The position numbers and the translations under genes are program-made. A stretch of 64,000 nucleotides of DNA from an uncultured Cytophagales bacterium (GTDB lineage Bacteria; Bacteroidota; Bacteroidia; Cytophagales; UBA9547): NCBI GenBank assembly GCA_945957555.1, contig CAMFLX010000008.1:1-64000 (forward strand), written 5' to 3'. Positions within the stretch are counted from its first letter, which is position 1, and every line of letters starts with the position of its first letter. A model generated the notes under the pieces. That model made no database searches. It saw only the letters and a program-made list of their open reading frames with translations, and was not told the origin of the DNA. Below are positions 1-64,000 of the stretch, piece by piece.

Positions 1-1
1 C

Positions 2-265
2 CTTTTACGACTTTTCAAGCTCCTAGAGCAACACTGCCAATTAGGTTTTATAATTAATGATCTACATAGACATTGGCTTGCTTACTATTTCATCAAATGG
101 GCAGGGATCCTCTTTTCAAAATCTTATCTCTTCAAAAACGATGCTCCACTATCGGTTGCAAGGGCTTTCAAGAAGGGTGAGATCGAAAACTTATTTAAGA
201 ATAAAAGTCCTTACATAATTACTTGGAAATGGGCCTTTAGATGGTTAGTTATCAAATATAAATAG
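2..265 (+). CDS. C-terminal end of a SAM-dependent methyltransferase (partial)
   Basis: An open frame enters at the left edge and stops with TAG at 263-265, giving about 87 residues. The segment IINDLHRHWLAYY and the following NDAPLSVARAFKKGE resemble the C-terminal part of class I SAM methyltransferases that, in Bacteroidota, often sit beside a type III polyketide synthase and an FAD oxidoreductase. The SAM-binding motifs lie outside the window, so family assignment rests on the tail only and the substrate is unknown. It converges on the minus-strand peptidase that ends at 302. Confidence 0.5.
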   Translation, partial: LLRLFKLLEQHCQLGFIINDLHRHWLAYYFIKWAGILFSKSYLFKNDAPLSVARAFKKGEIENLFKNKSPYIITWKWAFRWLVIKYK

Positions 266-301
266 GGATCCAAAACTAATCGAATCCCTATATGTAAAAT
301 A

Positions 302-2026
302 TTATTCTGCGATAGCCTGCATCTCCTGATCTACAAAAGACACCAACGATTTGATATTAGCTTCGCTGAAATCAAATTTAACCCCAGCAGTAGCATAAAC
401 GGTACTTATTGAAGCCGAATAACCCAACTTTAGCGCTTCGAGATATTGAGTTAAACCTTTATTAAAGTCTTCCTTACAGTTTTTCCATACTCCAAAAGCT
501 CCCAATTGCGCTATTCCATACTCAATATAATAGAATGGCACTTCAAACAAATGAAGCTGTTTCTGCCAGATATTATCTTTAAATTCCTGCAGACCTGACC
601 AGTCTAAACAGGTCAAACCAAACTCTGAATGGATCTCATTCCACTTTTGAGTCCGTTCAGCGATTGTATGATTTGGATTTTCATAAACCCAGTGTTGAAA
701 TTTATCAATTGTCGCAACCCAAGGAAGCGTCTCTAATGCATGTTCCAAATGGTGAAATTTTGCCCTTTTCAGATCATCGGCATCAGAAAGGTATTCATCC
801 CAATGATCCATGGACATTAGTTCCATAGACATAGAAGCCAATTCCGCGATTTCAGAGGTAAGATTCCTATATTCTGACAGTTTTAAAGGCTTAGTTACAA
901 TAGAATGTACTGCATGACCGCCTTCATGTAACATCGTTACAACATCCTGCATTGTGCCTGCTGCATTCATAAATATAAAAGGCACTCCAACCTCATCCAA
1001 TGGATAGTTGTAACCTCCTGGGGACTTTGCCTTTCTTGAAACCAAATCTAAATGGTTCATGTCCTTCATTACATTAAGGCATTGTCCCAAGAAAGGATTC
1101 ATATTTTGGAAACACTTTATTGTCTTTTGCAACAAATCATCGCCACCTTCAAAAGGTTTCAAAGCTGGTTTATTATCTGGATCAACAGCCAAATCCCAAG
1201 GTTTCAAGGCATCAACCTTCAGTTTTGCCTTCCTTTTAAGCGCTATTTGATTTAATAATGGAACTATGCTCTTCTTGATTGCATCATGAAACTTGAAACA
1301 ATCTTCGGCAGTATAGTCAAACCTATGCATGGCTTTAAACATATAATCTCTATAGTTTTTAAACCCTGCATTTACAGCTAACTGATGCCTCAGCTGGATC
1401 AACTCAGTATACAAGTCATTCAAACGGTCTTTATCTTGTAATCTTCGCTCATTAATTTTACGATAAAAACGCTCCCTTACAGACCTATCAATGTCCTGTA
1501 ATTTTACTCCAGCTTGTTGCAAGGTGTATTCTGTTCCCTCATCTGTCAAAGTCATCGCTCCACAAATCGCACCATACTCCTGTTGCTTCGACTGTAATTG
1601 AGTAGCAATTGGAATATTCTCTTCTCTAAAGATCTCTAAATCAATCTTTATTTTTTGCAACATAATTTGGTCTGCAACCGATTTAAGACTTTCAGCATAG
1701 GGCGATTGAGCAAGCTTGATATTCAACTGATTGGAATAAGGAGCAATATTGGGCTCTATATTCTCTATAAAATCATTGAAAGCATCGCGATATGAAACAT
1801 TATCGGTATAACAAGTCATATTGATATATCTCCTTCCCAGATCTTCAGAAATTATAGATTCTAACTCACTCCTATTAAGTAGCCATGTTTCAAGAGCTGC
1901 TACACTATTAATTTCATAATGAAGTAATTTGTCAAAATAAACCTTGAGGTGGTCCCACGTATCCACCTTAAAGTTTTGTGATAAAAAATTTCTTACCCTA
2001 GGGGTCTTAATCTGTTCAATATTCAT
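302..2026 (-). CDS. M3 family oligoendopeptidase (zinc metallopeptidase)
   Basis: A 574-residue cytosolic oligopeptidase of the M3/PepF type, expected to cleave short peptides inside the cell. The zinc site is visible as HEGGH at about residues 366-370 (the two His are zinc ligands, the Glu is catalytic), with the third ligand expected from the downstream SEIAELASM segment near residue 394. There is no signal peptide, and the length matches Bacteroidota M3 oligoendopeptidases. It lies only 11 bp downstream of pdxH on the same strand, so the two are probably co-transcribed. Assignment to PepF specifically rather than M3 in general is inference. Confidence 0.9.
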   Translation of the reverse strand: MNIEQIKTPRVRNFLSQNFKVDTWDHLKVYFDKLLHYEINSVAALETWLLNRSELESIISEDLGRRYINMTCYTDNVSYRDAFNDFIENIEPNIAPYSNQLNIKLAQSPYAESLKSVADQIMLQKIKIDLEIFREENIPIATQLQSKQQEYGAICGAMTLTDEGTEYTLQQAGVKLQDIDRSVRERFYRKINERRLQDKDRLNDLYTELIQLRHQLAVNAGFKNYRDYMFKAMHRFDYTAEDCFKFHDAIKKSIVPLLNQIALKRKAKLKVDALKPWDLAVDPDNKPALKPFEGGDDLLQKTIKCFQNMNPFLGQCLNVMKDMNHLDLVSRKAKSPGGYNYPLDEVGVPFIFMNAAGTMQDVVTMLHEGGHAVHSIVTKPLKLSEYRNLTSEIAELASMSMELMSMDHWDEYLSDADDLKRAKFHHLEHALETLPWVATIDKFQHWVYENPNHTIAERTQKWNEIHSEFGLTCLDWSGLQEFKDNIWQKQLHLFEVPFYYIEYGIAQLGAFGVWKNCKEDFNKGLTQYLEALKLGYSASISTVYATAGVKFDFSEANIKSLVSFVDQEMQAIAE

Positions 2027-2037
2027 TCAAAAAATGT

Positions 2038-2670
2038 TTATGGTGCCAATCTTTCCAAACTCCAAATATCGTTAATTTTAGTATATTGTATCCTATCGTG
2101 CAGGCGACTTGCCCGGCCTTGCCAAAACTCCACTTGTTGCGGTTCCACTACATAACCGCCCCAATATTCAGGACGAGGAATGTCTTTCCCCATAAACTTC
2201 TGGCTATAAGCTTGTTCTTGGTCTTCTAGCCATTCCCGATTAGGAATGCCCTTACTTTGTGGTGAAGACCAAGCCCCTACCCTACTATTTTCCGGACGAC
2301 TTTGGAAATATATATCTGATAATTCTTTGCTACTTTTTTTCACAATACCGATTACTCTTACCTGTCTTTCCAATTCAGGCCAGAAAAAATTCAGGGCCAC
2401 ATGGCTATTCTCAAGCATTTCAAGACCTTTGCGACTTTCATAATTAGTAAAAAACACAAAACCACCCTCTTTTAAATCTTTCAGAAGGACTACTCTTGAT
2501 GAAGGAATATTATTATGTACTGTTGATAACACCATGGCCGTCGGTTCATGAACCTCAGCACCTATGGCTTCTTTAAGCCATAATTCAAACTGAACAAGGG
2601 GCTCACTTTGCACATCAGCGATATCTAATGTCTTTTTTGTATAATCTGTCCTAATTTTAGAGATATCCAT
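2038..2670 (-). CDS. pdxH: Pyridoxamine 5'-phosphate oxidase
   Basis: Oxidises pyridoxine or pyridoxamine 5'-phosphate to pyridoxal 5'-phosphate using FMN; last step of the vitamin B6 salvage pathway. The 210 residues match the family length. Recognisable landmarks are SRVVLLKDLKEGGFVFFTNY (FMN-phosphate binding), ENSRVGAWSSPQS, and the C-terminal FWQGRASRLHDR followed by W-LERLAP, which close the FMN and substrate site. First gene of a probable two-gene unit with the M3 peptidase downstream. The ATG start fits the conserved N-terminus DISKIRTDYTK. Confidence 0.95.
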   Translation of the reverse strand: MDISKIRTDYTKKTLDIADVQSEPLVQFELWLKEAIGAEVHEPTAMVLSTVHNNIPSSRVVLLKDLKEGGFVFFTNYESRKGLEMLENSHVALNFFWPELERQVRVIGIVKKSSKELSDIYFQSRPENSRVGAWSSPQSKGIPNREWLEDQEQAYSQKFMGKDIPRPEYWGGYVVEPQQVEFWQGRASRLHDRIQYTKINDIWSLERLAP

Positions 2671-2804
2671 GTTTCTTATTGTGAACTACAAATTAACGAA
2701 TCAAAAAAATATTTTTCTAAAATTACCTACAAATAAATCGATATAAAATGATAATTATCAAGGTTAGGTTTCAAAATCATAAAGGAATTAAGTATTAAAA
2801 AAAG

Positions 2805-2843
2805 AAAAGTCCGTATCGCAATCTCAGTAGCGACACGGACTTT
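2805..2843 (-). terminator. Rho-independent terminator of the TerB-like gene
   Basis: Inverted repeat AAAGTCCGT...ACGGACTTT with inner pairs GTCGC/GCGAT. On the minus strand it is followed by TTTTCTTTTTTT. It lies about 45 bp beyond the stop of the 2887-3315 gene. Confidence 0.75.
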
Positions 2844-2886
2844 AAAATAGATCCGTTATTATTCATCGTGTTGTTATTTCTTTTGC

Positions 2887-3315
2887 TTAATAAACCAAAA
2901 ATGGTAATATAGCTTCTTTAACTTCAGCTCTGGTCTTGTCATTTACCAATTCCATAGCCATTTTTCTCACCAAAATACCAGCGATCTCCACTTTGAAGCC
3001 TAGTTTAATAGCGTAGTTAGTTACAAAGTCCAATTCTTCCTCTGTGATTACTTTATCGCTTGAGATCATTTCCAACAAATCAAGAGTCAATTCTACTCTC
3101 TCATCTCTAGATTGTGGGATATACGCATCAACAGTAGTCGTCTCATTCACAAAAGAATCGATATCTGAAGCAGAATAGCCGTATCTAGCACCTACTTTAT
3201 ACAAATATTCCATCTCTTCCCCATGTAATGATCCATCCAATTTAGAGACGGCGATCAAGTTTGATAAATGGCTGTTTTTCTTTTTTGTTTTTAAATTTTT
3301 GAATAATGATAACAT
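2887..3315 (-). CDS. TerB-like helical domain protein
   Basis: A 142-residue, mostly helical protein resembling the TerB/TerB-like family (seen in tellurite-resistance and other proteins; core function not established). Typical features are acidic motifs at helix starts, DGSLHGEEMEYL and SSDKVITEEELDFV, which resemble the metal-binding acidic pairs of TerB. A basic N-terminal patch KKTKKK-like (NLKTKKKNSH) precedes the domain. It stands alone with its own terminator. No other ter genes are nearby, so a stress role is only a possibility. Confidence 0.65.
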   Translation of the reverse strand: MLSLFKNLKTKKKNSHLSNLIAVSKLDGSLHGEEMEYLYKVGARYGYSASDIDSFVNETTTVDAYIPQSRDERVELTLDLLEMISSDKVITEEELDFVTNYAIKLGFKVEIAGILVRKMAMELVNDKTRAEVKEAILPFLVY

Positions 3316-3674
3316 ATTTTTAAAGATTTAATTTATGTTACAAATATCGGAATAATTTAATTACCTCCAAATTATTTTTATAATTTTTTTTATATAACCA
3401 ACAAGCACCAAAATTGCACAAAACATTCAAAATTCCTTAACAATAAGCCTAAAAGACCAAAATACATATACAAACAGATATAAAAATTGAACTATACCAA
3501 TATTCAATAGTACTTGAAATCGAAACAAATAATTGAACTATTCCAATATTTCAGTTTTTTACTATTATAGAAATAATCCAACTATAACCCAAAAATATTC
3601 AAAACATGTATCAAGCCTGCGTATTAATTGTAGTTATTAATGCATAAATTGGTCTTTTCTAAGTTTCAAACCTC
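3316..3674. other. AT-rich intergenic region with a short direct repeat
   Basis: No gene is seen in this very AT-rich divergent spacer. It contains two near-identical 18-22 bp blocks, ATTGAACTAT(A/T)CCAATATT, at 3486-3506 and 3532-3553, about 46 bp (four to five helical turns) apart, and a weaker third echo around 3577-3600. They lie 120-190 bp upstream of the outer-membrane protein gene and could be regulator sites. Confidence 0.4.
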
Positions 3675-5084
3675 TTGAAAATAGCATTTAATATAGTTTT
3701 ACTCTTTTGCTTTGCCGCTTTTAGCCAAAAACCTAATAATAATACTGACAAAATAGATTTTTATATCGGCGAAATAACTCTTATTGGCAACAAGAAAACC
3801 AAAGATTTCATTATCAGAAGGGAAATGGACCTTTCTGAAGGCAAGACGGTACCAAATCAAATATTTAACGAGGCTATAGAAAAAAATCGAAATAGAATCT
3901 TTAACACAGGACTATTCGTTAATGTCCAAATCTCTGTAGATAGTACGCTTAAAACAAATACAAAACTCTACGTTTTGGTAACAGAGCGTTGGTATACTAT
4001 ACCTAACATAGTATTTGAGCTAGCTGATCGAAGCTTTAATGAATGGTGGTATCAACGCAACAAAGACCTTAAGCGGGTAAACTATGGACTTGGCCTCACC
4101 CAACACAACATAAGAGGCAGAAACGAAACCATTAAACTCAATGCCCAAGGCGGATTCACAAGAAATATAAGCGGCAGCTACTCAATCCCATACATCAATA
4201 AGTCTCGTACATTGGGAATTACCTTCGGGATAGGCTATTCTGAGAACAAACAGGTATTGCTAAATAGTAAGGACAACAAACAAATATTTTATAAATCAGA
4301 GCATATCCTTTTCAACAGAACCTATTTCTATATAAGTTCGAGCTATAGGAAATCATTCTTCACAACGCATAAAGCTACGCTTGACTTCAATTCCTACTAT
4401 GCGAACGATAGTGTGTTATTGAAAAATACTAAGTTCTTCAATACTAACAACACGCACACATATTTAAACACATTCACCTACAACCTAATTCATGATAAAA
4501 GAAATATCCAAGCTTATGCCACAAAGGGACACCTTAGTACAGTGGATTTAAAATTCACAGGGTTGTTGCCCAATGACTATTACAGAAACACCCAAGTCTC
4601 GATTTCGCACGCACGATTCTACGATTTAGGACACAAATGGTACCTTGCAAGTAAGACCAAAATACTACTCAGCGCTAGCGATCGTATTCCATATTACAAT
4701 TTAAAGACCCTTGGCTATGGAAACGACTATATTAGAGGCTACGACCTTTATGTAGTTGATGCAAGTTCATACTTTTACAATAAAATTAACCTTAAGAGAA
4801 AGCTGATTCAATACCAAGTAAATCTTGGCAATTTAATGCCATTGAATCAATTCCGATCATTCCCCGTAAGCATATACCTTAACACTTATGCCGATTTGGG
4901 ATATGGCTACAAGAAAAACTTTGATCCCAGCAATGCAAACCTCTTAAATCGCAGCCTAGAAGGTTATGGACTGGGCATAGACATTGTCACCGCCTATGAC
5001 GTCGTCCTTCGCACCGAATATTCATTTAATGAACTTGGCGAACATCGTTTGTTTTTCTATGTAAGTACAGACGTATCGTTTTAA
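3675..5084 (+). CDS. Outer-membrane beta-barrel protein with one POTRA domain (Omp85/BamA-like)
   Basis: 469 residues. A signal peptide (KIAFNIVLLFCFAAFSQ) is followed by one POTRA-like domain at about residues 28-108 (ITLIGNKKTKDFIIRREM) and then a C-terminal barrel that ends in aromatic FYVSTDVSF, the usual BamA-type terminal strand. The RGYD-like segment IRGYDLYV resembles the conserved VRGF/Y motif of Omp85 proteins. Too short for full BamA with five POTRAs; Bacteroidota carry such short paralogues of unsettled role. The start is TTG at 3675: an in-frame TAA lies at 3660-3662 and the signal peptide begins directly at the TTG. The stop overlaps the convergent thioesterase gene by 4 bp. Confidence 0.75.
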   Translation: MKIAFNIVLLFCFAAFSQKPNNNTDKIDFYIGEITLIGNKKTKDFIIRREMDLSEGKTVPNQIFNEAIEKNRNRIFNTGLFVNVQISVDSTLKTNTKLYVLVTERWYTIPNIVFELADRSFNEWWYQRNKDLKRVNYGLGLTQHNIRGRNETIKLNAQGGFTRNISGSYSIPYINKSRTLGITFGIGYSENKQVLLNSKDNKQIFYKSEHILFNRTYFYISSSYRKSFFTTHKATLDFNSYYANDSVLLKNTKFFNTNNTHTYLNTFTYNLIHDKRNIQAYATKGHLSTVDLKFTGLLPNDYYRNTQVSISHARFYDLGHKWYLASKTKILLSASDRIPYYNLKTLGYGNDYIRGYDLYVVDASSYFYNKINLKRKLIQYQVNLGNLMPLNQFRSFPVSIYLNTYADLGYGYKKNFDPSNANLLNRSLEGYGLGIDIVTAYDVVLRTEYSFNELGEHRLFFYVSTDVSF

Positions 5085-5569
5085 CTCGCCAAAGATTGGG
5101 GTTTCTTTTTTAAGACTTTAAACCTTTCCTCAAAAACTTCCTCATCAACTGGACTCAAAACATCATGAAATAACTCCATTAAAAAATCATCGTGGGGGAT
5201 CACAGTCTTGTTCACTAGATCAAAGTGTACAAAACTTACCCACATGAACGATTTAAGCTCAGTTCGTGCCTCGTTCCACATACGCACCTCTACTAAAATA
5301 CCCTTGGCGGAATAGCTGACCATCTGAGACTCTATAGTTACTGTTTCCATCGTAAATGCTGGATTTAGATAGGCAATCTGGTTTGAGGCTACCACCCAAG
5401 CTTTACCCTCCTTTCGAGCCCTAGCAAAAATATCTAAGCTATAATGTTCTAAGATCTGATCTTCACGAGCATTGATCATATAATCAATATATTTTGCATT
5501 GTTTAAATGATTGTAGGGGTCACAATCTTGAAATCGAATCCGAGATGTACTACTAAGTATCTTTTTCAT
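5081..5569 (-). CDS. Acyl-CoA thioesterase, hotdog (4HBT) fold
   Basis: 162 residues with the 4HBT/YbgC-like signature RFQDCDPYNHLNNAKYIDY near the N-terminus, where the Asp is the expected catalytic residue, and the hotdog helix NAREDQILEHY after it. It probably hydrolyses acyl-CoA or a related thioester; the chain length cannot be read from sequence. It starts 39 bp downstream of the TetR regulator on the same strand, so the regulator may control it. The gene's 3' end overlaps the convergent barrel-protein gene by 4 bp. Confidence 0.8.
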   Translation of the reverse strand: MKKILSSTSRIRFQDCDPYNHLNNAKYIDYMINAREDQILEHYSLDIFARARKEGKAWVVASNQIAYLNPAFTMETVTIESQMVSYSAKGILVEVRMWNEARTELKSFMWVSFVHFDLVNKTVIPHDDFLMELFHDVLSPVDEEVFEERFKVLKKKPQSLAS

Positions 5570-5608
5570 AAAATCAAATTAAAAACCGATTGGTCTATAT
5601 TAGCAATA

Positions 5609-6208
5609 TTACTTATTTTTAATATTCTTAACAATATGAGATTTCAATCTATCCAAAGCCCTATTCAACAACGTTGGATCATCCATAAGCTTAGCCATCA
5701 AAATTGCTCCTTCTATTTGAGCAAAAATATGTTCCGCTTCTTCCTTAACATTAATCTCAACCCTGAATTCCCCTTTATTAATTCCAGAATGAAGTATTCG
5801 CTCTAAAGAGTTCAACATATTCAGTAAAGCCCCTTTCACTTTCTTTTTTAAAAATGGTAGACTGTCGTCCGCCTCCACACCCAAATTAAGAATTGGACAG
5901 CCACCATCTACAGTTGGGTTAACGGTATAGTCTTTATAAAAGTCTAAAATAGCGAACAGACGATCTAAAGGGGATTTATTTTGTTGAATACACACAGAAA
6001 GTTCTCGCAAAACCTTCTCATGTGCAAAGTCAAAAGCTAGACCTGCAATTTCATCCTTACCTTCGAAATTCCCGTAAATCCCTCCCTTAGCTAAACCAGT
6101 AGCCTGCATGATATCAGACATAGAAGTACCAGCATAACCTTTTTTATTAAAAAGCTCAGCAGACTTTTCTATGATAAACAATTTGGTTTTTTCTGACTTT
6201 GTCAACAT
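5609..6208 (-). CDS. TetR/AcrR family transcriptional regulator
   Basis: About 199 residues starting MLTKSEKTKLF at the ATG at 6208. The open frame extends to 6262, but that extension would include the operator-like palindrome and does not look like TetR sequence. The N-terminal helix-turn-helix is clear (IIEKSAELFNKKGYAGTSMSDIM followed by ATGLAKGGIYGNFEGKDE). The C-terminal ligand domain resembles TetR_C members of the AcrR/YxaF type. It is followed by the thioesterase gene 39 bp downstream. A near-perfect inverted repeat upstream of the start suggests autoregulation. Confidence 0.85.
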   Translation of the reverse strand: MLTKSEKTKLFIIEKSAELFNKKGYAGTSMSDIMQATGLAKGGIYGNFEGKDEIAGLAFDFAHEKVLRELSVCIQQNKSPLDRLFAILDFYKDYTVNPTVDGGCPILNLGVEADDSLPFLKKKVKGALLNMLNSLERILHSGINKGEFRVEINVKEEAEHIFAQIEGAILMAKLMDDPTLLNRALDRLKSHIVKNIKNK

Positions 6209-6218
6209 AACGCAAATA

Positions 6219-6235
6219 TAAACCGAACGGTTTTG
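6219..6235. promoter_or_regulatory. Probable TetR operator
   Basis: AACCG-AA-CGGTT, a 5-bp inverted repeat with a 2-bp centre inside AAACCGAACGGTTTT, ends about 15 bp upstream of the TetR start codon. ACCGnnCGGT-type sites are typical of TetR-family repressors. Autorepression is inferred. Confidence 0.6.
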
Positions 6236-6524
6236 TTTTACAAGAATAATTTTTTCAATCACAAATAACCCCTAGCTGGCCTAAGAGAGGACAAAACCCC
6301 ATGAATATCAGAGTTTTAATTTTGAAACATTCGGATATGTGCAAATATTGTCGTATATTTATAGAAATAAGAATGCCTAACTTAAGTTATTCCAATACTG
6401 GATTTTACATACATAGTAGCTGTTCCCCAAAAAGCGACAAACATTTACTCTGGTATTTCCATACTTTATTACATTAAGGAGTAATAATGCCCTCAAATTA
6501 TTAACAACATTTTGAAAATGATTC

Positions 6525-7388
6525 ATGAGACAACTAAAGATCAGCAAACAAATCACCAACCGAGAAAGCGAATCACTCGACAAATACTTACAAGAGATAG
6601 GAAAAACTGCACTACTCACCGCTGACGAAGAGGTGGTCCTCACCAAAAGGATAAGAGAAGGAGATCTTCAAGCATTAGAAAAGCTTACCAAAGCAAATCT
6701 TAGATTTGTAGTATCTGTTGCGAAACAATATCAAAACACAACTTTAAGTCTTGGCGATTTGATCAACGAGGGTAATCTTGGGCTCATCAAAGCGGCACAA
6801 CGATTTGACGAAACGCGAGGTTTCAAGTTCATCTCTTATGCGGTTTGGTGGATCAGACAGTCTATTATGCAAGCTATTGCGGAACAGTCGAGGATCGTGA
6901 GACTACCACTTAACAGGGTTGGAACTATTCAAAAAGTAAATAAAGTATTTTCAGACCTAGAGCAAAAGTTTCAGAGAGAACCATCTTCTGAAGAACTTGC
7001 CGAAGTCTTGAAAATCTCTTCTGCTGAGGTACAAGAATCATTCAGAATTTCAGGGAGACACATTTCTATGGATGCACCCTTTGCCACTGGACAAGAGTCA
7101 AATCTTTTGGACATTCTGCCAAATAACGATCAAGCAAGACCTGATGCTGGACTAATGTACGACTCACTACGTAAAGAGATACAGCGTTCTCTGTCTACGC
7201 TTACGCAAAGGGAATCAGATGTAATCGCTTATTACTTTGGCCTTAACGACCAAAAAGCTTTGACACTGGAAGAGATTGGCTATAAATTTGACCTTACAAG
7301 AGAACGAGTGAGGCAGATCAAAGAAAAAGCCACAAGAAGGCTGAAGCACAATTCCAGATCAAACTCTCTTAAGAATTTCTTAAATTAA
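6525..7388 (+). CDS. rpoD: Primary RNA polymerase sigma factor (sigma-70, RpoD/SigA type)
   Basis: 287 residues, the usual short length for Bacteroidota primary sigma factors, which lack the long region 1.1 of enterobacterial RpoD. Region 1.2 is at about 17-50 ([18 protein letters not shown]), region 2 at 55-125 with [28 protein letters not shown] and the -10-recognition segment [14 protein letters not shown], region 3 near 135-205, and region 4 with the helix-turn-helix [23 protein letters not shown]. It should direct recognition of the TTTG/TAnnTTTG promoters seen across this window. It ends in a strong terminator shared with eno. Confidence 0.93.
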
Positions 7389-7416
7389 GGTATAGGTTTT
7401 ATATCACATATCATAT

Positions 7417-7459
7417 AAAACAAAAAATCCCCGCTGGTTGGCGGGGATTTTTTGTTTTA
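7417..7459. terminator. Bidirectional terminator between rpoD and eno
   Basis: AAAACAAAAAATCCCCGC-TGGTTG-GCGGGGATTTTTTGTTTT: a GC-rich stem flanked by A-runs on the left and T-runs on the right, able to stop both converging genes. Confidence 0.9.
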
Positions 7460-7483
7460 TAATCCTTTTGTTTTAAACAAGGA

Positions 7484-8773
<1,290 letters not shown>

Positions 8774-8854
8774 TTAATTTATCTAAAAGTTAAAAATAAA
8801 CATTTTAATTGACCCAATACCCATGGTTAAACCTCAGATATTGAGCATACTATT

Positions 8855-9955
8855 CTAAGCTTTAAGCAAAGCTATAAAATCATCAAATAAATATCTTGAA
8901 TCATGTGGCCCAGGAGATGATTCAGGGTGATATTGTACAGAGAAAGCCCTTTTACCCTTAATTCTAATTCCCTCCACGGTATCATCATTCAAATTGATGT
9001 GTGTCAGTTCTACATTAGGAGATTTTTTCAATTCCTCCATATTCACAGCAAAACCATGGTTTTGAGAAGTAATCTCTCCTTTACCTGTGATCAAGTTCTT
9101 TACTGGTTGATTACACCCTCTGTGACCATTATGCATCTTATAGGTGCTGATGCCCACCGCTTGCGCCAAAATTTGGTGTCCGAGACAGATTCCAAAAAGG
9201 GGCTTATCTGCTGCCAAAATGTTCTTAACAGTTTCTACTGCATACGGCATAGTTGAAGGATCACCAGGGCCATTAGATATAAAGTATCCGTGAGGTCCCC
9301 ATGCTTCCATTTCCGCAAACGTTGTCTTTCCTGGAAACACCTTTAAATAAGCGCCTCTTGTTGCAATATTACTCAAAATCGAGGTTTTGATTCCTAAGTC
9401 CAGTACAGCAACTTTGTATGGTGCGGATTCTTCTCCTATAAAATAGGGTTCTTTAGTAGAAACTATGGATGAAAGCTCTAGTCCACCCATTGGAGGAACT
9501 TCCGACAATTTCTTTTTCAAAAAAGCTAAATCTCCGCTCTCACTTGAAATCACACAGTTCTGTGCGCCGTTGTTACGGATATGACGCACCAACATACGCG
9601 TGTCAACGCCATGAATACCTACTACATTGTGTTTTTCAAAATACGCTTGTAAAGAGCTTTCAGCAACTTTCCTAGAAAATACGTCTGCAAAATCTTTGCA
9701 AATCAAACCCGCAAATTTAGGTGCGGAAGATTCTTGTTCGCTTGCTTCTACTCCATAATTTCCAATATGGGAAACCGTATTAATAATGACTTGACCGTAA
9801 TAAGAAGGATCAGTATAAATCTCCTGATAACCCGTCATACCGGTATTGAAACAAATCTCACCACCGGTAGTACCCTTTACCCCGCAGGCCTCACCTTCCA
9901 GATAAGTACCATCTTCTAATAACAAATACGCTTTGTTCGGATTGCTGTAGCTCAT
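8855..9955 (-). CDS. carA: Carbamoyl-phosphate synthase small subunit
   Basis: 366 residues. Glutamine amidotransferase subunit that supplies ammonia to the large subunit for carbamoyl phosphate (arginine and pyrimidines). The N-terminal domain has LEDGTYLEGEACG and TGMTGYQEI. The class I GATase domain carries the catalytic Cys in GICLGHQILA (about residue 256) and His/Glu in QYHPESSPGPHD near the C-terminus. carB is not in the window. The perfect -7 element TATCTTTG is on the minus strand at 9977-9984, about 22 bp before the start. Confidence 0.97.
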   Translation of the reverse strand: MSYSNPNKAYLLLEDGTYLEGEACGVKGTTGGEICFNTGMTGYQEIYTDPSYYGQVIINTVSHIGNYGVEASEQESSAPKFAGLICKDFADVFSRKVAESSLQAYFEKHNVVGIHGVDTRMLVRHIRNNGAQNCVISSESGDLAFLKKKLSEVPPMGGLELSSIVSTKEPYFIGEESAPYKVAVLDLGIKTSILSNIATRGAYLKVFPGKTTFAEMEAWGPHGYFISNGPGDPSTMPYAVETVKNILAADKPLFGICLGHQILAQAVGISTYKMHNGHRGCNQPVKNLITGKGEITSQNHGFAVNMEELKKSPNVELTHINLNDDTVEGIRIKGKRAFSVQYHPESSPGPHDSRYLFDDFIALLKA

Positions 9956-9976
9956 TTATGTGTATGCAAAATCATG

Positions 9977-9984
9977 CAAAGATA
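9977..9984 (-). promoter_or_regulatory. -7 promoter element of carA
   Basis: TATCTTTG on the minus strand fits the Bacteroidota -7 consensus TAnnTTTG, 22 bp upstream of the start codon. No clear TTTG -33 box was found at the expected distance. Confidence 0.45.
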
Positions 9985-10157
9985 GAAAAGGAAATTATTT
10001 ATAACATTAAAAAATTGTAAAATATGTCATAGACCATCTATCTAGTTCAGATTTACTACAGTTTGTCTCCTACAAAACACTTCAAACACTATGATTTTAC
10101 AGATGTGTCCATTAAATTTATGATTGATATTTTTAATAATTAATCCAGTCCAAAATT

Positions 10158-10706
10158 ATGAAATTTAAAAAGGCGGTTATTGGCATTGTACTCATCCTTT
10201 TATTTATCATTTTAATACTTCCCCTTTTTTTGAGTTCGAAATTTCATTTCAAAAAAAGTATCACCATTAAACTACCGTTAGAACAGACCTACCAACAGGT
10301 GAAATCTTTCGACACATGGGTGATCTGGAGCCCATGGAACAAAGGCGATTCAACAGCCAAATACGACTACTTGGGCAGCACTGGCACCAAGGGCAGCACC
10401 ATTGCTTGGCAAGGTGAAATTATAGGTGTTGGCAGCAATACAATCATAGAACTCTCTCCAAACAAATACATCAAAAACCTCCTCGTTCTTAAAAAACCGT
10501 TTGAGAGCAATGCTGATGGCTTGTGGGAATTTGAAAGTACCGAATCAGGCACTAAAACAACTTGGACAGTAGATGCTCCCCTCTCATATCCATTCGGTAG
10601 AATCAGAGGATTGATCACAGACAAAAAACTGCACCGAGATTATGAGAAAGCACTCGATCGCTTAAAAAACACATTGGAAAACAACGAAACAAAACTTAAC
10701 CATTAA
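10158..10706 (+). CDS. Membrane-anchored SRPBCC (START-like) family protein
   Basis: 182 residues. An N-terminal hydrophobic segment (about residues 6-25, IGIVLILLFIILILPLFL) anchors or exports it. The rest matches the SRPBCC/polyketide-cyclase-like fold, with VKSFDTWVIWSPWN, the GEIIGVGSNTIIELSP strand pair and a C-terminal helix LHRDYEKALDRLKNTLEN. Such proteins bind hydrophobic ligands in other families, but the ligand here is unknown. It stands alone, 200 bp from carA on the other strand, followed by a 700-bp noncoding region. Confidence 0.7.
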   Translation: MKFKKAVIGIVLILLFIILILPLFLSSKFHFKKSITIKLPLEQTYQQVKSFDTWVIWSPWNKGDSTAKYDYLGSTGTKGSTIAWQGEIIGVGSNTIIELSPNKYIKNLLVLKKPFESNADGLWEFESTESGTKTTWTVDAPLSYPFGRIRGLITDKKLHRDYEKALDRLKNTLENNETKLNH

Positions 10707-10721
10707 CTACTATATGACTTA

Positions 10722-10780
10722 AACCCTGATGACGCCTTAGAAATTTACTGCGACAAAACCCCAAATGCGTATTCTGGGTT
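10722..10780. repeat. Short copy of a MITE-like element (59 bp)
   Basis: This segment looks like the two ends of the 176-bp element at 15200-15375 joined together. Its left part shares TTAGAAATTTACTGCGAC, its right part shares CAAAACCCCAAAT(A/G)CGTATT followed by CTGGGTT. The junction is at a short CAAAA present at both edges of the interior of the long copy, which suggests an internal deletion. The outer ends are imperfect inverted repeats (AACCCTGATGACGC.. against AACCCAGAATACGC..). Confidence 0.5.
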
Positions 10781-10997
10781 AAAGCTGCAAGGCACTCTTG
10801 AATTTATTATAGAAAAATGTGCAATAGAATCCAACATGTTTGGGAAGGCTTCATTTATAGATATTTAGCTCAAAACATACAAATACTGATAATATTTTAA
10901 ACGATTATTCACGCTATTTATACGACATTTAATACCAACCATCTAATTTATCGATTAATAGTTTTTTATTACATATTTTTTAATGAAAATTGCACCC

Positions 10998-11110
10998 GAA
11001 ATATATTTCAGTACCGTGCATCAAAAATGGCAGCAGTGCCATACTCGTTTGTGTCTAATCATACTAGTAGATTAGAGAGCTATTACCATTAAATTATTAT
11101 TAACATCACA
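10998..11110 (+). repeat. Structured leader element, upstream copy
   Basis: It begins with the 12-bp palindrome GAAATATATTTC (10998-11009). This is followed by a hairpin ATGGCA-GCAG-TGCCAT (11027-11042), a second hairpin TCTAATC-N9-GATTAGA (11054-11076), and an AT-rich tail ending in ATCACA (11105-11110). The same order recurs at 11291-11409 with base changes that keep the pairing. It is not followed by a start codon here, so it looks like the duplicated or orphaned leader of a lost gene copy. Confidence 0.5.
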
Positions 11111-11290
11111 AAAATACTGTATTCTACTATGTCCATATTTCGGATATGTGTGTAATCTTTGTATCCTCTAAGCCAGAGCTAAAATATGCTCTATTCTTCC
11201 GTATAGGGTATTAATTTAAACTTTCTAATGGTTTAAGGTAAGCATTCATTACTCTAATATCTGCCCGTATTTGCGATACTGATCGCATGA

Positions 11291-11408
11291 GAAATATATT
11301 TCAACCCAAAAATGTACTCACAAATGGTATCAAAACCATGCTTGTATATCATCTAGTCTTAATCAAAGATTAGAGCATTCTATTTGTTTTAAATCAAATT
11401 AATATCAC
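11291..11408 (+). promoter_or_regulatory. Structured leader element, downstream copy (5' UTR of the T9SS protein gene)
   Basis: GAAATATATTTC (11291-11302), hairpin ATGGT-ATCAAA-ACCAT (11324-11339), hairpin around TCTTAATC-AAA-GATTAGA (11357-11374), and a tail ending ATCAC directly before the ATG at 11409. The second hairpin ends about 31 nt before the ATCACA in both copies. The stems differ in sequence from the upstream copy yet still pair. It may act in RNA (translation control) or as DNA sites. Confidence 0.45.
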
Positions 11409-11915
11409 ATGAAAAAGAAATACTATGTTCTTTCATTAGGTACATTAATAACTTCATCTGTATATGGACAAAGCATACTCAACGCATCTGGCAGCTCCAC
11501 TGTAGTTAACCAGATGGTTCATGAGTGGTCCATAGGAGAGATGTTATCAGTAAACACCTATTCAACAAGTTCGATTATTGTAACAGAAGGGCTTCTGCAA
11601 CCTGTAAATTTGGTTACGTCTATTGACGAATCCACGCTCAATCAGGCACAGTCTATGATCACTGTATACCCAAACCCAACAATGGATCTAGTGAATATTC
11701 AGATTGAAGAGGGTATTTTCGGAAAGGTCGTATACACGGTAAGGGACATGAGTGGCAAAATTGTCTCTCAACAAGACTCTGAAGCCCCAAACGGACAAAA
11801 TCCAATTGCAGTAGATTTCACACAAGCAGTAAAAGGTCAATACTCTCTTCAGATTCAATTCAACAAAGATGGCTCGGCTATCAGCAAAACTTACAACATT
11901 CAAAAAATTCGTTAA
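11409..11915 (+). CDS. Secreted protein with T9SS type A sorting domain
   Basis: 168 residues. Signal peptide at about 1-20 ending SSVYGQ, then a short beta-rich region (SGSSTVVNQMVHEWSIGEM) common at the start of small Bacteroidota T9SS proteins. The C-terminal sorting domain spans roughly 85-168, with ITVYPNPTMDLVNIQIE, VYTVRDMSGKIV and KGQYSLQIQF. It should be exported across the outer membrane by T9SS, but no catalytic domain is visible. It is followed after 15 bp by the 540-aa repeat protein, so the two are probably co-expressed and may act as partners at the surface. Confidence 0.75.
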   Translation: MKKKYYVLSLGTLITSSVYGQSILNASGSSTVVNQMVHEWSIGEMLSVNTYSTSSIIVTEGLLQPVNLVTSIDESTLNQAQSMITVYPNPTMDLVNIQIEEGIFGKVVYTVRDMSGKIVSQQDSEAPNGQNPIAVDFTQAVKGQYSLQIQFNKDGSAISKTYNIQKIR

Positions 11916-11930
11916 ATCTCCATATCTATC

Positions 11931-13553
11931 ATGAAACATTTCTTTTTACTCAACATCATCATTGCTGCACTATTTACCAGCAATATTTTCTCGCAAGCAC
12001 CACAAAAATTCAATTATCAGGGTGTAGCACGTTCTACTTCTGGCTCTCCGCTTGCTAATCAAAACATTAGCTTGAGGATAACCATACTAGACGGCACTCC
12101 AGGTACAGCTGTGTACTCAGAGAGTTTTCTTACAAAAACCAACGCTTTTGGTCTATATGCAGTCAACATTGGCGCAGGCAATGTGATCTCTGGCGTTTTT
12201 GCCAATATCAATTGGTCTACTGGCAATAAATTTTCGAAAGTGGAGATAGATCCTGCTGGTGGTTCTGCTTTTGTAGAACTAGGCACTACACCTTTGCTTT
12301 CTGTACCCTTCGCTTTAGAAGCTAACAATGCTAGTAAAGTAACTTTGTTTGCCAGTGGTACTCAAAACCTAAACAAGATGGCGATTCAACATTCACCTGC
12401 TTATCCAAATTGGGGACTTCAGTACAAAGACACTGCAGACATTTTCACATTCTTGAGCAACGGCACAAGTGTGTTAGATGTCAATCTGGGTGCTCAATCT
12501 GTAAAAATCAATAAGCCTTTGGCGATTGTGGATGGTACTCAAGGAGATGGGAAAGTGTTGACTTCCGATGTAAATGGTAATGCAAAATGGTTAACACCCA
12601 ATTTTACAGCAGACAAAGTCATGATGTTTAGTAGTGGTACCCAAAACCCAAACAAAATGATCATACAGCACTCTCCTGCTTATCCTAATTGGGGCTTGCA
12701 GTACAATGATACTACAGATACTTTTAAATATCTGTGGAATGGCTCAAGTGTATTAGACATCGGCAATAAAGTGGCTGTAAATACTGGCTTTACGATCAAA
12801 GATGGTACACAAGGTCTCAACAAAGTGTTAACTTCTGATGCCAACGGTGTAGCTACTTGGCAAGACAATAAAATCGTATTGTTTAACTCTGGAACTTCAA
12901 ACCCGACAAAGATGGTGATCCAACATTCACCAGCTTATCCAGGTTGGGGGTTACAGTACAATGACACCACTGATACATACAAATTCCTTTGGAATAACGC
13001 TAGCGTGTTAGACATAGGTAGTACTGTAGCTGTTAACACTACACTTTCTGTTAAAGATGGTACACAAGGTGCTAACAAAGTGTTAACTTCTGATGCTAAC
13101 GGCAATGCTTCATGGCAAGATTTCACAACAAAAATATCTGCGATACAGCCTTTAGGTTGCCAAAAGCTTGCCGCAGTAACTACTTCTTATCAAAAAATTG
13201 CTGACCTTGGCACTTTTACCAAAACACTTGCTGGTACTCATCTTGAATTAAACTGGCAGAGCAATGTTATGGTTGATGCATTTGCAGGTGGAGCAACTGG
13301 AGCTATCTACGAATTAAGGGTTGATAATACTGCAACCACCATTGGTAATGCTACCGCTCTATTCAGAAGCACATTAGCTACAGAATACCTACCTGTAAAC
13401 ATAACAGGATTGTTCAATGGCCTATCTGCAGGCACACACACTGCCAGTGTCTGGGTTAAAACAGTTTATGGCTCTGCTACAGGTGCTTATTTCGATCCAG
13501 GTTGTTTCAATTCGTTTGGAACGAACACATTGTTAATTAAAGAATTTAAATAA
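11931..13553 (+). CDS. Secreted repeat protein with C-terminal jelly-roll-like domain
   Basis: 540 residues with signal peptide (residues 1-21, ending NIFSQA). An N-terminal beta domain (APQKFNYQGVARSTSGSPLANQ) is typical of Bacteroidota surface and fibre-like proteins. Three tandem units of about 85-90 residues follow from about residue 136. Each carries a phrase like QHSPAYPNWGLQY, then DTTDTFKYLWN, SVLDIG and DGTQGxxKVLTSDANG. The last 140 residues (from CQKLAAVTTSYQKIADLG) look like a C1q/TNF-type beta sandwich, but that is shape-based inference. It ends LLIKEFK without an obvious T9SS domain. Function unknown; it may be a surface fibre or adhesin. Confidence 0.65.
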   Translation: MKHFFLLNIIIAALFTSNIFSQAPQKFNYQGVARSTSGSPLANQNISLRITILDGTPGTAVYSESFLTKTNAFGLYAVNIGAGNVISGVFANINWSTGNKFSKVEIDPAGGSAFVELGTTPLLSVPFALEANNASKVTLFASGTQNLNKMAIQHSPAYPNWGLQYKDTADIFTFLSNGTSVLDVNLGAQSVKINKPLAIVDGTQGDGKVLTSDVNGNAKWLTPNFTADKVMMFSSGTQNPNKMIIQHSPAYPNWGLQYNDTTDTFKYLWNGSSVLDIGNKVAVNTGFTIKDGTQGLNKVLTSDANGVATWQDNKIVLFNSGTSNPTKMVIQHSPAYPGWGLQYNDTTDTYKFLWNNASVLDIGSTVAVNTTLSVKDGTQGANKVLTSDANGNASWQDFTTKISAIQPLGCQKLAAVTTSYQKIADLGTFTKTLAGTHLELNWQSNVMVDAFAGGATGAIYELRVDNTATTIGNATALFRSTLATEYLPVNITGLFNGLSAGTHTASVWVKTVYGSATGAYFDPGCFNSFGTNTLLIKEFK

Positions 13554-13560
13554 TCCATCA

Positions 13561-13598
13561 AAAAAGGGGCTGGCCAAAATGCCAGCCCCTTTTTATTT
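13561..13598. terminator. Rho-independent terminator after the repeat-protein operon
   Basis: AAAAAGGGGCTGGC-CAAAAT-GCCAGCCCCTTTTT, perfect 14-bp arms with a T-run, 8 bp after the stop codon. Confidence 0.92.
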
Positions 13599-13695
13599 TA
13601 ATCAACTCCTACCCCCCTAAAACCTTATATTTCATTATCACTCCTGCGCCTTAAAACATATCCATAGCAAAACATAGCAGTAATGAATATTTTTA

Positions 13696-13703
13696 TATTT
13701 TTG
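13696..13703 (+). promoter_or_regulatory. -7 promoter element of the beta-helix gene
   Basis: TATTTTTG matches TAnnTTTG 24 bp upstream of the start at 13727. No clear TTTG box was found at the -33 position. Confidence 0.4.
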
Positions 13704-13726
13704 TATGAATTTAAATCCATATAAAT

Positions 13727-15007
13727 ATGAAAAAACTATCTACAATATTTTTGATCAGTGTAGTATGTGTGAGTTCATGGGCCGCGACATATAATGTAAC
13801 TAACACCAACAGCTCTGGAGCTGGGTCTCTTAAGCAAGCGATCATAAGTGCCAATTCGGATGCTTCGTCAGCCAACGTGATATTGGCTTCGAGTATCTCG
13901 GGCACTATCACATTAGACAGCACTTTGATCATCAAAAAAAGTTTGACTATTGCGGGGCCAAGTACTGGAGGACTGACAATTTCAGGAAACAGCGCTTACA
14001 GGATCTTCGAGATCCAAAACAATATTACTGTAATACTTCAAAATCTAGTTTTACAAAATGGTCAAATTAGTAATGGAGGGGCTGCTATTTCCAATTTTGG
14101 TACAACTACGATCAGCAACTGCTCATTTACAAACAATAAAATTGTCGGAGGTATGGGACAAGGCGGGGCGATTTGGAGTAATGGTGGCCCTTTAACCGTA
14201 TCAGGATGTACCTTTTCAGGCAATCAATCTACTACCAACACCGCAGGGGCCGTGGCCTTGTATGGAACTGGCACTTTTACGAATTGTACGTTTTATGGAA
14301 ACTCATCAAACGATGGTGGCGCAGTATTCAACTATGGTAGTTCAGGAACCTTCATCAACTGCACGTTTACGGCTAATACTCCCAACGCCATCACGACTGA
14401 CGATGTTAATACCAAATTATTTCTCGTAAACGACATCATCACGGGTAATACAAGTAGCCAAGTGACTGGGAAAATGAATGCTCAAAACTGCGTCCTCGGA
14501 GACGTGCCTATCGTTAATATCACTAACGGCACCAACAACCAAGTTTCGGTGTCGGCAGCTTTAGTATTTGGCAATGAAACTTTGGCTGACAATGGCGGTA
14601 TTACCAAAACCGTAAAAATATTAAAACCAGGCCCTGCGGCCAATGCGGGAACATCAGGAAGTGGAGCTCCTGGCATTGACCAAAGAGGCGAAACAAGAGA
14701 TAGCCAAATTGATATTGGTGCTTATGAAGAAACGAAAGATGTAAGTGCTGTCAATGATGAGTCACTGTCGAATGGAATGATGATCAGTGCCAACCCAAGT
14801 AACGGCAAGTACAGTATTGAGCTAACTGATGTTTCCGTTACAAATGGCGAATGGTTCATTACTGACCAACAAGGCAAAATGGTATCCAAAGGATTTACAA
14901 ACAGTTCATCGTTTGAAGTAGACATTACAGCTAAAAATTCTGGTATTTACCTCTTAACCCTTCAAAAAGGAGATCTCAGGATATTTCATAAACTGGTCAA
15001 ATATTGA
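13727..15007 (+). CDS. Right-handed beta-helix T9SS protein (choice-of-anchor Q type)
   Basis: 426 residues. Signal peptide (MKKLSTIFLISVVCVSSWA), then NVTNTNSSGAGSLKQAI, the start typical of polymorphic outer-membrane-protein-like beta-helices. Repeats of the GGAI-type follow (GGAISNFGTTTISNCSFTNN, GGAIWSNGGPLTVSGCTF, GGAVFNYGSSGTFINCTF) at about residues 115-220. GIDQRGETRDSQIDIGAYE near 325 is the hallmark of the choice-of-anchor Q domain. The T9SS sorting domain occupies about 350-426 (ISANPSNGKYSIEL..GIYLLTLQKGD). Likely a surface or secreted carbohydrate-interacting protein; no catalytic residues can be claimed. Confidence 0.75.
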   Translation: MKKLSTIFLISVVCVSSWAATYNVTNTNSSGAGSLKQAIISANSDASSANVILASSISGTITLDSTLIIKKSLTIAGPSTGGLTISGNSAYRIFEIQNNITVILQNLVLQNGQISNGGAAISNFGTTTISNCSFTNNKIVGGMGQGGAIWSNGGPLTVSGCTFSGNQSTTNTAGAVALYGTGTFTNCTFYGNSSNDGGAVFNYGSSGTFINCTFTANTPNAITTDDVNTKLFLVNDIITGNTSSQVTGKMNAQNCVLGDVPIVNITNGTNNQVSVSAALVFGNETLADNGGITKTVKILKPGPAANAGTSGSGAPGIDQRGETRDSQIDIGAYEETKDVSAVNDESLSNGMMISANPSNGKYSIELTDVSVTNGEWFITDQQGKMVSKGFTNSSSFEVDITAKNSGIYLLTLQKGDLRIFHKLVKY

Positions 15008-15023
15008 TTTAACCACGACAAAC

Positions 15024-15067
15024 AAAAAGCCTCTTGCTGTATCAAAACAACAAGAGGCTTTATTATT
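15024..15067. terminator. Rho-independent terminator after the beta-helix gene
   Basis: AAAGCCTCTTG-N14-CAAGAGGCTTT with flanking A- and T-runs, 18 bp after the stop codon. Confidence 0.85.
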
Positions 15068-15562
15068 TTCAAGAACCCAATATAAAACGATTTGTAAACC
15101 TTTTTATATTGCATAGTAAATGTTTTCATCTGAAAAAATGAAGAGAACTGAAGCATGCATGAGCATTGCCCCATCTTCAATTCGATTAAAGAACAATTAA
15201 ACCTAGAATACGCATTAGAAATTTACTGCGACAAAATGCTAATCAAATTCATTTCGATACTCGTTTTTCTTCATTCAAGCTAGAACTACTAGCTTTTCAC
15301 TCAGAAAAACTCCGTGTCTCATGACTTTTTTGTACCATTCCGTCTCGCCAAAACCCCAAATACGTATTCTGGGTTAAAAACAGGAATAGAAACATTTTTG
15401 TACTGAAGATAAAGGAGTGAAGATGAAAGAGTAAAGAAAACAACATATTTATCGGCATTCCACCCCTCTCTCAGCAAATGATCTATAGCAAAGTAAAAAT
15501 GACATAACTCATAGGCAAAGCAATTACATTGACGTATTTTTGGAGATTGAAACTCTGGCAAT
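15068..15562. other. Noncoding stretch holding a MITE-like element
   Basis: No convincing gene. It contains the 176-bp element listed at 15200-15375; the remainder is AT-rich without recognised signals. Confidence 0.4.
15200..15375. repeat. MITE-like element with terminal inverted repeats (176 bp)
   Basis: The left end is AACCTAGAATACGCATTAG; the reverse complement of the right end reads AACCCAGAATACGTATTTGG, so 16 of the first 19 positions match. The interior has no open frame. A shorter copy with the same ends is at 10722-10780. This fits a small non-autonomous element, but no target-site duplication or parent transposase could be shown. Confidence 0.5.
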
Positions 15563-15943
15563 ATGGAAAACGAAAGAAGTTTGTATGAAAGGTTAGGCGC
15601 TGAAAATCTTCAAATATTAATTGACAGTTTTTACGATCAGGTATTTGCTGACGAACGACTGAGTCCACTCTTCAGCAAGACTCCCAAAGAGGTGATCAAA
15701 AACAAACAGTTCTTGTTCTTGACTCAGTTTTTGGGAGGGCCAACACTGTATTCCAATGAATTTGGACACCCCAAAATGCGCGCAAGGCATTTGCCGCACG
15801 AAATCACCGAAAGCAAAGCCATTGCATGGCTCCAATGCATGAACGATGCCGTGTATAAACTCCCCATAGACGATCAACTGAAAAAGGAACTGTTTTCTTG
15901 CTTTCCTCAGGTGGCGTTCCACATGGTGAATACTCCTGAATAA
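15563..15943 (+). CDS. Truncated hemoglobin (group II type globin)
   Basis: 126 residues, the length of truncated globins. Visible markers are LYERLGAENLQILIDSFYDQVFADERLSPLF (helices A-B with the Tyr at B10 and the CD turn) and the F-helix region GHPKMRARHLPHEIT, where the second His is the likely haem ligand. A conserved Trp follows in IAWLQCMNDAV, as in group II members. It probably binds O2 or NO. It stands alone between repeat-rich spacers and has no visible promoter consensus. Confidence 0.85.
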   Translation: MENERSLYERLGAENLQILIDSFYDQVFADERLSPLFSKTPKEVIKNKQFLFLTQFLGGPTLYSNEFGHPKMRARHLPHEITESKAIAWLQCMNDAVYKLPIDDQLKKELFSCFPQVAFHMVNTPE

Positions 15944-15977
15944 GCATTTAATGATTTTAACCCTTTGTAATGCCCCC

Positions 15978-15993
15978 GCTATTTCAATAGCGC
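15978..15993 (+). other. Small hairpin after the globin gene
   Basis: CGCTATT-TC-AATAGCG, a perfect 7-bp inverted repeat 35 bp after the globin stop. No T-run follows, so it is not a standard terminator. Confidence 0.3.
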
Positions 15994-16030
15994 TTCCTGA
16001 GAAATTTGTTACATATCCACGGGCTTTTAC

Positions 16031-16387
16031 ATGCAGGCAAACATCTCCAATGCTTCCTTCAAGTGCTCTTTATACCTCTCCTTTACACACCTAGAAGCCA
16101 ATCAATCGATGCCAGAAACGCATCAATCGGCGCCAGACGTCAATCAATCTGTGCCAGAGGACCATCAATCTGCGCCAGAAGTGCATCAATCAACACCTGA
16201 AGGCAATCAATCGATACCAGATGCCCATCAATCAAGGCCAGAAATGCATCAATCGGCGCCAGACCCCAATCAATCGACGAAGGAGGCTCACCAATCGATG
16301 CCAGAAGCGCATCAATTGTATTTATTTATTCCTTGCTCATTTGGAGAACATGGACTAAGGCAAAATGTAGGAATGCTACTGTCCTGA
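16031..16387 (+). CDS. Possible small heptapeptide-repeat protein (uncertain)
   Basis: A 118-residue frame starting at ATG 16031 that spans the 21-bp array. The middle (about residues 24-96) is ten (N/H)QSxPEx heptads; the flanks (MQANISNASFKCSLYLSF and LYLFIPCSFGEHGLRQNVGMLLS) show no known domain. No good ribosome-binding site or promoter is visible. An alternative frame is also open across half of the array, so the repeats may be noncoding. In favour of coding: third-position changes at the Ser, Pro and Glu/Asp codons and no stop in the whole frame. It lies 90 bp upstream of the G+C-rich gene at 16478. Confidence 0.3.
   Translation: MQANISNASFKCSLYLSFTHLEANQSMPETHQSAPDVNQSVPEDHQSAPEVHQSTPEGNQSIPDAHQSRPEMHQSAPDPNQSTKEAHQSMPEAHQLYLFIPCSFGEHGLRQNVGMLLS
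16100..16318 (+). repeat. Tandem 21-bp repeat array, ten units plus a partial
   Basis: Ten consecutive 21-bp units starting at 16100, 16121, 16142 and so on, with a truncated eleventh at 16310-16318. Consensus is (A/C)AT CAA TCN NNN CCA GAN NNN. In the frame that stays open (16031-16387) each unit reads (N/H)QS-x-P-(E/D)-x. Codons 4 and 7 differ in almost every unit (residues M, A, V, A, T, I, R, A, T, M and T, V, D, V, G, A, M, P, A, A). The constant codons vary mainly at third positions. One unit replaces Pro with Lys. Unit spacing is exact throughout. Confidence 0.85.
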
Positions 16388-16406
16388 AAATATTTTTTAA
16401 AAAAAT

Positions 16407-16423
16407 TATTGTGCTACACAATA
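16407..16423. promoter_or_regulatory. Operator-like 17-bp palindrome
   Basis: TATTGTG-CTA-CACAATA, perfect 7-bp arms, located 55 bp upstream of the start of the 300-aa gene, near where its promoter should be. The cognate regulator is unknown. Confidence 0.4.
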
Positions 16424-16477
16424 AAGCGTGTGTGCCTTTCGTTTTGAGGGTACAAATAACATTTAATTTATTTTATT

Positions 16478-17380
16478 ATGAACAAGTCGATTTTGGCTAA
16501 ATCTAATTCTTACGGGAAGCTCGCTTTATTCTTCCCTGATCATGCAAGTGTATGGGACGACTTTCCTGTACTTAAGGAAGAGGTGAGCAGCTTCTTTTCT
16601 CTCAAGGCTCAGTTTGAAAAGGCCTCCAAAAATCAAAGCGCGGATACTAAGGGTCTGACCGATGCAAAAAATGCAAAGCTCACCCTAACCAAGAAACTTT
16701 GCATTAAGCTCTGTCTCAAAGCGGTGACTTGGGCGCGCAAGGCAAATATGCACGAAGCGTTGGCAACATTGAATATTACCGACGACAGCTTTAACGTGCC
16801 CCAGTCGTCACAGATCCTCATCGCTAAAAACGTGGTCACGGTACTTCGCAAGAACCTTGCAGCGCTGGAGGCTTACAGGATCAGGGAGGCTGATGTACAG
16901 GCTCTGGAGGAGGCGATCAAGCTCGCTGAAGGGAGCATCGCCACCCCTGCCCTCGCGAAAAACGCAAAGGGACTGGCGAGCTCTTCACTGGACGAGTTGG
17001 TCGTGCTTATCGATGAGGTGGTACTGAACATCAACAACCTCCTCGTGGCTGAGTATGAAGAAAGCCATGGCGAGATGGTCGACAAGTTCTTATTGGCCAA
17101 AAGGGTGGATAAACTGCCTGTGCGGCATACGGTATTACGTGGCAAAGTGAGCCGTGCTGGTACGCATGAACCGCTACAGGGGGCTTTTTGCAACCTCTTG
17201 GAGATTGCCGATGAGGAGGTTTTTAGTGACCTCAACGGTTTCTACGAGATCAAGGAGTTTAAGGCAGGCTCGATGACCTTTGAGGTACGACTGGAGGGTT
17301 ACGAGACGTTTTCTCAGGTGCTAAATATCAAGCTTGCACAGGTGCTTGAGCTTAACGTAGCACTGAAGCCTTTGGGCTGA
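16478..17380 (+). CDS. Helical protein with C-terminal carboxypeptidase-regulatory-like domain; function unknown
   Basis: 300 residues, no signal peptide. Residues 1-210 are predicted to be mostly helical (KNQSADTKGLTDAKNAKLTLTKK; LAALEAYRIREADVQALEEAIKLAEGS). Residues about 218-300 form a beta-sandwich of the CarboxypepD_reg/PEGA-like kind (LRGKVSRAGTHEPLQGAFC..DLNGFYEIKEFKAGSMTFEVRLEGYET). The gene is visibly richer in G+C than its neighbours (over 55% in places against under 40% around it), which suggests different ancestry or strong codon selection. It is preceded by an operator-like palindrome and followed by its own terminator. No biochemical role can be assigned. Confidence 0.7.
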   Translation: MNKSILAKSNSYGKLALFFPDHASVWDDFPVLKEEVSSFFSLKAQFEKASKNQSADTKGLTDAKNAKLTLTKKLCIKLCLKAVTWARKANMHEALATLNITDDSFNVPQSSQILIAKNVVTVLRKNLAALEAYRIREADVQALEEAIKLAEGSIATPALAKNAKGLASSSLDELVVLIDEVVLNINNLLVAEYEESHGEMVDKFLLAKRVDKLPVRHTVLRGKVSRAGTHEPLQGAFCNLLEIADEEVFSDLNGFYEIKEFKAGSMTFEVRLEGYETFSQVLNIKLAQVLELNVALKPLG

Positions 17381-17403
17381 TGTCTTTCTTGCCTAAACAA
17401 ACG

Positions 17404-17436
17404 CAAAGCCTCCGAGAGATCGGGGGCTTTGTTTTG
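17404..17436 (+). terminator. Rho-independent terminator after the 300-aa gene
   Basis: AAAGCC-T-CCGA-GAGA-TCGG-G-GGCTTT then GTTTTG, about 24 bp downstream of the stop codon. Confidence 0.8.
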
Positions 17437-17454
17437 GGGAATGCGGGAAATAGC

Positions 17455-17497
17455 CATAGGGCTGCACCCTATGCTATGGAATGACACCCTTTCAGGG
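17455..17497. repeat. REP-like hairpin pair, type A, copy 1
   Basis: CATAGGG-CTGCA-CCCTATG (17455-17473) followed by the small stem CCCT-TTC-AGGG (17487-17497). The same pair recurs at 17643-17686 and, degenerated, at 18312-18330. Confidence 0.75.
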
Positions 17498-17535
17498 CTT
17501 GAAAGTAAACCTCAAATTAAAGCTTAGTATCAATG

Positions 17536-17618
17536 CGATATTATACGAATTAATAAAGTGCCATGATCCCGAGCCCTGCAAGGGCGTAATATACCAACGA
17601 TGGGGGTAGCCCATCGGA
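17536..17618. repeat. REP-like block, type B, copy 1 (83 bp)
   Basis: Contains the hairpins GCCCT-GCA-AGGGC (17573-17585) and CGATGGG-GGTAG-CCCATCG (17598-17616). The same 83-bp block recurs at 18413-18495 with four differences (about 95% identity), in the same orientation, on the far side of the transposase gene. Confidence 0.85.
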
Positions 17619-17642
17619 AAACTAGGAATGGATCTTCTTCTT

Positions 17643-17686
17643 CATAGGGCTGCACCCTATGCTAAGTGATAACGCCCCTTCAGGGC
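17643..17686. repeat. REP-like hairpin pair, type A, copy 2
   Basis: CATAGGG-CTGCA-CCCTATG (17643-17661) identical to the first copy, followed by GCCC-CTTCA-GGGC (17674-17686). Confidence 0.75.
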
Positions 17687-17730
17687 TTTAAAGTAAACTT
17701 CAAATAAAAGTATTCATAGATAATAAGTCA

Positions 17731-17762
17731 TTTGGAATTTTAATGGCTTTTGAATAAACTTG
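17731..17762 (+). promoter_or_regulatory. Promoter upstream of the RAYT gene (conserved-spacer type)
   Basis: -33 TTTG at 17731-17734 and -7 TAAACTTG at 17755-17762 with a 20-bp spacer. The spacer (GAATTTTAATGGCTTTTGAA) is almost the same as in the promoters at 20263-20294 and 22912-22943. Confidence 0.5.
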
Positions 17763-17834
17763 TATGAATAAATAGTCTTAAACTTTAACCAAAGTGTATA
17801 AAAACTAACGATCCAAAAATAAAATAGACCATGC

Positions 17835-18287
17835 ATGGGGCAGTCTCTGGCGAAAAACTATGTACACATTATATTTGGCACCAAACACAGGGAGCCACTG
17901 ATCAACTCCACTATAGAAGCTGAGTTACATAACTACCTTGGAGGTATCTGCAACAGACTCGAATGTTATCCGATAAAAGTTGGTGGCTTTACTAATCACA
18001 TCCATATCCTTTGCCTACTTTCCAAAAAGATAGCCCTAATGAAGCTTGTGGAGGAACTGAAATCGCACTCCTCCAAATGGATCAAAACAAAAGGAGCTGC
18101 CTATCAAAACTTCTATTGGCAGGATGGCTATGGGGCATTTTCGGTAAATCCCTCAGAGATCGATGCTGTGGTAGTCTACATTGCCAACCAACATGAACAC
18201 CATCGTCAACATTCTTTCCAAGATGAGTATCGTGTATTTCTTAAAAAGTATAACGTGGAGTATGACGAGCGATATGTTTGGGAGTAG
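17835..18287 (+). CDS. REP-associated tyrosine transposase (RAYT, Y1/IS200-like)
   Basis: 150 residues, full length. An HUH-type single-strand nuclease: the metal-binding pair is HIH in GGFTNHIHILCLL, and the catalytic Tyr is in VVYIANQHEHH. The typical tail (KKYNVEYDERYVWE) is intact. RAYTs act on REP hairpins and are usually single-copy domesticated genes rather than full insertion sequences. This gene sits between REP-like hairpins on both sides (17455-17686 and 18312-18495), so gene plus repeats form a complete-looking REPtron. ATG at 17835 is chosen because the family starts M-x-QS-L. Confidence 0.92.
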   Translation: MGQSLAKNYVHIIFGTKHREPLINSTIEAELHNYLGGICNRLECYPIKVGGFTNHIHILCLLSKKIALMKLVEELKSHSSKWIKTKGAAYQNFYWQDGYGAFSVNPSEIDAVVVYIANQHEHHRQHSFQDEYRVFLKKYNVEYDERYVWE

Positions 18288-18311
18288 TCCAGTAGTCGTA
18301 CCTGTCAGTGT

Positions 18312-18330
18312 CATAAGGCTGTACCCTATG
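18312..18330. repeat. REP-like hairpin, type A, degenerate copy 3
   Basis: CATAAGG-CTGTA-CCCTATG, a mutated form of the type A hairpin, 25 bp after the transposase stop. AGGCTCTTGCAGGGC-like remnants follow near 18361. Confidence 0.55.
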
Positions 18331-18412
18331 CTGGAGGAGAACACTTCAGCTGCTCGGAACAGGCTCTTGCAGGGCATAATGGCAAACCCGAAATAAAACC
18401 TTAACATCGAAA

Positions 18413-18495
18413 CGATATTATACGAATTAATAAAGTGCCATGATCCCGAGCCTTGTAAGGGCGCAATATACCAACGATGGGTGTAGCCCATCGGA
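18413..18495. repeat. REP-like block, type B, copy 2 (83 bp)
   Basis: Direct repeat of 17536-17618 with four substitutions. The hairpins are GCCTT-GTA-AGGGC and CGATGGG-TGTAG-CCCATCG; the first keeps pairing only with a G-T wobble, the second is intact. Confidence 0.85.
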
Positions 18496-18594
18496 ATGTG
18501 GAATAGGAATTCTTTTCATTATTGAACTCTTTTAGGTAATTAGAAATTAATACGCTTGTGTTCAAACTTCATCGAATATTCACAAATAGCGATC

Positions 18595-19209
18595 ATGACA
18601 AACGAAAAACCTGAGTTTTGGGAGAGCAGCTTCATCGAGAAACAGGAAATGTGGGGCTTTGAGCCCGCAAAGTCTGCTGTTTTGACAAAGGACTTTTTTG
18701 TGGAACATTCGGTTAAAAACATCCTGATTCCTGGATTTGGCTATGGCAGAAATGCACAAATCTTTATAGATCACGGGATAAGGGTAACTGGCATTGAGAT
18801 TTCAAAAACGGCGATTGCTATGGCGCAAAAACATTATGGAACTAACACCACGATCTATCATGGTTCCGTTTGCGATATGCCCTTTGACGATTGCGTATAT
18901 AATGGCATATTTTGCTATGCTTTAATCCTTCTACTTGATACTCATGAAAGGCAAAAACTGATATCAGACTGCTACAACCAACTGTCAACAAAGGGCTATA
19001 TGGTATTTATTGCTATTTCAAAAGAGGCTTCAACTTATGGTAAAGGCAAGTTCTTGAGTGAAGACCGTTACGAAATATTTGAAGGCGTGAAGATGTATTT
19101 CTATGACAAAGCATCAATTCAGGCTGAATTTGGCAAAGTTGGACTATATGAAATCATCGAGGTGGAGGAGAATTATCCATTTTATATTATTAAATGTAGG
19201 AAAAGCTAA
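18595..19209 (+). CDS. Class I SAM-dependent methyltransferase
   Basis: 204 residues from ATG 18595; the open frame begins at a TTG at 18556, but MTNEKPEFWESSF is the natural N-terminus of this family. The SAM-binding motif I is ILIPGFGYGRNAQIF, motif II the acidic GIEISKTAI, and motif III around YNGIFCYALILLL. It resembles the small-molecule/thiopurine-type methyltransferase group of Bacteroidota, with conserved EKQEMWGFEPAKSA at the N-terminus. The substrate is unknown. It lies right after the REP region and ends before a strong bidirectional hairpin. Confidence 0.8.
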   Translation: MTNEKPEFWESSFIEKQEMWGFEPAKSAVLTKDFFVEHSVKNILIPGFGYGRNAQIFIDHGIRVTGIEISKTAIAMAQKHYGTNTTIYHGSVCDMPFDDCVYNGIFCYALILLLDTHERQKLISDCYNQLSTKGYMVFIAISKEASTYGKGKFLSEDRYEIFEGVKMYFYDKASIQAEFGKVGLYEIIEVEENYPFYIIKCRKS

Positions 19210-19301
19210 GTAGAGCTAAACATAAAATATATTGAAAATCACTCTAGGCTCTTTTGTCTCCCACTAAAGTTCTCCAAATCGGCTACATTCATAGATGTTA
19301 A

Positions 19302-19342
19302 AATGAGAGCTCAATTAGTTTACTAAATTGAGCTCTCATTTC
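19302..19342. terminator. Bidirectional terminator (methyltransferase / lipoprotein)
   Basis: AATGAGAGCTCAATT...AATTGAGCTCTCATT, arms of about 15 bp with flanking A/T-runs, between convergent genes. Confidence 0.75.
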
Positions 19343-19413
19343 GATTCCTAAATCCTCATTAGTATTGCTCTTGAGGCTCTCACAACAAAGTCTATTGAGA
19401 TTTCTAGTTAAAA

Positions 19414-19941
19414 CTATGGCCGTTTTTCCTTTTTGCTTTGAGCTGATAAACTTGAATACAAGATTTCACTATATTTCCCGTTCCTATATTCAACAATGTT
19501 TTCGATCTTCTTTTCTCCCTGTTTCACAAACAAAGCTCTTAATACCAATCTCGACACGGTAAGCTCTTCGATGGTAGTAACCAATGTGTCTTGACCATCA
19601 TACATTTTCAATGTTTTACCATCTGTTGAGATCATATAATTAGATTCTTCTATTTGAGGATCTGCATCTTCCCCATCACACCTGATCGACCCAATATCTA
19701 AAATGGATATTTGATTATCCATAAACAATGTGATATTGTCTTCCTCACACGGCTCGGGAACAGAAGTGACAGCAACACCATCTATAGTAGTTGTAGTCTT
19801 AACAGAATACCAACGACCAGATGTTAAAAGTTCTTGGGGAGACTTTGAAGGAACAGGATCTGACTTGTGCTCTTTCTTGCACGAAATTGAAGTGATGCAA
19901 GTACTAACAAGCACAGCAATTAGGATTATTCTTTTTTTCAT
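19414..19941 (-). CDS. Lipoprotein, lipocalin-like domain (hypothetical)
   Basis: 175 residues. Lipoprotein signal peptide with lipobox ITSISC (Cys about 21), so it should be anchored in a membrane. The mature part starts with a linker KKEHKSDPVPSKSP, then LLTSGRWYSVKTTTTIDG, which resembles the Bacteroidota 'lipocalin-like' lipoproteins (GxW motif, acidic CEEDN, then ISTDGKTLKMYDG strand repeats). No enzymatic residues are evident. It is alone on this strand. Confidence 0.65.
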   Translation of the reverse strand: MKKRIILIAVLVSTCITSISCKKEHKSDPVPSKSPQELLTSGRWYSVKTTTTIDGVAVTSVPEPCEEDNITLFMDNQISILDIGSIRCDGEDADPQIEESNYMISTDGKTLKMYDGQDTLVTTIEELTVSRLVLRALFVKQGEKKIENIVEYRNGKYSEILYSSLSAQSKKEKRP

Positions 19942-20321
19942 TTTGCTTTTATTTTATGTCGCAAAGGTTCCTCTTAATCATAGGGAAAGGAAATTGTATT
20001 TCAATAAGCTTTCATCTCCTTTTTTGATATTTCGCAATTGCTTCTGGCAATACTAGCTTTTGCCTTCAGTATTTTGCAAAAAATGCAACAGATATTGACC
20101 TTCAATGATATTTCGCAAAACTTTTCTTGAGCCCTAATAGCGACTAAAGTGTTTAGAAATGAAAAGAATCGTGCAAAAGCCCGATATAAAAGTACTAAAC
20201 CAGCAGTTGATGATTCTGATAGGATTTCAATATCTAGGATATACAGGCCTTAGGCTGCTATACTTGCAATTCTAAAAGCTTTTGAGTAGACTTGTGTACA
20301 GGATAACGTAAAAATTATGCC
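19942..20321. other. Noncoding divergent spacer
   Basis: No gene. It contains a 13-bp direct repeat TGATATTTCGCAA (20025-20037 and 20106-20118) and the promoter listed at 20263-20294. Confidence 0.4.
20263..20294 (+). promoter_or_regulatory. Promoter of the DUF1801 gene (conserved-spacer type)
   Basis: -33 CTTG (20263-20266), 20-bp spacer, -7 TAGACTTG (20287-20294), 28 bp before the start codon. The spacer CAATTCTAAAAGCTTTTGAG shares AATTnTAA and GCTTTT with the promoters at 17731 and 22912. Confidence 0.55.
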
Positions 20322-20723
20322 ATGACGTCCGCTCCAAACAAAGACATACAAGCTTACAACAACAAACAAAACGCTGAGGACAGGGTCATTTGTGATATGC
20401 TGGCAGCGGAAATTAATCGTGGATTGCCTGAAGCTGAAAACAAAATTTGGCATGCACATCCTGTTTGGTTTTTGGACGGAAACCCCGTAGTTGGTTACAG
20501 TAAACTAAAAGGTGGTATTCGGCTGTTGTTTTGGAGTGGTCAATCCTTTGAAGAGAACGGTCTACAGAAGGAAGGGAGCTTTAAAGCTGCGGAGATCCGA
20601 TATACTGTTGCCGAACAGATCGATATCGTTGCCCTACAACGCTGGCTTGATAAGTCTCGACTAATACAATGGGACTATAAAAACATTGTAAAACGAAGAG
20701 GGGTTTTGGAACGGTTGAAGTAA
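20322..20723 (+). CDS. DUF1801 domain protein
   Basis: 133 residues, single DUF1801/YdhG-like domain. Recognisable elements are the central KIWHAHPVWFLDGNPVVGYSK, then GGIRLLFWSGQSFEENGL and a C-terminal LDKSRLIQWDYKNI. Family members are small cytosolic proteins of unknown function, structurally compared with the iron chaperone frataxin in some cases; no function is assigned here. A well-placed promoter lies 28 bp upstream. A second gene with a DUF1801-type domain is at 23025. Confidence 0.7.
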   Translation: MTSAPNKDIQAYNNKQNAEDRVICDMLAAEINRGLPEAENKIWHAHPVWFLDGNPVVGYSKLKGGIRLLFWSGQSFEENGLQKEGSFKAAEIRYTVAEQIDIVALQRWLDKSRLIQWDYKNIVKRRGVLERLK

Positions 20724-20811
20724 AACTTAGGCTTCTCAAAGGGATATAAATTCTGGCCGTTAATTCGCTTTAAGAGTGAATGAACGACAAATGGATTAAA
20801 AATACTTTTTA

Positions 20812-21039
20812 ATGAAAGAACAAAATTTAGCTGACTTATTCAAAGGACAATTCATTGGTATGTATGACATGTATGGCAATGCGATCCATGAAGGTGATGT
20901 TGTTCAGTTTTACTATAAAGGCGAGACGGCAACTTGCAAAATCGTCTATGCTCCCGAATGGGCAATGTTCTGTTTGCAATGGTCCGATGGGTATAAAAAC
21001 AAATTCCCCTTGAACCCAGAAAAATATAAAGTAGTTTGA
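20812..21039 (+). CDS. Small YopX-like protein
   Basis: 75 residues. The pattern FIGMYDMYGNAIHEGDVVQF, then YAPEWAMFCLQW and a C-terminal Tyr-Lys-Val-Val, matches the YopX-like beta-barrel found in phage and accessory proteins (commonly 'D-x-x-G-x-x-I-x-x-G-D-x-V'). Function unknown. The start ATG at 20812 follows an AT-rich stretch with no strong ribosome-binding site, as is usual here. It lies 88 bp after the DUF1801 gene and may be co-transcribed. Confidence 0.6.
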   Translation: MKEQNLADLFKGQFIGMYDMYGNAIHEGDVVQFYYKGETATCKIVYAPEWAMFCLQWSDGYKNKFPLNPEKYKVV

Positions 21040-21105
21040 AATCATATAGCTTTAGTACCATACGCTCGCTACCGATGCTCATATAACAGAAATACAAAAT
21101 AATCG

Positions 21106-21113
21106 TATATTTG
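21106..21113 (+). promoter_or_regulatory. -7 promoter element of the ABC-F gene
   Basis: TATATTTG matches TAnnTTTG and leaves a leader of about 110 nt before the ABC-F start. The leader contains a GCAAAC/GTTTGC hairpin around 21178-21197. Leader-based control is known for some antibiotic-resistance ABC-F genes, but no leader peptide was identified here. Confidence 0.4.
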
Positions 21114-21228
21114 CAGACTACAAACTCAAACAACATTTTAATGTAAGATAACATTTCTTTCGGATCATAAAGAGGCAGCAAACAGTAAAGCGGTTTGCCC
21201 TATTCATTCATCTTTAAAGAAAGGAATC

Positions 21229-22815
21229 ATGCTTATTTTACAAAACATTTCATATATACATTCCAATAAGGACATGTTGTTTGACCAAATTAATCTCAAG
21301 GTCAATACTCACGAAAAAATAGCCTTTATCGGCAACAATGGGGCAGGAAAATCCACCTTGCTCAAAATTATAGCGGGCGAGTTGCAAGCTTCGGACGGAC
21401 AAGTTTACCTTGATGCTGTTCCCTATTATTTACCTCAAATCTTTGGGCAGTATAATCATTTGAGTATTGCTCAAGCTTTGCGAATTGAGGGCAAACTCAA
21501 GGCACTTACTGAAATCCTCAAGGGCAATGTTACAGAAAGTAATCTGAGCGCATTGGGTGAGGATTGGCTGATTGAGGAACGCAGCAAAGAGGCCCTCGAC
21601 TATTGGCAACTAAGCGATTTAGACTTGACACAAAAAGTGGAAACACTCAGCGGTGGGCAGAAGATGAAAGTTTTCTTGGCGGGCATTTCCATCCATCAGC
21701 CTCGATTGATTTTGTTGGATGAACCCAGCAACCATTTGGACATCTATGCCAGGCAATTGTTGTATGACTTCATCCTATCTACCTCCAGCACTTTGATGGT
21801 AGTGAGCCATGACAGACACCTATTGAATCTCTTGGATATGGTTTGCGAATTGGACAAACGCGGAATTACCGTTTATGGTGGCAACTATGATTTCTATACG
21901 GAGCAAAAACAAATAGAAAACAATGCTTTATATCATGATATGCAGAGTAAGGAGAGGGCATTGAAAAAAGCCAAAGAGAAGGAACGTGAAACACTAGAGC
22001 GACAACAAAAACTAGATGCTCGCGGGAAAAAGAAGCAGGAGAAAGCAGGTGTGGCTCGAATCATGATGAATACGCTGAGGAATAACGCAGAGAATAGCAC
22101 TTCAAAAATGAAGAGTGTTCATTCTGAAAAGATTGGTGGTATTTCTCAGAAACTACATGAATTGCGCACCTCACTCCCTGATGTAGACAAGATGAAATTC
22201 GGGTTTGACAATTCAACACTCCACAAAGGCAAAATACTCTTCAAAGCCGAGGCTATCAATTACGGCTATAATCAAAAACTACTTTGGTCGCAAAACTTCA
22301 ATACTCAAATCTGTAGTGGAGAACGCATAGCTCTCAAGGGTTTGAACGGTTCTGGCAAAACGACTTTGATCAAAATCATCTTAGGAGAATTGGAACCACA
22401 AATCGGAGCGATTTACAGGACTAGGAATAGATCTGTTTACATAGACCAGGATTATTCATTGATTGACAATCAGCTCAGTGTTTATGAACAGGCGCAGCAG
22501 TTTAATACAAAAGCATTACAGGAACATGATATCAAAATTAGACTCCATAGATTCTTATTCACCAAAGACCATTGGGACAAAAGTTGTAGTGCTTTGAGTG
22601 GTGGAGAAAAAATGCGCTTGACGCTTTGCTGTTTAACCATTAGCAACCAGTCGCCAGACATGATTGTATTGGATGAACCGACCAATAATCTGGACATTCA
22701 AAACATAGAAATTCTAACGAATGCGATTAATGAATATGAAGGGACATTAATTGTGGTGTCACACGATGAATACTTTCTGAACCAAATCAATATAGAAAGA
22801 ATGATGCTACTCTAA
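21229..22815 (+). CDS. ABC-F family ATPase (ribosome-associated)
   Basis: 528 residues, two ATP-binding cassettes and no membrane segment, the ABC-F plan. Walker A motifs are GNNGAGKST (near 37) and GLNGSGKTT (near 370); signatures LSGGQKMKV and LSGGEKMRL; Walker B segments LILLDEPSNHLD and MIVLDEPTNNLD. The inter-domain linker (about 225-315) is strongly charged and helical (KERALKKAKEKERETLERQQKL). ABC-F proteins act on stalled or drug-bound ribosomes. Whether this one confers resistance (Vga/Lsa-like) or is a housekeeping factor cannot be decided from sequence alone. Confidence 0.88.
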   Translation: MLILQNISYIHSNKDMLFDQINLKVNTHEKIAFIGNNGAGKSTLLKIIAGELQASDGQVYLDAVPYYLPQIFGQYNHLSIAQALRIEGKLKALTEILKGNVTESNLSALGEDWLIEERSKEALDYWQLSDLDLTQKVETLSGGQKMKVFLAGISIHQPRLILLDEPSNHLDIYARQLLYDFILSTSSTLMVVSHDRHLLNLLDMVCELDKRGITVYGGNYDFYTEQKQIENNALYHDMQSKERALKKAKEKERETLERQQKLDARGKKKQEKAGVARIMMNTLRNNAENSTSKMKSVHSEKIGGISQKLHELRTSLPDVDKMKFGFDNSTLHKGKILFKAEAINYGYNQKLLWSQNFNTQICSGERIALKGLNGSGKTTLIKIILGELEPQIGAIYRTRNRSVYIDQDYSLIDNQLSVYEQAQQFNTKALQEHDIKIRLHRFLFTKDHWDKSCSALSGGEKMRLTLCCLTISNQSPDMIVLDEPTNNLDIQNIEILTNAINEYEGTLIVVSHDEYFLNQINIERMMLL

Positions 22816-22839
22816 AGAAATAAGGGGCAAGGCGGGCGA

Positions 22840-22885
22840 AACGTCAGTGAGGACAAGACGTAGGCGGAGTGATAGCACTGACGTT
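22840..22885. repeat. Inverted repeat after the ABC-F gene
   Basis: AACGTCAGTG (22840-22849) and CACTGACGTT (22876-22885), perfect 10-bp arms around a 26-bp G+C-richer loop. No T-run, so not a standard terminator; it may be a repeat remnant. Confidence 0.4.
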
Positions 22886-22911
22886 GGCAAAGCTACAACC
22901 AAGATAGATTG

Positions 22912-22943
22912 TTTGGAATTATAATGGCTTTTAAGTACAATTG
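22912..22943 (+). promoter_or_regulatory. Promoter upstream of the DUF1801/YdeI-type gene (conserved-spacer type)
   Basis: -33 TTTG (22912-22915), 20-bp spacer, -7 TACAATTG (22936-22943). The spacer GAATTATAATGGCTTTTAAG is nearly the same as at 17735-17754. The start codon at 23025 is 81 bp downstream. Confidence 0.5.
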
Positions 22944-23024
22944 TGCAGGGAATATGGTGAGAATAATATAAAACACCATGAACACTTATCTTCAAATCAT
23001 CGAGAAATAAACACCCTTAAAAAA

Positions 23025-23636
23025 ATGTCGAAACACAATCCACAAGTAGATGCATATATTGCTAAGTCAGCAGATTTTGCTAAGCCCATTTTGGAGCATT
23101 TGCGCAAAGTTATTCATGATACCTGCCCTGATGTTGAAGAGGTTATTAAATGGGGCATTCCCCATTTTGACTACAAAGGCGATATGATGTGCATTTTGGC
23201 TGCCTATAAAAAACATTGTTCATTCAGCCTTTTCAAAGCGGAACTCATGAAGGCCCCAAAGATCATGGAGAGCGTTAAAGCAGGACAAAAGATGGGTTAT
23301 ATGGATAAAATTACTGCTTTGTCTGATTTGCCCACCATAGAAGTCTTGGCCGCTTATATAAAGGAAGCGATGGCTTTGAACGAAAATGGTGTAAAAAAGA
23401 CAAGACCTAAATCTGACACCCCAAAAGAAGTTGAAATGCCTGAGGAGTTTAGTAAGCAGCTCGACTTAAACCCAAAAGCAAAGGAAATCTTCGAGAGTAA
23501 ATCACCTTCGTTCCGCAAGAATTACCTCATTTGGATAACAGATGCGAAAACGGATGCCACGAGACAAAAACGAATAGAGCAATCGCTGGAATGGATCGTC
23601 GAAGGCAAGGGTAGATTTTGGCAGTCTGAGAAGTGA
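23025..23636 (+). CDS. DUF1801 / YdeI (OmdA)-type protein
   Basis: 203 residues from the ATG at 23025 (MSKHNPQVDAYIAKSADF); the open frame extends upstream to 22941, which would include the promoter, so the shorter start is chosen. N-terminal DUF1801-like part (residues 8-120: ADFAKPILEHLRKVIHDTCPD, VEEVIKWGIPHFDYKG) and a C-terminal OmdA/YdeI tail (LNPKAKEIFESKSPSFRKNYLIWITDAKTDATRQKRIEQ). Members are annotated as bacteriocin-protection-like, but the activity is unproven. The neighbours are small accessory genes. Confidence 0.75.
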   Translation: MSKHNPQVDAYIAKSADFAKPILEHLRKVIHDTCPDVEEVIKWGIPHFDYKGDMMCILAAYKKHCSFSLFKAELMKAPKIMESVKAGQKMGYMDKITALSDLPTIEVLAAYIKEAMALNENGVKKTRPKSDTPKEVEMPEEFSKQLDLNPKAKEIFESKSPSFRKNYLIWITDAKTDATRQKRIEQSLEWIVEGKGRFWQSEK

Positions 23637-23681
23637 GTTGTTTGGACAAAAAATCTTTGAAGAATCCCATAATTTGATCTT

Positions 23682-24053
23682 ATGACCCGAAGAGAAAGAA
23701 TAGAACTAGCGATCACAAATTTTGTAAAAGGTGGCGACAACAGCGATACGGTACTGCTGGACAAAGTATTGCATCAGGATTTCAGGGTAGCTAGCAATGG
23801 GTTCATGGGAACTGTAGGGGTTACGATCATCGACAAGCAAAAGTACCTCTCTAATATCAAAGAAGGAGTTTTTGGAGGACTCCCTAGGCTTATGCTCATT
23901 GAAAGCATTGATGACAGTGAAACGATTGCCATGGTAAAACTGAGATTGGAAAGCGCAGAAAACTACTTCTTATCTTATAACTCCTTGGTATTAGACGTTG
24001 ACAATGAATGGAAACTCATTCATAATCTGGCAGTGGTAGAATCCAAGAAATGA
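23682..24053 (+). CDS. NTF2-like (putative lumazine-binding/SnoaL-like) protein
   Basis: 123 residues. The pattern AITNFVKGGDNSDTVLLDKVLHQDFRV, the strand run LMLIESIDDSETIAMVKLRLES, and the final WKLIHNLAVVE match the small NTF2-like family often annotated 'putative lumazine-binding'. Likely cytosolic, substrate unknown, no catalytic residues can be claimed. It begins 45 bp after the DUF1801/YdeI-type gene on the same strand, so the two may be one operon. Confidence 0.65.
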   Translation: MTRRERIELAITNFVKGGDNSDTVLLDKVLHQDFRVASNGFMGTVGVTIIDKQKYLSNIKEGVFGGLPRLMLIESIDDSETIAMVKLRLESAENYFLSYNSLVLDVDNEWKLIHNLAVVESKK

Positions 24054-24275
24054 GAACAATAACAATTGTTTATCATTTAAGTATAACAATGGTAAAGCAG
24101 ATAATCATGTACTTGATAATTCAGTACTCCAGATATGTTGGTCTTAACCCCAAAGTACTTTATCAGACTCTGTTACAAGGACTTTATTGTTGCATTTTGC
24201 AGCAGATTTAAACTTTCGAATCACAAAATAAAAAATATTTGCAGCTATTCCTTCCATTTTCAATCGAGATACTAT

Positions 24276-24313
24276 TAATTTTGAGGCTGGTAACCATAAG
24301 CGATTAGTTACCA
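24276..24313 (+). promoter_or_regulatory. fabV promoter -7 element and operator-like inverted repeat
   Basis: -7 TAATTTTG at 24276-24283 is followed directly by the inverted repeat TGGTAAC-N12-GTTACCA (24288-24294 / 24307-24313), placed at about the transcription start and leader. This arrangement suits a repressor site; the regulator is unknown. Confidence 0.45.
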
Positions 24314-24345
24314 ACTAAGCTTTACATTATAAGAAAACAAAAGGT

Positions 24346-25536
24346 ATGGTAATAGAACCAAGAATGAGAGGGTTTATTTGTTTGACATCGCATCCAAAAG
24401 GTTGCGAGAAAAACGTGTTAAACCAAATTGACTACGTCAAATCTAAGGGCTCCATCGAGGGCGCAAAAAAGGTATTGGTAATCGGAGCCTCTACGGGCTT
24501 TGGTCTGGCATCAAGAATCACGAGCGCCTTTGGCTCAAATGCAGCGACTATTGGTGTCTTTTTTGAAAAAGCACCGCAAGAAGGCAAAACAGCCTCTCCA
24601 GGTTGGTACAATAGTGCAGCTTTTGAATCCCAAGCTAAAAAAGCTGGCCTTTATGCCAAAAGTATTAATGGTGACGCCTTTTCTACTGAAGTAAAAAACA
24701 AGACTATTGAACTCATCAAAGCTGACCTTGGTAAAATTGATTTGATCATCTATAGTTTGGCATCACCTGTAAGGACACATCCAGTAACGGGAGTGACACA
24801 TAGATCGGTCCTTAAACCAATTGGCCAGAGCTTTACTAACAAAACGGTAGATTTCCATACGGGTATCGTTTCGAACATTACCATAGAACCTTGTAATGAA
24901 GAGGATATTGCCAATACCGTTGCGGTAATGGGTGGCGAAGATTGGGAAATGTGGATGGATGCTTTGGTAAAAGCAGATGTCCTAAGTGAAAATGCGATGA
25001 CGGTTGCGTATTCTTATATTGGTCCCCAATTAACCGAAGCTGTGTACCGTAAAGGAACTATTGGTAGAGCAAAGGATCATTTAGAAGCTACAGCATTTAC
25101 AATTTCCGAAAAGTTAAAGAGCATAAAAGGCAAGGCTTATGTTTCGGTAAACAAAGCTTTGGTTACTCAAGCTAGTTCTGCGATTCCTGTCATCCCTCTT
25201 TATATTTCATTATTGTACAAAACAATGAAAGCAAAAGGATTACACGAAGGTTGCATTGAGCAAATCCAAAGGTTGTTTAGCGAAAGACTCTATACAAAAC
25301 AGGCTATCCCCACTGATGATAAAGGTAGGATCAGAATAGATGACTGGGAGATGAGAGATGATGTTCAAGCGATAGTGGCTGAATTATGGACACAGGCTAC
25401 GACTGAGTCTCTTCCAGAGCTTGGTGATCTCAATGGTTACAAATCAGACTTCCTTAACTTGTTTGGTTTCGGCTTCACAGGCATCAACTATTTAGAAGAT
25501 GTGAGTGAACTTGTAGAAATTGAGGGACTGCAATAG
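24346..25536 (+). CDS. fabV: Enoyl-[acyl-carrier-protein] reductase (FabV type)
   Basis: 396 residues, standard FabV length. Carries out the last, NADH-dependent step of fatty acid elongation. The N-terminal PRMRGFICLTSHPKGCEKNV is typical, the cofactor loop is VIGASTGFGLASRI (near residue 48), and the Y-x8-K active site is in the segment SYIGPQLTEAVYRKGTIGRAK, with the catalytic Tyr near 225 and Lys near 234. FabV is a triclosan-insensitive replacement for FabI. It has its own promoter and a strong terminator. Confidence 0.95.
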   Translation: MVIEPRMRGFICLTSHPKGCEKNVLNQIDYVKSKGSIEGAKKVLVIGASTGFGLASRITSAFGSNAATIGVFFEKAPQEGKTASPGWYNSAAFESQAKKAGLYAKSINGDAFSTEVKNKTIELIKADLGKIDLIIYSLASPVRTHPVTGVTHRSVLKPIGQSFTNKTVDFHTGIVSNITIEPCNEEDIANTVAVMGGEDWEMWMDALVKADVLSENAMTVAYSYIGPQLTEAVYRKGTIGRAKDHLEATAFTISEKLKSIKGKAYVSVNKALVTQASSAIPVIPLYISLLYKTMKAKGLHEGCIEQIQRLFSERLYTKQAIPTDDKGRIRIDDWEMRDDVQAIVAELWTQATTESLPELGDLNGYKSDFLNLFGFGFTGINYLEDVSELVEIEGLQ

Positions 25537-25556
25537 TTAAAATCACTTTAATATAC

Positions 25557-25604
25557 AAAGACGTCCGATAGAACTGTATGTACTGTCGGACGTCTCTTTG
25601 TTTT
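25557..25604 (+). terminator. Rho-independent terminator after fabV
   Basis: AAAGACGTCCGA-N17-TCGGACGTCTCTTTG followed by TTTTG, 20 bp after the stop. Confidence 0.85.
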
Positions 25605-25646
25605 GAGCAATAGATTTTTCTCATTACAGAGTTCTTCAACTCACAA

Positions 25647-25679
25647 ATTGTTAATTTCAAAAAGATTACCTTAACTTTG
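25647..25679 (+). promoter_or_regulatory. Promoter of the divIC/ftsB-like and xerD operon
   Basis: -33 ATTG (25647-25650), 21-bp spacer, perfect -7 TAACTTTG (25672-25679), 15 bp before the start codon. Confidence 0.55.
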
Positions 25680-25693
25680 CAAAAATACATCGT

Positions 25694-26005
25694 ATGAGTC
25701 TCCTCAAAAGAACGATAGCGCTATTCGTGAAAATCTTTTCGAATTATTATTTCACCTTCTTGCTTTGCTTTGGGATCTGGATGTTGTTCTTTGACGATAA
25801 TGATATCTTTAGCCGATACAGGCTTTGGAACAAAAAGCATGATCTTGAAAATGAAGTCACTTTTTACAACGAAAAAATCAAAGAGGTAAAAGAGGAAAAA
25901 AACGAGATTTTGGGCACTAACGAGGCTACCGAAAAGTTTGCAAGAGAAAAATATCTCATGAAAAAGCCCACGGAAGAAATATTCATCATCAAAAAAAGCC
26001 AATAA
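25694..26005 (+). CDS. Septum formation initiator, FtsB/DivIC family
   Basis: 103 residues. One membrane segment (about 16-35, YYFTFLLCFGIWMLFF) after a short cytoplasmic tail, then a charged coiled coil (KKHDLENEVTFYNEKIKEVKEEKNEILG) and a C-terminal FAREKYLMKKPTEEIFII typical of the DivIC/FtsB family. It is a bitopic divisome scaffold that should pair with FtsL-like partners. It lies 6 bp upstream of xerD, so division and chromosome-dimer resolution are co-expressed here. Confidence 0.88.
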   Translation: MSLLKRTIALFVKIFSNYYFTFLLCFGIWMLFFDDNDIFSRYRLWNKKHDLENEVTFYNEKIKEVKEEKNEILGTNEATEKFAREKYLMKKPTEEIFIIKKSQ

Positions 26006-26011
26006 ATCCTT

Positions 26012-26917
26012 ATGGGTTCTTCTTGGGCTATCTATACAAAACAATTCAACAACTACCTTAAACTAGAACGCTCTTTATCCAAAAACACCATAGAGGCCTA
26101 CCTTCACGATGTGGAACTCTTAGAACAATATTTGAGTTTAAACCCTCCACTTAAACAAATTACAGATCTCGTACTAGCAGACCTTCAAGACTTCTTAATA
26201 CACATCAACGAATTAGGTCTCAATGCAAACAGTCAAGCAAGGATCATATCTGGCCTCAAAAGCTTTTTCAAGTTTTTGAGTATGGAAAACATTATTAAAG
26301 CCGACCCGACCGAACTCCTAGAGCCTCCCAAATTGGGACGAAAGCTCCCAGACACCTTAGATTATCATGAAATCATTTCCATACTGGAATCTATAGACCA
26401 CTCTACAAACGAAGGCATGAGAAACAGAGCCATACTGGAAGTAATGTATAGCTGCGGACTTAGGGTTTCCGAACTCGTAAATCTCAAGATTACCAACCTA
26501 TATTTTGAAGTGGGTTTTATCAAAGTTGAGGGCAAGGGCAACAAAGAACGATTGGTTCCTATTGGTAGGGATGCTATTAAATATACCGAAATTTATCTTA
26601 ATGAAATTAGGACACATATTCCAATCAAAAAAGGACAAGAGAATCATGTTTTTCTCAACCGAAGAGGGGCATCGCTTACCAGAGTAATGATCTTCACAAT
26701 CATCAAAAATCTGGTATCAGCTTTAGGAATTCACAAAAACGTAAGCCCACACACATTTAGGCATTCTTTTGCAACACATCTGATTGAAGGAGGAGCCGAT
26801 CTAAGGGCAGTTCAAGAGATGCTTGGGCATGAAAGCATTACCACTACCGAGATATATACCCATATCAATAGAGATTATCTAAAACAGATCATTACAGATT
26901 TTCACCCGAGGAGTTAA
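26012..26917 (+). CDS. xerD: Site-specific tyrosine recombinase XerD
   Basis: 301 residues. N-terminal SAM-like DNA-binding domain (YLKLERSLSKNTIEAYLHDV), C-terminal catalytic domain with the tyrosine-recombinase residues: Arg in YSCGLRVSELVN (~151), HTFRHSFATH (His and Arg near 248-251), LGHESI His, and the nucleophile Tyr in TTEIYTHI (~281). XerD works with XerC at dif to resolve chromosome dimers. A XerC-type partner is at 30479. Operon with the DivIC/FtsB-like gene (6-bp gap). Its 3' end overlaps the convergent PorP gene by 4 bp. Confidence 0.9.
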   Translation: MGSSWAIYTKQFNNYLKLERSLSKNTIEAYLHDVELLEQYLSLNPPLKQITDLVLADLQDFLIHINELGLNANSQARIISGLKSFFKFLSMENIIKADPTELLEPPKLGRKLPDTLDYHEIISILESIDHSTNEGMRNRAILEVMYSCGLRVSELVNLKITNLYFEVGFIKVEGKGNKERLVPIGRDAIKYTEIYLNEIRTHIPIKKGQENHVFLNRRGASLTRVMIFTIIKNLVSALGIHKNVSPHTFRHSFATHLIEGGADLRAVQEMLGHESITTTEIYTHINRDYLKQIITDFHPRS

Positions 26918-27981
26918 TCGAAAAAATCAGGACAAGGGGTTCTAAATCGGTGAGGCTTCTTATAGCCTCTTTCGCGATTCAAATAGATGGTGATATTGAG
27001 CTCGTGAGAACCACCTGAATAGGCCCTAGCCAGTTTTGAGACTGTAACATCATAACTATAGGCGATAGCGATATCATTATATTTAACACCTGCCATAAGC
27101 ACTACGGACTCATTATTCTGCAAGCTATCTTTATACATTTTAAATGGGATCCCTCTATACCATCCGCCAATCAACAATCTATCTAACTGAGCATAAACTC
27201 CCAAATCAAATTGATCAGACTTACCTTGCATTTTATAATGTACCGTAGGAACTACTGCATAAACAATAGGTTTGTCGAACTTGCGATAAGGCTCAATATA
27301 TTTGATGATAAACCGATAACCTCCAGTAATAGAGGTCTTCATGGGTAATCGATTCTCAATGTTATCATAAAACGTCTGATTAGGCCTATTGATATGATTC
27401 ATGGCTAGCCCCACCCATAGTTTTTCGGTGTACATTAACATACCTGCAGAAATATCCGAATACCAAAATGAATCTCCGCCTCCGTAGGTATTTCCATTCC
27501 AACCATTACTTGTAAAGTCTTGAGAATACCTAAAATAGCTATAATCCACAGTGCTATTAGATATCCCTATTTGAGCCCCAAGCCTCAGGCTTAACGAGGA
27601 ACTGAGGTGAATTTCGTTGGCATATTGGCCTGCAAAGTAATTAGAAACAATCTTCGATCCTCCCTGAAAATCCTTATAAGCAAAAAAGCCCAAGCCACTT
27701 TTAATTTTGGATAAATAACAGTCATAAGAAACGTATGTGGTATAATATCTCGCATCAAGCCTTGGCCATTGATACCTATTGTGCAAAATAAATCTGTGCA
27801 TTTGTGCACTGCCCGCAAATGCAGGGTTTTGATAAGTGAGGTTAGAATATACTTGAGAAAACTGTATATCTTGTGAATATATATTTACAAAACTAGCAAA
27901 TATGATGATATTTAAAATCCGACAAAACCTTACATAATATATACTGAAAACAAAACCCATAAATATTGAGTAAGCAAACAT
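26914..27981 (-). CDS. PorP/SprF family type IX secretion/gliding membrane protein
   Basis: 355 residues. An N-terminal hydrophobic segment reads as a signal peptide ending NIYSQ. DIQFSQVYSNLTYQNPAFAGSAQMHRF directly after it is the hallmark of PorP/SprF proteins, followed by outer-membrane beta-barrel strands. Members of this family partner with T9SS and gliding-motility components and sometimes with specific large cargo. No partner cargo gene is adjacent; the neighbouring T9SS cargo is the GH9 enzyme just downstream of it in the sequence. The start could be one of several nearby Met codons. Confidence 0.85.
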   Translation of the reverse strand: MFAYSIFMGFVFSIYYVRFCRILNIIIFASFVNIYSQDIQFSQVYSNLTYQNPAFAGSAQMHRFILHNRYQWPRLDARYYTTYVSYDCYLSKIKSGLGFFAYKDFQGGSKIVSNYFAGQYANEIHLSSSLSLRLGAQIGISNSTVDYSYFRYSQDFTSNGWNGNTYGGGDSFWYSDISAGMLMYTEKLWVGLAMNHINRPNQTFYDNIENRLPMKTSITGGYRFIIKYIEPYRKFDKPIVYAVVPTVHYKMQGKSDQFDLGVYAQLDRLLIGGWYRGIPFKMYKDSLQNNESVVLMAGVKYNDIAIAYSYDVTVSKLARAYSGGSHELNITIYLNRERGYKKPHRFRTPCPDFFD

Positions 27982-28110
27982 TTATCAACCTCTTGTCAAA
28001 ACTCAAACAAAAGATAATTTATCTATAGACACGCACATCTTATACAAAGATATTACAATTTTTTACAAAAAAAATAATATTCTGATCAGATCACAGCAAT
28101 CAAGATTAAA

Positions 28111-30387
28111 TTATGAAACAACAATTCTCCTCTTATATCTTGTTCCATTAACCATAAACGTAAAAATATAAATACCAGAACCCATTGAGGTACAATTCAA
28201 TTGAGAACTTGATGACTCTAAATTGCCAGTTGCTACAAGAAGCCCTAATTGGTTGTGGATTTCATAAGTACCTTTTACATAACATGGGATTTCAATAGTG
28301 ATGAAATCTTTAATAGGATTGGGAAAGGTATTTAAAAATAACTGGGCAAAGTCAATACCCTGAGGTGAAGTAGTTTGATAAATCGATGCATCAGAAAGAC
28401 GAGTCTCCGATACCACTCTGTAGTATACTTTGTTGAAGCCAATTAAAGAATCATGGATTCCATACTTACCAAAATTATTATTGGGAACCTCTATAAATCG
28501 CTCAAAAGCTTTTCCATCCACAGATTTCTCCACAAAATACTGGAAGACATCCCCCTCATTGGAAGTTTCGAAAGTAATATCGACTCCACAGCCATTTTTG
28601 TTAACAGAAAAGCTCTTATAACTATGGCGAACAGGAAGTCCATCACATCTATATTCCTTCAATAAAGCTGTTATAACAAACACCAATGGAGCATTCCAGT
28701 TGATTGCGGTTTCATTCGTGGAATAACTGCAAACATCATCGTAATAACTGAGTGCTGGCAAAGTAGAAGTATAGGTATAATCGCTAGGCCCACCACAATC
28801 GTAAGTATTGCCAGGGTTAGGCCCTCCTACTAGCATACCAGGCAATACTTTACCTAATGCCCCTGATATTCTGTGATGTGGATATTTGGGAGTATTGGCA
28901 CCATATTTAGTTACAAAACTCATAGAAACACCATTCTTACCTAAGATATAGTCAAAGGAATGAGCTATAGCCTTAAGATAATTAGGATCATTGTTAAGCT
29001 TAAAAGCAAAATAATGATTCAAAAGCGCATTCAAAAGGGTACTATTACTCCCCCAATAAAAATCTACCGATTGCATCATGGTTTGATACGCCGATGCTTG
29101 ATAGATCGCCTGCCTAGAACTTGCAAGCTTCATGATAGGGTCTTGTATTTTCGACAAATTATCTTTACCCAACTGGGTAAGGCTATCTATATTTTGCAAA
29201 AGTGAATAACATCCTAGAATACCTACATTTGTCCAACCCGCTAAAGGATAAGAGCTCAAGAAAGTGGGGAAGTAAGAATCGTCTTTAGTAGTGATATAAA
29301 GTTCTGCCTTCGCCCAAAAAAATTCATCATTAGGTGCCGAAACATCTGCATATGAACCAGATTTGTCGTCATCTGTGTTCTTCTTTATTAGCTTATTGGG
29401 ATTCGTTTGAGCCCACTGATAAGCATATTTGGCAGCCACAAGGCAACGATCAGAGTAGGACATATCATATTTCTTAAACAATCTAGCTGCATAACTCATC
29501 ACCGCCGCAAAATCCAATGCCGATTGTGTGGATTTATTAATCAGATACCGATCTGAATAATCACTATTGGGCATGATAAAAGGAGGGAACTCTAGACTTA
29601 CCTTCTTAAAATACACTCCACCATCACTGGGGTCTTGCATACTCAATAACCAATCTAGATTCCATCTGATCTCATCCAAAATATCCGGCGTATGGTTGCC
29701 TCCCTCAGGAATATTCAACTTGAGCGTATCATAGTAATCCTTAAAAACATCATAAGAAAGCATCAAAGTATAAGTACTAATGCCAGCATTTGTAGTATAG
29801 CAGCCATAATCTCCAGCATCATACCAACCTTTGGCGGCTTTTACCTTAGTACCTTCTGGCCTTTGAGCACTTGCAGCAGTATAGTGAATATAAACTGCTG
29901 TATCTGGATGCCCCCCAGCTCTAGCATATATACCTCCATATTGTTTAGGAATATCTGTCGACGCCCTATTGAGGTAGTAATACCTGATGGCATCAATACT
30001 TAATGCACCATAAAGCATTCCCTTAACTTCAAAAGGATAGGAATATCCCAACCCAGGCACTTCTAAGACATACTTCCCTTGTAAATTAAAGTTTGTAAAA
30101 TCAGCTCTCTTTATACTCTCAGAAGATGGAGACCAATAGGAACTGTCGCTCAAAAAACCTTCGTAATACAATGTACCGTGGTCTGTAGACTTAATATAAA
30201 ACTTGGTCAAGTGCGCCTTACCAACATTGACTACTGCCAATTTTGTACAGTTGGTCAAATACCCCACCTGATTTAATTTGATTTCTTTGGTAAGCTTTGA
30301 TTGTGCTGTTAAGGAATTGCACAACAATATACAAGACAAAGCTACAACAACTAAAGTCTGTTGAACTTTATTAAAGATATGAGTCAT
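28111..30387 (-). CDS. GH9 family cellulase (endoglucanase) with T9SS sorting domain
   Basis: About 758 residues from the ATG at 30387 (the frame extends ten codons upstream to 30417). Signal peptide ending LLCNSLTAQS, N-terminal Ig-like CelD_N domain (KEIKLNQVGYLTNCTKLAVV), then the GH9 catalytic domain at about 120-590. Active-site markers: GWYDAGDYG (near 190, catalytic base Asp), YPHHRISG (near 505) and SYSTNETAINWNAP (near 560, catalytic Glu). The end has a short beta-domain and T9SS sorting signal (NTFPNPIKDFITIEI..GSGIYIFTFMVNG). It should be secreted and cut beta-1,4-glucans. Confidence 0.92.
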   Translation of the reverse strand: MTHIFNKVQQTLVVVALSCILLCNSLTAQSKLTKEIKLNQVGYLTNCTKLAVVNVGKAHLTKFYIKSTDHGTLYYEGFLSDSSYWSPSSESIKRADFTNFNLQGKYVLEVPGLGYSYPFEVKGMLYGALSIDAIRYYYLNRASTDIPKQYGGIYARAGGHPDTAVYIHYTAASAQRPEGTKVKAAKGWYDAGDYGCYTTNAGISTYTLMLSYDVFKDYYDTLKLNIPEGGNHTPDILDEIRWNLDWLLSMQDPSDGGVYFKKVSLEFPPFIMPNSDYSDRYLINKSTQSALDFAAVMSYAARLFKKYDMSYSDRCLVAAKYAYQWAQTNPNKLIKKNTDDDKSGSYADVSAPNDEFFWAKAELYITTKDDSYFPTFLSSYPLAGWTNVGILGCYSLLQNIDSLTQLGKDNLSKIQDPIMKLASSRQAIYQASAYQTMMQSVDFYWGSNSTLLNALLNHYFAFKLNNDPNYLKAIAHSFDYILGKNGVSMSFVTKYGANTPKYPHHRISGALGKVLPGMLVGGPNPGNTYDCGGPSDYTYTSTLPALSYYDDVCSYSTNETAINWNAPLVFVITALLKEYRCDGLPVRHSYKSFSVNKNGCGVDITFETSNEGDVFQYFVEKSVDGKAFERFIEVPNNNFGKYGIHDSLIGFNKVYYRVVSETRLSDASIYQTTSPQGIDFAQLFLNTFPNPIKDFITIEIPCYVKGTYEIHNQLGLLVATGNLESSSSQLNCTSMGSGIYIFTFMVNGTRYKRRIVVS

Positions 30388-30478
30388 TAAAATATAAATA
30401 TTGATTTGTTTATACAAAAATACGTAAAAAAAGGGCTTTCGCTTTTAACTCTCCTTATATTTTTTTATATTTAACAAT

Positions 30479-31363
30479 ATGATAGAGAAATTCTTGAGCT
30501 ACATAAAGTACGAAAAAAGGTATAGTGAACATACCCTATGTTCTTATAAAAACGACCTAGTTTCATTTAATGAATTCATAAAAAAAGAGTTTTCCCTAGA
30601 TGACATCAGTAACAATGTGGAAAGCCAGCATATAAGATCATGGCTCATGAATCTTTCTGAAAACAAGATTTCTGAAAGAAGTATCAACCGGAAAATTGCC
30701 ACTCTCAAATCATATTATAAGTTTCTAAGAAAGATAGAAGTTGTAGGCCAAAATCCAGCAGACAGAATTAAAACCCTTAAGACACCCAAAAAGCTCCCTT
30801 CTTATGTTCAAGAAGAGCCAATGCTTAACTTACTGGACAAGATTGAATTTACTGACGACTTCTCTGGCATAAGAGACCGTCTGGTCATTGAACTTTTATA
30901 TGGCACTGGTATTCGATTGTCAGAACTTATTGGGCTCTCTATACATTCGATAAACATTAATGCTAAAACCCTAAAGGTGAAGGGAAAAGGAAATAAAGAG
31001 CGAATAATACCCATAAATAATACTTTATTGGAACGGATTATAGAATATCTTGATAAGAAAAAAGATTTGAACAGCGGCAACGCTACCGATAGTTTTATCG
31101 TAACAGATAACAATAATCAAACATATCCAATGTTTATTTTTAGAATAGTCAAACGATATTTAAGTCATGTAACTACTAACGACAAGAAAAGCCCACACAC
31201 ACTTAGGCATACTTTCGCAACTCATCTACTAAACAAAGGGGCTGATTTGAATGCATTAAAAGAACTGTTGGGCCACACTAGTCTAGCTGCAACTCAAGTA
31301 TACACTCACAATTCTATTGATAAACTGAAAAATATCTTTGAGAAAGCCCATCCCAAGGCATAA
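30479..31363 (+). CDS. xerC: Tyrosine recombinase, XerC type
   Basis: 294 residues with the same plan as XerD: N-terminal YIKYEKRYSEHTLCSYKNDL and catalytic Arg in YGTGIRLSELIG (~145), HTLRHTFATH (~239), LGHTSL and Tyr in TQVYTHNS (~274). The gene directly precedes hpf, the classical xerC-hpf order in Bacteroidota, which supports XerC rather than a phage integrase. It starts from an ATG at 30479 after a long A/T-rich promoter region divergent from the cellulase gene. Confidence 0.85.
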   Translation: MIEKFLSYIKYEKRYSEHTLCSYKNDLVSFNEFIKKEFSLDDISNNVESQHIRSWLMNLSENKISERSINRKIATLKSYYKFLRKIEVVGQNPADRIKTLKTPKKLPSYVQEEPMLNLLDKIEFTDDFSGIRDRLVIELLYGTGIRLSELIGLSIHSININAKTLKVKGKGNKERIIPINNTLLERIIEYLDKKKDLNSGNATDSFIVTDNNNQTYPMFIFRIVKRYLSHVTTNDKKSPHTLRHTFATHLLNKGADLNALKELLGHTSLAATQVYTHNSIDKLKNIFEKAHPKA

Positions 31364-31407
31364 AAATGTGGAATTTAAATTTTGTTCAACTAATAAAACT
31401 TTGAATT

Positions 31408-31716
31408 ATGAAAGTTCAAGTACAGTCAATTCACTTTGATGCAGATGTCAAATTGATTGAATTCATCGAGAAAAAAGTAAACAAGCTAACTACGTTTTAT
31501 GACAGAATCATTGACGCGGAAGTTTTTCTTAAACTTGTAAAGAAAGAGGCCAAAAATAATAAAGTTGTTGAAATCAAGATAAACGTCCCCGGCACTACAC
31601 TTTTTGCTCTAGAGCAGGGAGATAGTTTCGAAGCTGCTGCAGATACAGTGCTCGAAGCTTTAAAATCTCAACTAAAAAAGCACAAGGAGAAACTCGTAAC
31701 ATCACACAGTTTATAA
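31408..31716 (+). CDS. hpf: Ribosome hibernation promoting factor (HPF/RaiA, short form)
   Basis: 102 residues. The S30AE fold is shown by KVQVQSIHFDADVKLIEFIEKKVNKL, followed by KINVPGTTLFALEQGDSFEAAADTVLEALKSQLKKHKEK. It lacks the C-terminal dimerisation domain of long HPFs, so it should act as a short form on the ribosome in stationary phase. It lies 44 bp downstream of xerC and is closed by a strong terminator, so the pair is likely one transcript. Confidence 0.9.
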   Translation: MKVQVQSIHFDADVKLIEFIEKKVNKLTTFYDRIIDAEVFLKLVKKEAKNNKVVEIKINVPGTTLFALEQGDSFEAAADTVLEALKSQLKKHKEKLVTSHSL

Positions 31717-31722
31717 CATTTT

Positions 31723-31749
31723 AAAAGCCCAATATTGGGCTTTTTTTTT
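31723..31749 (+). terminator. Rho-independent terminator after hpf
   Basis: AAAAGCCCAATATTGGGCTTTTTTTTT, a self-complementary stem followed by a T-run. Confidence 0.92.
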
Positions 31750-31861
31750 GTAAGCTTCCCACTTAAACAAACTGCACGCCCACTTAATAAATTATCCTTT
31801 CTTAAAATATATTTTGTTGTTATATATGTAACCTGTACACGTATTCTATAAAAAGATCGAT

Positions 31862-32266
31862 ATGAGGGTTGTTAGTATTAATAAATATCAGGTAATATAT
31901 TACGACAAGGCAAACCAGCTTTTGAAAAGCGAATGGCTGGAAGAGTCTGCAAAAATGCCTATTTCAAAATTCAGAAAAGAGGCTGAGCGTATTTTAAACT
32001 TTGCCCTAAAGTATAAGCCTCGATTCGCTATGATAGATTTGTCAAACTTCAAATATGACTTCAACCAAAGGGATATGATGTGGTTTAACAGCATACACAA
32101 TAGTGATCTTGCGGAAAAAGTGGGGATTATTATCTCAAGCCAAGAGAATCCACTATTTCAAGGTGTGAATGAGCTCATCAACAACAATAATATACTCAAT
32201 AAAAAAACCAAAATGTTTACTACCGAGTTCGAAACCTTGGATTGGCTTGATCTTAAATTAGTTTAA
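31862..32266 (+). CDS. STAS/SpoIIAA-like domain protein (hypothetical)
   Basis: 134 residues with no signal peptide. The layout (DKANQLLKSEWLEESAKMPISKFRKEAERILNFALKYKPRFAMIDLSNFKYDF) resembles the SpoIIAA-like/STAS family found in many Bacteroidota, but the identity is weak and the binding partner is unknown. The key phospho-Ser site of true anti-sigma antagonists cannot be identified. It is convergent with the rubredoxin-tailed gene, which ends 3 bp away at 32269. Confidence 0.5.
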   Translation: MRVVSINKYQVIYYDKANQLLKSEWLEESAKMPISKFRKEAERILNFALKYKPRFAMIDLSNFKYDFNQRDMMWFNSIHNSDLAEKVGIIISSQENPLFQGVNELINNNNILNKKTKMFTTEFETLDWLDLKLV

Positions 32267-32268
32267 GA

Positions 32269-33681
32269 TTAAACAACCAAACTTAGGTCTACTTTTTGAA
32301 AATCTGACTTAGGGGCATCGCACACAGAACAACAGTAATTATCGTTGAGCGCCGTAAATAAGACACCTGGCTTTATTGAATTTACCTCATCACCAAACTC
32401 AGGATCGTAAATTGTAAAACAATGCTTACATTGCATCACAATCTTTGATATAGATTTTGCATTATTATCTTTATTTACTACGACACTTTTCTGCTGTTCC
32501 GAATTCAATTGTTCATAATACTTTCTACACAATCGCTCCAACACAAAAACCAATTCATTTCGGTCTACTTCTTCGGCATATATTACATGCTTTTGCTTAG
32601 TTGGATTAAAATCTTCCGCAAAAAGTATATTATAGCGATCTTCCCCACTTCTCTTCTCTATAATCACAGAAGTCGCAATCTCCATTGACTTGCTTTTTAC
32701 AGAGAAACTAAGACCATAAGTACGGATATCATGCTCATCAAACTGGCGCACCAAAAACATCTTGAGTTCCTGAGCTTCCGGATCAAGGTCTGGCAACTGC
32801 CAATTTAGCTCAAGTGCCGAGTGCCTAATATTAACCCCATATTTACCCAAAAGCTTTTCCCACAAAATTCTATGCACCTCTGCCACACCTTTAATCGCCA
32901 AAGTTTGCCAAGGTGTAATATGAATCTCCGCAATTTTCGTTTCGGCACATAAATCCAATATTGCCGCAAGAAATTCTTTTGAGAAATTATTGTTTCTCCT
33001 GTAAATACCTAACCAGTTCTTATTTTCATAACTCACCATTCCCTCATAGTGAGGAAAACGAATCCTATCCAAAACCAATTCCTCGGTGACCTCTGTAGAG
33101 ATATAAGTATTGCTTTTGTTAATTCTTTCTGCAATCTGTTTTAAATCATCTTCTTTATTGGTAAGAAGCTCCATCTCAAGCTGCTCACAAAAAGCTCCAA
33201 TTTCGGTGGTGTATATCATCTGAGGATATAACTGCATTCCATCTAACGATACATGCTTAACATAAACAAACCAAAAATTGACAGACTTAGTAGAACAAAC
33301 TATATTTATATTCCCTGTAAACAGAGGGACGAGCCCCTGAGTAGGATCCACAATATTTATTTTCAACCTTGGCCTATACATAAAGCTTTCTAGCACGTCT
33401 TGATACATCCCCTCACTTACCCATGGATGACTGGTAAATACATCTTCTCCTACATAAGAACTGATAATGTTGGGGAATTCGTTTTTATCTATTTCAAAAT
33501 CGAACGATTTATCATCCATTAAGGCATCCGTCTTGCCTTTTAATGTTTCTGCTACATCGAAGTATAAATTCTGTCTTTGTCCCAGATGCAAAACATCTAC
33601 CTGCGCCTCCTCCAACACACACAAAAGATTACTCAATGCCCCAGTAGAAATACTCCCCCCCTTAAAATTAACTTTAAACAT
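32269..33681 (-). CDS. Rubredoxin-tailed protein of the nitrate-assimilation locus (degenerate NirB/sulfite-reductase-like core)
   Basis: 470 residues. The N-terminal part (FKVNFKGGSISTGALSNLLCVLEEAQVDVLHLGQRQNLYF) resembles the ferredoxin-like half-domains of nitrite/sulfite reductases, as do later repeats (ITPWQTLAIKGVAE). It lacks the Cys pattern for a siroheme/[4Fe-4S] site. The C-terminal ~50 residues (from about 413) are a rubredoxin domain: CKHC, then YDPEFGDE, GVLFTAL and CSVC, both Cys-x2-Cys knuckles intact. It lies 23 bp downstream of the nitrate-reductase gene on the same strand, so it is probably an electron-transfer partner of that enzyme. The exact role is inferred. Confidence 0.75.
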   Translation of the reverse strand: MFKVNFKGGSISTGALSNLLCVLEEAQVDVLHLGQRQNLYFDVAETLKGKTDALMDDKSFDFEIDKNEFPNIISSYVGEDVFTSHPWVSEGMYQDVLESFMYRPRLKINIVDPTQGLVPLFTGNINIVCSTKSVNFWFVYVKHVSLDGMQLYPQMIYTTEIGAFCEQLEMELLTNKEDDLKQIAERINKSNTYISTEVTEELVLDRIRFPHYEGMVSYENKNWLGIYRRNNNFSKEFLAAILDLCAETKIAEIHITPWQTLAIKGVAEVHRILWEKLLGKYGVNIRHSALELNWQLPDLDPEAQELKMFLVRQFDEHDIRTYGLSFSVKSKSMEIATSVIIEKRSGEDRYNILFAEDFNPTKQKHVIYAEEVDRNELVFVLERLCRKYYEQLNSEQQKSVVVNKDNNAKSISKIVMQCKHCFTIYDPEFGDEVNSIKPGVLFTALNDNYCCSVCDAPKSDFQKVDLSLVV

Positions 33682-33704
33682 CTTAGTCTATTTTATTAAT
33701 GGAA

Positions 33705-36700
33705 TTAAACAGCAACTAACACTTTTTCTAAAATCGCCTTCACTTCTGGCCTGCAACTTCCACAACCCGTACCCGCACCCGTTTCCTGACAAAGCGACTT
33801 AAAGTCTTCACAACCAGATTTTATCTTATTCACAATATTACCTTCACCTACGTTGTTGCAGCTACAGACTAATCGACCTATTACACTCTCAGCCTTTTTA
33901 CCACTCCTTAATAGCTGTAGCCTTTTTTCCGACAACTCAATACTTCCTTGAATCATCTCCTTAAATTCTGCAAACTCAGACTTATCACCTATCAAAATAG
34001 TTCCGACAAGCTTATCTTTATGGATCACACATTTTTTATAATAGCGTTTTGCTCTATCAATAAAGACTACTTCTTCATAATCCGGATCCCCCTGGGTATC
34101 AACAACTCCGATGGAACACAATTGAATCCCCGACATTTTTAAGATATTCATTGACAAAGACCCTTTGTATGTAGCAGTTTCATCGCCATTGATATACTTA
34201 GCTACAATCTCTGCCTGTTGTTCGGCAGCAGCGGTAATCCCCCACATCATTCGTTCCCACTCGGCAATTTCCCCTACAGCAAAAACATTTTCATCAGAAG
34301 TTTGCAAATACTCATTCACTACCACCCCTCTATTGCATTGCAAGCCACATTCTCTTGCAAGCTCAATATTAGGCGTAGTACCGATAGAGTATACTATAGC
34401 ATCGCACTGCAAGGTCCGACCTGATTTTAATTTAATGCCCATAATCCTTTCCTTTCCAAGCATTAACTGAACTTCATCGTTATACAAAACTTCTACGCCC
34501 CTATCAGCTACTTCTTGGTGCAACAAATCACTGCCCAAATTATCAAGTTGCCTATCCATGAGCCTAGAAATCCTTTGGATCACAGTCACCCTAATGTTCA
34601 ATTCTCTCAAAGAGGCAGACAACTCTAAACCCAACAAGCCTCCTCCCACAATAACCACATGGCCACCTTCTGGTACATAATCCTTGAAACTATCAGCATC
34701 ATCCCGAGTCCTCATCGTAAAGATCCCATCAATATTAGGTAAATCTTTAGGCCTTGTAGGTCTACTTCCAGTGGCGATAATTAACTTATCATAATTCACC
34801 TCTTCGCCTCTATCCGTAGTCAACACCTTGTTTCCTCTATCAATATGTGTAACAGAAACCCCTCTATGCAGTTTTATCTTAAGATCGTTTTCTTCGTCAT
34901 CCTTCATTTTTACAAGCTGATCCCACAATTGCTCACCGCTTATATAATCCGGCAACATAACCCTATTATAAAAAGGGTACTTTTCCTTAGAAAAAATGTG
35001 AATTTCATCTTGACTATTCAACTCCCTAAAACTCTTCACAAAACCGTAAGCTCCAGCACCAGCACCCACTATTACGATTTTCTCAGGTTGTTTCATATAC
35101 TTGACAACCTCTACTGCGGAAAACTTTAAATCAGGCTCTTTAGATTTGGCATCAAACAATCTATTGGTCAAATTATTCGTTCTTGAAAATTTTGACCCCT
35201 TAGTTTTGCCCCAATGCATAGGCATAAACACTACACCTCTCTTAATATCAGCAGTAACTTTTGCTTTAATCCGAACAAAGCCCCTTCTGCCTGAAATCTG
35301 AACCAAATCACCTTCTTTAATACCTCTCTTTTCCGCATCTTTTGGGTGTATCTCCAAATAGTTTTCTGCAATGTGCTGGTTAAGTTTATTTACTTTACCA
35401 GTCCGAGTCATGGTGTGCCATTGATCGCGAATCCTCCCTGTAGTCAAAACCAAAGGGAATTCCTGATCTATAGGTTCTGACAGATTAACATCCACGACGG
35501 AATGTATCTTGGCCTTCTGATCTGCTGTGTAAAACTTTCCATCAACGAATAATCTAGGTACACCAGATCCAGAATGTCCCTTTGGATAAGGCCACTGCAC
35601 AGAACCTTTTTCCTTTAAAATATCATAGCTCAACCCAGAGATATCAATATTGGTCCCCTCTGTCAGAGCAATGTGCTCATCATATATTTCAGAAGCATTT
35701 TTAAAATCAAACCCTTCAAAACCCATCTTTTTAGCAAATCGACACAGTATCTCTATATCAGGTAATGCTTCAGAAGGCGGTTCAGTAAGTTTGTTAAGGT
35801 AACTGATGCGTCTTTCACTATTGGTCATAGTACCCTCTTTCTCTGCCCACATAGCTGCAGGAAGAACTAAATCAGCATATTCAACAGTTTCACTTCGCTC
35901 GCTAATATCTTGAACTACCACAAACTTGGCGTTTTTAAGACCTTTTTCAACCATAGCGCTATCTGGCAAGCTCACCATAGGATTAGTGCATATAATCCAA
36001 ATCGCCTTCATTTCACCAGAAGCCAGAGCGTCAAACATTTCAACGGCTGTAAGACCCGGCTTGGACTGAATAGTCCCATCCTCAACTTTCCAAAAACGTT
36101 CGACCTCTGCCCTATGATCCGCATTTAACAAATCTCTGTGAGCAGGTAAAAGATTTGCAAGACCACCAACTTCACGACCTCCCATTGCGTTAGGCTGTCC
36201 AGTAAGGGAAAATGGACCCGAGCCTGGCTTACCTATCTTCCCCGTAATCAAGTTCAAATTGATCAGACTCAAATTTTTATTGACACCTACCACGCTTTGG
36301 TTATATCCCATTGCCCACATGGTAATAAAACCCTTTGAGCGGCCTATATACTCTGCTGCCCAATAAATATCTTCAGCAGAAACACCGCATATCTTTGCGG
36401 CTTCCTTGACACTCTTTTTGGCAACTTCTTTTTTTAGTTCCTCATAACCATTAGTAAACTTCGAAATATATTCTTTGTCAACCATATCTCTATCAATCAA
36501 TACAGAAGCAATCGCATTGTTAAGCACAATGTCGGTCCCTGGATTGATCTGTAAGTGAATATCAGCCAGCGAACAAGTTTGTGTCTTTCTTGGATCAGCC
36601 ACAATAATTTTCACATCAGGGTTCGCCGCTTTGTATGCTTCAATCCTTCTCCAAAGTATAGGATGACACCATGCAGGATTAGCCCCTGCTATGTAAAAAC

Positions 36701-37208
36701 AGTCAGCCAGTTCGATATCTTCATAGCTACAAGGCACTGAATCTTCACCGAGGCTCAACTTATAGCCCACCACTGCAGAACTCATACAAAGCCTAGAATT
36801 AGTATCGATATTATTAGTCCCCAAAAAGCCTTTTGTAAGTTTATTCACCACATAGTACTCCTCCGTCAAGCACTGACCAGAGACATAAAAACCTACGGAG
36901 TTTGGACCATACTTCTGAATTAGGTTCTTAAAAATCGCCGATGCCCGATCCAAAGCCGCATCCCAAGTAACCCTTTGTAGCGGCATTGATCTATTATATC
37001 TCATTTGAGGATATAACAATCTGTCCGACTTATCCATAACAGTATAGTGAATGTTCATTCCTTTAGAACACAACATCCCCTTGTTCACTGGATTATCTTT
37101 ATCGCCCTCTACCTTCAAAACACCTGTTTTTTCCTTGGTGACCACCATTCCGCATCCCACACCACAGTATGAGCACGTAGATTTAAAGCTTTCTGATGTA
37201 CCATTCAT
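33705..37208 (-). CDS. Assimilatory nitrate reductase fused to a NirB-like FAD reductase
   Basis: 1,167 residues. Residues 1-700 are a NasA-type molybdopterin oxidoreductase: [4Fe-4S] Cys motif CSYCGVGCGMVV (12-23) with a fourth Cys in NKGMLCSKG (~47), the GFYVSGQCLTEEYY segment, and the molybdopterin C-terminal domain (LVLTTGRIRDQWHTMTRTG). Residues ~705-1100 are a FAD/NAD(P)H oxidoreductase like NirB (VIVGAGAGAYGF, IIATGSRPTRP, HVVIVGGGLLGLELSASL). The last ~60 are a BFD-like [2Fe-2S] domain (CSCNNVG..TGAGTGCGSCR). It probably takes electrons from NAD(P)H and passes them to Mo for nitrate reduction. Siroheme nitrite reductase, transporters and Mo-cofactor genes are not here. Confidence 0.88.
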   Translation of the reverse strand: MNGTSESFKSTCSYCGVGCGMVVTKEKTGVLKVEGDKDNPVNKGMLCSKGMNIHYTVMDKSDRLLYPQMRYNRSMPLQRVTWDAALDRASAIFKNLIQKYGPNSVGFYVSGQCLTEEYYVVNKLTKGFLGTNNIDTNSRLCMSSAVVGYKLSLGEDSVPCSYEDIELADCFYIAGANPAWCHPILWRRIEAYKAANPDVKIIVADPRKTQTCSLADIHLQINPGTDIVLNNAIASVLIDRDMVDKEYISKFTNGYEELKKEVAKKSVKEAAKICGVSAEDIYWAAEYIGRSKGFITMWAMGYNQSVVGVNKNLSLINLNLITGKIGKPGSGPFSLTGQPNAMGGREVGGLANLLPAHRDLLNADHRAEVERFWKVEDGTIQSKPGLTAVEMFDALASGEMKAIWIICTNPMVSLPDSAMVEKGLKNAKFVVVQDISERSETVEYADLVLPAAMWAEKEGTMTNSERRISYLNKLTEPPSEALPDIEILCRFAKKMGFEGFDFKNASEIYDEHIALTEGTNIDISGLSYDILKEKGSVQWPYPKGHSGSGVPRLFVDGKFYTADQKAKIHSVVDVNLSEPIDQEFPLVLTTGRIRDQWHTMTRTGKVNKLNQHIAENYLEIHPKDAEKRGIKEGDLVQISGRRGFVRIKAKVTADIKRGVVFMPMHWGKTKGSKFSRTNNLTNRLFDAKSKEPDLKFSAVEVVKYMKQPEKIVIVGAGAGAYGFVKSFRELNSQDEIHIFSKEKYPFYNRVMLPDYISGEQLWDQLVKMKDDEENDLKIKLHRGVSVTHIDRGNKVLTTDRGEEVNYDKLIIATGSRPTRPKDLPNIDGIFTMRTRDDADSFKDYVPEGGHVVIVGGGLLGLELSASLRELNIRVTVIQRISRLMDRQLDNLGSDLLHQEVADRGVEVLYNDEVQLMLGKERIMGIKLKSGRTLQCDAIVYSIGTTPNIELARECGLQCNRGVVVNEYLQTSDENVFAVGEIAEWERMMWGITAAAEQQAEIVAKYINGDETATYKGSLSMNILKMSGIQLCSIGVVDTQGDPDYEEVVFIDRAKRYYKKCVIHKDKLVGTILIGDKSEFAEFKEMIQGSIELSEKRLQLLRSGKKAESVIGRLVCSCNNVGEGNIVNKIKSGCEDFKSLCQETGAGTGCGSCRPEVKAILEKVLVAV

Positions 37209-37248
37209 ATATAAGTAACGTTTTTAAGTCTAAACAATAATACATAGG

Positions 37249-37256
37249 CAAAATTA
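37249..37256 (-). promoter_or_regulatory. -7 promoter element of the nitrate-reductase operon
   Basis: TAATTTTG on the minus strand, 41 bp before the start codon, matches TAnnTTTG. The nearest TTTG (37273-37276 on the plus strand as CAAA) leaves only 16 bp, so the -33 call is weak. Confidence 0.45.
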
Positions 37257-37290
37257 CTCATAATAATCATTACAAAAAAACGTTATTAAA

Positions 37291-37338
37291 AAATATTTTA
37301 TTAAATTAAGTATTAATACTTAATTTAATAAAATATTT
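37291..37338. promoter_or_regulatory. 48-bp perfect AT-rich palindrome upstream of the nitrate-reductase operon
   Basis: Both arms are 24 bp (37291-37314 and 37315-37338) and match with no mismatch or loop; the centre is AGTATTAATACT. The sequence is almost wholly A/T. Read towards the nitrate-reductase gene, it lies about 83-130 bp upstream of the start codon, just beyond the promoter. It may be a regulator site, a cruciform-forming element or, from the other side, a terminator-like palindrome. Confidence 0.6.
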
Positions 37339-37504
37339 AAAAAACAAACACTATTAACACACGAAAAAACCTTCAATAAATACAACATCTCCAACCATTA
37401 TCAACAATAATCAAAAAACTAAGTCCAGATAAATTTTGACATAAATAAATTCATGTTCATATCATCCAAATAATTAATTTTGCAGACTAATATTTCTTGC
37501 AAAC

Positions 37505-38809
37505 ATGCGTCAAAGACTTTTAAGCGAAGGGGCCAAAGAACTTAGTTATGAGATCAGGGAGATTGTAAAAAAAGCAACACTGATTCAGCAACTTGGTCAA
37601 AAAATCTATTGGGAAAACATTGGGGATCCCATTCAGAAAAACTGTGTCATCCCACAATGGATGAAGGATATCCTCGCCCAGCTCATGCAAGAAAATGAGA
37701 CATATAGTTACTGCCATTCGAAAGGTGTTGAGGAAACCAGGAAGTATTTAGCCAATATTAACAATACTCGAAATGGAGCACAGATTACATCCGAGGACAT
37801 CCTTTTTTTTAATGGCCTTGGGGATGCTATTGCTAAGGTGTACCAATACCTAACCCATACGGCGAGGGTTATAGGGCCATCTCCAGCGTATTCAACTCAT
37901 TCTTCGGCTGAAGCCGCTCATGCAAATACCCAACCCATCACCTATAAACTTGATCCAGATAATCACTGGTACCCAGATTTAGACGATTTATATTTAAAAA
38001 TCAAGTACAATCCCAATATAGTAGCCATACTGATCATAAACCCTGACAACCCCACAGGAATGGTCTATCCCTTAGATACACTCAAAAGGATTATAGAGAT
38101 CGCGAAAGAATTTAAACTCTTCATCATTAGTGACGAAATATATTTGAATATCACATACAACGGTGCAAGGGCCTTTTCATTAGCCGAGGTAATCGATGAT
38201 GTCCCTGGTATTGCGTTGAAAGGAATTTCAAAAGAACTTCCTTGGCCTGGCGCTAGATGTGGTTGGATGGAGTTTTACAATAGAGAAAAAGACTTGGAAT
38301 TTAAAAAGTTTTGCTCAGCATTGGAAAATGCTAAAATGATTGAAGTCTGCTCTACCAAATTACCTCAACTATCCATCCCAAGAATTCTATCAGATGAGAG
38401 GTTTAAAGTTTACAGAAAAGAACTCAATGAAAGTATTGGACGTAGAAGCAAAATCATTGCCCAAATTCTAGGAGAAGTACCGTCCTTGACATTCAATGAA
38501 ACTTACGGAGCATTTTACAATACAATCATATTCAAAGAAGGTACCTTAAAAAAGACTCAAAAACTTGAAATCGCAAACCCCGAGGTAAAAGCGTTAGTAG
38601 AAAAATGGGTATCTGACGAAGACATGCCTTTTGATAAACGCTTTGTGTATTATCTTTTAGGCGCAAAGGGAATTTGTGTTGTACCCATATCATCCTTTTG
38701 CTCAGAATTACAAGGCTTTCGCGTAACACTTTTAGAAGAAAACGTGAAGCTACTAGAACATATATTTAAAGGAATTAGAGACGCTGTCACTGAATACATA
38801 GAAAGCTAA
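37505..38809 (+). CDS. Class I/II (aspartate-type) aminotransferase
   Basis: 434 residues, PLP-dependent fold type I. Landmarks: WENIGDPI near the N-terminus, YSYCHSKGVEETRKYL, the PLP-binding NPDNPTGMVYP (Asn/Asp pair), SDEIYLN and the PLP-lysine segment KGISKELPWPGARCGW (Lys expected near 242). The C-terminus carries FRVTLLEENVKLLE, the usual Arg. It is annotated as pyridoxal-phosphate-dependent aminotransferase in related genomes; substrate unknown. Immediately followed (no gap) by ispE, with a TAATTTTG -7 element at 37475-37482 upstream. Confidence 0.85.
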   Translation: MRQRLLSEGAKELSYEIREIVKKATLIQQLGQKIYWENIGDPIQKNCVIPQWMKDILAQLMQENETYSYCHSKGVEETRKYLANINNTRNGAQITSEDILFFNGLGDAIAKVYQYLTHTARVIGPSPAYSTHSSAEAAHANTQPITYKLDPDNHWYPDLDDLYLKIKYNPNIVAILIINPDNPTGMVYPLDTLKRIIEIAKEFKLFIISDEIYLNITYNGARAFSLAEVIDDVPGIALKGISKELPWPGARCGWMEFYNREKDLEFKKFCSALENAKMIEVCSTKLPQLSIPRILSDERFKVYRKELNESIGRRSKIIAQILGEVPSLTFNETYGAFYNTIIFKEGTLKKTQKLEIANPEVKALVEKWVSDEDMPFDKRFVYYLLGAKGICVVPISSFCSELQGFRVTLLEENVKLLEHIFKGIRDAVTEYIES

Positions 38810-39616
38810 GTGGTTACATTCCCCAATATTAAGATCAACATCGGGCTCAACATTGTCGAGAAAAGACAAGACGGCTTTCACAATATTGAGTCGGTGTTTT
38901 ATCCTGTACATTTTTCAGATGTCCTAGAAATCTTACCAGCCAAAGAAACCCATTTTTCATCTACCGGAATTGCCATACCAGGAGCTTTAAAAGATAATTT
39001 ATGTATAAAGGCATACGAACTTCTTAAGAAAGATTTCCAACTTCCTCCCGTACAAATTCATCTGCATAAGGTCGTACCTATTGGGGCAGGTCTTGGAGGA
39101 GGGTCTTCTGACGCAGCTTTTACACTAAAAACATTAAACAATCTATTTGAACTTGGAATACATCCTACTCAACTGGAAACTTATGCACAAAAATTGGGTA
39201 GCGACTGCGCTTTCTTCATCGACAATAAGTCAAAGTACTGCTACCATAAAGGTGATGAATTCAAAAACCTAAAACTGGATTTAAGTCCATATGTCTTCGT
39301 GATCATCTACCCTGATATACATATATCAACCCCTGAGGCCTATGCAGGAATTAAACCTAAAAAGAGTGACTACAATTTAATGGATATAATATCTCTTCCC
39401 ATTACTGAATGGAAAAATCATATTCGTAATGACTTTGAAGAGACAATCTTTATTAAATATCCCTTACTCGAACAAATAAAGGTTGATTTATATAAAAAAG
39501 GCGCTCTTTATGCCTCAATGAGCGGATCGGGCTCCTCTCTATTTGGAATATTCGATTTACCAATAGATGTTTCCGAGTTAAAAAAGAAGTATTTGGTATG
39601 GACAAGCAATTATTGA
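38810..39616 (+). CDS. ispE: 4-diphosphocytidyl-2-C-methyl-D-erythritol kinase
   Basis: 268 residues. GHMP kinase acting in the methylerythritol (MEP) pathway for isoprenoids. The GHMP glycine loop PIGAGLGGGSSDAAF (near 93) is intact, as are PNIKINIGLNIVEKRQDGFHNIESVF at the N-terminus and the C-terminal motif MSGSGSSLFGIF. The start is GTG at 38810, directly after the aminotransferase TAA (38807-38809), so translation is coupled. It ends close to the convergent transglutaminase-like gene. Confidence 0.93.
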   Translation: MVTFPNIKINIGLNIVEKRQDGFHNIESVFYPVHFSDVLEILPAKETHFSSTGIAIPGALKDNLCIKAYELLKKDFQLPPVQIHLHKVVPIGAGLGGGSSDAAFTLKTLNNLFELGIHPTQLETYAQKLGSDCAFFIDNKSKYCYHKGDEFKNLKLDLSPYVFVIIYPDIHISTPEAYAGIKPKKSDYNLMDIISLPITEWKNHIRNDFEETIFIKYPLLEQIKVDLYKKGALYASMSGSGSSLFGIFDLPIDVSELKKKYLVWTSNY

Positions 39617-39618
39617 TA

Positions 39619-40464
39619 TTAAGCGTATACCCCCTTTGGCTTCTGCAAAAAAGATTCCTGAGCCCTTCCCTTATCTTTTTTAGATTTATAAATCACAAAA
39701 AAGAGGCTACCGAATATAATAGGGCCAAAATACAACATAAAAAAGGTAAATTGATGAAGTAACACAACCCTTGGCGCAGGAAATGCATTGGTCTCACCAA
39801 CCGTATAAGTAGAAAACATTTTCGATACCATTTTATGCTCAGAATCCTTATATTTGCTAACAATATAAGAACGTTTTTCTCCGTCAAATTGCCTCGCGGA
39901 TGCATCATTTCGCATCAAAGGCTCCTTTGTCGGATCAAAAAAATACCATTGATCCCCAACCTTCGCTTCCATACAAAAATGCCCATTTAAACCCACTTTT
40001 CTGACTTCAAACCCATTTTTCATAAGTAAATCCATCAACACGATACTCTGTTGGCTACAAGCAGCATGGTTGTACTTCATTAAATCATCAGGAATTACTA
40101 CAGCACTAAGGTTATCCCAAATCAAGTCTCCCAAAAACTTCATATATGGATTGTTGCAGTAACTATAATGACTGTATGCAAAACAAAATCGAGACTCGAC
40201 CAGATCATTGGCTACTTCTAGGTATGCTAACGAATTTCGTACTATATGATTCTGTTTTGCAATTGCATTTAGTGTATCAGAAAGACTTCGAATTGACTTG
40301 ACTTTAGAGAATAAATTAGAGTCATACTTTTCTATTGTGGAAGGCTGAATTTCAAAAACAGTCTTATCCTCTTTAAATAAAAAGAAGATAAGACTTATAA
40401 TAAAGGAAATACCAAAACTACCCGCAGACAGCTTCAATAAGATCCTGTTAGAAAAAATAGTCAT
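39619..40464 (-). CDS. Membrane-anchored transglutaminase-like protein (hypothetical)
   Basis: 281 residues from ATG 40464. The open frame begins at 40488, inside bioB; the shorter start begins just after the bioB stop and gives a clean N-terminal membrane segment (residues 13-32, SAGSFGISFIISLIFFLF). The middle carries a transglutaminase-like Cys-His-Asp triad: Cys in HAACSQQSIVLMDLL, His in LNGHFCMEAKV and Asp in YFFDPTKEP. A second hydrophobic segment near the C-terminus (FFMLYFGPIIFGSLFFVIY) makes two membrane passes likely. Function is unknown; cleavage or crosslinking of a peptide is only an inference from the fold. Confidence 0.55.
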   Translation of the reverse strand: MTIFSNRILLKLSAGSFGISFIISLIFFLFKEDKTVFEIQPSTIEKYDSNLFSKVKSIRSLSDTLNAIAKQNHIVRNSLAYLEVANDLVESRFCFAYSHYSYCNNPYMKFLGDLIWDNLSAVVIPDDLMKYNHAACSQQSIVLMDLLMKNGFEVRKVGLNGHFCMEAKVGDQWYFFDPTKEPLMRNDASARQFDGEKRSYIVSKYKDSEHKMVSKMFSTYTVGETNAFPAPRVVLLHQFTFFMLYFGPIIFGSLFFVIYKSKKDKGRAQESFLQKPKGVYA

Positions 40465-40465
40465 T

Positions 40466-41470
40466 TTAATGTTGTGGTATCTGCTCAAATCTAAGGGCTT
40501 CTCCTTCTCCTTTAAAGGCTTCTCTAGGCTTCAGCCCAAGCAGTTCAAACATATTTTGATCTTCATTAACTTCAGGGTTTGGTGTAGTCAATAATTTATC
40601 ACCCGCAAAAATAGAATTAGCCCCTGCCATAAAACATAAAGCTTGCTCTTCAACAGACATTCTTACCCTACCCGCTGATAATCTTACCATTGCCTTTGGC
40701 ATGATGATCCTTGCGGTCGCAATCATCCTTACCATTTCCCAAACTGAAACTCTTGGCTGATCTTCCAAAGGAGTACCTTCTACAGGTACCAAAGCATTTA
40801 CGGGAACACTTTCAGGATGCTCGGGAAGGTTCACTAAAGTATGAAGCATACCTATCCTATCTTCGTGGCTTTCCCCCATCCCTATAATACCACCAGAACA
40901 GACATGTATTTTGGCCTTGCGAACATTTTCAAGCGTATCGAGCCTATCATCATAGGTCCTTGTTGATATTATCTTATCATAATGTTCCTCACTCGTATCC
41001 AAATTGTGATTATATGCATAAAGTCCCGCATTTTTGAGTTTTTCAGCCTGTTCTTCGGTTAGCATACCCAAAGTACAACAAACTTCCATCCCCATCTTAT
41101 TCACACCGTCGACCATTTGCAATACTTTGTCAAAATCACGGTTATCTCTTACCTCTCGCCATGCAGCACCCATACAAAATCTAGTGCTACCATTTATTTT
41201 TGCATTTGATGCTGCTTGTAATACTTCATCTACCTCTAAAAGCTTTTCAACTTTTACATTAGTATGATACCTTGCAGCTTGAGGGCAGTATGCACAATCT
41301 TCAGGGCATCCACCAGTCTTTACGGAAAGTAAGGTACAAACTTGAACCTCACCAGTTGCATGATGCTCCCGATGAACCGTAGCTGCTCTATACATCAACT
41401 CCAGAACAGGCATGTTATAAATCCCGGAAATCTCCTCTCTTGTCCAATGTTTATTGAATCCTTGCGTCAT
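40466..41470 (-). CDS. bioB: Biotin synthase
   Basis: 334 residues. Radical SAM enzyme inserting sulfur into dethiobiotin. The radical SAM motif is [16 protein letters not shown] (near 54-68), followed by [17 protein letters not shown] and the [2Fe-2S] ligands in [16 protein letters not shown] and [12 protein letters not shown]. The C-terminal region [11 protein letters not shown] and [20 protein letters not shown] is typical. No other bio genes are in the window. It lies 5 bp downstream of sppA and about 1 bp from the transglutaminase-like gene, so the three may be one operon. Confidence 0.96.
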
Positions 41471-41475
41471 TGTTG

Positions 41476-43227
41476 TTACTTAATAGTTATGTCAAGCATT
41501 CTGGCCTGCATACCCTCCCTACTTTTGATTTTTTGCAAATAAACGAAATATGGGTATAATTCCCCAAGATCTTTTTTCATCTTTTCTTCAACTTCATTTT
41601 CACCTTCGTCAGAAAACGATTTGATCAGGTCTTTAATAAAACCGTCAGAATCCGGAATATACGCAACTGAATACTCTTTGATGTTAGCTAACTGAGCTGC
41701 ATATTTTATGGCGTCTGACAGCCCGCCTAACTTATCTATGAGCCCCTTTTCCATTGCCTGACTACCAGTCCATACCCTACCACTGGCTACTTTTTCAATT
41801 TCCTCAATAGTTTTCTTTCTCCCCACAGCCGCCTTTGTGACAAAATCCTTATATGTACTATCCACCTCTGCTTGAATTACCTTTCTTTCGAAATCTGTCA
41901 ATTCCCTCGATGGAGACCCTAAATCCGAAAAAACACCAGTTTTCACCCCATCAGTAGTAATTCCGAGCTTATTATTAAAGAATTTCTTGACATTAAACCA
42001 CATTCCAAATACGCCAATTGACCCAGTGATCGTATTCGATTGTGCAAATATATAGTTACAAGGCATAGCCATATAGTAACCTCCACTTGCCGCCAAATCA
42101 GACATTGAGGCAACTACTGGCTTTTTCTGTTTAGTAATTACAATTTCTCGCCAAATTAAATCAGATGCTAAAGAACTTCCTCCTGGCGAATTAATCCTTA
42201 ATACAATCGATTTTACATCGGCATCTTCTCTAGCTTTTTTAAGTTGCTCAACTACCTTATTAGCACCAATTTCATCGTCTTTTCCACGTCCCATCACGAT
42301 TTCTCCTGAAGCAATAATTACGGCTACTTTACTTCCCTTAATCTTGTCTTCCTCTGGCAAGCTTTTTTCATATTTGTCAAAGCCAACAACATTCAACCTC
42401 TCAACCTTCAGGTCATTCTTTATAACTTCTTCAACTTGGTCCCTGTAAAGCAAATCATCAACTAATCCATACCTTTTTGCATCATAAGCATTATGAACAA
42501 GCATGCTATCAGAAATATGTTTCAATTTCGCTTCGTCGACCTTTCTTGATATAGCTATATCACTTATGATCTTGCTATATAATGACGTAATGAATGAAAG
42601 TGATTGCTCTTTATTTGCAGCACTCATTTCTTCCAAGAAAAAAGGCTCAACTGCACTTTTGTAATTACCCGCTTTGAAAATTTCCGCCTTTATATCCAAT
42701 TTATCTAAAGTACCTTTAAAAAAAGTAACGTTGTAGCTCAATCCATTAAACTCAAGGTAACCGGTATTGGGTAAATACAACTTATCTGCAACGGACGCTA
42801 AATAATAAGCTCCTTCACTAAAATATTCACTAAAAGCATATATTTTTTTCCCTGATTTCTTAAAAGCTAATAGATCCCCCCTTAATTCCTGCAGAGAACC
42901 ATAATCTGTGTGTGCAATATTTATTTTTAAGTATATGGCTTTTATTTTTTCATTTTTGGCAGCATTCTCTAATACTGTTCTTATATTAACCAATCCATAA
43001 CCATTAGCCCTACTAGAACTTATCGGTAAATTGCCAAACGGATTATCATAAGATTTTTCATAAATCGGCCTGTTCAAATCTAGCTTCAACACTGTGTTTT
43101 CCTTGATCTCAATTGATTCGGTTTCTCCTGACGACCCTACAATTGATAAGCCAATGACAATAAATAAAATAGTGAATAAAAAAAGACCTACTAAAACGGC
43201 AAAAACTCTGCCCAAAAATTTACCCAT
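41476..43227 (-). CDS. sppA: Signal peptide peptidase SppA, 67K-type (S49)
   Basis: 583 residues. Two S49 domains. N-terminal membrane anchor ([23 protein letters not shown], about 8-30). The catalytic Lys is in [11 protein letters not shown] (~190) and the Ser in [16 protein letters not shown] (~380), with [13 protein letters not shown] upstream of it, as in the family's Ser-Lys dyad. It degrades cleaved signal peptides in the membrane. Operon with bioB (5-bp gap). The long N-terminal extension matches the fused, 67K type. Confidence 0.92.
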
Positions 43228-43327
43228 CGGTGATTGATTTAATTTTTAATACAATATTAACAAAATACCATGTGAATATGTTGATTTTTAGTATTTATTT
43301 TGTTTTTAAATAATTATTTATAGCAAA

Positions 43328-44368
43328 ATGATTGCAGATCCAAGTCCAGCAAGTTTAGGGTTCAGAATGCCCGCAGAATGGGAAAATCATGTGTCTACGT
43401 GGTTCTCATGGCCACATAAAGAAGCTAGTTGGCCAGGCAAATTCGAACCCGTTCCTCAAGTATTTGTGGAAATGACTAAAATACTTTCTGAGTATGAATT
43501 TGTAAACATAAATATCAAAGACAACGAACAGCTGCTTTCCGTTACGCAACTGCTCTTAGCAGCCAACGTGAACATGACCAAAGTTACGCTTCATGTAAAC
43601 CCAACCAATGACGCATGGTGCAGGGACCACGGCCCAATATACATCAAAAACGAAAATGGAGAAAGGGCAATTGTTGATTGGGGATACAATGCTTGGGGCG
43701 ACAAATACCCCCCTTACGACGCTGATGATGCGGTTCCTATAATCATCGCACAAAAACAAAATCTAAAATTATACCAGCCTGGTATTGTAATGGAAGGAGG
43801 CTCCATTGAAGTCAATGGGAAAGGGACGCTTCTCACCTCGGAAGCTTGCCTTCTTAATCCTAATAGAAACCCTCATCTTAACAAAGCTCAAATCGAAGGA
43901 TATCTTATGGCTTATTTAGGAGTAACGAACATCTTATGGTTGGGCGAGGGAATCATCGGAGATGATACCGATGGCCATATTGACGACATGACGAGGTTCA
44001 TCAATCCTACTACAATTGTAACAGCTTTTGAAGAGAATCAACAAGATGAGAATTATACTATCTTGCTAGAAAACTATGAAAGACTACTGTCGATGAAAGA
44101 TCAAGATGGAAAGCCTTTCAATATCATAAAGTTACCTATGCCGGAACCTGTATATTATGAAGATGTACGACTACCAGCAAGCTATGCAAATTTTCTTATT
44201 GCAAACAAATGCGTGTTGGTTCCCACTTATCGCTCTGTGAACGACCAAAAAGCTATCGATATACTTCAAAAACACATGCCAGACAGAAAAATAATCGGCA
44301 TTGATTGTACAGACTTAATTTGGGGGCTTGGAGCCATACATTGTGTAAGCCAACAAGAACCTGCTTAA
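43328..44368 (+). CDS. aguA: Agmatine deiminase
   Basis: 346 residues. Converts agmatine to N-carbamoylputrescine and ammonia, feeding putrescine synthesis. The guanidino-modifying enzyme pattern is seen: TWFSWPHKEASWPGKFEPVP, WCRDHGPIYIKN (~97), VMEGGSIEVNGKGTLLTSEACLLN, GDDTDGHIDDMTRF and the catalytic Cys in GLGAIHCVSQQEPA (~337). It starts from ATG 43328 divergently from sppA, and ends before a 12-bp perfect hairpin terminator. Confidence 0.95.
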   Translation: MIADPSPASLGFRMPAEWENHVSTWFSWPHKEASWPGKFEPVPQVFVEMTKILSEYEFVNINIKDNEQLLSVTQLLLAANVNMTKVTLHVNPTNDAWCRDHGPIYIKNENGERAIVDWGYNAWGDKYPPYDADDAVPIIIAQKQNLKLYQPGIVMEGGSIEVNGKGTLLTSEACLLNPNRNPHLNKAQIEGYLMAYLGVTNILWLGEGIIGDDTDGHIDDMTRFINPTTIVTAFEENQQDENYTILLENYERLLSMKDQDGKPFNIIKLPMPEPVYYEDVRLPASYANFLIANKCVLVPTYRSVNDQKAIDILQKHMPDRKIIGIDCTDLIWGLGAIHCVSQQEPA

Positions 44369-44380
44369 TATTTAGAGATT

Positions 44381-44420
44381 TTATAGGTGGTACTTGCTGT
44401 ATAACAAATACCACCTATAA
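44381..44420. terminator. Bidirectional terminator (aguA / lipoprotein)
   Basis: TTATAGGTGGTA-N16-TACCACCTATAA, perfect 12-bp arms between convergent genes. Confidence 0.75.
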
Positions 44421-44425
44421 ACGAA

Positions 44426-44860
44426 TCAATTACTACTCAACACCAAATAAGCACCATTCACTACTGCAGAATACCTATAAACCTGACATGTAGAAGGGCC
44501 CACATAAGGTAAGCCTTCTAAATCCCATGCTTGGTTGTGTACAGAGTCTCTCATAAGTACACCAGAATCCATATATACCTTTGCATGATCATTGTTAGGA
44601 TCTAAGGGACTAGCCCTTTCAAACGCCCTATATTCAGTACTAGAAATTCTATAAATAATCAGCCCCTTTATACCTGCATTATTGTAATAAACATAATTGT
44701 TATCAAACTTTAGGTTTGAATAGTTAATATCATTCAAATTTAATTGTTGATAAAAACTTGTCTGAATATATTTACATCCATCTACATTCTTTTTTTTACA
44801 TGCATCCAAAACCATCAAGATCAATGGTACGATTGCTAAAAACAAATACCTTTTGCCCAT
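44426..44860 (-). CDS. Small lipoprotein, hypothetical
   Basis: 144 residues. Lipoprotein signal peptide with lipobox VLDAC at about 17-21, then KKKNVDGCKYIQTSFYQQLNLND. The mature part has only generic beta-rich sequence with four Cys residues in all (two near the N-terminus, one in PSTCQVYRYS). No known domain is recognised. It lies convergent to aguA and divergent from ppc. Confidence 0.6.
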   Translation of the reverse strand: MGKRYLFLAIVPLILMVLDACKKKNVDGCKYIQTSFYQQLNLNDINYSNLKFDNNYVYYNNAGIKGLIIYRISSTEYRAFERASPLDPNNDHAKVYMDSGVLMRDSVHNQAWDLEGLPYVGPSTCQVYRYSAVVNGAYLVLSSN

Positions 44861-44967
44861 ATTATGAAAAGTTAAAATTTCGGCGCTCTAAATTCCATTA
44901 ACACCCAAATTTCTATTAAAAAACTACATAAACCTAAATATTTTTTATCATACTAAAGTATGCCAAA

Positions 44968-45000
44968 TTTGTATTTAAATGAATATTTATATTACTTTTG
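44968..45000 (+). promoter_or_regulatory. ppc promoter
   Basis: -33 TTTG (44968-44971), 21-bp spacer, perfect -7 TACTTTTG (44993-45000). The leader to the start codon is about 115 nt, long for this genome. Confidence 0.6.
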
Positions 45001-45120
45001 TACAAAAGCGCAAGAAATATTTTTAATTAGATTTTTTAAGGCAAAAAAAGCACAAAAATTCCTCTTAAAATACCATTTCAGCAGACGTTTTAAGCATCGG
45101 TCTACGTAAACAACATTTTT

Positions 45121-47901
45121 ATGCAAGTTTTAGCTAAAACTCAGGAAAAACTAGGAGCACCTTATCATGATTTAGAATTTCTACTGAATTGCCTCAAAGA
45201 AGTGCTCATAGAGTGCGGGGAAGGGAACTTAGTTGACTACATTCCATGGATCAACGATTGCAAAATCTGCATAAAACCAGAAAATTTCACAGAGAAGCAT
45301 GTTCAGCTCTATTCAATCACAAGTCACTTGTTGAATATGGTTGAAGAAAACGGTGCGTTACAAGCACGTAGAAGAGTAGAAACACTTCACTCGGTAACAG
45401 CAGTAAATGGACTGTTTGGGCAAAACCTAAAAATGCTAAAGGATAAAGGAATTCCAGAAGGCGACATCGTAGATATGCTTCCTGACATCATGATAGAGCC
45501 GGTACTTACTGCGCATCCTACTGAAGCCAAAAGAGATGTAGTGCTGGAGCACCACAGGGCTATTTATCTTTTATTAAGAAAAAAAGAAAATGCAACATAC
45601 TCAGAACTTGAACAAAGAGAAATAAGGGAGGATATCAAACTAGAACTCGATAGACTTTGGAGAACTGGAGAAATTCATTTGGAAAAGCCTCAGGTCAAAC
45701 ATGAGTTGAGAAATGTAACACATTATCTCTCTAACGTATTTCCAACTGTATTACCAATCATTGACAGGAGATTTGCCATGGCTTGGCAAGAGGTGGGATT
45801 CAATCCCAATTCGATCTTAACGTTTGACAAACTGCCGAGGATATCCTTTGGAAATTGGGTTGGAGGGGACAGGGATGGTCACCCATTTGTAACCCCACAA
45901 GTAACCAAAGAAACTCTAGATACGCTTAGGTTGCAGGCTATGTCTCTTGCCAAAGCCCAATTGAATAGACTTGAAAACAATCTAAGCTTTAACTGCCACA
46001 TTCATCAACCAAATAAAACCTTTCAGAAAAAACTTCATGACTTAGTTCATGAACTTTCTGCGGAATCGGAATTGGACAAAACAAGAAATGTGAATGAGGC
46101 ATTTCGTTTTTATGTGAACCTACTTACTCGTAAATTACCGATCGAGATCGAAAAAGAATTTGCCGTTGATCTCAAGGATAGCGAAATCTCATATAAAAAC
46201 CAACACGAACTCATCGATGACTTAGTCATTCTAAGGGATGCTCTTGTAGACTTTGGCGCTAAGGCTGTTGCTTTTAGCGATGTAAAAAACACGATTAGAA
46301 CACTCCAAACATTTGGCTTCCATCTTGCAAGATTAGATATAAGACAAAATTCTAAATATCATGAAAATGCCATAGCTCAACTCATGGACTATGCGATGCT
46401 TGATGGCAAGAAGTTTTTGGCAATGGATGAGGACGAACGTATTTCCTTCATTAATAAAGAACTTAAATCGCCAAGGCCATTTACCCAATACGTGACTAAA
46501 CTTAGCGGAGAAGCCGAAGGTGCTGTTGAATGCCTAAGAGTTGTTGCCAATCATGTAAACAAATACGGAACTGACGGTATTGGCACTTTAATCGTAAGTA
46601 TGACCAGATCATTGTCTGATCTTCTGGTTGTTTACTTGCTTTGTAGAGAAGCGGGATTAATGACAACTACTGAAGACGGAAGTCTAGTATGTAAATTACC
46701 AGTGGTTCCTCTTTTTGAGACAATAGAAGACCTTGAAAATAGCTACGAAATCATGTCGGCATTTTTGAGCCATCCTTTTACCAAAAGAAGTTTAGAATAC
46801 CAGAGACAAGTCGGCAATAAAAAGATCAAAAGCCAAATGATCATGATTGGCTACAGCGATAGTAATAAAGACGGCGGTATTATTGCAAGCCAATGGAACC
46901 TATTCAAGGCACAAACCAAACTGGCCGAACTAGGTTACAAGCAAAAAACCAATATCATATTCTTTCATGGCAAAGGTGGGTCAATAAGTAGAGGCGCAGG
47001 ACCTACTCATTGGTTTATTAAAACGTTACCTCATGGTACACTCATGCAAGATATGAGGCTTACCGAGCAAGGTGAAACTATCGCTCAAAAATATGCCAAT
47101 AAAATGAATGCGGCATACAACTTAGAAATGCTCTTAGCAGGCACTGTGGGTACTGCTATCTATAATAAGCATTGCACGAAACCTAAAGACAAGGTTGAAG
47201 AGTCTGCATTTGAATACCTATCAACAGGTAGTTTCAAACATTACCAAGAACTAATACATCATAAACACTTCATCAAGTTTTTTGGAGAGGCAACTCCTAT
47301 CGACATTATAGAAAACAGCAAAATAGGTTCTAGGCCATCTCGCAGAACAGGAAAAAGATCTCTTGCAGACTTACGGGCTATACCATGGGTATTCAGTTGG
47401 AGTCAATCACGTTTTAACATTACTAGTTGGTATGGTGTTGGTTCTGTTTTAGAAGAGTTCAGAATAGAGCGCCCTCAAGAATTTGAATGGCTTCAGAAGC
47501 AAGCTCAAGAAGATTCTCTAGTTAGGTACGTATTTACGAACGTAGACACCAGCCTCGCTGCGACGGATGAAAGCATCTTTGAAAAATATGCAGAACTGGT
47601 GGAAGACGATGAAACACGTGTTACTATCTTAACGATGATAAAATCAGAGCTTGAGAAAACAAAGCGAATGATTTCCCTATTGTTTAATAAACCTTTTGAA
47701 GTAAGAAGGTCGCATCACTTCTATTCTAATAATTTAAGAGCGGATGCGTTGAAAGATCTCCACTTTACCCAATTGAGTTTGTTGAAAAAATGGAGAGAGT
47801 CGAAGGCTAAAAATCCAGATTCGGACGAAAGCAAAAGCCTATTGGCTCAACTATTACTCACTGTTAATGCAATTGCAGGCGCATTAAGGATCACTGGTTA
47901 A
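45121..47901 (+). CDS. ppc: Phosphoenolpyruvate carboxylase
   Basis: 926 residues, full length. Adds bicarbonate to PEP to give oxaloacetate, refilling the TCA cycle. Catalytic landmarks: VLTAHPTEAKRDV with the essential His (~132), FGNWVGGDRDGHPFVTPQVT, MIGYSDSNKDGGI and FHGKGGSISRGAGPTHWF (~616), and the C-terminal QLLLTVNAIAGALRITG. It has its own promoter with a long leader and a G+C-rich terminator. Confidence 0.97.
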   Translation: MQVLAKTQEKLGAPYHDLEFLLNCLKEVLIECGEGNLVDYIPWINDCKICIKPENFTEKHVQLYSITSHLLNMVEENGALQARRRVETLHSVTAVNGLFGQNLKMLKDKGIPEGDIVDMLPDIMIEPVLTAHPTEAKRDVVLEHHRAIYLLLRKKENATYSELEQREIREDIKLELDRLWRTGEIHLEKPQVKHELRNVTHYLSNVFPTVLPIIDRRFAMAWQEVGFNPNSILTFDKLPRISFGNWVGGDRDGHPFVTPQVTKETLDTLRLQAMSLAKAQLNRLENNLSFNCHIHQPNKTFQKKLHDLVHELSAESELDKTRNVNEAFRFYVNLLTRKLPIEIEKEFAVDLKDSEISYKNQHELIDDLVILRDALVDFGAKAVAFSDVKNTIRTLQTFGFHLARLDIRQNSKYHENAIAQLMDYAMLDGKKFLAMDEDERISFINKELKSPRPFTQYVTKLSGEAEGAVECLRVVANHVNKYGTDGIGTLIVSMTRSLSDLLVVYLLCREAGLMTTTEDGSLVCKLPVVPLFETIEDLENSYEIMSAFLSHPFTKRSLEYQRQVGNKKIKSQMIMIGYSDSNKDGGIIASQWNLFKAQTKLAELGYKQKTNIIFFHGKGGSISRGAGPTHWFIKTLPHGTLMQDMRLTEQGETIAQKYANKMNAAYNLEMLLAGTVGTAIYNKHCTKPKDKVEESAFEYLSTGSFKHYQELIHHKHFIKFFGEATPIDIIENSKIGSRPSRRTGKRSLADLRAIPWVFSWSQSRFNITSWYGVGSVLEEFRIERPQEFEWLQKQAQEDSLVRYVFTNVDTSLAATDESIFEKYAELVEDDETRVTILTMIKSELEKTKRMISLLFNKPFEVRRSHHFYSNNLRADALKDLHFTQLSLLKKWRESKAKNPDSDESKSLLAQLLLTVNAIAGALRITG

Positions 47902-47924
47902 TTCACGCCATATTATAAAATTAT

Positions 47925-47963
47925 CGGAGGGGGGTACGAATTTAGATTCGCTCCCCCTCTTTA
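47925..47963 (+). terminator. Rho-independent terminator after ppc
   Basis: GGAGGGGGGTACGAA-loop-TTCGCTCCCCCTC followed by TTTATA, 24 bp after the stop. Confidence 0.75.
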
Positions 47964-48048
47964 TATATAATGGTGGTAAAACAGCGAAATAATGTGACAA
48001 TTAACTCCTTAGTATTATATATTGATTTTTTTTTAAAATTAATAAAAC

Positions 48049-48056
48049 TAAATTTG
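48049..48056 (+). promoter_or_regulatory. -7 element of the transketolase operon
   Basis: TAAATTTG matches TAnnTTTG 21 bp before the start at 48077. ATTG at 48021-48024 is the only nearby -33 candidate, with a 24-bp spacer, so the -33 is doubtful. Confidence 0.45.
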
Positions 48057-48076
48057 CACAAAATTTTAAAATAGTA

Positions 48077-48931
48077 ATGTCAATATCTAATCAAGAATTA
48101 GAAAACATTTGTCACCAAGTAAGGAGGGATATCCTGAGGATGGTACACAATGCAAAAGGAGGGCACCCTGGAGGGGCTATGGGTTGTGCCGATTATATCG
48201 CATCATTGTACTTCAAGTACATGACTCACAACAAAAACTTCTCCATGGATGGGGTTGGAGAAGACTTATTCTTCCTTTCCAATGGACACATCACTGCGGT
48301 TTGGTACAGCGTACTAGCCCATTCTGGATATTTTGAAACAAGTGAGCTCTCTACTCACAGAAAACTAAACTCTAGATTGCAAGGGCATCCAACTCCACAT
48401 GAGCACTTGCCAGGCATAAGAATGGCTTCCGGTTCTTTGGGGCAAGGCCTTTCAGTTGCTGTAGGTGCTGCTCAAGCCAAAAAGCTCAACAAGGATGACA
48501 AAAAAGTATACGTACTCATGGGTGATGGCGAACTGCAAGAAGGCCAGATCTGGGAGGCAGCCATGTACGCTTCACACCATAAAGTAGACAATCTCATAGC
48601 AGCGGTTGATTACAACGGTCAACAAATTGATGGTCCTCTTAGCGAAGTGATGGACTTACTGGATCTTGCTGCAAAATGGAGAGCTTTTGGTTGGGAAGTA
48701 ATTACTTGTAACAAAGGTAACGACCTTACTGACATCCACAAGTCAATTGAAGCCGCCCACAGCGCAAGTGGCAAACAAAAACCGGTAATGATTTTATTAA
48801 AAACAGAGATGGCTTTTGGTGTTGACTTCATGGTAGGACATCACAAATGGCACGGAAATGCTCCTAACGATGAGCAACTGGCCAAAGCTCTCTCACAAAT
48901 CCCCGAGACTTTGGGTGATTTCAAAATTTAA
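48077..48931 (+). CDS. Transketolase, N-terminal (ThDP-binding) subunit
   Basis: 284 residues, one half of a split transketolase, as in many Bacteroidota and archaea. The ThDP motif GDGELQEGQIWEAAMYA followed by AVDYNGQQIDG is intact, as is the N-terminal GGHPGGAMGCADYIASLYF with its His. The partner subunit starts 23 bp downstream. Together they transfer two-carbon units in the pentose phosphate pathway. The Met start at 48077 is followed by a typical SISNQELENICHQVR. Confidence 0.94.
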   Translation: MSISNQELENICHQVRRDILRMVHNAKGGHPGGAMGCADYIASLYFKYMTHNKNFSMDGVGEDLFFLSNGHITAVWYSVLAHSGYFETSELSTHRKLNSRLQGHPTPHEHLPGIRMASGSLGQGLSVAVGAAQAKKLNKDDKKVYVLMGDGELQEGQIWEAAMYASHHKVDNLIAAVDYNGQQIDGPLSEVMDLLDLAAKWRAFGWEVITCNKGNDLTDIHKSIEAAHSASGKQKPVMILLKTEMAFGVDFMVGHHKWHGNAPNDEQLAKALSQIPETLGDFKI

Positions 48932-48954
48932 AATCTCATTGCGCAGAAAATCAA

Positions 48955-49908
48955 ATGAAAAAATATACTTTCACAGAAAAAATAGATACAAGATCTGGAT
49001 TTGGATCAGGCTTATTAGAGGCTGCAAAACAAAACCCTAACGTAGTCGGACTTTGCGCAGACCTTACAGGCTCTTTAAAAATGGATGCATTCCAAAAAGA
49101 GTTTCCAGACAGGTTCTTCCAAGTAGGTATTGCAGAGGCAAACATGATTGGTCTTGCAGCAGGAATGACCATAGGTGGTAAAATTCCTTTTACCGGAACT
49201 TTCGCTAACTTCTCAACAGGCCGCGTCTATGATCAGATTCGTCAATCAGTAGCATATTCACATAAAAACGTAAAAATAGCCGCATCACATGCTGGTCTTA
49301 CGTTAGGAGAAGATGGTGCAACCCATCAAATATTAGAAGATCTTGGTCTCATGAAAATGCTCCCAGGAATGGTAGTCATTAACCCATGCGACTTTAACCA
49401 AACTAAGGCGGCCACGATAGCAGCTGCCAACTACTATGGCCCTGTATATCTTCGCTTCGGTAGACCTGCAGTTCCAAACTTCACTCCAAGTGACCAGAAA
49501 TTTGAGATCGGTAAAGCTGTGCTACTTAATGAAGGCAGTGATGTTACTATATTTGCTACAGGACATTTAGTATGGGAAGCAATCCTTGCGGGTGAAAAGC
49601 TTTTTGAACAAGGAATCAATGCTGAGATCATCAATATCCATACAATAAAACCGCTAGATGTTGAAGCAATTGTAAAGTCAGCTAAAAAAACGAAATGTGT
49701 TGTTACGGCGGAAGAACACAACTACATCGGAGGCTTAGGAGAAAGCGTAGCTGGTGCATTAGCAAGAAATTTTCCCTGCCCCATAGAGTTTGTTGCAACC
49801 AACGATACCTTCGGAGAAAGTGGAACCCCCGATCAATTGATGAAAAAATACGGTTTAACTTCCGAAAACATCATTGAAGCGACTAAAAAGGTAATTTCCA
49901 GAAAGTAA
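48955..49908 (+). CDS. Transketolase, C-terminal (pyrimidine-binding and TK_C) subunit
   Basis: 317 residues, the partner of the preceding subunit. N-terminal DTRSGFGSGLLEAAKQNPNVVGLCADLTGS, then the pyrimidine-binding motif with Glu in QVGIAEANMIGLAAGMT, and the TK_C domain (VTIFATGHLVWEAILAGE and the Rossmann-like tail ITSENIIEATKKV). The two genes must act as a heteromeric enzyme. Intact and in operon with the N-terminal gene. Confidence 0.94.
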   Translation: MKKYTFTEKIDTRSGFGSGLLEAAKQNPNVVGLCADLTGSLKMDAFQKEFPDRFFQVGIAEANMIGLAAGMTIGGKIPFTGTFANFSTGRVYDQIRQSVAYSHKNVKIAASHAGLTLGEDGATHQILEDLGLMKMLPGMVVINPCDFNQTKAATIAAANYYGPVYLRFGRPAVPNFTPSDQKFEIGKAVLLNEGSDVTIFATGHLVWEAILAGEKLFEQGINAEIINIHTIKPLDVEAIVKSAKKTKCVVTAEEHNYIGGLGESVAGALARNFPCPIEFVATNDTFGESGTPDQLMKKYGLTSENIIEATKKVISRK

Positions 49909-49929
49909 TCCATTTATTTTGAATTAAAT

Positions 49930-49960
49930 TTTGGAAATAAAAAATTAATATCTAATTTTG
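49930..49960 (+). promoter_or_regulatory. Promoter of the rplM-rpsI-rpsB-tsf operon
   Basis: -33 TTTG (49930-49933), 19-bp spacer, perfect -7 TAATTTTG (49953-49960), 55 bp before the rplM TTG start. A CCCCTTTT-like stretch (CCTTTTTAAGG, 49965-49976) follows in the leader. Confidence 0.65.
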
Positions 49961-50015
49961 TGTCCCTTTTTAAGGGGTAGTTTGTATTGTCAAAAATAAA
50001 TAAAGTAAAAATACA

Positions 50016-50459
50016 TTGGATTCTCTCAGTTACAAAACAACGTTCGTAAACAAACAGTCTGCTGAAAAAGGCTGGGTTGTAGTAGATGCTGAAAACCAAA
50101 TTGTGGGTCGTTTAGCAAGTGAAATTGCTAAAGTCATAAGAGGAAAGCACAAAGCTAGCTTTACTCCAAACGCAGATTGTGGTGACAACGTGATCGTTAT
50201 AAATGCGGCTAAAGTTCGTTTCACTGGTAAAAAGCTAGCAGACAAAGTATACACCAGACACACTGGTTTTACTGGCGGTCAAAGGTTCGCAACACCTAAA
50301 GAAATGTTGAACAAAAAACCAAATTTCATTTTGGAAAATGCGGTAAAACACATGCTACCTAAAAACAGATTAGGCAGACAGTTGTTCAACAATTTACACA
50401 TTTATGCAGGAAGTGAGCATCCTCATACTGCTCAACAACCAAAAGAAGTTAAATTTTAA
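50016..50459 (+). CDS. rplM: 50S ribosomal protein L13
   Basis: 147 residues. First gene of the ribosomal operon. The N-terminus MDSLSYKTTFVNKQSAEKGW is the characteristic Bacteroidota version and is used to fix the start at the TTG at 50016, since no ATG fits. Core motifs (ENQIVGRLASEIAKVIRGKHK, GDNVIVINAAKVRFTGKK, HTGFTGGQR, HIYAGSEHPHTAQQP) are all intact. rpsI follows after 11 bp. Confidence 0.96.
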   Translation: MDSLSYKTTFVNKQSAEKGWVVVDAENQIVGRLASEIAKVIRGKHKASFTPNADCGDNVIVINAAKVRFTGKKLADKVYTRHTGFTGGQRFATPKEMLNKKPNFILENAVKHMLPKNRLGRQLFNNLHIYAGSEHPHTAQQPKEVKF

Positions 50460-50470
50460 TAATATTCCTG

Positions 50471-50857
50471 ATGGAGATTGTCAACACAATAGGAAGAAGA
50501 AAAACATCTGTAGCACGTTTATACATGAAGCCTGGGAAAGGTGCTATTGTAATTAACGAGAAAGAATTCAAAGAATACTTTACTACTGAAGTACTACAAA
50601 CTATTATCAACCAGCCATTTGCACTGGTTGACTCATTAAATAAATTTGATTTAAATATCAATGTGAAAGGTGGAGGAGTAGCTGGTCAAGCTGAGGCTGT
50701 AAGACTTGCGATCTCTAGAGCACTTTGCGAGGTTAGCTCTGATTTCAGACCTGCTTTAAAGAAAGAAGGTTTTGTAACTCGTGACCCAAGAATGGTCGAA
50801 AGGAAGAAATACGGTAGGAGAAAAGCACGTAGAAGATTCCAATTCAGTAAGCGTTAA
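50471..50857 (+). CDS. rpsI: 30S ribosomal protein S9
   Basis: 128 residues. NTIGRRKTSVARLYMKPGKG, VKGGGVAGQAEAVRLAISRAL and the basic tail DPRMVERKKYGRRKARRRFQFSKR (the part that reaches the P-site tRNA) are all intact. It sits between rplM (11 bp) and rpsB (14 bp) in one operon. Confidence 0.97.
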   Translation: MEIVNTIGRRKTSVARLYMKPGKGAIVINEKEFKEYFTTEVLQTIINQPFALVDSLNKFDLNINVKGGGVAGQAEAVRLAISRALCEVSSDFRPALKKEGFVTRDPRMVERKKYGRRKARRRFQFSKR

Positions 50858-50871
50858 TTTATTTTTATATA

Positions 50872-51654
50872 ATGTCCAAAAAAGTAGAATATCAAGACTT
50901 ACTTGATGCAGGTGTACACTTCGGTCACCTTACAAGAAAGTGGAATCCTCAAATGGCTCCATATATTTTTATGGAGAAAAATGATATCCACATCATAGAT
51001 CTCAACAAAACAAAAGCTTGTTTAGAAGACGCGCAAGCTGCCATGAAAAATATAGTTAAATCTGGCAGAAAGGTATTATTCGTTGCTACTAAAAAGCAAG
51101 CAAGAGAAATTGTTTCTGACGAAGCCAGAAGACTAAAAATGCCTTTCGTAACAGAAAGATGGTTGGGTGGTATGCTTACCAACTTCATGACTGTTAAGAA
51201 ATCATTAAAGAAAATGTCTTCTATCGACAAATTAATGAAGGATGAGTCCTTCAACTCACTTGCAAAGAAAGAAAGACTCATGATTTCTCGTGAAAGAGAA
51301 AAATTGGAAAAGCTTCTTGGCGGAATTACTGAACTTACAAGACTTCCTGCGGCATTGTTTATCATTGATGCAAAAAAAGAGCACATTGCTGTTGCTGAAG
51401 CAAGAAGACTTAACATACCGGTGTTTGCGATAGTGGATACTAACACTAACCCAAACAACATCGACTTCCCAATTCCTGGTAACGATGATGCGTACAAGTC
51501 AATCTCTATTCTCACAAAAGCGATTGGTTCGACAATAGAAGACGCTCTTGAAGAAAGAAAGAGAACTAAGGATGAAGATAAAGAAGAAGCTGAATCTGAG
51601 GACGAAAACGGTAAGCCAAAGAAAAAGGCTAAAGTTGCTGAAGAAGAAGAATAA
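50872..51654 (+). CDS. rpsB: 30S ribosomal protein S2
   Basis: 260 residues. Core from VEYQDLLDAGVHFGHLTRKWNPQMAPYIF to the conserved NTNPNNIDFPIPGNDDAYKSI. It carries an extra C-terminal acidic and lysine-rich tail of about 35 residues (DEDKEEAESEDENGKPKKKAK...), common in Bacteroidota S2. A strong hairpin lies between this gene and tsf. Confidence 0.97.
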   Translation: MSKKVEYQDLLDAGVHFGHLTRKWNPQMAPYIFMEKNDIHIIDLNKTKACLEDAQAAMKNIVKSGRKVLFVATKKQAREIVSDEARRLKMPFVTERWLGGMLTNFMTVKKSLKKMSSIDKLMKDESFNSLAKKERLMISREREKLEKLLGGITELTRLPAALFIIDAKKEHIAVAEARRLNIPVFAIVDTNTNPNNIDFPIPGNDDAYKSISILTKAIGSTIEDALEERKRTKDEDKEEAESEDENGKPKKKAKVAEEEE

Positions 51655-51688
51655 TAAAATTCTTATCTCCACTTAAATAATAACATCC

Positions 51689-51727
51689 GAAAATTGAACA
51701 TCTCATAAGTGTTCAATTTTCTTTTTT
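51689..51727 (+). terminator. Hairpin with T-run between rpsB and tsf (attenuator candidate)
   Basis: GAAAATTGAACA-N9-TGTTCAATTTTC, perfect 12-bp arms followed by TTTTTT (51722-51727). It looks like a terminator or attenuator: only part of the transcripts may reach tsf, or tsf may start from its own promoter. No clear promoter of the TAnnTTTG type was found between them. Confidence 0.7.
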
Positions 51728-51751
51728 AATAACATTCATAAATATAATTTC

Positions 51752-52594
51752 ATGTCAACAATTCAAATTTCAGCACAAGACGTAAACAAACTTCGCACCA
51801 TGACAGGTGCTGGTATGATGGACTGCAAAAAAGCTCTTACAGAAGCTGAGGGTGATTTTGAAAAAGCTGTAGACATTTTAAGAAAAAAAGGGCAAAAGGT
51901 TTCAGCTGCTAGAGCTGAAAACGTTACTGCAGAAGGTGTTGTTCTTACTCAGATTACTGCTGATGGTAAAAATGGCAAATTGATTGCTTTTGCATGTGAG
52001 ACTGAGCCTGTGTCTAAAGTAGATAATTTCAGAAATCTTGCAAAAGCGATTATGGAAGTAGCTATCGCAAAAAACCCTTCAAATATTGAAGAATTAACAG
52101 CTTTAACGCTAGCTGACGGCCATACGGTAGGTGAAAATATTATTGACCTAACTGGTAAAATCGGAGAGAAACTTGTTATTGCCGCATATGAGAACATTTC
52201 ATCTGATGCAGTAATCGACTATATTCACTCCAACGGTAAATTGGGCGTACTTGTCGCTTTGAAAAACGTAGGTTCGGCCAACGTTCAAGAAGTAGGTAAG
52301 GATGTGGCAATGCAAATTGCAGCTATGAGACCTGTAGGTGTAGACAAAGATGATGTAGATCCTACCTTGGTTCAAAGAGAAATAGAAATTGGCAAAGAGC
52401 AAGCTCGTGCAGAAGGGAAACCAGAAGCTATGCTTGAAAAAATCGCTTTAGGCAAATTGAACAAATTCTACAAGGATTTCACCTTGCTAAACCAAGAATT
52501 TGTAAAAGATAACTCAAAGACGATTGCACAATTGTTAGACTCTGTGAACAAAGGTCTTACGGTAAGTGCATTCAAAAGAGTACAAATCGGTTAA
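51752..52594 (+). CDS. tsf: Translation elongation factor Ts
   Basis: 280 residues. Guanine-nucleotide exchange factor for EF-Tu. UBA-like N-terminus with KLRTMTGAGMMDCKKALTEAEGDFEKAVDILRKKG and a core with FACETEPVSKVDNFRNLAKAI. It follows rpsB across the 51689 hairpin, as in many Bacteroidota. It ends with its own terminator that is shared in position with the cysQ start. Confidence 0.97.
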   Translation: MSTIQISAQDVNKLRTMTGAGMMDCKKALTEAEGDFEKAVDILRKKGQKVSAARAENVTAEGVVLTQITADGKNGKLIAFACETEPVSKVDNFRNLAKAIMEVAIAKNPSNIEELTALTLADGHTVGENIIDLTGKIGEKLVIAAYENISSDAVIDYIHSNGKLGVLVALKNVGSANVQEVGKDVAMQIAAMRPVGVDKDDVDPTLVQREIEIGKEQARAEGKPEAMLEKIALGKLNKFYKDFTLLNQEFVKDNSKTIAQLLDSVNKGLTVSAFKRVQIG

Positions 52595-52615
52595 TTTCAC
52601 TTTGAACCCATAATT

Positions 52616-52640
52616 AAAATCCCGCAATTGCGGGATTTTT
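52616..52640 (+). terminator. Rho-independent terminator after tsf
   Basis: AAAATCCCGC-AATT-GCGGGATTTTTT, just 8 bp upstream of the cysQ start. Confidence 0.9.
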
Positions 52641-52647
52641 TAGTTTT

Positions 52648-53388
52648 ATGAACATAGATATTAAAATACTCGTCTCCATTGCGCAAAAGGCAGGGAAACA
52701 GATATTAACGGTGTACAATTCTGGAGATTTCGGAATTGAAACAAAAAAAGATGATAGCCCCTTAACCATCGCAGATCAACTATCAGACAAGATCATAACG
52801 GAAGAGCTTCTTAAACATTACCCTGAAATTCCTATTGTCTCGGAAGAAGGTGAAAACGTTAATTATGAAACCCGTAAAGATTTTGAATATTTTTGGCTTG
52901 TCGATCCGCTTGATGGCACCAAGGAATTCATAAATAAAAACGGTGATTTTACGGTGAACATTGCGCTAATCCATAAAAACAATCCGATCATTGGGGTGAT
53001 ATATGTTCCCGTACACGACACCACCTACCATGGAACTTTGTTCTTGGGTGCCTACAAAATTGCCGATGGTATACAATCGCGCATTCAGGTAAATAATAAA
53101 AAGGAAAGCCTTACGGCTGTAGGCTCGAAGTCTCACGCTACGGAGGAAGACAAGGCTGTTTTAAGCCAATACGACATCAAAGATTTTACATCGAGGGGTA
53201 GTAGTCTTAAATTTTGTATGATTGCGGAAGGAAAAGCTGATCTGTACCACAGAGGAGGGCCTACCATGGAGTGGGATACCGCCGCAGGCCATGCCATTGT
53301 CCTTGCTGCGGGCGGAAAAGTGGAAGGTCTACTTTACAATAAGGAAAACCTGTTAAACTCAAGTTTTACTTGCAAAGGTTTTGTATAA
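52648..53388 (+). CDS. cysQ: 3'(2'),5'-bisphosphate nucleotidase
   Basis: 246 residues, inositol-monophosphatase superfamily; removes the 3'-phosphate of PAP during sulfate assimilation. The metal-binding motifs are intact: EEGENVNYETRKDFEYFWLVDPLDGTKEFI (Glu and Asp ligands near 68-90) and the C-terminal WDTAAGHAIVLAAGG (near 212). SKSHATEEDKAVL is the family's middle segment. It starts from ATG 52648, 8 bp after the tsf terminator. Confidence 0.9.
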   Translation: MNIDIKILVSIAQKAGKQILTVYNSGDFGIETKKDDSPLTIADQLSDKIITEELLKHYPEIPIVSEEGENVNYETRKDFEYFWLVDPLDGTKEFINKNGDFTVNIALIHKNNPIIGVIYVPVHDTTYHGTLFLGAYKIADGIQSRIQVNNKKESLTAVGSKSHATEEDKAVLSQYDIKDFTSRGSSLKFCMIAEGKADLYHRGGPTMEWDTAAGHAIVLAAGGKVEGLLYNKENLLNSSFTCKGFV

Positions 53389-53410
53389 TTAAAAATATTT
53401 TATATTTTTG
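53380..53410 (+). promoter_or_regulatory. rpsU promoter
   Basis: -33 TTTG (53380-53383, within the last codons of cysQ), 19-bp spacer, perfect -7 TATTTTTG (53403-53410), 30 bp before the start. Confidence 0.65.
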
Positions 53411-53440
53411 CAATCCTACAAGAAATGAGGTGTAAATAAT

Positions 53441-53635
53441 ATGCTAATAGTAAACGTAAAAGAAAACGAGTCAATTGACAAAGCTCTTAAAAGATACAAA
53501 AAGAAGTTTGAAAAAACTGGTGTTTTGAGAGAATTGAGAAGCAGAACTGAATACGTAAAGAGGTCTGTTCGTAGAAGAGAGCAAGTAATAAAGGCTGCTT
53601 ACAGACAAACCTTATTTGCTACTGAAAATTATTAA
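53441..53635 (+). CDS. rpsU: 30S ribosomal protein S21
   Basis: 64 residues, typical length. Motifs ENESIDKALKRYKKKFEKTGVLRELRSRTEYVKRSVRRREQ are complete. It has its own promoter and a terminator 25 bp after the stop. Confidence 0.96.
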   Translation: MLIVNVKENESIDKALKRYKKKFEKTGVLRELRSRTEYVKRSVRRREQVIKAAYRQTLFATENY

Positions 53636-53660
53636 TTCAATAATTTTCGCATAAAGATTT

Positions 53661-53687
53661 AAAATCCTGCACTTGCGGGATTTTTTT
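53661..53687 (+). terminator. Rho-independent terminator after rpsU
   Basis: AAAATCCTGC-ACTT-GCGGGATTTTTTT: an intact stem with one T-G wobble. Confidence 0.85.
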
Positions 53688-53786
53688 ATGCCCATACATT
53701 TTCGTGGAGTTCCAGTTCAATCCCAAAAAAATTGTATACTCTAAGCATTGGTTTGTAGCTTATATTTGATCGTTAAAGGCCTAGAA

Positions 53787-54388
53787 ATGAAAATCTTTAA
53801 TATTACATTACACATCCCTAATATATTATCGCTCTATCGTCTTATATCTGCCCCCTTTATCCTTTTACTTATTTATCTAGGTTATGAAAACACTTTTATA
53901 ATACTGTTTGTCATTAATCAGATCTCCGACACTTTAGATGGGTACATTGCCCGAAAGTACAAGCTCGAATCAGAGATCGGCAGCCTCCTTGACTCTTATG
54001 CAGATATCGGTAGCTATATCATCGCCTTTGCTGGAATTTGGAAATTCCCCCCTACCTCTTCCAATCAACATATTCTACATGGTTATTGATCTTTCTGTCA
54101 CTTTATATACTGGCCTTGGTCATTGCAAAAATAAAATTCAAGAGGGCTGTCACAGGACTCCATTTGTATTCGAGCAAAATCACGGGCTATCTACAAGGAA
54201 GCTTTTTAGTTGCATTATTTGCCTTTGGCTTGATTCCAATATTCTTTTACATCATGATTGTTTTTGGAATACTTGCAGAACTGGAAGTAATCATGATTAA
54301 CCTCATTTCATCCAAACCTATCCTCAATGCAAAAGGCCTTTATTGGGTTGTAAAGGAAGGACGTTTGAAAACCAATAGAATGGACTAG
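53787..54388 (+). pseudogene. CDP-alcohol phosphatidyltransferase, frameshifted
   Basis: Two overlapping frames give one protein. The first part (53787-54052) contains the full CDP-alcohol phosphatidyltransferase motif DTLDGYIARKYKLESEIGSLLDSYAD (Asp-x2-Asp-Gly-x2-Ala-Arg..Gly..Asp..Asp) and membrane segments (FILLLIYL, FIILFVI). The second part (54038-54388, shifted frame) continues with membrane helices and ends LYWVVKEGRLKTNRMD. The switch falls on the C6 run at 54047-54052; one more C restores a continuous frame. It is either a real frameshift, a sequencing error, or a short phase-variable tract. It may also be a contingency gene for phospholipid synthesis. Confidence 0.75.
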
Positions 54389-55425
54389 TCCACTAAAACA
54401 TTGCTCATAAAAGAGCTTTTAAGCGCCAACCAAGTCAAAAAGAAAACTAGTGACCACATTAGATAAATATCGTAGTAGTCTATCGTATCCTTAAACTTAG
54501 AAACCTTAGTTTTTGACTTCTCCAATTTGTCTATTTGTCTAAAAATTTTCGACAAAGCTTCATTATTGGTAGCTCTTTCAAACTTCCCCTGCCCTATTTC
54601 GGCAATACGTTTTAGCGTTTCTTCATTAAGTTGGTTGTTTACCGAATAAATATCTCCATTTTCGTCTTTATAGTCAACCTCCCCATCTTTGCCCACCGCA
54701 ATGGTATAGATCTTTATGCCAAAGCCATTTGCGAGCTGAGCCGCCGTGATGGGATCCAATTGTCCTGCATTGCTTTCTCCATCGCTGAGTAAGATCATTA
54801 CTTTGGATTTTGATTTTAGTTCGCGCATCCTATTTGTCCCTGCTGCTATTGCTGTACCGATTGCCGTACCATCTACATCAATCATTTCAAACTTAACATC
54901 CGCTATGAGTTCCTTTAGCATATTATAGTCGCTGGTAAGGGGACACAAAGTAAATGCCTCTCCGGAAAAGACCACCATCCCTATCCTATCGTTCTGCCTT
55001 CCATCCACAAATTCTATTGCGACCTTTTTGGCGGCTTCTAATCTATTAGGCACAAAATCAAGTGCAGCCATTGATTCTGAGATATCCATTACCACCACAA
55101 TATCTATCCCCTCTGAAGACTTGGAAATAATCTCATTCACCTTTTGTGGCCTCGCCAAAGCCACAAGCACCAACTCTATAAAAAGCAAGAAGAAAATAGT
55201 TGGTATAAACCTGAGATAGATTGAAAAGTCCCTTAAACTTTTGCTTTGTGGCACAATGATATCCAGCTTCGGTCGGAACCTCAAAAACAACAGCCAACTC
55301 AATAGAAATAAAAACGGAACGAGCGGCATCAAATATAAGAATGGCTTATGAACCCACTCGTACTGCAATAGCTCCTCTATTGAAAAATACTTTAAGTCGA
55401 ACCATTTGAAATCGAACTTATTCAT
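54385..55425 (-). CDS. VWA-domain membrane protein (BatA/BatB type)
   Basis: 346 residues. N-terminal hydrophobic segments (about 28-50 FLYLMPLVPFLFLLSWLLFL and 77-95) then a VWA domain with an intact MIDAS motif DISESMAALD (~110) and the downstream DGESNAGQLD. A C-terminal segment (YLMWSLVFFLTWLAL) makes a second membrane pass. BatA-type proteins act with DUF58 and MoxR-like proteins at the membrane, with unsettled function. Its start overlaps the BatD-like gene by 8 bp, so it is the last gene of the operon. Confidence 0.8.
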   Translation of the reverse strand: MNKFDFKWFDLKYFSIEELLQYEWVHKPFLYLMPLVPFLFLLSWLLFLRFRPKLDIIVPQSKSLRDFSIYLRFIPTIFFLLFIELVLVALARPQKVNEIISKSSEGIDIVVVMDISESMAALDFVPNRLEAAKKVAIEFVDGRQNDRIGMVVFSGEAFTLCPLTSDYNMLKELIADVKFEMIDVDGTAIGTAIAAGTNRMRELKSKSKVMILLSDGESNAGQLDPITAAQLANGFGIKIYTIAVGKDGEVDYKDENGDIYSVNNQLNEETLKRIAEIGQGKFERATNNEALSKIFRQIDKLEKSKTKVSKFKDTIDYYDIYLMWSLVFFLTWLALKSSFMSNVLVD

Positions 55426-56287
55426 TGCTTTTGTTCTTCGACTGTTTAAAAAACTCCAATTTGGACTTATTATATATGATTTCTATATCTACATACAATT
55501 GGTCACTAAAAGCTCCAGAGTATATTGCCCTATCTATATTTTGCAAAGCCTCATACAACTTCTGATCCTTGTATATATGATTGATTTCTTTGGCAGTATA
55601 GGTACTCACCGGCTTTTGACTGATATCTGACATAATATCCTTCCAATTACCAACAATCTTCTCCAAAGTACCTACATCGTGTGCCTGTTGAAAGGTTTTC
55701 AACATTTCATTGTGGTTTTTGATGTATATTTTAAATCTTCGCTTCTGGGCAATTTTTAGATACATGCGCTTCACTCTTTGTGTATATACCCTAGCAAGTG
55801 TATAGATTGCTACCAAGGCAGCCAGAATAGACGCAAGCCATACCTGATAGTTAAATTTGTAGTTAAGTGTTGCATGCCTAAGATCTTCTTGCAAACCTGT
55901 TCCTATCTTTGGCTTGATTAATAGTATGGAATCTTTATTGGAGTGGTATATGGTAGAATCACCAGCCTCATATTTGTAAATCGGCAATCGCAAATACTGT
56001 ATGCTGTCTAAGCCGAAGGAGATCAACTCGTAGAGCACACTGTCCATCTGTATATTGTTTTCTAAGCGAGAATTGAATGTCTTGATGCCCAACAATTTAA
56101 ATCCGCCATAGTCTGAGGTGGAATCGGGCATGAGCACTTGAACATCGTAAGGAAACCGCACTTCCAACACATAAGATACACGTTGCCCCAATTGCATAGT
56201 GTCAGCAAGAAACCGTCCCTTTACCTCTATTTTTTGTGAAAAAACAGGGAATACGACAAACAGACATATGTAAACGATCCTATTCAA
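55418..56287 (-). CDS. BatD/BatE-region membrane protein (hypothetical)
   Basis: 289 residues from TTG 56287. The open frame extends to 56386, which would overlap the DUF58 gene by almost 100 bp, whereas TTG 56287 lies 1 bp after the DUF58 stop and gives the signal peptide MNRIVYICLFVVFPVFS. The mature part starts KIEVKGRFLADTMQLGQRVSYVLEVRFPYDVQ, a beta-sandwich opening like that of BatD-type proteins, then one membrane segment (VWLASILAALVAIYTLARV, ~155-173) and a helical cytoplasmic C-terminus. It sits between DUF58 and the VWA protein in the same operon. A BatD-like role is inferred from the context. Confidence 0.6.
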   Translation of the reverse strand: MNRIVYICLFVVFPVFSQKIEVKGRFLADTMQLGQRVSYVLEVRFPYDVQVLMPDSTSDYGGFKLLGIKTFNSRLENNIQMDSVLYELISFGLDSIQYLRLPIYKYEAGDSTIYHSNKDSILLIKPKIGTGLQEDLRHATLNYKFNYQVWLASILAALVAIYTLARVYTQRVKRMYLKIAQKRRFKIYIKNHNEMLKTFQQAHDVGTLEKIVGNWKDIMSDISQKPVSTYTAKEINHIYKDQKLYEALQNIDRAIYSGAFSDQLYVDIEIIYNKSKLEFFKQSKNKSNE

Positions 56288-56288
56288 G

Positions 56289-57149
56289 CTATTTTTTCCT
56301 TTTCTTAAAGAGTTCAATAAGTTTGATGACGTAATCTTCATGGCAAAAGACATGAACATAACTTGAATTGGTTTTTTTACAAACATTCATCAATATGTCT
56401 CTGTTAGATTTGAAGATACCCACCACCGATTCCCTGAATTTTCGAGAACTGGAATTTACCCAAAGTGTTTGTTGTGTTTCATTGTCAAAAATAGGAATGA
56501 TCCCGAGTCGTGGAATGATGGTCTCTCGGCGTTCAGACACATGGATCACGATAAGGTCGTGTTTCAAGGCCAAGGTACTTAAGTTCCCTTCAAAACTACT
56601 ATCTATAAAATCTGAAATCACAATAACCAAACTCTTCTTTTTAAGTACGTTATTGAGCTCCTTAAGTGCTTCATTGAGGTCTGTCTTAAGAGATTTGGGT
56701 TTCAGCCTAAAGATACTAGACACCAAGTTATATACTGAGGTCTGCCCCTTGTGGGGTTTGATGTATTTTTCTTTCTGGTCAGAGAAACAAAGTAAACCTA
56801 CTTGGCTGTTTTCACGAGCAGCTGCCAAAGCCAGCACGGCGGCTATTTCTTTCGAAACATCTATCTTACGAACATCTTTTCCGATGTATTGGGAAGCACT
56901 CACATCTAGGAGGATCATCACCTGCTGATCATGCTCTTCTTTATATGTATTTACATAAGTATCATGGCCTTTGGCAGTAGCGGTCCAGTTGATCGTTCGG
57001 ATATCGTCGCCATACTGATAAGACCTAATATCGTCAAACTCAATACCAGTACCCTTAAAGACCGAACGAAAACTCCCTTTCATCTGAGAATTCACATTCT
57101 TACGAATACGAATCTCAAACTTCACGAGTTTTTTGAGGAGTTCTTTCAT
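56289..57149 (-). CDS. DUF58 domain protein
   Basis: 286 residues. First gene of the operon. MKELLKKLVKFEIRIRKNVNSQMKGSFRSVFKGTGIEFDDIRSYQYGDDIRTINWTATAK is the DUF58 hallmark, with the VWA-like part after it (MILLDVSASQYIGKD). The order DUF58, BatD-like, VWA protein matches the Bat (Bacteroides aerotolerance-type) operon without its usual MoxR ATPase gene, which is not in the 400 bp upstream. The function of Bat systems is not settled. Confidence 0.85.
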   Translation of the reverse strand: MKELLKKLVKFEIRIRKNVNSQMKGSFRSVFKGTGIEFDDIRSYQYGDDIRTINWTATAKGHDTYVNTYKEEHDQQVMILLDVSASQYIGKDVRKIDVSKEIAAVLALAAARENSQVGLLCFSDQKEKYIKPHKGQTSVYNLVSSIFRLKPKSLKTDLNEALKELNNVLKKKSLVIVISDFIDSSFEGNLSTLALKHDLIVIHVSERRETIIPRLGIIPIFDNETQQTLWVNSSSRKFRESVVGIFKSNRDILMNVCKKTNSSYVHVFCHEDYVIKLIELFKKRKK

Positions 57150-57169
57150 TTAATAATACCAAAATATTG

Positions 57170-57177
57170 TAGTTTTG
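57170..57177 (+). promoter_or_regulatory. -7 element of the DUF4296 gene
   Basis: TAGTTTTG matches TAnnTTTG 29 bp before the start at 57206; -33 not clear. Confidence 0.4.
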
Positions 57178-57205
57178 CAAATATAGTTATGTATTAACAA
57201 ATTCA

Positions 57206-57547
57206 TTGATGAAAGGCATAATAATCATAGTACTTTTAGGAATGGTGGCTTGCCAGAAACAGGCAAAACCTGAAAACCTCATCGATCCCAAAACATTGGT
57301 TGATATTCTTACAGAAATCCACTTGGCTGAGGCCAAAGTTCAGAACATAGGATACAGAAGCCAAGATTCTACTTATTTTGTATTTTACAACCTAGAAGAG
57401 GAGATCTTTAAGAAATATCACGTTTCTAAAAAAGACTACGATAGCAGCTATGCATATTACATTCGCAAGCCAAAGGAATTTAATGAGATCTATGAAAAAA
57501 CCATAGACAGCTTAACTGTACGACAAGCAAAAAACGTAAAGCTTTAA
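57206..57547 (+). CDS. DUF4296 lipoprotein
   Basis: 113 residues. Lipoprotein signal peptide with lipobox MVAC (Cys ~16), then KPENLIDPKTLVDILTEIHLAEAKV, the DUF4296 start, and DYDSSYAYYIRKPKEFNEIYEKTIDSL. DUF4296 lipoproteins are widespread in Bacteroidota and of unknown function. It stands alone and ends 95 bp before tRNA-Met. The start could be the second Met. Confidence 0.8.
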   Translation: MMKGIIIIVLLGMVACQKQAKPENLIDPKTLVDILTEIHLAEAKVQNIGYRSQDSTYFVFYNLEEEIFKKYHVSKKDYDSSYAYYIRKPKEFNEIYEKTIDSLTVRQAKNVKL

Positions 57548-57598
57548 TCCTTACCCACAGCAAACACCTCATCGTGACGATTATTTTTGACAAATAAT

Positions 57599-57629
57599 TT
57601 TGCACATTGGATTATTTTTCTGATTTTTG
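57599..57629 (+). promoter_or_regulatory. Promoter of the tRNA-Met gene
   Basis: -33 TTTG (57599-57602), 19-bp spacer, -7 GATTTTTG (57622-57629), 14 bp before the tRNA. A second possible -7, TAATTTTG, overlaps the -33 at 57595-57602. Confidence 0.4.
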
Positions 57630-57642
57630 CAGTCCGATTTAC

Positions 57643-57716
57643 GGCGGGGTAGCTCAGTTGGTTAGAGCACAGGATTCATAACCCTGAGGTCGGCAGTTCG
57701 ACCCTGCTCCCCGCTA
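57643..57716 (+). tRNA. tRNA-Met (anticodon CAT)
   Basis: 74 nt. Acceptor GGCGGGG/CCCCGCT with discriminator A, D-arm GCTC..GAGC, anticodon loop TTCATAA with CAT at 57677-57679, T-arm GGCAG-TTCGACC-CTGCT. The last anticodon-stem pair is A·C. No CCA is encoded. Elongator or initiator was not separated here. Confidence 0.93.
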
Positions 57717-57718
57717 CG

Positions 57719-57749
57719 AAAAGGCTTCACTTTTGTGGAGCCTTTTTTT
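57719..57749 (+). terminator. Rho-independent terminator after tRNA-Met
   Basis: AAAAGGCTTCAC-TTTT-GTGGAGCCTTTTTTT, with one mismatched pair. Confidence 0.85.
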
Positions 57750-57765
57750 GATTTTAGTTTCAACC

Positions 57766-57852
57766 AGAGAGGTGTCCGAGTGGTTGAAGGAGCACGCCTG
57801 GAAAGTGTGTATGCGGGTAACCGTATCGAGAGTTCGAATCTCTTCCTCTCTA
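57766..57852 (+). tRNA. tRNA-Ser (anticodon GGA)
   Basis: About 87 nt, long variable arm as in class II tRNAs. Acceptor AGAGAGG/CCTCTCT, anticodon stem CACGC/GTGTG around loop CTGGAAA with GGA at 57800-57802, T-loop TTCGAAT. No CCA is encoded. The discriminator reads A, unusual for Ser (normally G), so the exact 3' end deserves a check. Confidence 0.88.
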
Positions 57853-57854
57853 CA

Positions 57855-57904
57855 GCAAAACAAAAAGCCCCGAAAGAAATTTCTTTCGGGGCTTTTTGTT
57901 TTGC
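57855..57904. terminator. Bidirectional terminator, 50-bp perfect palindrome
   Basis: Two 25-bp arms (57855-57879 and 57880-57904) match exactly with no loop. The GC core GCCCCGAAAG/CTTTCGGGGC is flanked by A5/T5 runs. It should stop both the tRNA transcript and the minus-strand hydrolase gene ending at 57970. Confidence 0.9.
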
Positions 57905-57969
57905 TACATTCAAACACAATCCTCATTCGTTGCATCATTGTCCAAACGAGGGCACTTATGGAGATTGAT

Positions 57970-59127
57970 TTACTTTTGAATCAATATCTTTTGAGTAGCC
58001 TGACCTTTGTTGCTGTAGTTGACTACCATTATATACATTCCTGTGTCTATGTTTGAAATGCTGTTTTCTTCAGCTATTTGATTTTGCGACCAGATTTCTT
58101 TTCCTGTCAAATCCAAAAGCTTAATGGCTTTTACTTTTTCTAAATTATTCACATGGATATTCAGTCCATTTCCTGACCTGTATGCATATACCTCCAAGTC
58201 TTGGTCCTCCAAACTTCCAGACTCTACAGAAGTTACGGCAAGTTGACCTTTGAAAAACTGCACCATATTACTCAAATAAGTACTAGACACTGCGTGACTT
58301 CCATTTTGCACTGTCAAAAATGTAGAACTTACGTTTTTTGCTTTCAGTGCTTTATCGAAAATCTGGCTTTGACAATATGGAACTACTGCATCACTTGTAC
58401 CGTGGATCAACATATATGCAGGATCTGTTGGGTCAATATAGGTTATTGGGTTTACCATTTGACTTTTGTCCTTATTTTGCTGAATGGGCCCTCCTATCAA
58501 TTTTGAACATGGCGAATCTGCAGCATTGTTATTAAATGAGGATCCGCAAGAATCCATTATTAAAAAATCCGTCGGTCCAGACCAATCACATACGGCATGT
58601 ACATAACTTCTTTTGGTCTTAAAATTACCCAGACTTCCTTCCAAGTCCATGGTGACACTCCCCCTTGTAAATGTTTTCACATTTCTGGTGGTACCCGCTA
58701 GTGAAGCTAATTGTCCACCAGAAGAAAAACCAGAAATGCCTACAAATGAAGTATCTAACTTATAAGTAGTGCTATTGCCCCTTAAAAAACGAATCACTGC
58801 TTTAATATCATGCATTTGTGCAGGAAAAATAGCATCTGTATTTGACCTGTGGTTTGGAGTTACCACTGCAAAACCTCCATCTAAAAGAGAAGCGACCACC
58901 GTACTTAAATCTGCAGAACCTTTACCATTGTTGTTCATATATGCACTTCCATAAATATGAACCACAACAGGATAACTGGATTTTGTAGTCTTTGGCAAGT
59001 AAATATCAAGATTGTGATATACTTGCCCATCACCGACATAGTTGACATCAGCAAATTTCTGAGAATACTGTTGTCCGAAAACATTCATGCACAAGCATGA
59101 AATGAATAGTAGTGTTTTTTTGATCAT
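57970..59127 (-). CDS. Secreted alpha/beta hydrolase (esterase/lipase-like) with T9SS domain
   Basis: 385 residues. Signal peptide ending NVFGQ. The alpha/beta hydrolase fold carries the oxyanion segment VVVHIYGSAYMNNNG, the Ser nucleophile in GISGFSSGGQLAS (~136), Asp in LIHGTSDAVVPY (~244) and His in VQNGSHAVSS (~274), as in BD-FAE/acetyl-xylan-esterase-like enzymes. The C-terminus is a T9SS sorting signal (LEVYAYRSGNGLNIHVNN..NIDTGMYIMVV). It probably removes acyl groups from plant polysaccharides, given the GH43 and GH30-like genes upstream. Substrate is inferred. Confidence 0.8.
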   Translation of the reverse strand: MIKKTLLFISCLCMNVFGQQYSQKFADVNYVGDGQVYHNLDIYLPKTTKSSYPVVVHIYGSAYMNNNGKGSADLSTVVASLLDGGFAVVTPNHRSNTDAIFPAQMHDIKAVIRFLRGNSTTYKLDTSFVGISGFSSGGQLASLAGTTRNVKTFTRGSVTMDLEGSLGNFKTKRSYVHAVCDWSGPTDFLIMDSCGSSFNNNAADSPCSKLIGGPIQQNKDKSQMVNPITYIDPTDPAYMLIHGTSDAVVPYCQSQIFDKALKAKNVSSTFLTVQNGSHAVSSTYLSNMVQFFKGQLAVTSVESGSLEDQDLEVYAYRSGNGLNIHVNNLEKVKAIKLLDLTGKEIWSQNQIAEENSISNIDTGMYIMVVNYSNKGQATQKILIQK

Positions 59128-59571
59128 AAATTAAACTTTAATTGTCTATTTTTTTTTATTATTCTATGTAAAAGATACATACAATTATGAGTCTACATTT
59201 CTCCATATGAATTGTAAACAAAAACTTCCTTTTAATCTTAAAAAGCACTATAGGGTATAATCATACAGGTTATGATACGACATAGCCCCTTTATTTTGAC
59301 ATCAATTTTATTCGAATAAAAAACAAAAGGCCCCTTTCGAGACCTTTTGCTTTTAGTGCTTACTCACCTTTAATAAGACAAAACGTGCGTGATCTATCAT
59401 ATAAATGGGTGAATAAAAGATAATAGGTTTTAGTTTAGGTGGACAAATTAATAATCTTTAATGCTTTCAATATTCTTTCTATTTTACGGTTTATTTTCAA
59501 ATTTTATAGCCATCAAAAAAGGCATCAAAAGTCCAAAATGGGCCCTGATGCCCAACCTAAAAAAAATGGAT
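59128..59571. other. Noncoding region between the esterase and GH43 genes
   Basis: No gene is supported. It holds the leader of the esterase gene and the GH43 terminator listed at 59322-59350. Confidence 0.5.
59322..59350 (-). terminator. Terminator of the GH43 gene
   Basis: Minus-strand reading: GCAAAAGGTCTC-GAAA-GGGGCCTTTTG followed by TTTTTT. Stem CAAAAGG/CCTTTTG. It lies about 220 bp after the GH43 stop. Confidence 0.65.
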
Positions 59572-61824
59572 TTATTCCTTAAGCACCTTTATGACCTCAG
59601 CCGTACCATTCTGTATGACCTTAACCATGTAAATTCCTTTAGGATAATTCTCTGCAAATACCTTTGTATGAATGGCCGCGCCTTCTTCGACTAAAACCCC
59701 TGAACTATTGAATAGCTGGTACTGGAAGGTGCTTGTGGCTTCCACATGCAGGCTTTCCTTGAATGGATTTGGATAAATCGAAAAATTTGAATTTTCGTTA
59801 TTTGACACTTCTTCCTTATCTATTGACGTAACTACCCCACTCGTAAACTTGATTGTATTCACATCAAACAAATTACCAGCCCCCCCTTTGAAATTCAGAT
59901 AAATATCATGCTGACCCGATGCGCTGATTGTGGTTGAAAAATCCTTCCATGTATCAGTACCTCCTGTACTCGCTACGGTAATGGTTCCCAAGAGTTTACC
60001 ACCTCCTCCAATGTTGCCTTGCCATATTTCAATACTACCCCCAGCGGTACCTGCGGCATTTACTGTAACGCCCGTTGTCACTCTGTCCTGCGTACCTAAA
60101 TCGAGCCCTGACAACATTATCCAATCGCCATTACTGATATTGGTCACTACATTACCAGGGGTCCTAGATACTTTCGACACGCCATACATATTAGTATAAC
60201 TCTCAGCCCTTTGGGGCGCAAAACCGTCTTTGAACATAAACAAATCAAAATCGGCCGTTTTACTCGAGGCATATAGCGCAATGCTGTTACACACCCATTG
60301 GTTATAATTTGGCTGTGTTTTATCAAGAGAAGACACATTGATATCATTACCAATTTTTGTCCATGACAAACCATCGGCGCCGAAATAGCCGCTAATGTTT
60401 TGGCCTTTCCTTTCCATTTTAAGCCATACTTTATTACCTACAGTATTATTGACTTCGTAACTGGTGGAACCAAAATAGAACTTGATTTTTTTGCTGCCAT
60501 TGAATCCACTGCACAGCTTGACAGTGAGGTCGTTATTTCCACTTAAAATCCTGATACCCGCCTCGTGACTAGCGGCTGTTGCATCAAAATCTACCATGGT
60601 AGTAATGTTATAGAACCTGTGCATATCTTTCTTGCAGACATCTTTTGTTCCGGAGCCAGGCTTGATCCGCATCCATCCCGGACGGTCGGTTAGTGACCAC
60701 TGTGAGCCATCGTCTTTTCTGAAGAAATGCCAATCTGGGCTGATGGTGGTAGCTGCAAAATTATCTGATCGTGGCACAAACCATTCTAATCCTCCATCTG
60801 GGAGATTGGGAGCTGTAATGGGATCGCCAACTGGGTTATTGGCGTAAGGTACGTTATTAGCGTCCCATAAAACCTGATGTAACAAACCTTGACGCCCTCC
60901 TTGTGCGGAGTAGTCGGTGCCATTGTTTTCATAGGCATGAGACAAGCACCACCAGGTTCCATCGTCCAATTTTATGGGCTGGCTTATGTGATTCGGACCT
61001 TTAAAGGTGGAAGCCGCCCCCGACGCATTTTTGAAAAACGCAACTGGAGTGGTCCAACCAGATTGTGTTCCAGTAAGGGTAGCAGAACTTATGACCCACT
61101 GGCGACCATATACATCACCTGCAAAGAAATAATAATACCTACCGTTTCTTTTACACATTACTGGACCTTCGGCCATTCCATAAGGATTACTACTGGAGGG
61201 ATTCAACCAATCCATATTGATTACCGTACCTGTTGAATGCCCAGTAGTTTTGTCCAACTTAAGAATACGGTTGACATTGGCTCCGTTTTTCATTACTAAG
61301 TATGGGGTACCATCGTCATCCACAAAGATGGAGTTGTCATAGCCTGTAACTCCCGAACCTTGAATTTTAGTGGGTGCAGACCAAGGACCTGACATAGAAG
61401 TTGCCTTACAGAAATACTGCCCACCTCCTGTATGGTTACTGAAGTAACACCAGAAATAGCCCCCAAATTGAGCCAAGGCTCCTTGCCAAGTTCCATCAGA
61501 AGGAAGATCACTTTGCAAACCTGACCAGTTTGCAGGTACGACACGAGAGATCACTTTCCAGTGAACCAAGTCTTTAGAATGATGGATGGGTAAAAATGGG
61601 GCATAGTGAAACGATGATCCAGTAGAGTAAAAATCATCCCCAACCTTCATCAATGTTTGGTCGGGATGATCCCCTGGCAATACTGGGTTTATATAGTATT
61701 TTACGCCAACTTGGGCGTTCAATTTAACATTGCTACAAATAATTAATATGCACAAAAAGCATCCAATAGAAGAACTAAAACTATATTTCAAACTTTTATG
61801 GAGTAAATATTCCCTCATGAGCAA
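59572..61824 (-). CDS. Secreted GH43-family glycosidase with CBM-like domain and T9SS signal
   Basis: 750 residues. Signal peptide ending VKLNAQ. The GH43 five-bladed propeller starts YYINPVLPGDHPDQTLMKVGDDFY (catalytic Asp ~53) and spans to about 330; GMAEGPVMCKRNGRYYYFFAG holds the likely acid Glu. A beta-sandwich follows (~345-530, GH43-C2/DUF1349-like: SPDWHFFRKDDGSQWSLTDRPGWMRI). Then a CBM6-like module (~560-680: GDWIMLSGLDLGTQDRV..IEIWQG..HDIYLNFKG) and a T9SS sorting domain (FSIYPNPFKESLHVEA..PKGIYMVKVIQNG). Probably an arabinofuranosidase or xylosidase on xylan side or main chains; specificity is not readable. The start ATG is uncertain by a few codons. Confidence 0.88.
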   Translation of the reverse strand: MLMREYLLHKSLKYSFSSSIGCFLCILIICSNVKLNAQVGVKYYINPVLPGDHPDQTLMKVGDDFYSTGSSFHYAPFLPIHHSKDLVHWKVISRVVPANWSGLQSDLPSDGTWQGALAQFGGYFWCYFSNHTGGGQYFCKATSMSGPWSAPTKIQGSGVTGYDNSIFVDDDGTPYLVMKNGANVNRILKLDKTTGHSTGTVINMDWLNPSSSNPYGMAEGPVMCKRNGRYYYFFAGDVYGRQWVISSATLTGTQSGWTTPVAFFKNASGAASTFKGPNHISQPIKLDDGTWWCLSHAYENNGTDYSAQGGRQGLLHQVLWDANNVPYANNPVGDPITAPNLPDGGLEWFVPRSDNFAATTISPDWHFFRKDDGSQWSLTDRPGWMRIKPGSGTKDVCKKDMHRFYNITTMVDFDATAASHEAGIRILSGNNDLTVKLCSGFNGSKKIKFYFGSTSYEVNNTVGNKVWLKMERKGQNISGYFGADGLSWTKIGNDINVSSLDKTQPNYNQWVCNSIALYASSKTADFDLFMFKDGFAPQRAESYTNMYGVSKVSRTPGNVVTNISNGDWIMLSGLDLGTQDRVTTGVTVNAAGTAGGSIEIWQGNIGGGGKLLGTITVASTGGTDTWKDFSTTISASGQHDIYLNFKGGAGNLFDVNTIKFTSGVVTSIDKEEVSNNENSNFSIYPNPFKESLHVEATSTFQYQLFNSSGVLVEEGAAIHTKVFAENYPKGIYMVKVIQNGTAEVIKVLKE

Positions 61825-62410
61825 CTTGTCTTTTAAAATTTCCCATTTACAATCGAGTATTTGTTTTGGTAAGCATGATTTGAAAAAAATATAAAATCTT
61901 GGATAAAAAATTTTATTATTCCGCGAATAGAGGTTAGAGATTAGACATTAGGGGTCTTTGCCTTCGTCAATGCATTATCATCCCTTGGCTGTGGCCAAGG
62001 TAATGTTGTTAATGAATTAAGAAGGAAATAACTCTTCAAATTAAACTGTTGATATGCGATGTTCTCTTCACTTTCTTTTTTTGCTTGCCCAAAAAAAGGG
62101 CACCACACGGGCCAACTTCAAAATCGGTCTCCGCGCAATCCCACCGCTGCCAAAGCCACCGATTTTGCAGTTCGCACCCCGAGTGGACAGCCGCGCACGC
62201 AAGGGCTATGGTAGTTTGACAAGGACGATTTTCAATGCACAATAGGACCTGCCTATTGGGATTGGTTCTTTTTCATCAAGGCAAAAGAACGAAGAAGATC
62301 GCATACCCATAAAGAAACTTTATTGAAATCCTTATCTTGACAACATTGATAGCCAATGGTATATGGATGTGCCGCATATCTAAAACAGCTTGTTGCTTGC
62401 CTCTAAAACG
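61825..62410. other. Intergenic block with G+C-rich repeat-like core
   Basis: No real gene. The core at about 62090-62240 is much richer in G+C than anything nearby and contains a perfect 10-bp inverted repeat CAAAATCGGT...ACCGATTTTG (62119-62128 / 62158-62167). A CCTTGG..CCAAGG hairpin is near 61984-62001. Short open frames on both strands exist across the core, but none has a domain or a good start. It is likely a dispersed repeat or element remnant. Confidence 0.45.
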
Positions 62411-62446
62411 AAAAAGGGGCTCGCCCATTACAGGCAGCCCCTTTTA
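62411..62446 (-). terminator. Terminator of the GH30-like gene
   Basis: AAAAAGGGGCT-CGCC..GGC-AGCCCCTTTT, a stem with flanking A- and T-runs, 54 bp downstream of the stop on the minus strand. Confidence 0.85.
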
Positions 62447-62499
62447 ATTGCACGGTGATTTATGGGTTAATTTCCCTAAAAAATGTTATGAAGCACTTT

Positions 62500-64000
62500 T
62501 TATTCCTTTACCAATTTAACCAACCTAGACAGATCTCCTTTCTTTACTTTTAATAGATAGACACCTTTAGAAAGCTTATTGTCTAAAACGACTTTATCAG
62601 CGACAGTACCTTCTTCCAAAACCACACCCAAGGTATTCATAAATTGATAGTGGAACTCTCCTTCCGTTTCTACAAACAATTGGTCCTCGAATGGATTGGG
62701 ATAGATATTTATATTAAGCGTGCTCAAATCATCGCTTATGTCAGTAATTACCGAATTGAAAGTAAGATAATTAATATTCACATAGTCTACAGCTCCAATG
62801 GTCAATCTCATTACCTTTTGGCCAGCAGTAAGGGGTACGTTTTTCACCATAACAGTTTGCCAAGTCTGCCAAGCTGCTGTGTTGGGGATGGCCACATTGT
62901 TGGCTATGGTGGTTCCGTCCATACTTACCGAAACTGTACGACCATCGCCGTTGCAGGCTACCCTGAAATTCAAGTCGTAGGTTCCTGTTGTTGTTACATT
63001 TACTGTATATTCTAACCACTCACCTGCAGTAGCATATCCTAAATTATATCCTCCCCCAGCATCGGTACAAGTTTCAAGATCTACATCCTCGTCAGTCCTG
63101 AATGTCGCACCACCAGTGTTTCCTGTGGTGGCGTCGTTGTAAGCTATTCCATTACCTCCCAAATCATATTCCTCCGCCTGAATAATTCCCGGTATTGGAT
63201 GTACAATGCCATTATATGGCCCTTGGGGAACGTTTACCTTGATAGTCAGTGTGTCAGATGCGGTATTGCCCAAATTATCCGTTGCAACCACTTTAAGCAG
63301 GTGCTTACCTGCGGTAGCGGCTGTCCATGAATATGAATAAGGCGAACTGTTGTCTGTATTCAACAAAGTGGCTCCATCGTAAAATTTCACACTGGCAATG
63401 CTTCCGCTGGCTATCGTTGCTGTAGCAGCCAAATTGATGGGGGTACCAATCGTATAAGCTCCCGCGGTAGTAGGTGATGTAAAGACTACCTGTGGCACAT
63501 TGCCCAAGTCTCCCACAAATGTGGTAATACTTTGCGCCGGAAGTTGTACAGAAAACGAATTGTTTGATACCGCGATATTGGTTCCTGCTTGCATGTTTCT
63601 TGTGTTGTCTGTGGTGTAGGGGCTAACACTTTTCAAGGTTCCATTCTGAATAGAAAAGCTTTGATTTACGGCCGATGTACCAGTATTTACTGCCACAATT
63701 ACCGCTTTACCGCTTCCTGTGTAGGCAGAAACATACACGTTTGTAGCAGGGGTGGCAGTTGCTTCTACTCTATAATAGCCAGGACGGATAAATTTAGCGA
63801 ATTGACCAAGTACATAAGCTCTCTTAAATATGGTACCATTGGAATTGGCCAAACCGTTGGGCCAAGTGATCCACCAATATACATAAGCGTTCATATTTCC
63901 AGTGACCATACAATCGTGTAGTTCTTTAGACATGGCCATGATATCCGCGATCCCGTCGGTATCAAAATAATGCTCTGTCATCCAAGCCTTTTTGTCTGTT
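62500..64000 (-). CDS. GH30-like secreted glycosidase C-terminal part with CBM6 and T9SS (partial)
   Basis: The frame stays open to the right edge, and an internal ATG at 63981 is not the start (it is preceded in frame by KKAW). The visible part begins WMTEHYFDT, where the Glu is the likely nucleophile of a GH30 (glucuronoxylanase/xylanase-like) domain, then the GH30 C-terminal beta-domain (FAKFIRPGYYRVEATATPATN). It continues with an Ig-like repeat (GAYTIGTPINLAATATI), a CBM6 module (GIIQAEEYDLGGNGIAYND..NVTTTGTYDLNFRVAC) and a T9SS sorting domain (NIYPNPFEDQLFVET..SKGVYLLKVKKG). It probably attacks xylan main chains. The N-terminal half lies beyond the window. Confidence 0.8.
   Translation of the reverse strand, partial: TDKKAWMTEHYFDTDGIADIMAMSKELHDCMVTGNMNAYVYWWITWPNGLANSNGTIFKRAYVLGQFAKFIRPGYYRVEATATPATNVYVSAYTGSGKAVIVAVNTGTSAVNQSFSIQNGTLKSVSPYTTDNTRNMQAGTNIAVSNNSFSVQLPAQSITTFVGDLGNVPQVVFTSPTTAGAYTIGTPINLAATATIASGSIASVKFYDGATLLNTDNSSPYSYSWTAATAGKHLLKVVATDNLGNTASDTLTIKVNVPQGPYNGIVHPIPGIIQAEEYDLGGNGIAYNDATTGNTGGATFRTDEDVDLETCTDAGGGYNLGYATAGEWLEYTVNVTTTGTYDLNFRVACNGDGRTVSVSMDGTTIANNVAIPNTAAWQTWQTVMVKNVPLTAGQKVMRLTIGAVDYVNINYLTFNSVITDISDDLSTLNINIYPNPFEDQLFVETEGEFHYQFMNTLGVVLEEGTVADKVVLDNKLSKGVYLLKVKKGDLSRLVKLVKE

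Follow-up and report, generated by a model that had tools for sequence, protein, structure and literature searches.

The window, by which we mean the whole 64,000-nucleotide stretch analysed here, corresponds to the beginning of contig C8 from an uncultured Cytophagales bacterium. The genome amounts to 6.25 Mb in 413 contigs (denoted below by C and a number), and the RimO it encodes shares 81% identity with its counterpart in a Cytophagaceae MAG and 79% with the one in a Sporocytophaga MAG. On the forward strand, repeat, lag-identity and column analyses place ten in-phase 21-bp units with the consensus (A/C)ATCAATCnnnGCCAGAnnnn at 16100-16309, and the unit alignment adds a partial eleventh, CATCAATTG, at 16310-16318. 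An AT-rich spacer on the same strand (16319-16477, G+C 0.29), which presumably carries the promoter and leader, runs from the array to the start codon of an orphan gene at 16478-17380 (forward strand), defined as an ORF and by structure prediction. This gene encodes 300 aa and belongs to what we call family A. The preliminary description had placed the array upstream of a G+C-rich gene, and this holds, with a gap of 161 bp and a gene G+C of 0.50 as compared to 0.38 genome-wide; of all that the description contained, this neighbour has turned out to tell us the most. Farther downstream, at 17835-18287, lies a Y1_Tnp (RAYT-like) transposase gene, which is discussed below.

The periodicity of the array is strong. 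Identity at lag 21 is about 0.68-0.69, while 1000 dinucleotide-preserving shuffles gave a mean of 0.27 (sd 0.03, maximum 0.39) and the runner-up 210-bp stretch within the window reached 0.42. The exact 21-bp unit first reported is thus borne out. Identity stays at 0.69 at lag 42 and rises to 0.74 at lag 63, which indicates higher-order structure. Within the unit, columns c2-c8 (ATCAATC) and c13-c17 (CCAGA) are conserved, with the centres of the two blocks approximately 10 bp apart, and the variable positions fall into two contiguous blocks of 4-5 bp (c9-c12, and c18-c21 together with c1). The array had been read as heptapeptides with hypervariable codons 4 and 7. The variable columns are real, but because they sit in two contiguous blocks about 10 bp apart, codons 4 and 7 with the third positions of their neighbours are only one way to read them. 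Of the harmonics of column conservation, the second, at 10.5 bp, is significant (p=0.005) and the one at 3 bp is not (p=0.33). A homologous array of 18 units on C222 repeats this pattern more strongly (p=0.0002 and p=0.94). Neither array shows a significant codon periodicity of the kind that a coding role called for.

The open frame across the array

A frame of 118 aa is open at 16031-16387 on the forward strand and reads (N/H)QSxP(E/D)x without a stop through all ten units, just as first described. One explanation is that it encodes a small, fast-diversifying repeat protein, (NQSxPEx)n. The frame has the lowest pN/pS of the six (0.50), the unit length is a multiple of three and an ATG is present upstream. 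Against this, when the columns of the array were permuted, 27% of the permuted arrays reached a pN/pS of 0.50 in some frame and 88% had at least one stop-free frame. The homologous array on C222 carries TAG in two of its 18 units (TATCAATAG), in the same frame as NQS, and the one on C346 carries TGA and TAA in the equivalent frame. Since the two TAG units of C222 stand eight units apart, the stop-bearing unit seems to have been propagated within that array. The 118-aa product has no Pfam or PADLOC match, and its comparison to PHROGs gave only two weak matches to tail proteins (E 0.009 and 0.02) of the kind that repetitive sequences often give. In addition, arrays of the wider class described below that are closed in all six frames still keep the 21-bp unit. 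We therefore judge the open frame not to be a gene and regard the repeat protein as very improbable.

Given that there is no significant codon harmonic, that openness and pN/pS are at the level of chance, that C222 has stops in frame and that no protein family matches, the focal array is most likely noncoding. Of the readings in the preliminary description, the third, a noncoding repeat whose frame is open by chance, is the one supported. The coding readings largely fall on grounds that the description had itself named, as the homologous arrays on C222 and C346 are broken by stops in the same frame. A practical consequence is that open frames over 21-bp arrays are at risk of being mis-annotated as repeat proteins. 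Being made of head-to-tail units in the 10-100 bp range between genes, the array has the layout of a bacterial noncoding minisatellite or VNTR. The units are spaced by two helical turns and lie upstream of a gene, and a phased, iteron-like operator array would be arranged in this way if that gene were regulated through it.

A genome-wide class of 21-bp arrays

When the genome was searched with the array, a check that the preliminary description had suggested, the focal unit family was found on five more contigs (C222, C346, C28, C103 and C257), and weak protein matches led to many more arrays with differing unit sequences and the same period. We surveyed 1.26 Mb of the genome using Tandem Repeats Finder (TRF), keeping arrays longer than 60 bp. 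Among the 31 arrays obtained, 14 have period 21 and seven have period 42; periods 20, 22, 23, 40, 41 and 43 occur once each, and three of the four remaining arrays lie inside ORFs (30 bp in an ORF of 3936 aa, 27 bp in 819 aa and 78 bp in 634 aa). The 21- and 42-bp arrays, and likewise the six with periods of 20-23 or 40-43 bp, are intergenic, are found in every gene orientation and have many unrelated unit sequences. Extrapolation from the surveyed 1.26 Mb gives approximately 130 arrays in the genome. Comparing the arrays across the genome revealed no motif common to all of them. Some loci do have unit families in common (C3, C62 and C291; C8:67895, C176 and C121), and there the homology is mostly confined to the array.

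The unit length is kept with great precision. In 23 period-21 arrays with 275 units, there are 851 mismatches to consensus but not a single out-of-phase unit, a count that is somewhat biased by the preference of TRF for in-phase arrays. Many 21-bp arrays have stops in all six frames (C13, C39, C5, C28, C222, C2 and C103b), and most of the arrays closed in this way are included in the phase count. Because they too keep exact phase, a reading frame does not explain the fixed unit length, and we consider it very probable that the class as a whole is a noncoding satellite.

Several loci show further features. On C346 (L006, positions 1-140), a CATCAATC-family array adjoins heptamer repeats of the form AGTnnTC, some 60 bp ahead of rimO, and both C346 and C222 break within their arrays. 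A perfect (AATAACC)8 heptamer array ends contig C257 (6858-6912). At C6:33433-33546 a 22-bp array with the unit CCCAAAAGCTACAGAGCTTTTA, a clear palindrome, lies 40 and 74 bp from two convergent genes and is possibly a tandem bidirectional terminator.

No arrays of period 21 or 42 were present in 1.52 Mb from 80 named Cytophagales contigs. The sampled genomes from the same family hold few arrays, with periods of 21, 63 and 126 bp, as well as 7- and 14-bp heptamer arrays.

Gene families downstream of the arrays

AlphaFold2 predicts that the product of 16478-17380 consists of helices over residues 1-208 and a beta domain at residues 219-300. The latter is a transthyretin-like/CarboxypepD_reg domain, which in structure searches matches the transthyretin-like domains of carboxypeptidase D/N (Z about 13-14, rmsd 1.3-1.4); a resemblance of predicted folds such as this one would imply no function for the protein. 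The searches returned solely this domain and gave nothing for the helical part. A PADLOC match to Ppl (E=0.0005) covers only the helical part and was taken as chance. The focal gene had no match in named genomes.

A protein search found three further full-length paralogues of family A, on C203 (49% identity) and on C79 and C42 (both about 20%). All four full-length genes have a 21- or 42-bp array upstream, at 161 bp (C8, the focal gene), 163 bp (C203), 155 bp (C79) and 255 bp (C42). The array units show no detectable similarity among the four loci.

A second family, B, comprises proteins of 232-240 aa encoded at G+C 0.52 without a Pfam match. Arrays lie upstream of all four genes tested (C13 131, C14 139, C2 349 and C176 120 bp), which had first come to notice through their arrays. 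A search with a family profile added a full-length member on C361 and a partial one on C87, both outside that count of four, and family B is also present in five other Cytophagales. Structure searches with the helical domain of family B returned nothing significant, the model of B being poor. No member of family B was found in viral contigs, and the array and its genes had no match in phages and plasmids. Short matches to the last 30-50 residues of family A (C138:1329) and family B (C153:6544, C298:2961 and C218:4606) proteins also occur, some of them with stops, and these are either gene remnants or shuffled 3' ends.

The same association becomes apparent when all ORFs are considered. We examined 845 ORFs, and an array lies within 500 bp upstream of nine of the 34 with a G+C of at least 0.46 and downstream of none, compared to 11 of the 811 other ORFs with an array upstream (Fisher p=1e-8, to be taken as a guide only, since the threshold of 0.46 was set with the results already in view). 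We think it likely that the linkage of arrays to G+C-rich orphan genes is real.

The neighbouring transposase and candidate REP-like elements

Three copies of the Acido-Lenti-1 RNA (RF01687) lie just upstream of the Y1_Tnp gene, at 17455-17499 and 17643-17687 on the forward strand and at approximately 17572-17616 on the reverse strand, and the best of them is above the gathering score. A further weak copy occurs near the C140 Y1_Tnp gene (L272:748-792). Acido-Lenti-1 may be a REP-like element of Y1_Tnp-type transposases rather than an sRNA.

The presence of this gene 1.5 kb downstream suggests another origin for the array, namely that its units are REP-like and were spread by the RAYT-type transposase. 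A 21-bp array does lie within 1.5 kb of four out of ten Y1_Tnp loci as compared to four out of 60 control loci, but the p-value of 0.012 is modest and the comparison is confounded by short contigs. Palindromes are seen in the units but not in excess (mean z +0.15), which led us to reject the hairpin idea, and the array has no flanking inverted repeat. The Acido-Lenti-1 palindromes next to the transposase gene appear to be the true REP-like elements of the locus, and we consider a REP origin of the array remote. The RNA fold of the focal array is unremarkable (z -0.58).

Discussion

Bacterial tandem repeats are usually viewed as slippage products or as typing markers. What sets the present arrays apart is that a single unit length prevails between genes (21 bp, and secondarily 42 bp) even though the unit sequences are unrelated. 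We propose to regard the array as a helically phased minisatellite that does not code for protein, travels with accessory genes and perhaps regulates them, a reading that we hold with about even confidence. The members of the class are held together by a near-invariant unit of two helical turns (21 bp) or of 42 bp, and not by a common unit sequence. At the focal locus the proposed upstream module would consist of the array, the AT-rich spacer of approximately 160 bp and the G+C-rich accessory gene 16478-17380. The array could then serve as a phased, cis-acting platform close to the promoter. Its two conserved blocks, about one helical turn apart, would bring the same face of the DNA into view every 21 bp, and this face may be presented to a DNA-binding or nucleoid protein beside the promoter, so that gain or loss of units would tune expression or the local DNA topology. 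Such a cis-regulatory action is put forward tentatively as a possibility that falls a little short of an even chance. As no motif is common to all arrays, a single sequence-specific regulator is unlikely to serve them all. The candidates left are the shape or topology of the DNA and partners that differ from locus to locus. A further reading is a two-part module of array and orphan gene, in which each helical/Ig-like protein of these families would recognise its own upstream 21-bp array and the two would diversify as matched pairs across many loci of the genome; we regard this as unlikely.

The main rival to a cis-acting platform is a satellite without function, in which the 21-bp intergenic arrays are a by-product of replication slippage or recombination in this lineage, are tolerated and accumulate beside horizontally acquired genes. 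The arrays lie in every gene orientation, with ten of 34 in a convergent setting, and their neighbours taken together show no upstream bias (20 upstream vs 23 downstream); being as often downstream as upstream favours the functionless satellite. Homology limited to the array joins distant loci, higher-order periods of 42, 63 and 84 bp point to block duplication, and relatives of the same family hold arrays of 7, 14, 21, 63 and 126 bp. The linkage to gene families, on the other hand, favours function. An array is found at all the tested genes of families A and B, mostly with unrelated units, three of the four gaps in family A fall within 155-163 bp, the G+C-rich ORFs have arrays upstream only (nine vs none) and the unit length is strictly kept. 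Taking both sides into account, we view a functionless satellite as a serious but on the whole doubtful explanation. If the prevalence of one unit length and the placement of arrays upstream of families of G+C-rich orphan genes hold, the arrays would offer a testable case of selection on the length of a DNA repeat instead of on its sequence, and they would mark out accessory genes of a class not yet described.

Comparison with known repeat systems

The closest described systems are BrickBuilt and the heptamer intergenic repeats, and tests for the defining features of both gave negative results here. The BrickBuilt MITE minisatellite of Porphyromonas gingivalis likewise belongs to a member of the Bacteroidota, is intergenic, occurs at many loci and has a short unit (23 nt) without spacers; an influence on neighbouring transcription has been proposed for it (PMC4596501). 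It differs in that its unit sequence is uniform and that it has leader and tail segments as well as IS5-type terminal inverted repeats (PMC4596501), whereas the arrays described here are built of many unrelated units with a 21-bp period and lack inverted repeats at their flanks. Around the focal array (15944-16478) there are no inverted pairs of at least 10 bp, and matches to the BrickBuilt terminal inverted repeats in the window are at chance level, so a BrickBuilt-type MITE was rejected.

Heptanucleotide (STRR-like) intergenic repeats, such as TAACTGA, are known from Beggiatoaceae, Cyanobacteria and some Bacteroidetes; they too are direct repeats that often lie upstream of start codons and change in length by whole units (PMC4679880). 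As in that system, there are 7-bp arrays here, both in the present genome (C257) and in other family members. Those repeats differ in having a single invariant 7-nt unit (PMC4679880), while the arrays here have units of 21 or 42 bp. A heptamer origin was also rejected, the identity of the focal array being 0.25 at lag 7 vs 0.69 at lag 21. Identity at lag 7 is at or near background in most arrays, the exceptions being C39 (0.45) and C4 (0.40).

Like the arrays described here, the REP and BIME elements associated with TnpA_REP/RAYT are intergenic, form dispersed families within one genome and have a transposase nearby, but REPs are palindromes (PMC2817692, PMC3733652) and the present units are not enriched for inverted repeats. 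The VNTRs and minisatellites used in MLVA typing resemble the arrays in having tandem noncoding units with degenerate copies (PMC1513380, PMC1488860). A CRISPR needs constant repeats and unique spacers of at least 25 bp; the variable blocks here are just 4-5 bp. The array was correctly said at the outset to be neither a CRISPR nor a simple slippage tract. We know of no typing scheme that focuses on a single unit length shared by unrelated sequences lying upstream of specific gene families. A literature search found no description of such an array class, which is not proof that none exists. In kind, then, this is a noncoding minisatellite; its novelty lies in a single unit length prevailing among unrelated sequences and in the linkage with families of orphan genes.
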